Shown: one piece after another, positions 1-33,834 of the stretch
How the letters are laid out: every line of letters starts with the position of its first letter
Position numbering within the stretch: the stretch's first letter is position 1
DNA from: Ktedonobacteria bacterium
GTDB taxonomy: Bacteria; Chloroflexota; Ktedonobacteria; Ktedonobacterales; JACDGC01
NCBI GenBank assembly: GCA_027459705.1
Contig: DAIDHM010000074.1
Location: forward strand, 1-33,834
Direction of reading: 5' to 3'
DNA length: 33,834 nt
The notes under the pieces: generated by a model
What the model saw: only the letters and a program-made list of their open reading frames with translations
Told to the model about the DNA's origin: nothing
Databases searched by the model: none
Program-made: the position numbers and the translations under genes

Positions 1-336
1 TAATAAGATCGCATGCGTACAGGCGGCGGCAATCTGTTGCGATTCCAGCGATGGAATGCCGCCCGCATCCACTAAAAGGGGAAGGTGACGTTGATCTATG
101 AAATGGCTCACCGAGTCAGCAAACGCCTTCGTCCAGGGGCCACGAACACGGGAGCGCAATTCGCGCACCGCCGTCTCGGTGGCCTCATGTGACCAATCAC
201 CTTCGCCATCCGGACTGGCCCGCAGGGCATAGTGTGGCACATCGCGCGTACGTAAAACCTTGCTTAACCGATAGAGTAGCGTGCTCTTGCCCGCATGCGG
301 CGGCCCACCGATGAAGATCGCAGCAAACTCTGACAT
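1..336 (-). CDS. P-loop NTPase, Csx3-AAA-like, partial (runs off the left edge)
   Basis: Only the first 112 residues are present; the frame is open to base 1. The protein starts MSEFAAIFIGGPPHAGKSTL, with a Walker A motif GGPPHAGKST at residues 10-19. A conserved-looking stretch follows at residues 42-50 (PDGEGDWSH), and a hydrophobic strand LPLLVDAGG at residues 85-93 could be a Walker B equivalent. From memory of the family, this pattern resembles the AAA-type ATPase domain found fused to or next to the ring nuclease Csx3/Crn3 in type III CRISPR loci; I cannot verify this and no Csx3 domain is visible in the portion present. A purine-rich AAAGAGAA lies about 6 nt before the ATG. The gene is divergent from the CARF-HTH gene, with 43 nt between the start codons, so the two may share regulation. 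ATP binding is well supported; the CRISPR link is inference. Confidence 0.7.
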   Translation of the reverse strand, partial: MSEFAAIFIGGPPHAGKSTLLYRLSKVLRTRDVPHYALRASPDGEGDWSHEATETAVRELRSRVRGPWTKAFADSVSHFIDQRHLPLLVDAGGIPSLESQQIAAACTHAILL

Positions 337-379
337 GATGATTCTCTTTCGTTCTTTGCACAGTATGGAGGCTTCGCGA

Positions 380-1183
380 ATGCCCGGAACTGATCAGGCC
401 GTCGCGGTCATGACCGTCGGCGGTCAACCGCAGGTCGTCACTCTCCTTTTGGATGCTCTGTATGCGCGTAAGGAGCGCATCACGACCCTCTACCTGATAC
501 ATCTGGCCTTGATTTCACCCCGCTATCAGGAAGCCCTTTCCAAGATCCGCGCGGAATGGCGAGATCAGCACTACGGCGATTATCCTTGCGAACTCCGCAC
601 GATCCTCATCCGCGATCGCGGTGAACCCGTCAGCGCTCTCGACACGGAAGAGGCGATCGACGCCGTCCGCGACACATTCCATGACTTGTTCAGTTCATTG
701 AAAGAGCACGATGCGCAGATCCATCTCGGTCTGAGCGGTGGCCCCCGCCTCCTCGGGCATATGGCCAGCGCCATGGCGCGACAACATTTCAAGCATATCG
801 ATCGTATCTGGCACCTGCATTCTTCGGATCAGATTCGCGAGCAGACGCGCAATGGCGCCATCCTGCATCTGCCATCCACCGCTGAGGTCCGCTTGTTACG
901 GGTCCCCTTCAATCCACGCGATCACATCCCGCTGTCCACCGAACAACGCGATCAGCAACAACGCTGTCGCCAGGCGCTCCACGAGATGACTACCCGTCAG
1001 CGCGAGGTCTTGCGCGCCTTCGTCCGCGGTCTGACACCCCAGGAAGTGGCGAACGAGTTGAGCATCACCGTCAAGGTCGTCGACAGCCACAAGACCGCGA
1101 TCTTTCAGATCTGTGATACCTACTGGGAACATTGCGATCATCATTATCACTGGCTGAAGACCACGTTCGCCCCATTTTTCTAG
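380..1183 (+). CDS. CARF domain protein with C-terminal LuxR-type HTH, putative cOA-responsive regulator
   Basis: 267 residues. The N-terminal domain (about 5-180) looks like a CARF domain of the NE0113 type. Loop motif 1 is TVGGQPQVVT at residues 12-21, and loop motif 2 is LSGGPRLLG at 118-126; these are the two loops that line the cyclic oligoadenylate pocket in CARF proteins. Residues 202-247 read as a LuxR/GerE-type helix-turn-helix (TTRQREVLRAFVRG, then LTPQEVANELSITVKVVDSH). A ligand-gated transcription factor analogous to Csa3 is therefore likely; NE0113-like CARF domains may alternatively degrade the ligand as ring nucleases. The start at 380 is chosen because GGAGG sits 8 nt upstream and the first beta strand follows at once; in-frame ATGs at 335 and 365 lack this. 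It lies directly upstream of the cmr operon on the same strand, separated by 169 nt that contain a dyad. Confidence 0.85.
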   Translation: MPGTDQAVAVMTVGGQPQVVTLLLDALYARKERITTLYLIHLALISPRYQEALSKIRAEWRDQHYGDYPCELRTILIRDRGEPVSALDTEEAIDAVRDTFHDLFSSLKEHDAQIHLGLSGGPRLLGHMASAMARQHFKHIDRIWHLHSSDQIREQTRNGAILHLPSTAEVRLLRVPFNPRDHIPLSTEQRDQQQRCRQALHEMTTRQREVLRAFVRGLTPQEVANELSITVKVVDSHKTAIFQICDTYWEHCDHHYHWLKTTFAPFF

Positions 1184-1237
1184 TCCGTCCAGCTTTGTAC
1201 GCTCACACCACTATACCTCCTCCCTCAGATATCAGCC

Positions 1238-1275
1238 TGCGAGAATTCCCTCAAATCTCCAAGGGGGTTCTCGCA
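1238..1275. promoter_or_regulatory. 14-bp inverted repeat upstream of the cmr operon, candidate operator or hairpin
   Basis: The arms TGCGAGAATTCCCT (1238-1251) and AGGGGGTTCTCGCA (1262-1275) pair over 14 positions, 12 Watson-Crick and two G-T wobbles, around a 10-nt centre. As DNA the outer 8 bp of each arm form a perfect dyad. No T-tract follows on the plus strand, which argues against a simple Rho-independent terminator for the CARF-HTH gene. It ends 22 bp before a -10-like TATACT, so a bound regulator would cover the -35 zone. The CARF-HTH protein is the obvious candidate binder; this is inference. Confidence 0.5.
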
Positions 1276-1297
1276 AGGCAAGCCATCGGTGCCGCGT

Positions 1298-1303
1298 TAT
1301 ACT
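1298..1303 (+). promoter_or_regulatory. Candidate -10 box of the cmr operon
   Basis: TATACT matches the bacterial -10 consensus at 5 of 6 positions and lies 49 nt before the cas10 start. No convincing -35 hexamer is found 16-19 bp upstream, as expected for a promoter that depends on an activator. Confidence 0.3.
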
Positions 1304-1352
1304 AAAGTTGTTTGCACAAACAGCAAGCACAACGGAATGGAGTGGTAGTCAA

Positions 1353-3188
1353 ATGCGGTATCTGTTTGCGGCTTCGCTTGGTCCCGTACAGGGTTTTATC
1401 TATATGGCGCGCGCCACCCGTGATTTCTGGTTTGGGTCCTGGTTGTTGAGTGAAGTGAGCAAAGCAGGGGCGAAATCGCTCCTTGAAAATCAAGCAACGT
1501 TGATTTTTCCATCACCGCAGTCAGATCTGCATAAAGACTCCGCGACGAACGTTGCTAACAAAATTATTGCGGTAGTCACCGCGGATTCGTTCGCCGCAGT
1601 GGAATCGCTGGCGAAAGAGATGAGTGCGGCAATGCGCGAGCGGCTCATGGATCGCTGGCAAGATATCTTGCGCCAGCTCAAGGATGCGCCGCTTGATGGC
1701 GACGCGGCCCTCGACCAGATACGCGATCTGCTGGAGATCACCTGGTGCGCGGTAGAATTTCCCGACCTCAAGGAATATGCTATGCGCCGCCAGGAGGTGG
1801 AAGCATTGCTGGCGGCCCGGAAGACCACGCGCACCTATGCGGCAGCGACGTGGGGCAAGGCCGGTCGCGCGAAATCCTCGCTGGACGGGCAACGTGAATC
1901 CGTCCTACCCAAAGGCAGTAAGGGGGAAAGACATCGCTGGACTTATGGCGCCCGGCGTGGAGAAGAGCTGTCGGCGATTGATCTGTTGAAGCGTCTGGGA
2001 CGCCGGGAGAGTGGGCAGCAATACTTTCTGACCACCACGCATATGGCCGTGCTGCCGATTATCCATCGGTTTGGCGCGGAGCAAACAGGGCCAGCCGCCG
2101 AGGCCTGGCACAACTATATCAGCACGTTGCGCGAAATCGCGCCGCGCTTACTGAATGATGAACAGGTGGCGAGCGAATATGCCAGTGAGAGTTTTTTCGG
2201 CAATGCCGATGGCACGCTATTCTTCGCGGATCGCGTCGTCGATGAGCTCCCAGATGGCACCGCCCCTGCCGCCATGGAGCAGCACGCCCACGACATTCGC
2301 ACGAAGCTGGGCGCGTTCTACAATGCCGCGAAGATCGTGCAGCCCAATCCGTATTATGCGATCCTCGTCGCCGATGGCGATGGGATGGGTACGTGTATCA
2401 GTGCATTAGCGCGAGCAGGCTATGAGCGCCATAGCCAATTATCCCAGGCGCTGGACGACTTTGCCACCGCGGCGCGGACGATCATACGCGAACATGAGGG
2501 CGCACCCATCTTCACCGGGGGCGATGATGTGGTGGCGTTACTGCCACTCCACACCGCGTTATCGTGCGCAGCCCAGTTAGCAACGGGGTTCAGGACAGCG
2601 ATGCAGCCCTTCATGACGAATGTAGCAGCTCCACCGACGCTCTCGGCGGGCATCGGCATCAGTCACTATCTGACCCCGTTGGTCGATGCGATGGCGCTGG
2701 CTCGGACCGCGGAGAGCGCCGCCAAAGGAATGCAGGACAAAAACGCCCTCGCCGTGACGGTCAGCAAGCGGAGCGGCGGGGAGACGACGGTGCGCGGCCA
2801 TTGGGGAGAGATCGATAGCCGCATCGCCACTTTCATAGCATGGCATCAGTGCAATCTGTTCCCCGATGGCGCGGCATACGAGTTGCGCGCCTTGAGCCGC
2901 CAATTTCCCCTGCCACGAGAAGGGCAAGACAGGGAGCAGATCGATCGACTGCGTCGTGTGGAAGCCTGGCGCATCCTGCGGCGCAAGGCGATCGCCGCCG
3001 GGGAACGCGCCAATGTCCTGAATGAGTTGCGCATGATATTGCGCATTACCCCCGAAGACGCGCTCCTGCCATTCGCAGGTGATGCCGTGGATATCGACGC
3101 GTTGGCGGATATGCTGATCGTTGCCCGACTTTTCGCGCAGGTCTATGACCAGGCGGGGATCACCCCCGCACAGAAGGTGATGGCATGA
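1353..3188 (+). CDS. cas10: Type III-B Cas10 (Cmr2), GGDD cyclase, no HD domain
   Basis: 611 residues. Large subunit of the Cmr effector, expected to make cyclic oligoadenylate when the complex binds target RNA. The N-terminus has the Cmr2 signature GPVQGFIYMARATRDFWFGS near residues 10-29. The palm regions carry DGDGMG at 341-346 and the catalytic GGDD at 389-392, followed by strand VVALLPL, so the cyclase looks intact. There is no HD nuclease domain: the protein begins directly at the first palm-associated region and only 15 further codons are open upstream. The complex should therefore lack Cas10 DNase activity. The start at 1353 is preferred over an upstream ATG at 1308 because GGAG lies about 10 nt upstream and homologous sequence starts there. 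The stop overlaps the cmr3 start by 4 bases. Confidence 0.95.
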   Translation: MRYLFAASLGPVQGFIYMARATRDFWFGSWLLSEVSKAGAKSLLENQATLIFPSPQSDLHKDSATNVANKIIAVVTADSFAAVESLAKEMSAAMRERLMDRWQDILRQLKDAPLDGDAALDQIRDLLEITWCAVEFPDLKEYAMRRQEVEALLAARKTTRTYAAATWGKAGRAKSSLDGQRESVLPKGSKGERHRWTYGARRGEELSAIDLLKRLGRRESGQQYFLTTTHMAVLPIIHRFGAEQTGPAAEAWHNYISTLREIAPRLLNDEQVASEYASESFFGNADGTLFFADRVVDELPDGTAPAAMEQHAHDIRTKLGAFYNAAKIVQPNPYYAILVADGDGMGTCISALARAGYERHSQLSQALDDFATAARTIIREHEGAPIFTGGDDVVALLPLHTALSCAAQLATGFRTAMQPFMTNVAAPPTLSAGIGISHYLTPLVDAMALARTAESAAKGMQDKNALAVTVSKRSGGETTVRGHWGEIDSRIATFIAWHQCNLFPDGAAYELRALSRQFPLPREGQDREQIDRLRRVEAWRILRRKAIAAGERANVLNELRMILRITPEDALLPFAGDAVDIDALADMLIVARLFAQVYDQAGITPAQKVMA

Positions 3189-4432
3189 CGAACTGGCTCA
3201 TTGAACCCCAGGATCCGGTGATTGTCCGCGATGGCCGACCTTTCAGCGCGACCCCGGGCGCGCGGGCCGATTCGCTGCCCTTTCCCTACCCTGGCACCGT
3301 AGCGGGTTTGCTGCGGACCCTGGCTGGGCAGAACGATCAGGGCGTCTTCGACCCGGCCCGGGCCGACGATGTATTGAAAATCGCGCTGCGCGGCCCATTG
3401 CTGGCGGAACTGCGGGCGGATGGGACGCCGCACAGGTATTACGCCCCCGCTCCGCGCGATGCGCTCTGGGTGCGATCCAACTCGATGGATCTGTTTCGCC
3501 GACTTACGCCGCTCGCGCTGCCCAAGGGCGCGATCACAGATCTGCCAGACGACTTGCTGCCAGTAGGTATGTCAGATTCTATCGAGGCGAAACCAGCGAA
3601 AGATGCCCCAGCGTTCTGGCGGTGGGAACGGTTTCAACAGTGGTTAACGTCACCTGGTGATTTCAGCACCAAGACGCCCGCCTTGGCGGAGATCGGCATA
3701 TCCGCTTTGCCGCGGGATGAACGCGTGCATATCGCCATCGATCGCACCACCCGCACCGCCAGCGAGGGCGCGCTCTTCATGACGACCGGCCTCAGTTTTA
3801 CCCAGCAGGCATCACGCGCGGCGTCGCTCAACCAGACTCGGCGCCTCGCGCTGGTCGCCACCACCGTGGGCGACGCGGCAGCGGCGCAAACCCGGCTCGG
3901 CGCGTTGGGTGGCGAACGGCGCACCGTCACAGTGCGTCCACTCGCGGATCCCTTACCAGGCCTCCCGGATACATTAGTGGAGCACATCGTCAAAGACCGC
4001 CATTGCCGCCTGATCTTGCTGACCCCCGCGTACTTCGCGGCGGGGTATCGGCCAGATTGGTTGCTGCAAACACACCATGACGTGACCCCACAGCTCGTCG
4101 CGTTGACGATCGACCGACCCCAGGTGGTCTCGGGTTGGGACTATCATGAGCACATGATCCGACCAGCGCGGCGCCTGGCACCCGCGGGCACCGTGCTGTT
4201 CTTGCGCCTGGCTGGTGCATCCGGGAGAGAACCATCCGCCGCAGCCATAGCCAACTGGGTGCAGCGGATGTGGCTCCAGCCGGTCAGCGATGACTACGTG
4301 GGCAGTAGCGATCAGCAGGCATCTTACACGGATATCCGCACAGATGCCGAACAGTGGAGGCGCGACGGTTATGGTCTCGCCGCGCTCGGCACCTGGGATG
4401 GCAACCCGCAAACAATGAAAGTGGGGCTATGA
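3185..4432 (+). CDS. cmr3: Type III-B RAMP protein Cmr3
   Basis: 415 residues. Cmr3 sits next to Cas10 at the foot of the Cmr complex and contacts the crRNA 5' handle. The N-terminal block IEPQDPVIVRDGRPFSA followed by SLPFPYPGTVAGLLRT (residues about 6-45) is the Cmr3 hallmark, and the length is typical. The start codon overlaps the cas10 stop (ATGA) and the stop overlaps the cmr1 start in the same way, indicating translational coupling. The family and operon position agree, so the call is firm although the C-terminal half has no motif I can name. Confidence 0.93.
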   Translation: MTNWLIEPQDPVIVRDGRPFSATPGARADSLPFPYPGTVAGLLRTLAGQNDQGVFDPARADDVLKIALRGPLLAELRADGTPHRYYAPAPRDALWVRSNSMDLFRRLTPLALPKGAITDLPDDLLPVGMSDSIEAKPAKDAPAFWRWERFQQWLTSPGDFSTKTPALAEIGISALPRDERVHIAIDRTTRTASEGALFMTTGLSFTQQASRAASLNQTRRLALVATTVGDAAAAQTRLGALGGERRTVTVRPLADPLPGLPDTLVEHIVKDRHCRLILLTPAYFAAGYRPDWLLQTHHDVTPQLVALTIDRPQVVSGWDYHEHMIRPARRLAPAGTVLFLRLAGASGREPSAAAIANWVQRMWLQPVSDDYVGSSDQQASYTDIRTDAEQWRRDGYGLAALGTWDGNPQTMKVGL

Positions 4433-5757
4433 AGATGCGCCAACCACCACCCAGTGATCCACCGGCGATCCAGGCGGGATCGTCGAATCTGATCACCCAG
4501 ACCCGTGAGTATGCGGTGATCACGCCGCTCTTCGGCGGCGGCGTCACGCCGATGGCCGCCGACCCGATCACGGTCGTCCGGGGCAGCGAGATCCGCGGCC
4601 AAATGCGCTTCTGGTGGCGCGCCACCCGTGGCGGCCGCTATGACGGCAACCTCGCCGCAATGAAGCGCGACGAGGACCTGATCTTCGGCACAGCCGCCAG
4701 CTATGACAAAGACGGCAATGTGCAGGGCGGACCCTCAGTGGTGCAGATCGCGACGAAGGTCCTCAATAAGGGGATGGAGGTCGCGCCATTCAGAGTAGAG
4801 CCTGCGCGGAATGGTCGAGGCCTGCAGGTTCGCCATGAGGAACAATCAGGTGTTCCCGCATATGCAGCCTTTCCCCTGCAACCACAGAAAAATGAACTCA
4901 CCTCGGGACATGTCATACTCAGGAAAGTTCGCCAGGGTGTCCGGTTTGCCATGACCATCACCTTCCCCACGGAACTCCAGGGGTCCCATGGACGCATTCC
5001 CATCGAGCAGGATCTCATGGCGACCCTCTGGGCATGGGAAACGTTCGGTGGATTGGGAGGGCGCACACGTCGCGGATTTGGGGCGCTGAAACCGTTAAAG
5101 ATCCAACAAACCCCGGTCAAGTTACCTACATCGGCTGATATAGAAGATGCTCTCTATAACGCGCTTGATGCGAATGTGTTGGATGGAGAATGGCCACCAT
5201 CCGTACCCCATCTCGCCAGAAGCGATGCTCGCCAACTAGCATTTATGCGTGAAGATCGGGACGAGGCGAGCAGATGCTGGAGTCTGCAAACAGACGCCTA
5301 CATGAAGTTTCGTCAAATACGCCAGCAGAGCAGAGTACCTGGCCTAAATGCCTGGCCAGAACCCGACGCAATTCGGCAGATCTCCAAAAAGCCCACGCGT
5401 CGCGAACGGGTCATCGCCAAGTTTCCCCGTGCGGTATTAGGTCTGCCAATTATTTTCCATTTCAAGGATCATGATGAACCCGGTGATTCGACAGTGCAGG
5501 GGATCAATCATGATCGGATGGCGAGCAGACTTATCCTCCGCCCCGGCGCATGCGACGATAACCTGTACGTTGGCATTGCGCTCGTGCTCGACGGACCGAG
5601 CCTGCCGCCAGGGGGAGTACGCATCAAAGAACGCCAGAATTCGCCGACGTTACAGACAGAGTTGACCGAGGACGAGGCCAGCACCGTTGACGTGCTGGCT
5701 GGCAAGCCGGACATTCTCCAGGCATTTCTTGATTATTTTGAGGAGTATCATTCATGA
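4429..5757 (+). CDS. cmr1: Type III-B RAMP protein Cmr1
   Basis: 442 residues. Cmr1 caps the crRNA 3' end of the Cmr backbone. The signature EIRGQMRFWWRA is at residues 54-65, preceded by the first RAMP strand YAVITPLFGGG. A second RAMP motif, GGLGGRTRRGFGAL, lies in the middle of the protein and is the glycine-rich loop typical of Cmr1. The start at 4429 overlaps the cmr3 stop by 4 bases; a longer in-frame start at 4354 would overlap cmr3 by about 80 bases and lacks homologous sequence. The 3' end overlaps cmr4 by 4 bases. Confidence 0.95.
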   Translation: MKMRQPPPSDPPAIQAGSSNLITQTREYAVITPLFGGGVTPMAADPITVVRGSEIRGQMRFWWRATRGGRYDGNLAAMKRDEDLIFGTAASYDKDGNVQGGPSVVQIATKVLNKGMEVAPFRVEPARNGRGLQVRHEEQSGVPAYAAFPLQPQKNELTSGHVILRKVRQGVRFAMTITFPTELQGSHGRIPIEQDLMATLWAWETFGGLGGRTRRGFGALKPLKIQQTPVKLPTSADIEDALYNALDANVLDGEWPPSVPHLARSDARQLAFMREDRDEASRCWSLQTDAYMKFRQIRQQSRVPGLNAWPEPDAIRQISKKPTRRERVIAKFPRAVLGLPIIFHFKDHDEPGDSTVQGINHDRMASRLILRPGACDDNLYVGIALVLDGPSLPPGGVRIKERQNSPTLQTELTEDEASTVDVLAGKPDILQAFLDYFEEYHS

Positions 5758-6623
5758 ACGCTCGCCAGATCTTCATCCACGCGCGGACCCCACTCCATGC
5801 GGGCACTGGCCAGGGGACAGATGTCATCGATCTGCCGATTGCCCGTGAACAGGCGACGGGCATCCCCTATCTCCCTGGCTCCTCACTCAAAGGCGCGCTG
5901 CGCGATACCTGCCCGAGCCAACAGCGCACGGCGATCTTTGGGCCAGAGACGGCGAACGCCAGCGACCAGGCTGGTGCAGTCCAGATCACCGATCTGCGTT
6001 TGGTGCTGTTGCCGGTGCGCAGCCTGGCAGGCACCTTCGCCTATGTCACCTCGCCATATATCCTGCGCCGCTGCGCCCGCGACGCCGCGGATTGTGGCGC
6101 GCAGCCGCCCACAGTGCCAGTGGTCGCGGGATTGGAGACGCTACTGGCCACAGAAAAGACAGCGCTCCAGGCTACCACGCAGGGGGACGCCAAAGCCTAT
6201 CTGGAAGATTTGGATCTGACCATCACAAAGCAGTCAGAGGTAACGACATGGGCTGAATGGTTAGGGAAGCAGATCTTTGCCGGGAAGAAGGATGACCTCC
6301 AGATGCTGACAGAGCGGCTGGCTATCGTCCACGATGACGTGATGACCTTCTTGCTAACGACAGCTTTGCAGGTGACGGCGCGCATCCGCCTGGAGGAGAA
6401 GTCCAAGACCGTCGCGAAAGGCGGCCTCTGGTATGAGGAAGCGTTGCCCGCCGAAGCGGTGCTGAGTGGTTTGCTGGTGGCGATGCCGAACGCGAAGACC
6501 GGCATGGATGACAAAGCCATCTTCGCCGCCATCGCCGCGTTGGTGGGCAAACCAATGCAACTGGGCGGCAAAGCAACGGTCGGGCGCGGTCTCTGCCAGA
6601 TCTCCCTGGCACAGGAGGCGTGA
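5754..6623 (+). CDS. cmr4: Type III-B RAMP protein Cmr4, target RNA endonuclease
   Basis: 289 residues. Cmr4 forms the helical backbone and cuts target RNA at 6-nt intervals in characterised systems. The N-terminus reads PLHAGTGQGTDVIDLPIARE (residues 13-32). Asp26 in the IDLP motif matches the catalytic aspartate of Cmr4 (Asp26 in the Pyrococcus protein), so RNA cleavage should be intact. IPYLPGSSLKGALRD follows, and the C-terminal glycine-rich loop is LGGKATVGRGLCQI. The start overlaps the cmr1 stop (ATGA). With no HD domain on Cas10, this subunit is the only predicted nuclease of the complex itself. Confidence 0.96.
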   Translation: MNARQIFIHARTPLHAGTGQGTDVIDLPIAREQATGIPYLPGSSLKGALRDTCPSQQRTAIFGPETANASDQAGAVQITDLRLVLLPVRSLAGTFAYVTSPYILRRCARDAADCGAQPPTVPVVAGLETLLATEKTALQATTQGDAKAYLEDLDLTITKQSEVTTWAEWLGKQIFAGKKDDLQMLTERLAIVHDDVMTFLLTTALQVTARIRLEEKSKTVAKGGLWYEEALPAEAVLSGLLVAMPNAKTGMDDKAIFAAIAALVGKPMQLGGKATVGRGLCQISLAQEA

Positions 6624-6627
6624 GGCG

Positions 6628-7047
6628 ATGGGCATGCAGACACGCGATCAAATCCTGGCAACGGCAGCCTTTCAGCGAGTCGAGGCTATCCTCAATGGCA
6701 AACCACCAGAATATCGTAAGAAATATGGCAGCATGGCGCATACCTTGCCGGTGCTGATCCGCACGGCGGGCCTCGCACAGGCCCTGGCCTTTGTCGAGGC
6801 CCGTGGTGATGAGGCTCAGCGGCAATTGATGGATGACCTGGCGCGTACCCTCACATTTACAGATGGGAACGCGCTGGCAAATCAGAGCCGCAAGGCGCCC
6901 TTGCGCGAATATATGATCTTGTCGCAGCGGGCCATCGCCGCGTTGCTGTGGTTCAAACGTTTCGCGCAATCCGTGCTCAATGTGGACGCCGCGACCGAGG
7001 ATGACGCAGAAGACGCGACGCCTGCGCGTGGAGGTGAAACCCAATGA
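6628..7047 (+). CDS. cmr5: Type III-B small subunit Cmr5
   Basis: 139 residues, the usual size for the all-helical small subunit of the Cmr complex. It starts MGMQTRDQILATAAFQRVEA and contains KYGSMAHTLPVLIRTAGLAQALAF, a run characteristic of Cmr5 (positions about 33-56). REYMILSQRAIAALLWFKRF is the conserved final helix. The last 20 residues are acidic and probably disordered. AGGAGG ends about 11 nt before the ATG at 6628, 4 nt after the cmr4 stop. A longer frame from 6466 exists but lies inside cmr4 and is not needed. The stop overlaps cmr6 by 4 bases. Confidence 0.93.
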   Translation: MGMQTRDQILATAAFQRVEAILNGKPPEYRKKYGSMAHTLPVLIRTAGLAQALAFVEARGDEAQRQLMDDLARTLTFTDGNALANQSRKAPLREYMILSQRAIAALLWFKRFAQSVLNVDAATEDDAEDATPARGGETQ

Positions 7048-7919
7048 CCCAGCAACGACCCACACCGGGACCGACAGCCAACGGCGGACGAATCGAGGCG
7101 CGCCGCCAGGCATTGCAGACAGTAAAAATCTCGCCCACAACCACACATCCCGGCCTGTGGTTTGACCGCTATCTTGATCACCAATGGCAAAAAGGCCGAC
7201 CATTTGGCACGAATGGCGAGTCGCCATTGGCTGCCCATGTGGATGAGACGACGCATGTTGGCCGTATGCTGCAATCTCAGCAGGTAAGCCAGTTTGGCAA
7301 AAATTATCAGCGTTGGTATCAACGCTGGGAGGAGTCGTGCAAAGATGCCAACGCGCGGACCCGCATGGCCCAGGCCACTGGACGATTGGTCCTGGGTCTG
7401 GGCGGCGAGAGTGTCATTGAGACCGGAATTGCCATCCACCACACCTACGGCGTCCCATACCTGCCCGGCAGCGCCCTCAAGGGGCTGGCCGCGCACTATG
7501 CGCGGAACTCGCTGAATGCAGCGTGGGGGACCTGGGAGATCACCAAAGGGAAACCACAATTCATGCCAGCCGATGCTTATATCACGATGTTCGGCAACCT
7601 AGAAGCAGCGGGGTACGTCACCTTCTTTGATGCGCTACCCCATCCGAGTAGCGCGGTCGATGGGCGGTTCTTGCATGCCGATGTTCTGACCGTGCACCAT
7701 CCGGATTATTATGCCAACAACGGCACTCCACCCGCGGATTGGGATAGTCCCAATCCCGTATCGTTCCTGAGCGCGACCGGGAACTATTGCATCCCAATTG
7801 CTGGCCCACCACTATGGCGCGATCGCGCCTTCGAGATCCTGCGCCTGGCGCTGGCCGAACTGGGCATCGGCGCCAAGACATCGTCTGGCTACGGACGTAT
7901 GGAGTTATCACAAACCTAG
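7044..7919 (+). CDS. cmr6: Type III-B RAMP protein Cmr6
   Basis: 291 residues. Cmr6 lies at the crRNA 3' end of the backbone next to Cmr1. The conserved core is LVLGLGGESVIETGIAIHH followed by YGVPYLPGSALKGLAAHYAR (about residues 115-155), the standard Cmr6 signature. A C-terminal glycine-rich segment LGIGAKTSSGYGRMEL (about 274-289) is the RAMP G-loop. The roughly 45-residue N-terminal extension looks low in structure. Its start overlaps the cmr5 stop, and 21 nt separate it from the CARF effector downstream, so all seven genes should be one transcript. Confidence 0.94.
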   Translation: MTQQRPTPGPTANGGRIEARRQALQTVKISPTTTHPGLWFDRYLDHQWQKGRPFGTNGESPLAAHVDETTHVGRMLQSQQVSQFGKNYQRWYQRWEESCKDANARTRMAQATGRLVLGLGGESVIETGIAIHHTYGVPYLPGSALKGLAAHYARNSLNAAWGTWEITKGKPQFMPADAYITMFGNLEAAGYVTFFDALPHPSSAVDGRFLHADVLTVHHPDYYANNGTPPADWDSPNPVSFLSATGNYCIPIAGPPLWRDRAFEILRLALAELGIGAKTSSGYGRMELSQT

Positions 7920-7940
7920 CGCAGAAGGATGATGTGCATT

Positions 7941-9083
7941 ATGCCAGTTTCCAATCATAGCCGTCTGATCGTCTCTACGGTTGGCACCAGTCTGCTGACC
8001 AACGCCGCCAACGACAATGCGCCGGATCGCAAGCGGCTGAACGACCTCAGCAATGCCAAGGTACTGACCGGCGAAGACGAGGAACTTGTCGTGCGTTATG
8101 TCGATCGCGCCGCAGCGACCCTCGCCACCGACAATCTCGCGGATGTTCGTCGAGCCAGCGCTGAACTCAATGGCCTGCTGACGCTGGCCAGGGAAGAATC
8201 ATCTACCAACACGCTGGATCAGCATATGTTGATTACGACTGACACCGCCTTAGGACGGCGATGCGCTGAGCTCATTGCCGAATATATGCAGGCCCACGAG
8301 ATGTCCGTGGTGGGTACACTTGTTCCAGGCGAACTCACCACCGCGACCCGCGCCGGTTATCAGGAAGGCATTCGCAATCTCGTCAAGCAGTGCGAAGAGA
8401 CCTTTCCGGGGTACCAACAGGCGGGTTACGCGCTGGTCTTCAATCTCGTCGGTGGCTTCAAATCACTCCAGGGCTATATGACCACACTAGGGATGATCTA
8501 TGGCGCGGAGAGTGTGTATCTTTTCGAGGGCAAGGGAGCCGAATTGCTCCACATCCCACCCCTGCCGATCGTCGTCGATGATCAGGTCCTCATCCAACAC
8601 GCTGTGCCACTGGCCATGATGGTGGATGGCAGAGAGATGATTCCCGCTGAGTTGGTCGCGGGTATTTCGCAAGTGCTCGTCGAAGCGGACGCAGAGTCAG
8701 CGTGTGCCTCGGCCTGGGGCGAGGTGCTCTGGGGGCGCATCCGCCAGAAAATCTATCGCGAAAGCCTCCTGGATTTTCCCCGCTTGCAATATGCGAAATC
8801 CTTTGAACGTGATTTCCAAGCTGCGACCCCAGAACAGCGCATTGAATTGCAGACAAAACTGGCCCGTGTGTCGGCGCTGCTCTTGGCCCATGATGGCGAT
8901 CGCGCTCCGCTCCGTGCCGATGGCGGATTGTTGTATGAGACCTATCGCGATCGCCCTTCCGATGGCAGCCAGATTGACCATTTTCGCATCTCTCAAGGCG
9001 ATCGCGTCTCCTGCATCTGGCGTGAGGGTGAACTTCATCTGCGCCATTTTGGTGCACGCAATCAGGTGAATGGAAACCCCTGA
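7941..9083 (+). CDS. CARF-RelE-like CRISPR effector, Cami1-like
   Basis: 380 residues. The N-terminal 230 residues form an APE2256-type CARF domain: STVGTSLLTN at 12-21 (ligand loop 1) and FNLVGGFKSLQGY at 167-179 (ligand loop 2), then SVYLFEG at 191-197. The last 100 residues (281-380) have the layout of a RelE/HigB mRNA interferase: helical SFERDF...RIELQTKLARVSAL, then strands IDHFRISQGDRVSCIWREGE and LHLRHFGAR. CARF-RelE proteins (Cami1) are known cA4-activated ribonucleases that stop translation. Candidate catalytic basic residues are His347, Arg349, Arg355 and Arg361, unconfirmed. The start at 7941 is chosen because AAGGA lies 11 nt upstream; ATGs at 7929 and 7932 are too near that site. 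As last gene of the cmr operon it is the likely toxic output. Confidence 0.85.
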   Translation: MPVSNHSRLIVSTVGTSLLTNAANDNAPDRKRLNDLSNAKVLTGEDEELVVRYVDRAAATLATDNLADVRRASAELNGLLTLAREESSTNTLDQHMLITTDTALGRRCAELIAEYMQAHEMSVVGTLVPGELTTATRAGYQEGIRNLVKQCEETFPGYQQAGYALVFNLVGGFKSLQGYMTTLGMIYGAESVYLFEGKGAELLHIPPLPIVVDDQVLIQHAVPLAMMVDGREMIPAELVAGISQVLVEADAESACASAWGEVLWGRIRQKIYRESLLDFPRLQYAKSFERDFQAATPEQRIELQTKLARVSALLLAHDGDRAPLRADGGLLYETYRDRPSDGSQIDHFRISQGDRVSCIWREGELHLRHFGARNQVNGNP

Positions 9084-9095
9084 TCAGCGACCTTG

Positions 9096-9108
9096 CGAGC
9101 CTGGCTCG
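9096..9108. terminator. Short hairpin between convergent genes
   Basis: CGAGC (9096-9100) and GCTCG (9104-9108) pair around a 3-nt loop in the 25-nt gap between the convergent CARF-RelE and Imm33-like genes. The stem is only 5 bp and lacks a T-tract, so terminator function is weakly supported. Confidence 0.25.
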
Positions 9109-9888
9109 TCACACCAGTCCCGCGGGATCCTCATAGCCTTCGTCGTCGTCGGGACGGAAGATCACCACCTGGTCGCTGGTGAAGATCACCGCCGTCCCGA
9201 CCGCGAGCGCCAAATAGGGCAGGATGCGTGGGAAAGCGGCCACGAGTTCGCGCAGAGGTACCTGCTCACGTTCGCGCGGATCCTCATGGTCATGCGGCTG
9301 ATCATAACAGCTAAAGAACCAACCGCTCTCGCCGGAATCACCCTCATAAGCGTAGCGCTGCGCCGCGACGGGATATTGCCAGAGGAAGCCAGTTGGCGGC
9401 ACACGGGTGCAGGTATAGACCAGATCGCTACGGTGCGGGGCGTCGAGCGCCCCGGGGACGATGTTGCGCCGCCGCGTTTCCGCCTGGAGCGCCAGCAGGT
9501 CCAGCGCCTGGTCAGCGCCGTCCACCCAGCGATCCTCGTGTTCAGCCAGGGGATCCGCCAGTTCTTGCACGACCAAAAAGCCGGGGCCAATGGCATCTGC
9601 CGGAGAGCTCGCCCGGAACCCCAGAGTCGTCCAGCCATAGGCCAGGGTCTCGCCCGGTTGAATGATCGTGGGCAATTCAGCAGTTCCGTCGCCGCCTTCT
9701 CCGGGTACATTGCTGGCGTTCGCGAAAGCATCGCCAATGAACGCCAGGAGATCCGTCACCCGCTGATCGCGCGCGTCGCCTTCCTGCCAGGCCATCGGCA
9801 CAGCGAAATCGTGCTGTTCCGCGTGCTCCAGGCCTTCGGTCCAGGCCCAGCGCGGTTCGGTACCATTAGGACTGAGAAACACTTGCAT
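9109..9888 (-). CDS. Imm33-like (DUF2185-type) domain protein
   Basis: 259 residues, acidic and apparently cytoplasmic, with no signal peptide or membrane helix. The C-terminal third (SGESGWFFSCYDQPHDHED, then a helix and FPRILPYLALAVGTAVIFTS) resembles the Imm33/DUF2185 fold, in which a Gly-Trp-x-Phe strand is followed by an acidic stretch and a helix ending near a Gly-Thr/Ser turn. That family includes polymorphic-toxin immunity proteins and housekeeping relatives. The N-terminal part, including QPGETLAYGWTTLGFRAS, is not one I recognise. It is convergent with the CRISPR operon, 25 nt from the CARF-RelE stop. The opposite strand is also open for 292 codons, but that translation has no recognisable family features. 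Domain assignment is from pattern only. Confidence 0.6.
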   Translation of the reverse strand: MQVFLSPNGTEPRWAWTEGLEHAEQHDFAVPMAWQEGDARDQRVTDLLAFIGDAFANASNVPGEGGDGTAELPTIIQPGETLAYGWTTLGFRASSPADAIGPGFLVVQELADPLAEHEDRWVDGADQALDLLALQAETRRRNIVPGALDAPHRSDLVYTCTRVPPTGFLWQYPVAAQRYAYEGDSGESGWFFSCYDQPHDHEDPREREQVPLRELVAAFPRILPYLALAVGTAVIFTSDQVVIFRPDDDEGYEDPAGLV

Positions 9889-10044
9889 CCGACTGGTCCT
9901 CGTCTCTCCAGAATTCCCTGCTCAGTTTTGTCATCGCGGCATACCTGATCGTATCACGATCGCCCAACATGCAGAAAACAAAGCCTGGATCGCCGATGCG
10001 CATGGCAGTGAGGACGCGACCGTGGCAGAGAAATATTTGACACT

Positions 10045-10065
10045 CCCCGGTCTAAAGACGCGGGG
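10045..10065. mobile_element. Possible isolated IS200/IS605-type end
   Basis: The segment TTTGACACTCCCCG leads into a hairpin: CCCCG-GTCT pairs with AGAC-G-CGGGG with one bulged G and a tiny A-rich loop. IS200/IS605 right ends often look like this (CACTCCCCGC...GCGGGG). No transposase is nearby, and the 150 nt on the left give no convincing remnant. It could instead be a transcription terminator for the minus-strand gene ending at 10110, though no T-tract follows on that strand. The 221-nt gap 9889-10109 otherwise shows nothing clear. Confidence 0.35.
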
Positions 10066-10109
10066 TTGTACGCGCCGTTCTATAATCTTGTCGTTTGATT
10101 CTCACGAGT

Positions 10110-12959
10110 TTAGGGCAGTATCAGTATCAACGGATTGGCGGCGGTCGGTGTTCCGCCCAGATCACGAGGCAAAGCTGCCCAGGACTGCGTCGTGAGATCG
10201 TGGGTTTCCCAGACCCGTAATATGCCTGGTTTGGTTGCGCCATTGGTACTCAATGATACTAAGCGCTGATCACCTGCCGTCAATCCCAGCGCTATGACGC
10301 CTGGGTCCGTACTCGTACTCTGTACCAGGGCGAGGGGTTGTGGAGCGCCAAATGATCCCGTGGTGAGATGCGCCAGGATGGTCGGAGGATTGGGACTGGT
10401 AGTCGTAGCTGCACCAGCGACATAGAGGTGCGTGTCATCAGCCGAGAGCGCCATCGCCACCGTCGGCGCTGAGGCGGCGATGGGCAGCGTGAATGGATTA
10501 GGGTCGCCGATACTTGCCGGTGAACCAATACCCGTGTTCAGCCAATGGGAAGTATTCAGCGTATAGAGGATGCTGGCAGTCGCGGATGAAGTTCCACCGC
10601 GCTGTGGATTGCTGACGACATATGCGGCCAGATTGTCATGCCGTAACAGCATCGTCCCCGGTCCTGGTATCGAGATACCCGCCGCGAGGATAGGCGCACC
10701 ACCCGCCAGAAAGGGGGTGAGATCGACGGCTTCGACAATATTATTGGCGGGCTGCGCCACCAACGCGAAAGCATGCGTCCCGTCATCACTCAGCGCCGCG
10801 ACGAGCGATCCTGTCGAAGCGCCTTGCGGCAGGGGGAGCGTCGCCGCGAGCGTGGTGGTACTGGGAAAACGCGTACAGGTAGCTGGAGGTTCTGCCCCCA
10901 TGCCACAGGTATCGGCGGTCGCGCGATATAAGAGTAAAGCCGGACCACTGGCCATGCCTTGCGCCGCGACCAGGAGGTAACTGTTCCCACCGAGAGCGCT
11001 GAGCTGCGTATCAGTCGTCGGCGCCAATACCGCAACCCCTGTCGCCTGGGCGCCAGTTGGCAGGATCAACGGCGGCAAGAGCGCCCCACCGGGAATAGAA
11101 AAAGCGAGCTGCGGGGTCGAATCCGCCAGAACAATCACGCTGCTGCCTGGCACCTCCGCCGCGATCCGCGGAGCAGCCATGCCGATGGTTGCGGTCAGAC
11201 CGGCAGGAGCAACGGAAGGATCGCGGGCCGGGCCCAGGGGTTCCAGTTGCCCTAGATTCTGTCCGCCCGCCGCGACAAGGTAACTGGCAGCGCACCCCGC
11301 TCCCGATGCACCAGCACACGCCCCACTGGCATACACCCACGCGGAGGTCCGCGCATAGTCAGTGGCAAGCAAGCCAATAAAGGGGTCTGCTAAGGTACCA
11401 TTGCCGGGGTGGGCAGCATGAAAGATCTGATGGCTGTCCGTCGACCAACCCCAAACCAGGCTCCGCAGTGGGACCAATCCCTGTGTATCAACGATATTGC
11501 CGGGTGCGTAGAACACCTGCCCATGTGCATCGACCGCCAACCCCAGGATGCCGCGCACGCTCGTGCTGACTGGCGTTTGTGGATCGCCCAGCGCAGCAGC
11601 GCCATTGCCCGCGATAGTCCAAATCTTACCCTGGGGCGTGATGAGTCGAATGCGTCCATTCGATGCGTCGCTCACCAGCAGATCACCCGCGGCGTCGACA
11701 GCCAGGCCACGCGGCACACCGAGGGGCGCCGCGGTCGCTGGCCCACCATCTCCACTCCACCCGGTGATACCCTGCCCTCCGGGAGCACCGGGAAACGCTG
11801 CTTGCATACCAGCTACCAGGGTGATGGACGTCGCCTGGATGTATGGTCCATTCGGAATACCGAGCGCATTGGGTGTCGTCAAGACGTTCGCGCGCAGATC
11901 CAGCGCCAGGACTGCATGACGTAGCGCATCGGCGAGGTAGAGAATCGTGCGGCTATGATTCAGGGCAATGGCAGTCACCAATTCAGTCGGGCCGACATAC
12001 TGCGCCGTCACCGTCCCGGCGGGTCCATGGTAATAGAGCGCCCATTGTCGCTGGGCCGCGCTATAGTGCCACAACGCCTGGTAGCCGCCCGCGACATCCG
12101 TCGCCGCATCGATCGCAACCTGGCCGGGATCGCTCAGAAACGCATAGAGGTCCCCATGCCCGGCGTTGGCCAGCGTAATAAGCGGGTTGGCACCCGAAGC
12201 GACCACTTCGCCCAGCAGTTTGGTAAACGGATTTTTGCCGCCGACAAGCACAGCAGTATCCGTAGTGAGGAGGGTGTTCGCAGTGCCACATAACACGTGC
12301 GCGCTGCACGTCGCGGCATTCGTGTGCCATTGGACGCGTAATATCAACGGGGCCGCGCCCGTCTGTGGGGTCGCGGCCGTCCAACCGGCAACAAAGATGG
12401 CATGGGGAGCGGTCGGATCTGGAGCGATGTCATCGATGCGCGCCAATGGAGTCGTGAGATCCCCTGCCATACCAGCACACCCCAGGCAGAGACGCGCGCG
12501 AACCTTGGAGCCAAAGATCGCACCGGGATCCACCAGCGTCAGGAGCGTAGTATCCTGCGGATTCCTGGCTAACCCTGGCGCCGATTGGGCGACCCAGATC
12601 CAACCAGTCTGATCGACGGCGACGCGCGCATACGCCGCGGAAGGTTGGGGCAGAGGGAGTTCCGCCAGATTGCGCACGCGCGCGAACGGATTGAGCGGCC
12701 CCAGCACATATAGAGTAGAGATCACTGTGGTCATAGCCAGTAAGGCTGCCAGGCCAATCAAGGTCAGGCGACGGCGATCTAAACGAGCGCGCCAGAGACT
12801 ATTGCGTCTAGCGGATCGATTGCCATGAAAGAATGGACCCCCTTCAGACTTACCCCAGGTCTCCGCATAGGCGACACCCTGATCGTTAGCGGTCCGCGCG
12901 TCGCTGGTGACACGCGGATGGGAGCGGACTATCCGCCCGCGCCCGTCCCGATGTGCCAT
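10110..12959 (-). CDS. Membrane-anchored NHL/beta-propeller-like protein
   Basis: 949 residues. A cytoplasmic N-terminus of about 60 residues is rich in Arg, then a single membrane helix LTLIGLAALLAMTTVISTLY (about 65-84) anchors an extracytoplasmic domain of over 850 residues. That domain is Ala/Gly/Thr-rich and strand-forming. An NHL-type repeat is clear around GWSGDGGPAT (400-409), followed by GVPRGLAVDAAGDLLVSDAS, a pattern of NHL propellers. Later segments such as ALSADDTHLYVAGAATT also fit propeller blades. No catalytic motif is seen; binding or structural function at the cell surface is inference. CAGGGG lies about 6 nt before the ATG. It is transcribed alone, divergent from the secreted beta-helix protein. 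Confidence 0.8.
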   Translation of the reverse strand: MAHRDGRGRIVRSHPRVTSDARTANDQGVAYAETWGKSEGGPFFHGNRSARRNSLWRARLDRRRLTLIGLAALLAMTTVISTLYVLGPLNPFARVRNLAELPLPQPSAAYARVAVDQTGWIWVAQSAPGLARNPQDTTLLTLVDPGAIFGSKVRARLCLGCAGMAGDLTTPLARIDDIAPDPTAPHAIFVAGWTAATPQTGAAPLILRVQWHTNAATCSAHVLCGTANTLLTTDTAVLVGGKNPFTKLLGEVVASGANPLITLANAGHGDLYAFLSDPGQVAIDAATDVAGGYQALWHYSAAQRQWALYYHGPAGTVTAQYVGPTELVTAIALNHSRTILYLADALRHAVLALDLRANVLTTPNALGIPNGPYIQATSITLVAGMQAAFPGAPGGQGITGWSGDGGPATAAPLGVPRGLAVDAAGDLLVSDASNGRIRLITPQGKIWTIAGNGAAALGDPQTPVSTSVRGILGLAVDAHGQVFYAPGNIVDTQGLVPLRSLVWGWSTDSHQIFHAAHPGNGTLADPFIGLLATDYARTSAWVYASGACAGASGAGCAASYLVAAGGQNLGQLEPLGPARDPSVAPAGLTATIGMAAPRIAAEVPGSSVIVLADSTPQLAFSIPGGALLPPLILPTGAQATGVAVLAPTTDTQLSALGGNSYLLVAAQGMASGPALLLYRATADTCGMGAEPPATCTRFPSTTTLAATLPLPQGASTGSLVAALSDDGTHAFALVAQPANNIVEAVDLTPFLAGGAPILAAGISIPGPGTMLLRHDNLAAYVVSNPQRGGTSSATASILYTLNTSHWLNTGIGSPASIGDPNPFTLPIAASAPTVAMALSADDTHLYVAGAATTTSPNPPTILAHLTTGSFGAPQPLALVQSTSTDPGVIALGLTAGDQRLVSLSTNGATKPGILRVWETHDLTTQSWAALPRDLGGTPTAANPLILILP

Positions 12960-13306
12960 GTTTTTCCCCTGAGTGCTCTAGAAGATCGTCATCCACGCCT
13001 GGCCAAATGCTCAAAGCGGTCGCTACCGTCACGATGCCTCATATATAGCAGATATCAATACTTCTGACAAGCATGAAGTTCAGGATGTAGTACCCAGGGA
13101 TATAGGGAGCGAGGGGATAAAATCTGGTCAAAAGGTTTCTTCCTGTATCACCATCCCAAACCCTTAGGTCAGCAACTCATGGACCCGCAGAGCTATCCGT
13201 AGAAACTCAGCAATAACATGATTCCCTACGATTCTCTCATGAATGTTATTTTGAATGTAACTATATATATTTTTGACAATATTTTAGAGAAATGAGCTTC
13301 TATCCA

Positions 13307-13335
13307 TTGATCTTATTGAATTCAAATAATATAAT
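13307..13335 (+). promoter_or_regulatory. Candidate sigma-70-type promoter of the beta-helix gene
   Basis: TTGATC (13307-13312) and a perfect TATAAT (13330-13335) are separated by 17 bp in the most AT-rich stretch of the window. Transcription would start near 13342, giving a leader of about 107 nt. The rest of the 489-nt gap from 12960 to 13306 holds no gene I can support. Confidence 0.55.
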
Positions 13336-13341
13336 AAGGCC

Positions 13342-13447
13342 AGAAACAATGTATGTTTCTTGTGTTTTTTTGTAGGCGGTCAGGAAACGATTTACGTTTC
13401 TTGCAGCATTGTGTAGCGACGTAGCTACTCGTAATGGAGGTCATTAC
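13342..13447 (+). promoter_or_regulatory. Structured 5' leader with four hairpins, last one enclosing the RBS
   Basis: Four consecutive inverted repeats fill the leader. AGAAAC/GTTTCT (13342-13347, 13355-13360) is followed by TGTG and seven Ts, which resembles a weak terminator. AGGAAACG/CGTTTCTT spans 13382-13402 and repeats the first element's sequence. GTAGC/GCTAC spans 13413-13428. GTAATG/CATTAC spans 13431-13447 and holds the Shine-Dalgarno GGAGG in its loop and stem base, directly before the ATG at 13449. This suggests control by attenuation or by ribosome-site masking; no known riboswitch class is recognised. Confidence 0.45.
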
Positions 13448-13448
13448 A

Positions 13449-14753
13449 ATGCGACTTACCCAACGGCATCCCCTCCGCATCCTCATGGCGGCAATTTTCT
13501 CTGGAATCCTGGTACTTGGCCTCGCGGTATTGACACTCGCCCATGTGAGCACAGTCAGTGCAGCAACAAAAACCCTCTACGTTGGCACGACGCTCGGTAA
13601 TGGTTCGAGTTGTTCTTCTCCAGGGTTTACTTCAGTGCAGGCGGCGGTGGATGCCTCCACCTACCACCAGACCATCGACCTCTGTGGCAACACCGTGTTT
13701 CCAGGACCGGTCGTGGTGACAAATCATCACATCACCATTCTGAGCTATCATGGGGCATCCATCGCCGCAATGCCAACGATGGCCCCCGTACCAATGAGTC
13801 GCTTGCCTAAACAGTTCACAACGGATAACTTGCTCGATCCTGAAGCGATCTTTGTGGCCTGGGGAAATACCACTGACGTCACGCTGCAGGGAGTCAACAT
13901 TGTTGGCCCGCTGCCCACTAATAACGGATGCGCAAACGAGGAATATGGGATCCTGGTCCTCAGTGGTGCCCATCTGTCGATGGATGACGATCAGGTCCTC
14001 AATGTCCATGACAGCAATGCGTCCCTGTATGGATGTCAATTTGGTATCGGTATCCAGATCGGCCGAATGTACTGGCCACACCCTTATTACACAGGCTATG
14101 TGACCGAAAACTTCGTCGGCCATGCTGATATCACCGAAACATTGGTGATGGGATATCAGAAAAATGGCATTGATGTCGATAGCACCAAATCGACTGCGAC
14201 GATTACCCATTCACTCGTCAGTGGCGCGGGTCGCGATCCTTACTTTGGAGCGATCATAGCGCAAAATGGTATCGAGATCGCGCGTGGTGCGTCCGCTGAT
14301 GTCCATGATGACACGGTCTCGAACAACTCTTATACAGGTCCCGCACCCGCTTCCTCTGGTGGAATCATTGTCTTCGGTGGTTGTGGCGATCCCCTGGTCA
14401 CGAACATCACCATCCGTAACAATACGTTGCGCGAGAATGATGTTGGGATCTACGCGAACAACTTTGATCCGACCTGCACGTTGCCACCGGCCTCGCGGAC
14501 GAACATCACGATGAAGTACAACGACATCTCGAATTCCAAGGTGACCAATGTAGGTCCGTGGCAACTCAACAACATCACCTACAACGGCTACCAGGCTGGC
14601 ATCGATGATGTCGGCAATGGCGATGTCATCACCGAGAACTTGATCACCGGCCTGGGATACAAGAAACAAATGACCGCCAACGGGCCATTTGTGATCCCGA
14701 TCGATACGATCACCTTCCCAACCAAACATGTCCGCGTGTATGATAACCCCTAG
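13449..14753 (+). CDS. Secreted right-handed parallel beta-helix protein
   Basis: 434 residues. A signal peptide is plain: basic MRLTQRHPLR, hydrophobic core ILMAAIFSGILVLGLAVLTL, and a likely cut after TVSA, near residue 38. The mature part begins with the pattern of parallel beta-helix proteins (TLYVGT...FTSVQAAVDAS), followed by repeated short strands with Asn/Gly/Thr turns, for example NITIRNNTLRENDVGIYANN and ITMKYNDISNSKV. Such proteins often bind or cleave polysaccharide, but no lyase or hydrolase active site can be named here. The start at 13449 is preferred because GGAGG ends 8 nt upstream; the ATG at 13434 contains that site. Two hairpins follow the stop codon. Confidence 0.82.
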   Translation: MRLTQRHPLRILMAAIFSGILVLGLAVLTLAHVSTVSAATKTLYVGTTLGNGSSCSSPGFTSVQAAVDASTYHQTIDLCGNTVFPGPVVVTNHHITILSYHGASIAAMPTMAPVPMSRLPKQFTTDNLLDPEAIFVAWGNTTDVTLQGVNIVGPLPTNNGCANEEYGILVLSGAHLSMDDDQVLNVHDSNASLYGCQFGIGIQIGRMYWPHPYYTGYVTENFVGHADITETLVMGYQKNGIDVDSTKSTATITHSLVSGAGRDPYFGAIIAQNGIEIARGASADVHDDTVSNNSYTGPAPASSGGIIVFGGCGDPLVTNITIRNNTLRENDVGIYANNFDPTCTLPPASRTNITMKYNDISNSKVTNVGPWQLNNITYNGYQAGIDDVGNGDVITENLITGLGYKKQMTANGPFVIPIDTITFPTKHVRVYDNP

Positions 14754-14761
14754 CATTGCGC

Positions 14762-14779
14762 CCAGGTGATGCCACCTGG
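14762..14779. repeat. 7-bp hairpin after the beta-helix gene
   Basis: CCAGGTG (14762-14768) and CACCTGG (14773-14779) form a perfect 7-bp dyad with a 4-nt loop, 8 nt after the stop codon. It is the first of two adjacent hairpins, probably part of the transcript's 3' end. Confidence 0.5.
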
Positions 14780-14782
14780 AAC

Positions 14783-14834
14783 GATGCAACAGGAAAGCGC
14801 GGGGAATTTTGTCCCCGCGCTTTCCTGTTGCATC
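14783..14834. terminator. Perfect 23-bp inverted repeat, likely 3'-end stem-loop
   Basis: The arms 14783-14805 and 14812-14834 are perfectly complementary over 23 bp, from GATGCAACAGG at the outside to CGCGGGGA inside, with a 6-nt loop ATTTTG. No T-tract follows in either direction, so it is not a classical intrinsic terminator. It could stabilise the mRNA 3' end, act as a bidirectional terminator, or be a small palindromic element. Confidence 0.55.
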
Positions 14835-14862
14835 AGTGCTATGACCAATATTGCAGAAGGCC

Positions 14863-14892
14863 TTGCGAGGCGTTGGTGCCAGTCGCTATACT
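14863..14892 (+). promoter_or_regulatory. Candidate promoter of the TIM-barrel isomerase gene
   Basis: TTGCGA (14863-14868) and TATACT (14887-14892) are spaced by 18 bp, 38 nt before the start codon. They lie just after the long inverted repeat, which marks the boundary between two transcription units. Confidence 0.5.
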
Positions 14893-14930
14893 GCTTGGGA
14901 ACCTAGTTTCTGATCGGGGGGAGCAATGCC

Positions 14931-15776
14931 ATGGATGAAGAAACCGCTTTGTCGCGACTGAGTTTCAATCAGATTACCTGCGACCGCTGGCGGATGGATG
15001 AGGCGATCGAAGGTTGCGCGCGCGCGGGCATCAGCACCATCAGCCTTTGGCGGCATAAGCTTGCGGAGTATGGCCTCGAAGTGACCGCACGCCATCTCCG
15101 TACCGCTAAACTCCAGGTCTCGAGTCTCTGTCGAGGTGGCTATTTCCCCGCCGCCACTGCCGCGGAACGTCAGGCTCGGATCCAGGATAATCAGCGCGCG
15201 ATCGAGGAGGCCGCGACCCTGGGCGCGCCGGTGGTTGTGCTGGTCTGTGGCCCGGCCCCCGATCGCGATATCGCCGCCGCGCGCAGGATGGTCGCCGATG
15301 GCATTGCCCAACTGCTCCCTTTTGCCGCCGCGCATGGCGTACGCCTGGGTATCGAACCGCTGCATCCAGTCTTCGCCGCCGATCGCTCCGTGATCACGAC
15401 CCTGGCAGAAGCAAACGATCTTATCGAACAATTCGATTCACCGTGGGTAGGGGCGGTGATCGATGTGTATCATGTCTGGTGGGATCCCACGCTCTATGCA
15501 CAGATCAGCCGGGCGACAGGACGAATTGTCGGCTTCCATCTGAATGATTGGCCAGCGAACATGGGCGTCCCCTTCAATTCACGACAAATGATGGGCGATG
15601 GAGTCATTGAGCTTGATCGTATCACCCGGGCGGTGCTGGCCACTGGGTATATTGGTCCAATCGAAGTCGAGATCCTCAATACGGACCTGTGGGCGGAACC
15701 AGGCGATATTGTCCTGGCTCGTCTGCGTGAGCGCTATTTGAAGCTCATGCACGATGTGGCGACGCCACAGAACTGA
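14931..15776 (+). CDS. Sugar phosphate isomerase/epimerase family TIM-barrel protein
   Basis: 281 residues, the usual length for the xylose-isomerase-like (AP endonuclease 2) superfamily. Likely metal ligands are visible in barrel order: Glu142 in GIEPLHP, Asp178 and His181 in VIDVYHVWWDP, His203 in GFHLNDW and a Glu in IEVEI (245 or 247). The N-terminal strand LSFNQITCDRW and the segment ISTISLWRHKL are typical. A GGGGGGAG sequence precedes the ATG by about 7 nt. Substrate cannot be told; relatives act on sugars, inosose or hydroxypyruvate. It is a single-gene unit, convergent with the ABC-LytTR gene. The 84 nt to the next gene hold only a weak ATCTGT/ACAGAT dyad. Confidence 0.85.
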   Translation: MDEETALSRLSFNQITCDRWRMDEAIEGCARAGISTISLWRHKLAEYGLEVTARHLRTAKLQVSSLCRGGYFPAATAAERQARIQDNQRAIEEAATLGAPVVVLVCGPAPDRDIAAARRMVADGIAQLLPFAAAHGVRLGIEPLHPVFAADRSVITTLAEANDLIEQFDSPWVGAVIDVYHVWWDPTLYAQISRATGRIVGFHLNDWPANMGVPFNSRQMMGDGVIELDRITRAVLATGYIGPIEVEILNTDLWAEPGDIVLARLRERYLKLMHDVATPQN

Positions 15777-15860
15777 TCTGCCAAGCTTGACACGCGCCAC
15801 CGCAATCTGTATCACATAATTAACACAGATCACGAAAGAAGTGCATGGTCTTCGCCCATA

Positions 15861-16982
15861 CTAATAGTCGAGCATCGCTTGCAGAGCTTTTTCCGATTGC
15901 TTGCTAAGGGGGATCAGGGTCGCCTCCGGGTCATCCAGCTGCACGCTGTAGCTGTTGCGCGTGAACTGGATGACGGCGCGGATATGCTGGAGGTTCACCA
16001 GGTAGGCACGGTGTGCTTTGAAAAATCCGCGCGGCACCAGTCGCGTCTCGAGTTCCTGCAAGGTCAAATTGGTCATGGCCTCTTCGGCAACAGTGCGCAG
16101 ATACGTCTTGCCATCACGACTCGTGGCATAGAGGATTTCAGCGGGATCAAAAAGTACGATACGGTCGTCCTTGCGAGCCGGTACTTTGAAGAGACTGAGG
16201 CGCGCGGTCGACTCAATGGCGGGTGGTGCCGCGCTGGCGGCGGCGCCTTGCTCAGTCACCAGCGTCATGAGATCGGCATTGATGACCGCAGGGTGATCCT
16301 GCGACGCGGGTGATGTGGTCGCTGGGGTAGTCGCCCCAGATTCCTCGGCGAGGAGTGGACCGATAAGACGGCCATCCTCCAACAGAAAAAGACGATGGGC
16401 GAAGCGGCTACACCAGGTCAGATCCTCGTCGATGATCAGTACCGCCACATTGGCGGTCGCCAAATCTTCAATGATCTGGCGCATCAGCGTCTGCGTCGGC
16501 AAATCAGTCCGCGCGATCGGCCGCTCAAGGAGCACCAGACCAGGCTTAGCCAGCAGCGCACGCGCGAAAGCCAATCGCCGTTGCTGGGCGGAAGTCAAGG
16601 TTTTGACACGGACAGCGGCCTGATCTTGTAAACCAACTTCACTCAGCAAGCCCCAGACATGAGCGACTGGGAGGTCGCGCGCGAAAGCGATGAGTTCCAG
16701 GTTTTCCCAGACAGTCTGTCGATCGTAGAGCAGATCTTCCGCGAAGAGAACACCCAGTTGCTGGCGCGCAGCCAGGGATCCTGCATCCTGATCTCCAATG
16801 GTGATTTTTCCCCCACTCAGTGCGATCTCGCCACACACCGCCTGTGTCAGCATCGTGAGCGCGCTACCGATCGATCCCACGATTGCGACAATTTCGCCGG
16901 ATCCAACCTCCAATTGTTCCACATCCAGGATGACCTGATCCTTGACCAATTTGCGCGCGCGCGTGATCCGGAGCATACCCAT
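15861..16982 (-). CDS. Degenerate ABC ATPase-LytTR fusion transcription regulator
   Basis: 373 residues. Residues 1-235 have the layout of an ABC ATPase but with broken catalytic motifs: the Walker A is GSIGSALT (36-43, the Lys replaced by Ala), the Walker B ends LLERP (Asp/Glu pair altered), and the signature is LTSAQQRR (129-136). ATP hydrolysis is unlikely. A linker rich in Ala, Pro and Thr follows. Residues about 275-373 are a LytTR DNA-binding domain (KTYLRTVAEEAMTNLTLQEL, FFKAHRAYLVNLQHIRAV). Such fusions occur next to ABC transporters and probably sense or bind the transporter's own ATPase. It is divergent from an ABC operon. The start at 16982 is chosen because a likely promoter lies between it and the upstream ATG at 17135. 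Confidence 0.85.
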   Translation of the reverse strand: MGMLRITRARKLVKDQVILDVEQLEVGSGEIVAIVGSIGSALTMLTQAVCGEIALSGGKITIGDQDAGSLAARQQLGVLFAEDLLYDRQTVWENLELIAFARDLPVAHVWGLLSEVGLQDQAAVRVKTLTSAQQRRLAFARALLAKPGLVLLERPIARTDLPTQTLMRQIIEDLATANVAVLIIDEDLTWCSRFAHRLFLLEDGRLIGPLLAEESGATTPATTSPASQDHPAVINADLMTLVTEQGAAASAAPPAIESTARLSLFKVPARKDDRIVLFDPAEILYATSRDGKTYLRTVAEEAMTNLTLQELETRLVPRGFFKAHRAYLVNLQHIRAVIQFTRNSYSVQLDDPEATLIPLSKQSEKALQAMLDY

Positions 16983-17058
16983 GTTCCCCGCTAGCACAGG
17001 ATTTTCCTGCTTGCTCAGGCCAGGAGCATGCCCGATGCCCCGTCGCCAGGATGCTGGG

Positions 17059-17067
17059 ATTGTAGCA
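17059..17067 (-). promoter_or_regulatory. Extended -10 promoter for the ABC-LytTR gene
   Basis: Read on the minus strand the bases are TGCTACAAT: an extended -10 (TGn) followed by TACAAT, 5 of 6 consensus matches. No good -35 is present. Transcription would begin near 17052, about 70 nt before the chosen start codon. Confidence 0.45.
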
Positions 17068-17157
17068 CACTCATCCCCCCAAACTGTACGGTCAGCGATG
17101 TGTTGGTGCTCCGCACAACGGCAGATCCGCACCATTCAGCGATGGTGCAACGCATCA

Positions 17158-17199
17158 TTCACCCCAGGAAATACGCCGTTCATCGCTGGAAATGCGCCA
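17158..17199. promoter_or_regulatory. 21-bp-period direct repeat, candidate LytTR binding site
   Basis: TTCACCCCAGGAAATACGCC (from 17158) and TTCATCGCTGGAAATGCGCC (from 17179) agree at 16 of 20 positions and are offset by exactly 21 bp, or two helical turns. LytTR proteins are known to bind pairs of direct repeats with this offset. The second copy ends 2 bp before the -35-like box of the ABC operon, the normal place for an activator. The nearest LytTR gene is the divergent neighbour. Confidence 0.55.
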
Positions 17200-17200
17200 C

Positions 17201-17230
17201 ATGACCAAAGAATATCGCGCAAGGGATAAT
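17201..17230 (+). promoter_or_regulatory. Candidate promoter of the ABC transporter operon
   Basis: ATGACC (17201-17206, 4 of 6 matches) and GATAAT (17225-17230, 5 of 6) are spaced by 18 bp. The weak -35 fits an activated promoter and abuts the direct repeat upstream. Predicted start is near 17237, leaving a leader of about 75 nt. Confidence 0.45.
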
Positions 17231-17312
17231 GGCATGGTACAGTCTCGGTGCGGTGGAGAATGATCGGCCCGTGACCTACCCGCCGCCAGCTAGCACCAGG
17301 AGGCAGTAAGAA

Positions 17313-18236
17313 ATGTCGATTCAGGACACAGGTAGCGTACCGACAGTGGAACCTGCGCCACCTCACCTCCACATGGCAGATGCCGCCATCAGCGCTCATG
17401 CCCTCCGGCGCCGTTTCAAAGCAACCATTGCGGTCGATGGTATTGATCTGCGGGTTGAGCGCGGCACCATCTTTGGATTGCTCGGGCCAAATGGCGCCGG
17501 CAAGACGACCATCATCCGTATGTTGACCGGGCAGATTGTGCCGACCAGTGGCACTGCGACCGTGGGTGGCTTCGACGTGGTACGCGATCGTGAGCAATTG
17601 AAACCTTTGATTGGGGTGGTCTTCGAGGATCAGAATTTGTATGATCGGCTCTCTGGTCGTCAAAACCTGGAATTCGCCCGCTGGTTGTACGCCATACCGA
17701 AGCGCCGCATCGATGAGGTGCTGGACCTGGTGGAATTGCGCGATCGGGCACGCGATCCCGTCCAGGCCTATTCCAACGGTATGCGTCAACGCTTGATGAT
17801 CGCGCGAGCATTACTCCACGAACCGCGCATTCTGTTCCTGGATGAGCCAAGCCGCGGGCTGGACCCCATCGCGGCGCGCCAGATCCGCCAGACCATACAG
17901 CACCTGCGCGACACCGGCATGACGATCCTGCTCACGACACATCTGATGGATGAGGCGGATCACCTCTGCCAGCGGGTCGCCTTCATCGTCGCGGGCACGA
18001 TCGTCGCCAATGATACGCCGCGCGCTCTGAAACTCGCGCATAGCACGCCCGTCGTGGAGGTGACCATGGCGGACGAAGAAGACGGATTGCGTGAGGTCAC
18101 CCTGAATCTGCGCGACGCCGGAGATCAGCAGCGGTTAGCGACCTGGATCGCGGCGGATGCGGTCAGATCGATGCATACACGCGAAGCCACCCTCGAAGAA
18201 GTTTTCATCGCCACGGCTGGCGTCCGCCCGGCGTGA
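17313..18236 (+). CDS. ABC transporter ATP-binding protein (ABC-2 type exporter)
   Basis: 307 residues. All ATPase motifs are intact: Walker A GPNGAGKTT at 58-66, signature YSNGMRQR at 153-160, Walker B ILFLDEP at 173-179, and H-loop His210 in TTHLMDEAD. The signature SNGMRQR is typical of the DrrA/CcmA/NatA group that pairs with ABC-2 membrane proteins. The first 28 residues are a variable extension. AGGAGG lies 9 nt before the ATG, which supports the long start. The permease follows after 16 nt. The substrate is unknown: antibiotic, lipid or ion export are all possible. Confidence 0.93.
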   Translation: MSIQDTGSVPTVEPAPPHLHMADAAISAHALRRRFKATIAVDGIDLRVERGTIFGLLGPNGAGKTTIIRMLTGQIVPTSGTATVGGFDVVRDREQLKPLIGVVFEDQNLYDRLSGRQNLEFARWLYAIPKRRIDEVLDLVELRDRARDPVQAYSNGMRQRLMIARALLHEPRILFLDEPSRGLDPIAARQIRQTIQHLRDTGMTILLTTHLMDEADHLCQRVAFIVAGTIVANDTPRALKLAHSTPVVEVTMADEEDGLREVTLNLRDAGDQQRLATWIAADAVRSMHTREATLEEVFIATAGVRPA

Positions 18237-18252
18237 CAGAGAGGAAAGCCAC

Positions 18253-19368
18253 ATGCATCCACGTATGATCCTGGCCATCGCGCGCAAAGACGCCCTGGAT
18301 CTGCTGATCAACAAGACCACCCTGGTCATGCTCATGACGCCGATTATTCTGGCGGCATTGTTCGCGTTCATCGGCACCATCCTGGGGCCCAGTAGCGCAT
18401 CGATCCTGGTCTATAATCCCGACAATTCACCGTTGGCGCGGATTGTTGGATCAACGTACACCAACCCAACGTACGTAAACGCGCCATCAGCCAGTGCCGT
18501 CGAGGCCGCGTTTGGCAGCGATGGCGCGCGACATTCCAGCCCGTATGATCTCGGCATCGTGATCCCGGTTGGCTTCGAAGCGGCGGTACGTGCGGGCGAT
18601 CAACCTCTGGTGCAGGTCTATATCAATGGGGATAAGAATGCATTGCAGACTACAACCTACATGACAGCCATTGTCACCAATTACGCGCGACATATCGCCG
18701 CCCCTGCCGATCCAGTTCAGGTCAGTACCGTCACCATCAATCCTCAGACCAGCGCTACCCCCCAACATACCGTGACGACATTCTATGCCCTCGCGGCCGC
18801 CATGTCCTCACTCTTCATTGGCTTAACGCTGGTTTCCAATATGTTGGTGGAGGAACGAGAACGCAAGACCATGCGCATGCTGCTGATCTCACCCGCGTCC
18901 TATGCCGATATTGTTATCGGCAAAGCGATGATCGCGCTGGTGTACCAGTTCATGCTTGCGATCGTCGCCCTGGCGATCACCGGTGGATTTCAGGGCCAGG
19001 TGCCGTTGACGTTGCTCTTTGTGCTGCTGGGGAGTCTCTTTTCGCTGTCGTTGGGGATGCTCGCTGGCGGCCTCCTCCAGACCACCAGCGCCACGGGTGC
19101 CTTGAGTGGCATCGTCGGATTCATCTTCATCGTGCCGACGTTCTTCCTGGCACCTTTCATTGCGGCACCGAATAATGTCGTCGTCGTCCTCATCAAAGCA
19201 CTGCCAACGTATTACATCGGCGAAGGTATCTATCAAGCGCTCATTGCGAGCACAACCCCGCTCACACTGGCTCGCGATCTCGGCGTCGTCCTCGGTAGCA
19301 TCGCCCTGCTGGTCGCGCTGGCGGTCTGGGCTTTGCGACGTCAGGCATCGGTCATCGCGACGGGGTAG
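18253..19368 (+). CDS. ABC-2 family transporter permease
   Basis: 371 residues. One membrane helix near the N-terminus (LVMLMTPIILAALFAFIGTI) is followed by an extracytoplasmic region of about 140 residues rich in Thr, Asn and Pro, then five hydrophobic segments in the C-terminal half, including LLFVLLGSLFSLSLGMLAGG and GIVGFIFIVPTFFLAPFIAA. This is the NatB/YhaP-like ABC-2 layout. The cytoplasmic motif EERERKTMRMLLISP after the second helix is the conserved coupling loop of the family. GAGAGGAAAG lies about 5 nt before the start at 18253; an in-frame ATG inside the ATPase gene is not needed. It forms a two-gene operon with the ATPase. Confidence 0.92.
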   Translation: MHPRMILAIARKDALDLLINKTTLVMLMTPIILAALFAFIGTILGPSSASILVYNPDNSPLARIVGSTYTNPTYVNAPSASAVEAAFGSDGARHSSPYDLGIVIPVGFEAAVRAGDQPLVQVYINGDKNALQTTTYMTAIVTNYARHIAAPADPVQVSTVTINPQTSATPQHTVTTFYALAAAMSSLFIGLTLVSNMLVEERERKTMRMLLISPASYADIVIGKAMIALVYQFMLAIVALAITGGFQGQVPLTLLFVLLGSLFSLSLGMLAGGLLQTTSATGALSGIVGFIFIVPTFFLAPFIAAPNNVVVVLIKALPTYYIGEGIYQALIASTTPLTLARDLGVVLGSIALLVALAVWALRRQASVIATG

Positions 19369-19487
19369 CGCATCCAGCTTGCTGCGGTGGCCGCCCACTG
19401 GCAGGGCGCAATGCCACCCCTGGCACACGGCAACACGCAATTCCCCCTATCAAACTGCAGTCTCTCGATTAAGAAAGGCGAAATGCC

Positions 19488-19745
19488 ATGATTCCACGAT
19501 TGAGCTTCATCATCCTGTTGGGCGTCGGCGCCCTGCTGTTCAGTTTCGGGCTGGCGGATTTTTTCTTAGCTGGTGGATGGTCTGCCACGGGCATTGGGAC
19601 GGGCCATGCCGGGACGCCGTTCGGCATGGTGTCGGTACTCCTGATGGGGTGGGGACTCATACTCGCACTGGCGGCGGTCATGGCAATTTGGCTCGTACGA
19701 TTCAATCGACCGACACAGGACCATCCTGCCCACCCCAAAGTCTAA
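19488..19745 (+). CDS. Small two-helix membrane protein, unknown function
   Basis: 85 residues with two clear hydrophobic segments, FIILLGVGALLFSFGLADFFL (about 7-27) and VSVLLMGWGLILALAAVMAIWL (about 48-69), joined by a Gly/Thr-rich loop and ending in a short polar tail. I do not recognise the family. A purine-rich AAAGGCG precedes the ATG by about 8 nt. It lies 119 nt after the ABC permease and 77 nt before coaE, so its transcription unit is unclear; the 119-nt gap contains no obvious promoter. Confidence 0.6.
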   Translation: MIPRLSFIILLGVGALLFSFGLADFFLAGGWSATGIGTGHAGTPFGMVSVLLMGWGLILALAAVMAIWLVRFNRPTQDHPAHPKV

Positions 19746-19822
19746 TGGGCTACAATGGGGGTAATGGCGAAAAACGTCCCGCCATCCAGCGACGGCACAG
19801 GATCATTCAGGAGGATCGTCAT

Positions 19823-20437
19823 ATGCCACACCTGCTCGGCCTGACGGGTAATATCGCCTGTGGGAAGACCAGCATCGGTACACTACTCGTCGAACTGGGT
19901 GCGGCGCGCTACATCGATGCTGACGCTGTCGTCCATGGCCTATATGCACCTGGCCAATCGATCACTACCGCCGTCGTGGCAGCTTTTGGCCCGGCGATTC
20001 TGACCCCGGATGGCGCGGTCGATCGACGTGCTTTGGGGGCGATTGTCTTCAATGATCCCGAGCGGTTGCGCCAGCTTGAATCTATCGTCCATCCGGCAGT
20101 TCACATGGCGATCCAGGCTCAACTGCTGGATCTCGCGCCAGATCAGGTGGCGGTAGTGGATGCGGTAAAATTGCTGGAAGGCGGGATGGCAGCCTGGTGC
20201 GATCAAGTATGGTTAGTGATCTGTGATCCCGCCATTGAGCGCGAGCGACTCATCAGCATCCGTGGACTGACGCCTGAGGAGGCCGACGCGCGCATCACCG
20301 CGCAACCCGACCGTGCCGCGCAAACCAGCTTGGTGCATGTGGTCATCGATAATAGTGGAACGTTCACCACCACGCGCGAACAGGTGGTCAGCGCCTGGCA
20401 AGCCTATCAGCACACTCTCACTCACCCAGGGCGCTGA
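19823..20437 (+). CDS. coaE: Dephospho-CoA kinase
   Basis: 204 residues, the normal length. It catalyses the last step of coenzyme A synthesis, phosphorylating the 3'-hydroxyl of the dephospho-CoA ribose in the cytoplasm. The start MPHLLGLTGNIACGKTSIG contains the Walker A GNIACGKT (9-16). The CoaE pattern IDADAVVHGLYAPG follows, then DRRALGAIVFNDPERLRQLE and IVHPAV, all typical. VDAVKLLEGGMAAWCDQVWLV corresponds to the usual VPLLFE.. region. GGAGG precedes the start codon by 8 nt; a much longer frame upstream is an artefact running through two other genes. TACAAT at 19751-19756 might be a -10 box of its own promoter. Confidence 0.95.
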   Translation: MPHLLGLTGNIACGKTSIGTLLVELGAARYIDADAVVHGLYAPGQSITTAVVAAFGPAILTPDGAVDRRALGAIVFNDPERLRQLESIVHPAVHMAIQAQLLDLAPDQVAVVDAVKLLEGGMAAWCDQVWLVICDPAIERERLISIRGLTPEEADARITAQPDRAAQTSLVHVVIDNSGTFTTTREQVVSAWQAYQHTLTHPGR

Positions 20438-20460
20438 GGCCAGCACGCGTTCAAAGCTGA

Positions 20461-21501
20461 TCACAACCCAAAGAGTCGCGTCGCGGTGCCCTCCAGGATC
20501 GCATGGCGACCGTCGGGGCCAATCGGCAGGTGGCCAATCGGCAGGTCATGGGCCGACGACACCACTGAATTGTGCAATGGACCGCCTGCGAGAGCGTCGG
20601 TAGAGACGGGCCAGTCGGTGCCATAGAGCAAATGGTCGACGCCGAACGCCGCCACCGCGAGTCCCAACGCACCCACTGCGACAGAACTGGATGAACCTGG
20701 GCCAGACGAACCATTGCCAGTCGCAGTGTCGACATAGAGACGGCGTGCCCGCTCGACAAAGCTGGCGGATATGCCGTTCCCCGCGCCGCGTCCGTCGTAG
20801 GCGCGCCACGCGGGCGATTGCGCATCTAACCAGGGCAATAGCGCCGCCAAGCCCATGCCAAGATGCGTCAAGATGATCGTCAGCCCCGGCAGGTCATCCA
20901 GTACCCCGACCGTCAGGAGGCGTATCACCGCCGCGAGCATCCCCGCCGGCATCCCCACCAGGAGATCCAATCCGAAGTCGCGATTGACGGCATATGGGCT
21001 ATCCACCGTGGGGTGGATGACCAGAGGGATCTGCAGCGTTGCCACCAGCTCTAGCAATGGGCGAGCCGCGGGCGCATCCAGCCCCTGGCCACCATAGCTG
21101 GCTCCGACGATGACACCGCGCAAACCCAGCCCCAGAATGGCGCGGCGGAGTTCCGCCAGGTCGGCCGCGCCGCCGAAAGGATTGCAGACCGCCAATCCGG
21201 CACGAAATAGCGGATCGCTCCCGACCAGTAGGGCCGTAGCATCATTCATGGCGCGCGTGATGCGCAGGGCCGCGTCATTGCCTCCGGCAATCTGGGGACC
21301 GGGAGCGACACTGAGCTCGGGCGAGAGAATCGCCCCGGCGACGCCACGCGCGCGCAGTGCGGCGCTGATAGCTTCAGACGTGGCGAAAGTCGCGGCGCGC
21401 ATTTGGAGGCGAGGCCAAAGGGTGGCAGTACGCCGTAGCTGTGGCGACCAGAGCGCATCGAGCCATTCGTGACGCGTATGATGCACGTGGATATCGATCA
21501 T
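20461..21501 (-). CDS. Amidohydrolase 2 family metal-dependent hydrolase
   Basis: 346 residues. It opens with MIDIHVHHT, the metal-binding HxH of the amidohydrolase superfamily, continues with LVIHPTVDSPYA (a further His ligand) and ILTHLGMGLAALLPWLDA, and ends with HLLYGTDWPVS, where the Asp is the usual final ligand. This order matches the amidohydrolase 2 group that includes ACMS decarboxylase and related aromatic-acid decarboxylases or hydrolases. The actual substrate is unknown. The ATG shares one base with the acpS stop (TGATG), so translation is coupled. A longer upstream frame would cover acpS and is rejected. Confidence 0.88.
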   Translation of the reverse strand: MIDIHVHHTRHEWLDALWSPQLRRTATLWPRLQMRAATFATSEAISAALRARGVAGAILSPELSVAPGPQIAGGNDAALRITRAMNDATALLVGSDPLFRAGLAVCNPFGGAADLAELRRAILGLGLRGVIVGASYGGQGLDAPAARPLLELVATLQIPLVIHPTVDSPYAVNRDFGLDLLVGMPAGMLAAVIRLLTVGVLDDLPGLTIILTHLGMGLAALLPWLDAQSPAWRAYDGRGAGNGISASFVERARRLYVDTATGNGSSGPGSSSSVAVGALGLAVAAFGVDHLLYGTDWPVSTDALAGGPLHNSVVSSAHDLPIGHLPIGPDGRHAILEGTATRLFGL

Positions 21502-21914
21502 CAGCGCACCGCGCCACTGGCGATTACGCAGGCAATGGCGTGGTCCCGTGTCGTCGAGATGCTGATGGCCGCTTCGACCCAGCCGTAGTCCCGCGCCAAA
21601 CCCGCCGCCGCGCCAGAGAGGCATAGCCATGGCTTGCCGACGGAATCGCGCAAGCACTCGATTTCGTGCCACCCCGGTGGCCCGATGCCAGTTCCCAACG
21701 CTTTGGCACAGGCTTCCTTGGCCGCGAACCGGCCCGCCAGACGCACCGGGTCGCGACCTGTCAGGAGGATTTCCGCTGGTGTGAAGACCCGCGCCAGAAA
21801 GCGGTCCCCGAATCGCTGTAAAGCGCTGGCGATGCGCACAACCTCGACGAGATCGATGCCAACCGCCAGGCGTTCTGGGGAAGATCCGAAAGACAGTGGT
21901 TCATGCACGTCCAT
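21501..21914 (-). CDS. acpS: Holo-[acyl-carrier-protein] synthase
   Basis: 137 residues. AcpS moves the 4'-phosphopantetheine of CoA to the active-site serine of acyl carrier protein. The two family motifs are present: GIDLVEV at 19-25, with the Mg-binding Asp21, and RFAAKEACAKALGTG at 62-76 with the catalytic Glu67. VFTPAEI lies between them, and SISTTRDHAIACVIA closes the fold. A GGAGG lies 6 nt upstream of the ATG inside the DUF2201 gene, which it overlaps by 14 bases. CoaE, whose product supplies the CoA, is encoded nearby on the opposite strand, convergent with this operon. Confidence 0.93.
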   Translation of the reverse strand: MDVHEPLSFGSSPERLAVGIDLVEVVRIASALQRFGDRFLARVFTPAEILLTGRDPVRLAGRFAAKEACAKALGTGIGPPGWHEIECLRDSVGKPWLCLSGAAAGLARDYGWVEAAISISTTRDHAIACVIASGAVR

Positions 21915-23094
21915 TGATCGCCTCCTGATCGTCAGGTTCGAGAATCAGTCGTATCGCCTCACCGAACGGCACATCCTGGAGATTGATGCCCCCAGCAATC
22001 AGCACCCACAGGACGGGGATCTCCGGCGCTTCGAGCGGAAATGTGCCAAGCCCATCGGTCAGATACACACAGACCGCTGGTCCATTGCCACTCGTTCTGG
22101 CTGCTTCCATCGCCGCGAAGAATGGCCGGAAGTCCGTCCCACCCCCGCCAATGGCTGGCGGAATCGATGCGCCATATGTCAGGGGAAATGGACCATGCAG
22201 CGCGGAATCGGCATAGTAGAGATCGACGAGAATATCCGGATAAGCCGCCAGGATACCTCGCACCTCACTCAAGATCGCCCGTAATTCCAGATTCGCCACT
22301 GAACCACTCGTATCGACCGCGATGGCGACACGGATGGTTTCGCTCTTCAAAGATTCGAGGTAGTAACCGCGCGCGATCAGGCGCCGATCAAACTCGTGAA
22401 AATCCGTCGGCGTCCGGACTAAAAACCGCCAGAGATAGGCGCGCCAATTCAGACGCGCCGTAGAGAGATATTCCAGTTCACGTTGCAGGCCGAGGGGTAT
22501 TTTACCACGCCCGCGCAACCGATTCACACTCTCTGCCTGGCGCAGGGCCGCGTTCCAATGTTCTGCTATCGCGTTGCGGCGTGCCGCACCAATCTCTCCC
22601 GATTCAGCGGGTTCCAGCAAGTCTTGCTGGCTGGCTCCGAACCGTTTCACGATTGTGCTCCAGCGCGGGTCCGTCTGAAGTTGATGGTAGACTTCAACCA
22701 CACTCAGTTGGCGGAGTTCGGGAATCATGATGGTGTCAGCGGGTAGGTCAAGAGCAAGCTCGAAAACGATCATTCCGTTGACCACCACATCAGCGGCGAT
22801 GTTCCACAGACGCGCATCGCGACCACCGCGGCGCGTGACATGCAACAGCGCGGCATGCAGCACCTCATGCATAAGGACGCTACTGCGTTGGTCGCTGGGT
22901 AAGCTGGCAAAGAACGTCGGGTTTACATATATATCTTTGCCATCAGTCGCCGCCGTTGGCACCCCATCGGTGCCGATGACACGCGCATAGAGCGCGAGTG
23001 TGCCAAAAAACGGCGAGATGCGCGTCAAGCGCAGGCGCGCCACGCTGATAGCACGTTCAAATTCCTCATCGCTACCCTGGGTCGCGGCGCTCAT
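21901..23094 (-). CDS. DUF2201 family putative metallopeptidase with VWA-like domain
   Basis: 397 residues. The N-terminal part carries a zinc-peptidase-like motif HEVLH at 76-80 with His85 further on (HEVLHAALLH), followed by RLWNIAADVVVN. The C-terminal part is a von Willebrand A-like domain with the metal-ion-dependent adhesion motif DTSGS at 261-265 and GGGGTDFRPFF further on. This arrangement defines the DUF2201 family, which is normally encoded with a MoxR-type AAA ATPase, as here: the ATPase stop overlaps this gene's start by 4 bases. MoxR-VWA pairs act as chaperone-like machines that remodel protein complexes; peptidase activity of DUF2201 proteins is a prediction. Confidence 0.9.
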   Translation of the reverse strand: MSAATQGSDEEFERAISVARLRLTRISPFFGTLALYARVIGTDGVPTAATDGKDIYVNPTFFASLPSDQRSSVLMHEVLHAALLHVTRRGGRDARLWNIAADVVVNGMIVFELALDLPADTIMIPELRQLSVVEVYHQLQTDPRWSTIVKRFGASQQDLLEPAESGEIGAARRNAIAEHWNAALRQAESVNRLRGRGKIPLGLQRELEYLSTARLNWRAYLWRFLVRTPTDFHEFDRRLIARGYYLESLKSETIRVAIAVDTSGSVANLELRAILSEVRGILAAYPDILVDLYYADSALHGPFPLTYGASIPPAIGGGGTDFRPFFAAMEAARTSGNGPAVCVYLTDGLGTFPLEAPEIPVLWVLIAGGINLQDVPFGEAIRLILEPDDQEAINGRA

Positions 23095-24101
23095 GAGGCC
23101 GCCTCAATGTGCAAAGCAGTTAGTTCTTCAAGCCGTGCGCGCAATTCTGGTTCCCGCGCTATGCGCATTGCCAGTTCGCCTTGTTGATTGCGTGCTTTGG
23201 CCACACGCAACAGATCATTGATGAAGAGCAGCGTCCACTCGGCAGGGGCGCGGGTACTGAGCCAGTGATAGCCGCGCAAGGCCTGCTCCACACTCTCGGC
23301 GCGCAAGACCAGTCCAGTCACCGTGGCATAGCGCGTCGAGGGCTCATCGGGAAAATCAATATCCGCGCCCTGTCCCTCCAAGATCTGCTCGAGGTCAGGG
23401 AGCAGAGCATATACTGACTGATAGGCCATGAACTCGCCCATGACGGTGACGCCAACCGCCGGGGCAATCGGCAACCCAACGGTATGCAGTGCGCTGGCCA
23501 TCATCCAGGAACGCGGCGAGGGCCAGGCTGGTTCACGGCGATCCAGATGGTGCAAGAGTTCCGGACGATAGGCGAGAAACGCCAGGATCTGCTCATGGAT
23601 GGCGTGGGACAATGCGAATTCTTTGAAGCTCTCAAAATCCGGTTCGACGCTCAGGTGCAGAAAGCGATTGGCAAGCGGCGCAGGCATGTCAAATATCGCG
23701 CCCAGATCCTCTTTGCGATTGCCAGCGGCCCAGATGAACCATCCATCCGGGACGACATACGAACCAACACGGCGGTCCAGGATCAGTTGCTGCGCCATTC
23801 CCTGCATCGTCGGTGGCGCCAGGTTCAATTCGTCCAGGAAGAGAATCCCCGCGCCTTCACGTGGAAGAAATTCCGGAGGATACCAGCGCGAGATGCCGTT
23901 TTCTGGCACGGGTAATCCGCGCAGATCGGTTGGCGCAAGTTGCGAGAGGCGGACATCGACGAACCCGATAGCCCTTTGTGCGGCGATCTGCGCGACAATA
24001 CTCGATTTGCCAATTCCCGGCGGTCCCCATATCATGGTACTAAACATCAGACGATCGCGCACGATCTGTTCGAGGAAGCTGATGAGGGCGAGGGGTGTCA
24101 T
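23091..24101 (-). CDS. MoxR-type AAA+ ATPase
   Basis: 336 residues. Walker A is GPPGIGKSS at 26-34 and Walker B ILFLDEL at 86-92, followed by NLAPPTMQGMAQQLILDRRVG, WFIWAAGNRKEDLGA (sensor 1) and PLANRFLHLSVEPDF (arginine-finger region). This order is that of MoxR-like AAA ATPases paired with VWA proteins. The start at 24101 is chosen over 24158 because GGAAGGA sits 7 nt upstream and the conserved sequence begins there. It is the first gene of a four-gene minus-strand unit. TAAAAT read on the minus strand (24187-24192) is a possible -10 without a convincing -35. Confidence 0.92.
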   Translation of the reverse strand: MTPLALISFLEQIVRDRLMFSTMIWGPPGIGKSSIVAQIAAQRAIGFVDVRLSQLAPTDLRGLPVPENGISRWYPPEFLPREGAGILFLDELNLAPPTMQGMAQQLILDRRVGSYVVPDGWFIWAAGNRKEDLGAIFDMPAPLANRFLHLSVEPDFESFKEFALSHAIHEQILAFLAYRPELLHHLDRREPAWPSPRSWMMASALHTVGLPIAPAVGVTVMGEFMAYQSVYALLPDLEQILEGQGADIDFPDEPSTRYATVTGLVLRAESVEQALRGYHWLSTRAPAEWTLLFINDLLRVAKARNQQGELAMRIAREPELRARLEELTALHIEAAS

Positions 24102-24443
24102 GTGATGTCCTTCCAGGTGAAATTGCGCAGCTAGTGGTAGCCTGTGCCTCGTGTTCACACACGATGCGGCGCGAACTTGCCATCCTATTTTATCCTATGC
24201 GGCATGGAGAATGCACCTCGCTGAGTTCACGCGAAAGTGGCCTCTGACCACTGCCTATTGTTTTTCATTGCCAACCAGCGTTATGTGACAAGCGGATCTC
24301 CCAGGTAGAGCATGTTAGCAAATGAGCTATTTGGAACACCCCAGGGAAAGCGCTTCAGTATTTCATCGCATGCGCGGCGAGCGCTGCCCGGGTGAGGCCA
24401 TGCCGATGTCGGACCGCTCGTCACTATGGACCGCAGTGCGCGA
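24102..24443. other. Intergenic region between rph and the MoxR ATPase gene, no gene seen
   Basis: This 342-nt stretch holds the leader of the MoxR operon and the 3' end region of rph. No reading frame here has a ribosome site or a recognisable product, and no strong terminator hairpin with a T-tract was found. Confidence 0.6.
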
Positions 24444-27059
24444 TCACGTGCAGATTTCTACATATCCTTCTGTTCCATGCACACGAATTCGTTGCCCGTC
24501 TTGTATGAATCGGGTAGCATGTTCTACTCCAACGACAGCTGGGATACCATATTCACGAGCGATCACCGCGCCATGCGTCATCAGGCCACCTACTTCGGTG
24601 ACCAATCCTTTTATGGCAACAAACAATGGCGTCCAGCTGGGATCCGTATAGGTAGTGACCAGTATATCGCCTTCTTCCACACCCGCATCTGCTATATCGA
24701 AAATAACTCGTGCGCGACCTTCGACGTACCCAGCAGAAACGGCGAGACCAGGTAACGCATCAGCTGGGATCTGATCGCGATGGTACTGCCCAACAATAAT
24801 TTCACCATCCGACGTCATGAGTCTGGGCGGCGTGAGGTTATCATAGATCTGGTACTCATCTCTACGTTTGCGTATGAGTTGATAATCAATGGAATGGGTA
24901 CGCACGACTTCGCGGCATTCAGACAATGTCAGATAGTACATATCTTCTTTTTCATGCAATACTTGAGCCTGGACAAGTAATTCAGCTTCTCGCAATAGTG
25001 CCTGCCTGTACATGAAGTAGCGGCTGACGATGGCATATTTGGGATATTCACGATACCCGGTGAGATTCCGCATGAGCGTGATCATCATGCTGGTCTCTTC
25101 GGCTTTCTGTTCACCATCCGGCAATTGACGCAATCGATCGATGAGCTCTTGCGCTTTTGCCAGAGCTTCGTTGCGGCCTTGCTCAAATTTCCTTTGGCCA
25201 GCCTGCGGACCAAAATTTTTGATGTTGCTGAGCAGCAAGGGAACTAGCGTCGTTGGTTTCTCGCTCCAGCGCGTTCTGGTAATATCGATTTCGCCGACAC
25301 AGCGCATGCCATATTTGGCAAGATACGCCGTGAGAGCATCTCGTGTTACCTGTCCCCCATGGAACTGGAGCAGGTCATCCCAAAAGGTAGCATCTTTTGC
25401 CTGGGAGAGATACGCTATGACCTCTGGGTAGGGGCGAATCACATCAGCAACATCTAATAACTCCAGACCCATTTCCGCGGTGATATTGTGTGGTACAGAC
25501 TGCGCGAGGGTGTCCGCGACACTTTTTTCGCCTAACCATTGCTCCATGTGGTCATTAATCCAAGTTGAGGCTTGCATAGCGGCCATAATGACACGCAAGT
25601 TTTGTGGCACGAAGAGGACTTTTTTGAGCTCCTGGATATCATCCATAATATAGTCAACGACATCGACTCCTGTTTTTGTTTGGATATTACGGTGGAGCAT
25701 AGCGAGCGACGCCTGGCTCTGTGCGATCAAATCAGCAACAATGGACGGATCTTGAACCGGCGCCAGAATCTCCGCCGCTGTCTTGCCTGTGCTGCCTGGC
25801 AAAGAGCGTGGTTCGATGCCATCATGGGGCAATGACTGGATAACATCTTCCCGCGCGATGATAGTCATGAGAGCATCTTTCAGGAGTGGATCATGCTGCC
25901 CCATCCCCTCGACGAGCATCGCCCTGCTGACTGGCGATGCCAGGTTCCGGGTGACATCAACAAATAGCCTGCCACCAGCAGTCACCATGGGTGCGGCAGT
26001 GGTGAACAGGAAAACAGATAATCCCATGGGTTTCATGGCATCGGTCATCATCTGTTGATGCCCAACGGATATATAGACATGAGTGTGCTGATCGGTCGTT
26101 GCAGGTATCGGGTATAAGGTAGTGATTGGTCGGCTCTGAACGATAGCGATAGCATCATCGACCAGGCACCATTCGATGTCCTGCGGGTGGTTGAAGTGGG
26201 CTTCGATGCGTCTGCCAACGCGTTCAAGGTGCAGAATCTGTGCCTCTGACAACACTGGCAGAGTCTGGTGCGCCGGCATGATCGCTTGCATATACGTACC
26301 GCCAGTTTTTCTGGCATGCTGCGCCCATTGCTTGATGGCTATCTTTGTATCAATGATCATGCCATTCCGGACCTGATAATTATCGGCATTGACCTGGCCG
26401 GAGACCATAGCCTCCCCGAGTCCGAAGCAGGCATCAATGGTGAGCACTTTCCGATTGCCCGTGATGGGATCAGCAGTAAACAATACTCCGGCAGCCTGTG
26501 GAATGAGCATCTTCTGTACGACCACAGCGAGAGAGACGGTGCGATGGTCAATGCCGTGCCGCAGACGGTACACGACCGCCCTTTCATTATAGAGCGATGC
26601 CCAGCACATGCTGATATGCTTGAAGATGGCCTTCTTCCCGATGCAATTCAAATAGGTATTCTGCTGGCCAGCAAACGAGGCAGTCGGTAAGTCCTCGGCA
26701 GTGGCACTGGACCGTACGGCATAGGCCTCGTTTTTCCCCAGGTGTTGCAGATGCCCGGTGATCTCCGCATCGATATCGCCTGGTATGTCGATCCCGGTGA
26801 TGTGTCGACGAATCTCACCACACAGTGCGTTGATGGCTTCCCGATCTTCTTCAGCGAGCAGCGCGAGCCGATCCAGCATTGCGGTTATCGAAGGAGTGTC
26901 GCCAATGACTCTTTGAAAAGCAGTTGTAGTTATACAAAAACCATCTGGAACCTGGATGCCTTCAAGCTTTGCGAGTTCACCCAGGTGGGCACCCTTGCCT
27001 CCAACCAGCATAAAACTGGTGGCATCGATGTCCTGAAAATCAATAACATATGCGCTCAT
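24444..27059 (-). CDS. rph: Rifamycin-inactivating phosphotransferase
   Basis: 871 residues, matching the three-domain Rph enzymes of about 865 residues. Rph uses ATP to phosphorylate the C21 hydroxyl of rifamycins, giving AMP and phosphate. The ATP-binding domain shows MLVGGKGAHLGEL (17-29) and YAVRSSATAEDLPTASFAGQ. The rifamycin-binding part contains YISVGHQQMMTDAMKPMGLS, which separates Rph from ordinary PEP synthase. The C-terminal swivelling domain has GGLMTHGAVIAREYGIPAVV with catalytic His829 (His825 in the Listeria enzyme, from memory). The start at 27059 has GGGAGA upstream; an extension to 27176 would run across the dyad. Base composition looks more AT-rich than its neighbours, and the sequence is strikingly close to Bacillales versions, so horizontal acquisition is plausible. 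Confidence 0.93.
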   Translation of the reverse strand: MSAYVIDFQDIDATSFMLVGGKGAHLGELAKLEGIQVPDGFCITTTAFQRVIGDTPSITAMLDRLALLAEEDREAINALCGEIRRHITGIDIPGDIDAEITGHLQHLGKNEAYAVRSSATAEDLPTASFAGQQNTYLNCIGKKAIFKHISMCWASLYNERAVVYRLRHGIDHRTVSLAVVVQKMLIPQAAGVLFTADPITGNRKVLTIDACFGLGEAMVSGQVNADNYQVRNGMIIDTKIAIKQWAQHARKTGGTYMQAIMPAHQTLPVLSEAQILHLERVGRRIEAHFNHPQDIEWCLVDDAIAIVQSRPITTLYPIPATTDQHTHVYISVGHQQMMTDAMKPMGLSVFLFTTAAPMVTAGGRLFVDVTRNLASPVSRAMLVEGMGQHDPLLKDALMTIIAREDVIQSLPHDGIEPRSLPGSTGKTAAEILAPVQDPSIVADLIAQSQASLAMLHRNIQTKTGVDVVDYIMDDIQELKKVLFVPQNLRVIMAAMQASTWINDHMEQWLGEKSVADTLAQSVPHNITAEMGLELLDVADVIRPYPEVIAYLSQAKDATFWDDLLQFHGGQVTRDALTAYLAKYGMRCVGEIDITRTRWSEKPTTLVPLLLSNIKNFGPQAGQRKFEQGRNEALAKAQELIDRLRQLPDGEQKAEETSMMITLMRNLTGYREYPKYAIVSRYFMYRQALLREAELLVQAQVLHEKEDMYYLTLSECREVVRTHSIDYQLIRKRRDEYQIYDNLTPPRLMTSDGEIIVGQYHRDQIPADALPGLAVSAGYVEGRARVIFDIADAGVEEGDILVTTYTDPSWTPLFVAIKGLVTEVGGLMTHGAVIAREYGIPAVVGVEHATRFIQDGQRIRVHGTEGYVEICT

Positions 27060-27096
27060 GCCTGTCTCCCTACACACGGTGATGCATTCATGATAG

Positions 27097-27146
27097 CGCC
27101 ACTGCACGAAATATACATCAAGTGGTGACCTGATGTATATGTGGCG
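27097..27146. promoter_or_regulatory. Nested inverted repeat upstream of rph, candidate operator
   Basis: ATATACATCA (27111-27120) and TGATGTATAT (27131-27140) are a perfect 10-bp inverted repeat with a 10-bp spacer, so the half-site centres are 20 bp apart. An outer pair CGCCAC (27097-27102) and GTGGCG (27141-27146) extends it asymmetrically. It lies 52-81 bp upstream of the rph start. It does not resemble the 19-bp rifamycin-associated element known from actinobacteria. A dimeric repressor site or a leader stem-loop are both possible. The rest of 27060-27426 contains no gene. Confidence 0.6.
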
Positions 27147-27375
27147 AATTTTTGCTATGATAGAAATGGAAAGCAATATGGCATCTTTTTTGTCTGGTTG
27201 CTTATTGTAACGTTAGGGTAGCGGTTTCTGTACAGATAGAGCAAAACAGCAGAGTATCACCTCGCCCTCCGATTCGCTCGCCCTGCCCATCGTTTCTCTG
27301 TTTTGCGCCGCGCTGTTCGTCTTTGCGGGGCTGCCACCCTAATAAAATCGGCGAGCGTTCTGCCATCCCACACAA

Positions 27376-27409
27376 CGAGGGTGGCACGTTAATGCACGTA
27401 CCACCCTCG
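27376..27409 (-). terminator. 14-bp stem-loop after the chemoreceptor gene
   Basis: CGAGGGTGGCACGT (27376-27389) pairs with ACGTACCACCCTCG (27396-27409) with one mismatch and a 6-nt loop, 17 nt beyond the minus-strand stop codon. No T-run follows on the minus strand. Position supports a role in transcript end formation. Confidence 0.5.
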
Positions 27410-27426
27410 CTACTGAAGATTATCTG

Positions 27427-28401
27427 CTACCTCTGCTCTTGCTTGGCAAAGAGCTCAGCCAATTCACCGGCCAGTTTCCCGACGATACCTACCGAATCGT
27501 GCATCTCATTGGCAATGTGGTTTTGCTGTTCACCCTGAGCGAACGCGTCGTCGAGTTGCTTCTGCAACGCATTGAGACGCGTCCTGAGCTGATCGATCGT
27601 CACGGTGATCTCACGGGCGAACTGGCGCGAGGAGTTGGAGAGCTTGCGGACTTCGTCGGCGACGACAGCGAAGCCGCGGCCCTGGTTGCCCGCACGCGCG
27701 GCTTCGATGGCGGCGTTTAACCCCAGCATCTGCACCTGCTCGGCAATCTCGGTGATGGTCTGGTTGGCGCGCTCCATCTTCATGAAGTCGCCCAGAACAC
27801 CCGCTAACTCCTTGCGCACAGAGGTATTGATGGCATTGACGTCGGTCGCCATCCGCGCGGCGTCCAGGCTGGTCCTGGCCAGTTGCTCCGAGGATTGATT
27901 CACCTGATCGGAGAATTCGCGCTGCTTCTCGATCATCTCGATGCTGTTATACCAACCCAGGCCACCGATGACTTTATGTTGGTGATCATGAATCGGCAAA
28001 GCATATCCGACATACGGCATCGTGAGCGTTGTGTGGGCTCGATCAACTACGCGATAAGCAGGTTTTCCAGTCTGCATCGCCTGGGCGATGACCCATTTCT
28101 GGTTGATTGGCTCACCTTTGCGAATCTTGAGATCGAAACGCGGGGTATAAAAGGACGCCAGCACTTTTTCAAAGTCGACGACGAGGACATGATAGTCGCC
28201 ACCCAACTGAAACGCATCGAAAAAGAGTGGGGCGATATCGATGACTGTGCGTAGCGGCGAGCGGCGATCTTCCCCAGGGGGCCCTGGAATGGCCGCGCTC
28301 ACTGGCAGTGTTTCGACTGGGGCCTCCAGTGGGGAAGCGGATGGCACCACCGCCACCGGCGGCGCCACAGACGTGGGACGTCTGAAGAACGATAGTGTCA
28401 T
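27427..28401 (-). CDS. Soluble methyl-accepting chemotaxis-type receptor
   Basis: 324 residues without any membrane segment. After a Pro/Ala-rich stretch (9-50), residues about 52-155 form a small sensory domain ([15 protein letters not shown], then [20 protein letters not shown]) that resembles a PAS/Cache-like fold. From about 160 a coiled-coil signalling domain follows, with the conserved hairpin tip [20 protein letters not shown] and [18 protein letters not shown] (to about 257) that contacts CheA and CheW. The signalling helices are short and lack clear methylation regions. It lies 30 nt after the acetate-transporter gene on the same strand, so the two are probably co-transcribed. GAGAGG precedes the ATG by about 12 nt. 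Confidence 0.88.
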
Positions 28402-28431
28402 AGTATCAACAATCCTCTCGTCGCAACGCGA

Positions 28432-29037
28432 TCAGTGCTGATAGGCGAAGACGGGCAAGATATCCTGGCCGGTCATATCTTTGAGAATGCCAGCGGCCGC
28501 GTTATAGAACGCGTTCAGCGCGGTGACGATACCCAGATACCCACCCAGTGCGGTGATGCCACTTGATTGGCTGAAAGCGCCGATGGTCAGCAGGATGAAC
28601 GTGACGAAGAGCAAGAGAAAGAGCGACGCTGTCGCACCATTGACGCGCACGGCGCCCAGCACCATCACGCCGGTGAAGATCGTCCATCCCAGCAAGATGG
28701 TCGAGAGCGCTTGATCACCGGGTTTGAAGCCGGGAGATTGCATGGCCAGCAACAGAAACAGGCCGATGCCAATCCAGAAGGCGCCATAAGCCGTGAAGGC
28801 CGTCGCCCCAAAGGTATTGCCGACTTTGAATTCCCACATACCCGCCAACATCTGGGCCGCACCCCCAAAGGTCAGCGCCAGCGGCAGGACGGCAAATGCC
28901 GTCAAATGCGTGCCGAGCACGTTGGCATTCGCCATACTCAGCACGAGGGTCGTCAACGCGAAGCCACAGAGGCCCAGCGGGCCGGGATTGGCTGTGGATG
29001 ATTTGGGAAGCGCCTGTGGCAGATCTGTCTGTGTCAT
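28432..29037 (-). CDS. satP: GPR1/FUN34/YaaH (SatP) family acetate transporter
   Basis: 201 residues with six hydrophobic segments. The family signature NPGPLGLCGFALTTLVLSMANA sits just before and within the first helix (about 17-38). Following helices include AFAVLPLALTFGGAAQMLAG and FTAYGAFWIGIGLFLLLAM; the FGGAAQMLAGMWEF run is typical of SatP channels, which import acetate or succinate with protons. A strong purine-rich ribosome site (GAGAGGAAGAGAG) precedes the ATG. It is the first gene of a two-gene unit with a soluble chemoreceptor, which suggests that uptake and taxis toward a short-chain acid are co-ordinated; that link is inference. Confidence 0.9.
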   Translation of the reverse strand: MTQTDLPQALPKSSTANPGPLGLCGFALTTLVLSMANANVLGTHLTAFAVLPLALTFGGAAQMLAGMWEFKVGNTFGATAFTAYGAFWIGIGLFLLLAMQSPGFKPGDQALSTILLGWTIFTGVMVLGAVRVNGATASLFLLLFVTFILLTIGAFSQSSGITALGGYLGIVTALNAFYNAAAGILKDMTGQDILPVFAYQH

Positions 29038-29212
29038 GCTCTCTTCCTCTCAATTCACACGCTCGGCGCGTGGGGGAATGCCACGCCGCTACCCCAAACT
29101 CCGCTGGGCGGTAACTCGGCAGCGCGGATACCTCTTCTCTCATTGCATATCGCCCAGATTGGTTCAGAACTTAAGAGCATTGCGATCGCCAACTCGCTGA
29201 GACGTTATGCCA

Positions 29213-29252
29213 CACTGGCAAGCCACTGGTTAGCGCGGGCCAGTGGCCAGTG
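29213..29252. repeat. Bipartite 13-bp inverted repeat between satP and ada
   Basis: CCACTGG (29223-29229) pairs with CCAGTGG (29240-29246) around a 10-nt loop, and the stem continues, after a 4-nt bulge, with CACTGG (29213-29218) against CCAGTG (29247-29252). The repeated CACTGG units let it fold in more than one register. It may serve as the 3' end of the ada transcript; no T-tract follows. The rest of the 273-nt gap shows no gene. Confidence 0.45.
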
Positions 29253-29310
29253 ACCGTGCCGACAGACGTCCGGAATAAAGTCTGACATCCGTCAACGACT
29301 TGCCCGGGCG

Positions 29311-30366
29311 CTAGTCGCCATCGGCGGGATGGCACTCCTCCGCCGCGAGCAGACTGGCTTTGCGGGCCACACCCAGCCGGTAGCCCCCCAGATCACCATC
29401 ACTACGCACGACCCGGTGGCAGGGGATGATCAGGGGGACGGGATTGGCGGCGCACGCTTGCGCGACGGCGCGAGCGGCGTTGGGCTGGCCGATGGCGCGG
29501 GCAATCGCGCTATAGCTCGCGGTCGTTCCAGGCGGAATGACCCGCAACGCGCGCCAGACCTGTTCCTGAAACGCCGTGGCGCGCACATCCAGCGGCAGAT
29601 CGGGATGGGGTAGTGCACCCTCCAGATAGCGCAGCACGGCCGCGAGATGCTCAGCCAGGTCGCCGTCAGCGGCGGCGCACGCGGCTGGATATTCGCGTCG
29701 TAGCCGCGTCAAAAGCGCCGCTGGCTCGTCACCCAGACTGACAAAGCAGACTCCGCGTTCCGTCGCCGCCACCAGCAACTGCCCCAGCGCGCACGGCGCC
29801 CGCGCGTAACGCACGGCCGCCGCGGGGGCACCGCGCCGAAAAATGGCGGGCGCCAGACCCAGCGCCGAGCCATCACTCATGTAAAATGCGCTACTGGATC
29901 GATACCCAGCGGCATAGATCGCACTGGTCACCTCGGCCCCCGCTCGCAATTCCGCGCGCAGCCGCTCACGGCGGCAACGCGCCGCGTACTGACGCGGCGA
30001 GACGCCGACCGCTGCCGCAAAAGTGCGCTGCAGATGCGTCGGGCTCAGCCCAAATCGATCGCCCAGTTCACCCAGAGAGGGAATCGGCCCATCGCCCTCT
30101 AGTGCGCGGCAGATTGCAGCGATGAGATCACCCTGAACCAGCGGCGCGGGGACATCGGGATGGCAGCGACGGCACGGCCGAAAGCCAGCCGCGCGGGCGG
30201 CGGCGGCATCGTCGTAGAAAACCACATGGTCGCGGGCGGGGCGCCGCGACGGGCATGAGGGTTTGCAAAAAATACCTGTGGTCTGGACGGCATAGACAAA
30301 TTGGGTATCCGCGTGGGTGTCACGCGCCTGGACGGCTTCCCAGCGCGCGAGAGCTCTGTCGATCAT
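29311..30366 (-). CDS. ada: Bifunctional Ada: methylphosphotriester/O6-methylguanine repair and regulator
   Basis: 351 residues, close to E. coli Ada. The N-terminal zinc domain has Cys34 and Cys38 in GIFCKPSC and Cys65 and Cys68 in FRPCRRC; Cys34 corresponds to the methyl acceptor for phosphotriesters. An AraC-type helix-turn-helix follows (IPSLGELGDRFGLSPTHLQR and SPRQYAARCRRERLRAEL). The C-terminal methyltransferase has the acceptor Cys316 in IPCHRVV, preceded by the usual GTTASYSAIARAIGQPNAAR. Methylation of the N-terminal Cys turns Ada into an activator in the known system. The start at 30366 is picked because AGGAGG lies 9 nt upstream. It is divergent from tldD. CATAAT on the minus strand at 30502-30507 is a weak -10 candidate. 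Confidence 0.94.
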   Translation of the reverse strand: MIDRALARWEAVQARDTHADTQFVYAVQTTGIFCKPSCPSRRPARDHVVFYDDAAAARAAGFRPCRRCHPDVPAPLVQGDLIAAICRALEGDGPIPSLGELGDRFGLSPTHLQRTFAAAVGVSPRQYAARCRRERLRAELRAGAEVTSAIYAAGYRSSSAFYMSDGSALGLAPAIFRRGAPAAAVRYARAPCALGQLLVAATERGVCFVSLGDEPAALLTRLRREYPAACAAADGDLAEHLAAVLRYLEGALPHPDLPLDVRATAFQEQVWRALRVIPPGTTASYSAIARAIGQPNAARAVAQACAANPVPLIIPCHRVVRSDGDLGGYRLGVARKASLLAAEECHPADGD

Positions 30367-30622
30367 GGCGCTCATCCTCCTGTCCATTCCAGCATACCCA
30401 ATTACCGCACGCACCGCATGCAGAATCTTGCGCCGTATTGTCGGTTTCCGCAGGTCGGCACCCACTTGCCTTCTGGATCGAGCAGACAGGTATTTGCCCA
30501 CATTATGCCCACGGGCGATGCGGTTTATCGACAGCATATACTGGCGATCCTGGCCACCCATGTGAGGATAATTGCACTGTCACTGATCGTGGCGCACTGC
30601 GCTTTTGAGGAAGGACAAGCAT

Positions 30623-32077
30623 ATGCGAGACCTGGCACACGCGGCATTGAATATCGCCCTGCAACTGGGGGCGACCTATGCCGATGTCCGCGTGATGGAA
30701 CGGGCGGATGAGGCGATCTCCGTCAAGAATGGCAATGTCGATGGCATCACCAGCGGCACCTCACGCGGCTTCAACGTCCGCGTCATCGTCGATGGCGCCT
30801 GGGGCTTTGCCAGTAGCGCGAAGATGGATCTGGCCGAGGCCCAGCGCATCGCGGCAGAGGCGGTACGCATCGCCCGAGCCAGCGCCCTGGTCCGCGGGCG
30901 GCCCGTCCGCCTTTCGCCACTGGCCCCACAACACGGCACCTATACCACCCCCATGCAACGCGACCCATTCGCCGTCCCGCTGAGCGAGAAGGTGGATCTG
31001 CTGCTGCGCGCCGACGCGGGCATGCGGAGCGTCCCGGGCATCGCCGTAGCATCTGGAAACATCGTCTCCAGTCGCGAACAGAAGATCTTCGTCTCCTCCG
31101 AGGGCAGCGAGGTCGAACAGACTCTGATCGATTGCGGTGCCGGGATGGAAGCCGTCGCGGTCGATGAACAGAACGGCGAGATGCAGCAACGCAGCTATCC
31201 CAGCTCGTTTGGTCGCCAGGCTGGCACTGGTGGTTTCGAGTTCATCGAAGCCTTGCACCTCGTCGACCACGCTCCGCGCATCGCCACTGAGGCGGTTCAG
31301 CTCCTGACTGCCAAGCAGCTGGAGCCAGGGGTACGGACGATCATCCTGGACGCGCACCAGACCGCCTTGCAGATCCACGAGAGTTGCGGGCACCCAATCG
31401 AACTGGACCGCGTGATGGGGATGGAAGCTGGTTTCGTCGGTAAGAGCTTCCTGACAACCGACAAGCTCGGTACGTTCATGTATGGTTCGCCCGCGGTCAC
31501 GATCGTCGCCGATGCCACGACGCCCGGCGCGCTGGGCACCTTCGGCTGGGACGATGAGGGTGTGCCAGCGCAGCGGACCGACATCGTGCGTGAAGGTCTC
31601 TTCGTGGGTTATTTGATGTCGCGCGACACCGCGCCCGACCTGGGTTTGACCAGCAATGGCTGTGTCCGCGCCGACGGGTGGAATCGACTGCCGATGATCC
31701 GCATGCCAAATGTCAGTCTCATGCCGGGATCCTGGACGCTGGACGACCTGATTGCCGATACCGACGATGGCATTTTGATGGCCACCAACCGCTCCTGGAG
31801 CATCGATAATCTGCGGCTCAATTTCCAATTCGCCACGGAGATCGGATGGGAGATCAAGAACGGCAAGCTCGGTGCGATGGTCAAGAACCCAACCTATACG
31901 GGCATCACACCCGAATTCTGGCGCAGTTGCGACGCCGTCTGTAACCAGGATCACTGGATCGCCTTCGGGTTGCCAAATTGTGGTAAAGGGGAGCCGATGC
32001 AGGTGGCGAAGACTGGCCATGGCGCTGCGCCCGCGCGCTTCCGCAATGTGCGCACAGGGGTCGGCGCGCTGCGCTGA
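30623..32077 (+). CDS. tldD: TldD metalloprotease subunit
   Basis: 484 residues, normal for TldD. The protein forms a heterodimer with TldE that trims leader peptides and unfolded peptides inside the complex, as known from microcin B17 maturation and CcdA degradation. The zinc motif HESCGH starts at His252 and is followed by PIELDRVMGMEAGFVGKS, the expected TldD pattern. Later segments GTFGWDDEGVPAQRTDIV and LTSNGCVRADGWNRLPMIRM are also family hallmarks. AGGAAGGA precedes the ATG at 30623; an upstream in-frame TTG is not needed. tldE follows after 13 nt. GATAAT at 30567-30572 may be the -10 of the promoter. Confidence 0.95.
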   Translation: MRDLAHAALNIALQLGATYADVRVMERADEAISVKNGNVDGITSGTSRGFNVRVIVDGAWGFASSAKMDLAEAQRIAAEAVRIARASALVRGRPVRLSPLAPQHGTYTTPMQRDPFAVPLSEKVDLLLRADAGMRSVPGIAVASGNIVSSREQKIFVSSEGSEVEQTLIDCGAGMEAVAVDEQNGEMQQRSYPSSFGRQAGTGGFEFIEALHLVDHAPRIATEAVQLLTAKQLEPGVRTIILDAHQTALQIHESCGHPIELDRVMGMEAGFVGKSFLTTDKLGTFMYGSPAVTIVADATTPGALGTFGWDDEGVPAQRTDIVREGLFVGYLMSRDTAPDLGLTSNGCVRADGWNRLPMIRMPNVSLMPGSWTLDDLIADTDDGILMATNRSWSIDNLRLNFQFATEIGWEIKNGKLGAMVKNPTYTGITPEFWRSCDAVCNQDHWIAFGLPNCGKGEPMQVAKTGHGAAPARFRNVRTGVGALR

Positions 32078-32090
32078 GGGAGAAAGAGCG

Positions 32091-33431
32091 ATGAACGAAC
32101 ACGAGATCCGGGATCTCTGCCAGCAGATCTTGAGCTATGCGCATGCCGACCAGACTGAAGTGCTCTACATGGGCACCGAGGGCGCGCTCACCCGCTTTGC
32201 TGTGAACCATATCCATCAGAATGTTGCGGAGAGCAACGCGCAGGTCAGCATCCGCGTGGTGGTGGGGAAGCGCGTCGGTGTCGTCGGGACAAACGACCTC
32301 AGCGCTGACTCGCTGCGCGCCACGGTGGAGCAAGCCACGGCCATCGCGCGAATGCAGCCGGAGAATCCAGAATTCCGCTCGTTGCCAGGCCCGACTCCCA
32401 TTTCGGCGGTGACGAGCTTCAGCGAACGGACCGCTGGTTACACGCCCGAAGAGCGGGCACGAGCAGTGGAGACGGTTATCCGACTGGCCAAGGAACGCGG
32501 TTTCGAAGCCGCAGGCGCCTTCGAGACCAATATCAACCACCTGGCAGTCGCTAATTCACTGGGCGTCTGGGCCTATGAGCCACGGACCGAAGCCGAGTTC
32601 CACGCCGTAGTGATGGCCGATGAGGACGGATCTGGCTGGACGCAGCGCATGAGCATCGACGCAGGCACCTTTGATTTCGAAGCAATGGCGCGCGAAGCAG
32701 TCGATAAAGCCGACCGTAGCCGCAAGCCAACCACGCTCGATCCCGGTGACTATGAGACGGTGCTGGAAGCCTACGCCACCGCTGATATGATCCAGAACCT
32801 GGCTTTCATGGGGACGAACGCCATGGCACAACGCGAGGGACGCGGCCCCTTCGTCGGACGGATGGGAGAGCAGGTCGCGGCCTCCAGTGTCTCGCTGGTC
32901 GACGATGCGCGCAATCCGCGTACGATGGCCGCGGCTTTCGATTATGAGGGCGTCCCCAAACAGCCCGTGACGCTCATCGACCATGGCACCGCCAAAGCAG
33001 TCGTCTATGATAGCGCCAGCGCGCAACTTGAAGACCACCCGAATACCGGCCATGCCCTGCCCGCCCCGAACACCTGGGGCCCGATGGCGACCAATCTCGT
33101 CTTCGAACCGGGCTCTTCCAGTGTGGCAGAGATGGTCAAGTCAATCGACCGCGGCATCTATGTGACACGCTTCCACTATACTAATATTGTCCATCCGGTG
33201 AAGGCAATCTTCACGGGCATGACGCGCGACGGGACGTTCCTGATCGAGCATGGGGAGATCACCCAGCCGGTGCGTTCGTTCCGCTTCGTACAGGGGATCT
33301 TCGAGGCACTGATGGCGACCAAAGCCATCGGTCGCGAGCAGATTCTGGCCAAGGACTATATTCCGATCCTCGCGCCCGCCCTGCACATCGGCTCCTGGAG
33401 TTTCACTGGAGTGCAGAGTCAGGTCTCCTGA
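32091..33431 (+). CDS. tldE: TldE/PmbA subunit of the TldD-TldE protease
   Basis: 446 residues, the usual length. TldE shares the fold of TldD but lacks the HExxxH zinc site, and none is seen here. Family features include the N-terminal strand region RFAVNHIHQNVAESNAQVSI, a central FDFEAMAREAVDKADRSRKP, and the C-terminal YVTRFHYTNIVHPVKAIFTG and GEITQPVRSFRFVQGI. The start at 32091 follows GGGAGAAAGAG after tldD by 13 nt, so the pair is co-transcribed; a longer frame inside tldD is rejected. Together they form an active cytoplasmic protease; substrates in this organism are unknown, and no microcin-like precursor gene is seen in the window. Confidence 0.95.
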   Translation: MNEHEIRDLCQQILSYAHADQTEVLYMGTEGALTRFAVNHIHQNVAESNAQVSIRVVVGKRVGVVGTNDLSADSLRATVEQATAIARMQPENPEFRSLPGPTPISAVTSFSERTAGYTPEERARAVETVIRLAKERGFEAAGAFETNINHLAVANSLGVWAYEPRTEAEFHAVVMADEDGSGWTQRMSIDAGTFDFEAMAREAVDKADRSRKPTTLDPGDYETVLEAYATADMIQNLAFMGTNAMAQREGRGPFVGRMGEQVAASSVSLVDDARNPRTMAAAFDYEGVPKQPVTLIDHGTAKAVVYDSASAQLEDHPNTGHALPAPNTWGPMATNLVFEPGSSSVAEMVKSIDRGIYVTRFHYTNIVHPVKAIFTGMTRDGTFLIEHGEITQPVRSFRFVQGIFEALMATKAIGREQILAKDYIPILAPALHIGSWSFTGVQSQVS

Positions 33432-33447
33432 AACAACGGGTATGGGA

Positions 33448-33462
33448 GGGAGAATCTCTCCC
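33448..33462 (+). terminator. Short hairpin after tldE
   Basis: GGGAGA and TCTCCC pair around ATC, 16 nt after the tldE stop. The 6-bp stem lacks a T-tract, so it is only a candidate for the operon's 3' end. Confidence 0.4.
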
Positions 33463-33506
33463 CTATGTCGTAACTGCCCAAATGGGGATTCCCTTCTGGG
33501 CTTCCC

Positions 33507-33527
33507 GGGCGCCGCATAGCGGCGCCC
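33507..33527. repeat. Perfect 9-bp GC hairpin next to the tandem array
   Basis: GGGCGCCGC (33507-33515) pairs perfectly with GCGGCGCCC (33519-33527) with a 3-nt loop. Seven As follow at 33533-33539. Read on the minus strand this is a T-tract before the hairpin, not after it, so it is not a standard terminator in either direction. Confidence 0.5.
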
Positions 33528-33544
33528 CTCACAAAAAAAGTTCT

Positions 33545-33834
33545 GCGGGGACACCCCGCGCCCCGGCAGGGGCTAGCGCCCCTGGCACCCCTGATCGCGG
33601 GGACACCTCGCGCCACGGCTGGGGTTAGCGCCCCTGGCACCCCGGATGGCGGGGTCTCCCCCCGCCACATCTGGGGCTAGCGCCCCTGGCACCCCAGATG
33701 GTGGGGACACCCCGCGCCACGGCAGGGGCTAGCCCCCCTGGCACCCCAGATAGCGGGGACACCTCGCGCCACGGCTGGGGCTAGCGCCCCTGGCACCCCG
33801 GATGGCGGGGTCTCCCCCCGCCACATCTGGGGCT
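33545..33834. repeat. 52-bp GC-rich tandem repeat array, 5.6 copies, open at the right edge
   Basis: Units begin at 33545, 33597, 33649, 33701, 33753 and 33805, each beginning GCGGGG or GTGGGG. Each carries two short stem-forming parts: GCGGGG-ACA-CCCCGC (variant GGGG-TCT-CCCC) and AGGGGC-TAGC-GCCCCT. Units 2 and 5 differ at one base, and units 3 and 6 are identical over the 30 bases available, so the array has a 156-bp higher-order period of three units. No open frame within it looks like a real gene. The true length is unknown because the array runs off the window. Confidence 0.9.

Follow-up and report, generated by a model that had tools for sequence, protein, structure and literature searches.

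The 33,834-nucleotide stretch of DNA analysed here (the window) is the whole of contig C2 in a 4.6-Mb, 245-contig genome (G000), and its left end carries a type III CRISPR locus with the following genes and predicted control elements.

1-336, minus strand: N-terminal P-loop part of an AAA-Csx3 protein, a Crn3 ring-nuclease fusion (PADLOC C3a67 AAA-Csx3, E=1.1e-42)
380-1183, plus strand: carf-luxR, encoding a CARF domain (residues ~6-181) joined to a LuxR/NarL-type helix-turn-helix (HTH, residues 203-243; recognition helix ~231-248), on a basis that includes 33- and 74-member alignments
1210-1215, minus strand: reverse -10 hexamer TATAGT, with transcription predicted to start near 1203 and to run antisense to carf-luxR, towards AAA-csx3
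1238-1253, no strand: predicted operator site 1 (TGCGAG-AATT-CCCTCA); its center falls at -42.5 for the reverse promoter and at -64.5 for the forward one
1260-1275, no strand: predicted operator site 2 (CAAGGG-GGTT-CTCGCA); its center falls at -42.5 for the forward promoter
1298-1303, plus strand: forward -10 hexamer TATACT, with transcription predicted to start near 1310, which is 43 nt ahead of the cas10 ATG
1353-3188, plus strand: cas10/cmr2 (NCBIfam TIGR02577, E=2e-48), with an intact GGDD cyclase motif (FTGGDDVV)
3185-7919, plus strand: cmr3, cmr1, cmr4, cmr5 and cmr6
7929-9083, plus strand: last gene of the operon, encoding a CARF-RelE effector (Cami1-like mRNA nuclease; PADLOC CARF7 CARF_RelE, E=2.4e-105)

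The carf-luxR gene starts with an ATG that has GGAGG 8 nt ahead of it. An earlier note on this DNA, made from the letters alone, had read its product as a CARF domain joined to a LuxR-type HTH, and profile searches bear this out. Pfam matches Cas_NE0113 to residues 16-199 (E=1.1e-18; 68.2 bits against a gathering cut-off of 23, so the protein belongs to PF09623) and the GerE/LuxR HTH to residues 203-243 (E=6.5e-7); the best PADLOC profile, CARF3 (E=2.3e-74), is named CARF only. The structure prediction proposed there as a check gave the same answer: an AlphaFold2 model built from 74 aligned homologues has a CARF domain and an HTH (pLDDT 92.5), and the N-terminal CARF Rossmann fold is thus supported by Pfam, PADLOC, AlphaFold2 and Foldseek together. 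The top Foldseek match is Csa3 with cA4 (6wxq, E=1.4e-6); the cA4 ring nucleases Sis0455 and Sso2081 come next. In a profile search of the PDB, the closest HTHs are those of NarL, VraR and other LuxR-type response regulators; NarL, whose structure has been solved with DNA, binds 16-bp dyads. Those carf-luxR homologues that have named records are all from Chloroflexota, with Chloroflexus islandicus and Ktedonosporobacter rubrisoli as culturable carriers, and no relative that would indicate a viral copy was present among IMG/VR contigs.

The fold, the conserved pocket motifs and the locus suggest that CARF-LuxR binds a cyclic oligoadenylate (cOA). The CARF-RelE effector and the Csx3 neighbor both point to cA4, which is therefore the most likely ligand. 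Cas10, with its intact GGDD motif and its place in the same operon, is a plausible and probably the actual source of the cOA.

The gene that diverges from carf-luxR had been described as a P-loop ATPase; the ATPase part is indeed present at 336-1 on the minus strand, but it is the truncated front of an AAA-Csx3 ring-nuclease fusion, whose C-terminal part is missing because the contig ends within the gene. Full-length homologues (about 385 aa) bear a C-terminal Cas_csx3 domain (E=5.6e-23). Among 80 Chloroflexota homologue loci, retrieved regardless of their neighbor genes, 78 have AAA-csx3 divergent from and immediately upstream of carf-luxR; the two that do not are L049, which lies at a contig edge, and L111. 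The predicted start codons of the two genes are often less than 60 bp apart and sometimes overlap. The genes downstream of carf-luxR differ (III-B or III-A/D cas10, CARF-PDDEXK, cas6 or cmr1), so the conserved unit is the csx3/carf-luxR pair set ahead of assorted type III modules. The placement of carf-luxR between an ATPase gene and the cmr genes is thus correct for this locus, but the partner conserved across loci is AAA-csx3 and not cmr.

A 14-bp dyad had also been reported between carf-luxR and the cmr operon, just upstream of a -10-like box. It is there, at 1238-1275 (TGCGAGAATTCCCT-10-AGGGGGTTCTCGCA, 12 of its 14 pairs matched), as is the box TATACT, but the 38-bp element is in fact two 16-bp dyads, each with the form 6-4-6, whose centers are 22 bp apart. 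Taken alone the dyad in the window beats 40 shuffles, but its signal is modest (p=0.02). At the same place in relatives it recurs with longer and more perfect arms (up to 23 bp). Its internal layout was obtained from a scan that measured four-half-site agreement over all combinations of internal gap and spacer in 77 loci and assumed no sequence; the scan peaks sharply at 6-4-6, a 6-bp spacer, and 6-4-6 (z=19.9), and its other high cells share the same 22-bp center-to-center diagonal. The half-site consensus is CATC(A/C)GAG, and the operator of the window is among the weaker ones, with 22 half-site matches out of 36, where other loci reach as many as 36; the operator of L048, for instance, is stronger. 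A 7-bp spacer replaces the 6-bp one in Chloroflexus-type and a few other loci (L068, L076, L077, L105 and L095), most of which retain the 22-nt -10 distances described below. One further locus has a dyad with 27-bp arms and an inter-site gap of more than 6 bp (L083:3487-3553), a possible variant spacing of the operator.

When the dyad and both -10 boxes are scored as a composite against 6,339 blocks from the same loci, a null that leaves out masked runs of N in L087, L093 and L082, the p value of the window is 0.0003. Of 79 loci, 42 reach p<=0.001 with this composite, 49 reach p<=0.01 and 53 reach p<=0.05, so that the recurrence ahead of homologous operons proposed in the earlier note holds for most of them; about one third (26 of 79) have no operator at p<=0.05 by this comparison. 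Among further loci, 7 of 19 reach p<=0.01. Further strong sites that resemble the operator but do not lie at the 3' end of carf-luxR were seen at L098:10025 (just upstream of cas10), L078:315, L081:764 and L104:11312; strong sites elsewhere in L087, L093 and L082 proved to be the masked runs of N and were discarded.

The dyad had been taken as a one-way element. A second -10 hexamer, TATAGT, lies on the minus strand (1215-1210) at the mirror position of TATACT, each exactly 22 nt from the operator, so that the element is better described as a bidirectional double operator. In 25 loci picked by the dyad alone (p<0.01), TAnnnT occurs exactly 22 nt beyond the operator in 20 on the forward (operon) side and in 21 on the reverse (carf-luxR) side, and other offsets hold few loci. 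At a chance of 1/64, and with loci treated as independent, the binomial probability of this placement is about 1e-32 (forward) and 1e-34 (reverse). Both -10s tend to be extended (TGn), and scores at the -35 position are merely slightly above random; no sigma-70 -35/-10 pair and no terminator was found at 1100-1400 of the window. With the start set, by convention, 12 nt downstream of the first -10 base, the near site is centered at -42.5 and the far site at -64.5. Judged by these predicted starts, a site centered near -42 with no -35 box appears to be the geometry of a class II activator promoter. The lux box of NarL/LuxR-type activators likewise lies at -42.5.

In whole-genome pattern scans, nearly all of the sites found lie next to carf-luxR genes. 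G000 and G024 each have two carf-luxR genes and two sites, G295 and G192 have one of each, and G011 has one gene and one site, with one further identical copy where another contig ends. G022 and G334 hold a few weak two-mismatch matches, and G000 gave two more weak ones with a looser outer-half pattern; relatives with half-sites unlike the scan pattern were not expected to match. The one-to-one co-occurrence with carf-luxR and the architecture together mark the element as a specific candidate operator near the cas genes. The second carf-luxR gene of G000 (L003, G000:C23:1-13639; 45% identical) is divergent from a csx1 (CARF-HEPN) gene and a type I-D-like operon that, by gene size and order, consists of cas10d, csc2, csc1, cas3, cas6, cas4, cas1 and cas2. 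A near-perfect operator lies directly 3' of this gene (C23:102-139), with the reverse -10 retained and the forward -10 absent. Its position beside a type I-D-like operon hints that cOA signaling might reach a type I system.

No operator is present in the csx3/carf-luxR gap of the window, nor, with locus-specific half-sites, in that of most other loci; weak hits to a loose consensus occur in L082 and L102 only. Since there is no additional site in the gap, the operator at 1238-1275 could reach csx3 solely by way of the reverse promoter. Promoter-like signals near the csx3 and carf-luxR starts are weak (Z about 1.3-2.7), and room should be left for a separate csx3 promoter near its start.

The domains and fold of the protein, the operator architecture, the two-sided -10 spacing and the one-to-one co-occurrence with carf-luxR are computational observations, and from them we infer that CARF-LuxR binds DNA, that its ligand is cA4, that it activates and does not repress, and that the reverse promoter serves csx3. 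It seems fairly probable that CARF-LuxR senses cOA (most likely cA4), binds the operator as two dimers and acts as a class II activator of both divergent promoters. Target RNA would activate Cas10, which would make cOA; the CARF dimer would sense it, and the LuxR-type HTHs would then bind 1238-1275 as two dimers on one helix face, the sites being 22 bp apart. The bound protein would recruit RNA polymerase in the forward direction to the cmr/CARF-RelE operon. In the reverse direction, it would give rise to a transcript antisense to carf-luxR that reads on into AAA-csx3, the product of which would be a ring nuclease that destroys cA4, so that the alarm would amplify the defense operon and after a delay switch itself off. 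The full two-way version, in which cOA fires the type III operon while the antisense transcript silences carf-luxR and expresses AAA-Csx3, is put forward tentatively and has less than an even chance. An untranslated antisense leader of 850 nt could be shortened by Rho, which counts against this activator-switch reading. If true, the two-way version would place amplification and self-termination of an immune alarm within one element of about 100 bp. The switch imagined in the earlier note, in which cOA acts through the CARF-HTH protein on transcription, is partly supported.

Other accounts keep the operator and its binder and alter the logic. Unliganded CARF-LuxR might repress (or activate at a basal level) and cOA release it, with derepression or shut-off as the result; the sites do overlap the -35 zone of both promoters, where repressors also sit, and ligand-on and ligand-off control are not distinguishable from sequence. 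We regard this as unlikely, since the promoters have no clear -35 box, the near site is exactly at -42.5 on both sides, as with class II activators, and a repressor would not need such exact phasing. A reading with a less than even but appreciable chance accepts the forward arm and makes the reverse -10 a by-product of a symmetric operator, or the source of a short antisense RNA that tunes carf-luxR, not serving csx3. L111 retains the reverse -10 without csx3, so that serving csx3 cannot be the sole purpose of the reverse promoter; an antisense leader some 850 nt long would also be unusual, and csx3 may have a promoter of its own. On the other hand, the reverse -10 matches the forward one in conservation (21 against 20 of 25 loci), also where it lies wholly outside coding sequence, and the C23 paralogue keeps it while losing the forward -10.

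The remaining accounts replace the binder, the element or the role of the protein. That a different regulator binds the dyad is improbable: sites and carf-luxR genes are one-to-one in five genomes, the site accompanies carf-luxR whatever the type of downstream gene, and its size suits a LuxR/NarL HTH dimer. The covariation between half-sites and the recognition helix is not decisive here; residue 236 ranks top of all pairs (z=5.2), which is suggestive, but it does not stand clearly above the phylogenetic background. About as improbable is that CARF-LuxR serves chiefly as a self-limiting, Crn1/Csx14-type ring nuclease, even though the best sequence alignment of its CARF domain is with Crn1/Sso2081 and there is a weak one with Csx14, which has been placed in the Crn1 family (PMC12409355). 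The catalytic Ser11 and Lys106 of Crn1/Csx14 (Sso2081 numbering; for their roles see PMC10018336) are absent, and in a profile alignment they fall on Gln16 and Arg123, residues that do not vary across the 74-member alignment; this replacement suggests a sensor rather than a Crn1-type nuclease, and the neighboring gene already encodes a ring nuclease. Hardly credible, finally, is an RNA element, either a carf-luxR terminator or an attenuator in the cmr leader. The long, near-perfect arms (up to 23 bp) could form a hairpin, but there is no U-tract and no terminator match, the internal 6-4-6 repeats and the exact spacing to two -10 boxes would be left unexplained, and the dyad lies upstream of the forward -10 and hence outside the predicted leader of the operon, so this reading was rejected. 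The two-dimer class II activator remains the preferred reading.

From what its sequence and predicted fold indicate, CARF-LuxR appears to be a CARF-HTH transcription factor of a Csa3-like kind, but with a LuxR-type HTH, a form not found described in the open-access literature. It shares with Csa3 (Csa3a and Csa3b of the Sulfolobales) a CARF sensor and a C-terminal HTH, and Csa3 is its nearest solved fold (6wxq). Csa3b binds cmr promoters and activates cmr genes (PMC7480081), and Csa3a binds cA4 (PMC8699464); the DNA binding of archaeal Csa3a in vitro is unchanged by cA4 (PMC8699464, PMC8844856), which counts against a cOA-controlled reading. Csa3, an archaeal regulator with a MarR-like winged HTH, works at BRE/TATA promoters and has ties to type I-A adaptation. 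CARF-LuxR carries an HTH of the NarL/LuxR type and goes with a bacterial -10 promoter, with an operator dedicated to each gene and with a ring nuclease encoded next to it; because of the HTH type it is not filed as Csa3 here. It resembles the NarL/LuxR-type activators in HTH family, 16-bp dyad size and class II position, and differs from them in having a CARF sensor instead of a receiver or autoinducer domain and a double operator that serves two divergent promoters.

The NE0113 family (PF09623), which holds the CARF domain of CARF-LuxR, was predicted in 2014 to regulate transcription (PMC4012209), and the open papers searched describe no LuxR-type HTH, operator or csx3 linkage for it. The divergent partner of carf-luxR is the known AAA-Csx3 fusion of Crn3/Csx3; the function of its AAA domain is not known (PMC12409355), and no account was found in the open-access literature of the constant divergent arrangement that pairs it with a CARF-LuxR gene. 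A 2022 review names Csa3 as the sole characterized CARF regulator or non-nuclease CARF effector (PMC9704534), and a 2024 survey deferred transcription factors and ring nucleases (PMC11229360). The open-access literature searched yielded nothing on the LuxR-type CARF regulator, on its operator or on its pairing with AAA-Csx3, though earlier mention elsewhere is possible. The locus bears on whether and how cyclic oligoadenylates control the transcription of CRISPR loci, a question that this family makes directly testable, with a clear operator for each gene, exact spacing to the promoters and a ring nuclease consistently encoded alongside. The double operator is in addition a compact signature for locating such loci.

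Beyond the cmr/CARF-RelE operon, an Imm33-like ORF (9109-9888, minus strand) is convergent with its end. The plus-strand ORF opposite it (9070-9948, 292 aa) belongs to no family and is unlikely to be a gene. The far end of the window (33545-33834) is a GC-rich tandem repeat of ~52 bp, present in 5.6 copies and reaching the contig end; it is not a CRISPR array. An ORF at 15861-17135 on the minus strand combines an ABC-transporter ATPase domain with a LytTR DNA-binding domain, and further ABC transporter genes (17313-19368) adjoin it.

Follow-up and report, generated by a model that had tools for sequence, protein, structure and literature searches.

What does the DNA between a divergently encoded ABC-LytTR regulator and an ABC exporter operon of a Ktedonobacteria bacterium control, and through which element? 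The locus lies in the window (the whole stretch of 33,834 nucleotides analysed here), which belongs to an assembly of 245 contigs that is 95% complete. A repeat region is flanked by a minus-strand open reading frame (ORF) with ABC and LytTR domains and by a plus-strand ABC ATPase-permease pair. The regulator (15861-16985, minus strand; PF00005 and PF04397) comprises an N-terminal ABC-ATPase-like part, a linker modelled with low confidence and a C-terminal LytTR domain. The latter is the only PF04397 match among all contigs of this genome (72.8 bits, cut-off 22.6) and has one PDB sequence match, 3d6w (E 2.7e-9). On the plus strand follow the exporter ATPase (17313-18236; PF00005) and an ABC-2 type permease (18253-19368; PF12698, matched on the ORF 18157-19368), so that a LytTR protein is indeed divergently encoded beside the exporter operon, as the initial annotation had proposed. 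The regulator's neighbours are this ATPase-permease pair and a gene for a TIM-barrel protein, on the opposite strand; no inhibitor-like gene was found with the regulator, and on its strand it is the divergent exporter that precedes it. Although the regulator ORF can be extended to 17135, its start is likely at 16985, because uncut orthologs align from residues 2-5 of that reading (the matches of L047, L048 and L011 begin later). Elsewhere in the window, an 85-residue ORF after the permease (19488-19745, plus strand) has no match in Pfam or NCBIfam at E 0.001. A single protein with a Cas_NE0113 domain directly followed by a LuxR-type (GerE) helix-turn-helix (281-1183, plus strand) heads a type III-B (Cmr) gene set at 1308-9083 (plus strand), which comprises Cas10/Cmr2, Cmr3, RAMP proteins and a Cas_APE2256 protein.

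The intergenic region had been described as holding a two-copy repeat, identical at 16 of 20 positions with an exact 21-bp period, and recomputation reproduces both coordinates and identity: TTCACCCCAGGAAATACGCC at 17158-17177 and TTCATCGCTGGAAATGCGCC at 17179-17198 agree at 16/20 positions (80%), 21 bp from start to start. When the intergenic region was shuffled with its dinucleotide content kept, an equal or better pair with a spacing of exactly 21 bp turned up in 1 of 3000 trials, and in 3 of 3000 when spacings of 18-24 bp were admitted. Among 103 window tiles of 327 bp, one has such a 21-bp pair, namely tile 17005-17331, which holds the repeat itself. A similarity of 16/20 taken alone is not overwhelming, and it could be read as a product of chance within the intergenic region, given that 10 of 3000 shuffles contain one at spacings of 12-40 bp. 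Against that reading stand the conservation found in orthologs, the recurrence of a box array and its promoter geometry across genera, and a score of the window that, with the window left out of the matrix, lies far above shuffles; we regard chance as scarcely credible.

The repeat is conserved in orthologous intergenic regions, where the initial annotation had suggested looking. The intergenic regions of regulator orthologs carry direct repeats of CNCCATTCANC at 21-bp steps, and in relatives up to five such boxes, one per 20-22 bp, precede the exporter promoter. An array of this kind lies between regulator and exporter in 14 of 18 scanned regulator loci, a count that includes the window and several close relatives and that we group into seven clades, and it recurs at two further exporter operons. 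Both copies of the originally described repeat are present, but they form a slice of this longer array in a different register: the segment 17158-17198 (plus strand) takes in the latter half of box 3, all of box 4 with a spacer on either side of it, and four bases at the start of the box 5 position. We take the unit to be CNCCATTCANC rather than TTCANCNCNGGAAATNCGCC, because the ortholog arrays conserve CNCCATTCANC; the best match of TTCANCNCNGGAAATNCGCC in the intergenic region of any relative reaches only 12 of 16 specified bases, and this unit was rejected.

A box consists of the 9-mer NCCANTYAN plus about 12 bp, and the boxes were aligned with guidance by eye before the matrix was constructed. 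In leave-one-clade-out scoring, five boxes at the regulator-exporter intergenic region reach 34.8 to 48.9 in 13 of the 14 arrays; the array at L037 has 11.7 for five boxes and 27.8 for three. No second-best place in the 14 array loci exceeds 15.8 for five boxes; 17 further ABC loci score at most 7.2, and loci picked elsewhere in the relatives by a two-box pattern up to 19.0 (L059). This two-box pattern, allowing two mismatches or fewer, has matches in 40 of 41 genomes, 123 in total versus 32 for a reversed-pattern control whose dinucleotide content differs; 15 of the 123 fall in the arrays described here, and two of the others lie in the window's genome (C139 and C190). Given the unlike dinucleotide content of the control, the excess speaks neither for nor against a wider regulon. 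No clear array was found in the remaining four scanned regulator loci (L035, L036, L038 and L018). L018, from the window's family, has a degenerate array, scoring 15.0 with three boxes and 1.9 with five, and was dropped as a supporting case on its five-box score. L038, which scores 10.2, was dropped as well; here the array is degenerate, the permease is kept, and an OrfB_IS605 transposase gene adjoins the regulator and replaces the exporter ATPase of relatives. This transposase (1191-2531 of L038, minus strand) carries a Cas12f1-like TNB domain.

In the window, single boxes were scored with a matrix built from other clades alone. Boxes 2 (CACCATTCAGC, 17130-17140, score 12.0), 3 (CATCATTCACC, 17153-17163, score 8.9) and 4 (CGCCGTTCATC, 17174-17184, score 8.2) are clear, and two weak boxes lie upstream in phase with them: box 1 (CTCCGCACAAC, 17109-17119, score 2.5) and, 23 bp before it, GTACGGTCAGC (17086-17096, score 5.1); all are on the plus strand. 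The best five-box run, from 17086 to 17174, includes this outermost box and scores 34.8 with a leave-window-out matrix, versus at most 11.7 for five boxes in 1000 shuffles; the next best five-box place on either strand of the window scores 6.4. Boxes 1-5 as numbered (17109-17195) sum to 29.3. The box 5 position itself (CGCCACATGAC, 17195-17205, plus strand) is in phase and hardly matches the matrix (score -1.4), so that the last clear box of the window lies one step further from the -35 position than in most relatives. Judged by these matches, the promoter-proximal box of the window is either decayed or read differently. Steps between boxes are 20-23 bp, and 9-bp direct repeats with 11-13 bp separation, as given in the available part of PMC6193735, are found in the arrays; in the window, box 3 starts 23 bp after box 2, a step outside that range.

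The distance from the array to the exporter promoter is likewise conserved. An extended -10 element, TGGTACAGT, lies at 17235-17243 (hexamer 17238-17243, plus strand), and across the 16 arrays the best extended -10 downstream of box 5 reads TGKTACAGT in 13, the others being GATTATAGT, AGGTACAGT and TGTTAGAGT. Counted from the first base of box 5, it begins at 43 bp in 15 arrays and at 44 bp in one. An assumed 17-bp spacer sets the -35 position of the window at 17215-17220 (plus strand), where the sequence is a non-consensus TCGCGC; TAGCGC stands there in 9 of the 16 arrays. The hexamer 17 bp upstream agrees with TTGACA at no more than two of six positions in 13 arrays and at four in three, and this poor match suggests a promoter that needs help. 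Because of the 43-bp spacing and the assumed spacer, a gap of 10 bp separates the end of the box 5 9-mer from the -35 position in 15 of 16 arrays. The 10-bp gap to the -35 that is usual for LytTR operators, as far as the published account available to us goes, is accordingly found in the arrays, with a very weak box of the window at that place. A weak -35 box had been reported right beside the repeat. Hexamers ATGACC and GATAAT do exist there, but the conserved element TGnTACAGT lies 13 bp further downstream, and the promoter ATGACC-18-GATAAT was discarded, since it differs from what relatives conserve.

Placement of the repeats upstream of the -35 position fits an activator, as had been supposed from the window's sequence, and we consider it likely that the array is an activator operator of the exporter operon, predicted to bind the only LytTR protein detected in the genome. 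Repression would be the opposite sign: sitting beside or on top of the -35 position, the ABC-LytTR protein would keep the exporter promoter blocked until its release by a ligand. The step that follows box 5 does fall on the -35 position, though in the window this place scores -16.8 against the box matrix, and CoxC, a LytTR protein, represses from three repeats that overlap the -35 (available part of PMC11347149), a precedent that makes the sign of regulation less certain. However, the 10-bp gap seen in 15 of 16 arrays is the spacing of activating LytTR systems in the accessible portion of PMC6193735, and a -35 hexamer with at most two TTGACA positions in 13 of 16 arrays suggests, as noted, a promoter in need of help. 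Repression therefore seems to us improbable, and activation the better description of the predicted operator.

Since the array lies between divergent promoters, it might also mainly serve the regulator's own promoter, the exporter being incidental. A probable extended -10 of the regulator gene, TGCTACAAT, can be placed at 17059-17067 (minus strand) from its sequence and its recurrence in relatives, several of which carry ATTGTAGCA or ATTATACAGG on the plus strand at the same side. PMC6193735, in the part available, presents autoregulation as central to LytTR regulatory systems. Two observations oppose the reading as autoregulation. The distance from the array to the -10 is fixed on the exporter side, and in the congeneric species G030 and G037 regulator and exporter reside on different contigs. 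There, arrays precede the exporter operons (L083 and L084, never used in the matrix; scores 33.7 and 44.3), and none was found at the regulator loci, where the best five-box score anywhere is 7.5 (L035) and 3.7 (L036). Mere autoregulation is thus very unlikely. A third separation is seen in G020, where the exporter ortholog at L093 has 62% identity, the genome has no PF04397 match and the array is absent (best five-box score 2.5), although a missed LytTR gene is possible because this assembly is 91% complete; the assemblies of G020, G030 and G037 are all multi-contig and not fully complete. Genome comparison links the array to the exporter rather than to the regulator in G030 and G037, and shows it absent from one genome without a LytTR match.

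The two partners also keep company. Counting exporters at no less than 49% identity over nearly the whole length, 12 of 41 genomes have both exporter and regulator, one the exporter only, two the regulator only and 26 neither (Fisher p 1.4e-7, with kinship among genomes ignored). In 21 genomes searched for LytTR domains, each of the 14 positive ones has a single match. Regulator orthologs occur across the Ktedonobacteria, including Thermogemmatispora, Ktedonobacter, Ktedonospora and Thermosporothrix (41 genomes plus a scan of named genomes). In a class-wide search the LytTR part was matched in 21 of 47 genomes, in one by no more than a 62-residue stretch with a stop; this match (L141, G025:C358:3802-3987) is perhaps a decayed regulator gene. 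Where the parts are listed separately, identity to orthologs is 60-80% for the LytTR part and 33-46% for the ABC part.

The sensor half of the regulator departs from an active ABC ATPase. L047 (match from residue 57) and L048 (cut by a contig end) were excluded from the regulator alignments, the intergenic region of L047 being used nonetheless. The Q-loop Gln, the signature GGQ and the H-loop His are absent in all 17 aligned regulators, which accordingly lack the marks of an active ABC ATPase; the catalytic Glu occurs in 7 of the 17, and the Walker A Lys in 16, with Leu instead in the window protein. The exporter ATPase keeps Walker A, the Q-loop Gln, Walker B DEP and the H-loop His, with SNGM instead of SGGQ as signature. 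A model of the regulator (17 sequences; mean pLDDT 75.9, whole-model pTM 0.57) displays an ABC fold for residues 1-210 (pLDDT 81-95), values below 50 for residues 213-278, and a LytTR-like C-terminal part (pLDDT about 63-84). The best PDB match of the ABC domain in Foldseek is LptB with ATP (6mbn_A, E 2.9e-21, 214 columns). The ABC half is probably not an ATPase; since hydrolysis motifs are missing from an ABC fold, it likely serves for binding without hydrolysis or for docking of a partner.

On the basis of these comparisons, we propose that the divergently encoded ABC-LytTR protein would bind cooperatively to boxes set at two-helical-turn steps on one face of the DNA and, once bound, would recruit RNA polymerase. 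In relatives these boxes stop 10 bp short of the -35 position, and the promoter has an extended -10 and no TTGACA-like -35. BldC, which belongs to another family, is described as forming cooperative multimers on direct repeats (PMC5859096, available part). The ABC-like domain, devoid of hydrolysis motifs, may sense a nucleotide or the state of the exporter. Self-contained control of the exporter by the divergent LytTR protein, as first suggested for this locus, is supported by the array in orthologous loci, with number of copies, register and promoter corrected. More speculatively, the ABC domain might act as a decoy motor: hydrolysis-dead, it would dock on the cognate exporter, or bind ATP without turnover, so that exporter occupancy or energy state frees the LytTR domains for cooperative assembly on the array. 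We hold this to be rather unlikely as a specific mechanism; if true, it would amount to direct sensing of transporter work by a fused pseudo-ATPase, with neither a kinase nor a membrane inhibitor. The activator model gives a Ktedonobacteria ABC exporter a defined candidate operator, a promoter and a single candidate regulator, and draws attention to a conserved regulator in which an ABC domain devoid of hydrolysis motifs forms the sensor half. One LytTR match per positive genome, together with the natural separations, makes for a clean system in which to study pseudo-ATPase control of a transcription factor; it also suits asking what extra LytTR boxes do.

ABC-LytTR fusions are known from the literature. 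A search for LytTR with Ktedonobacter retrieved no paper, and one for LytTR with ABC, fusion or repeats no title or abstract describing this system, subscription papers lying mostly outside its scope. The fusion itself is not new, because proteins encoded on Priestia plasmids share both domains and the partner genes: P. megaterium WP_034655952.1, whose alignment spans 97% of the query (29.3% identity), and P. aryabhattai WP_099331387.1 both combine ABC_tran and LytTR, and genes for an ABC ATPase and a permease come after theirs. In the Priestia modules all genes run in one direction, the regulator first and the exporter genes 195 bp further downstream, whereas the arrangement here is divergent. 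One 12-mer pair (10/12) at 21 bp before the exporter genes of one module (L142) is too weak to count, and at the same cut-off no 12-mer pair was found in the other (L143). On one P. megaterium plasmid (L145, 4001-5106) the annotation splits the ABC and LytTR halves into two adjacent genes; a plasmid of nearly its length and gene order has one fused ABC-LytTR gene. Matches H4-H7 outside the phylum are composites of two pieces, to which in H6 the adjacent exporter ATPase gene contributes, so their coverage was not used, and the Subdoligranulum locus (L144), which comes without gene annotation, was represented by open frames only.

Published LytTR operators, as far as the available parts of the sources go, usually have two or three boxes, and their box spacing and promoter distance match those found here. 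The RcoM and CoxC operators have three LytTR repeats (PMC11347149); like the present array, they exceed two direct repeats, which follow one another at about two helical turns, and serve a one-component LytTR regulator. They differ in sequence (TTCNNGCA and TTNNNGCN), in being three in number and in regulating CO oxidation genes, and CoxC is a repressor with an MHYT sensor domain. Also close are the LytTR regulatory systems (LRS) portrayed in the accessible part of PMC6193735, whose operators are 9-bp direct repeats, mostly with 12-bp spacers (for example ACCTCTTAG-12 bp-ACCACTTAA), strongly biased to a position 10 bp upstream of the -35. Repeat length, spacer and gap are thus alike in the LRS, of which HdrRM of Streptococcus mutans is an example, and the hdrRM promoter shares the extended -10 with the exporter promoter described here; the CCTCTTA of hdrRM also occurs in box 4 of five of six Thermogemmatispora-group arrays, and some LRS are likewise linked to ABC transporter genes. 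In the LRS, however, a soluble LytTR protein is held by a membrane inhibitor of the same operon, a pairing not found at our locus, where LytTR is fused to an ABC-like domain; and two boxes in the LRS compare with up to five conserved here.
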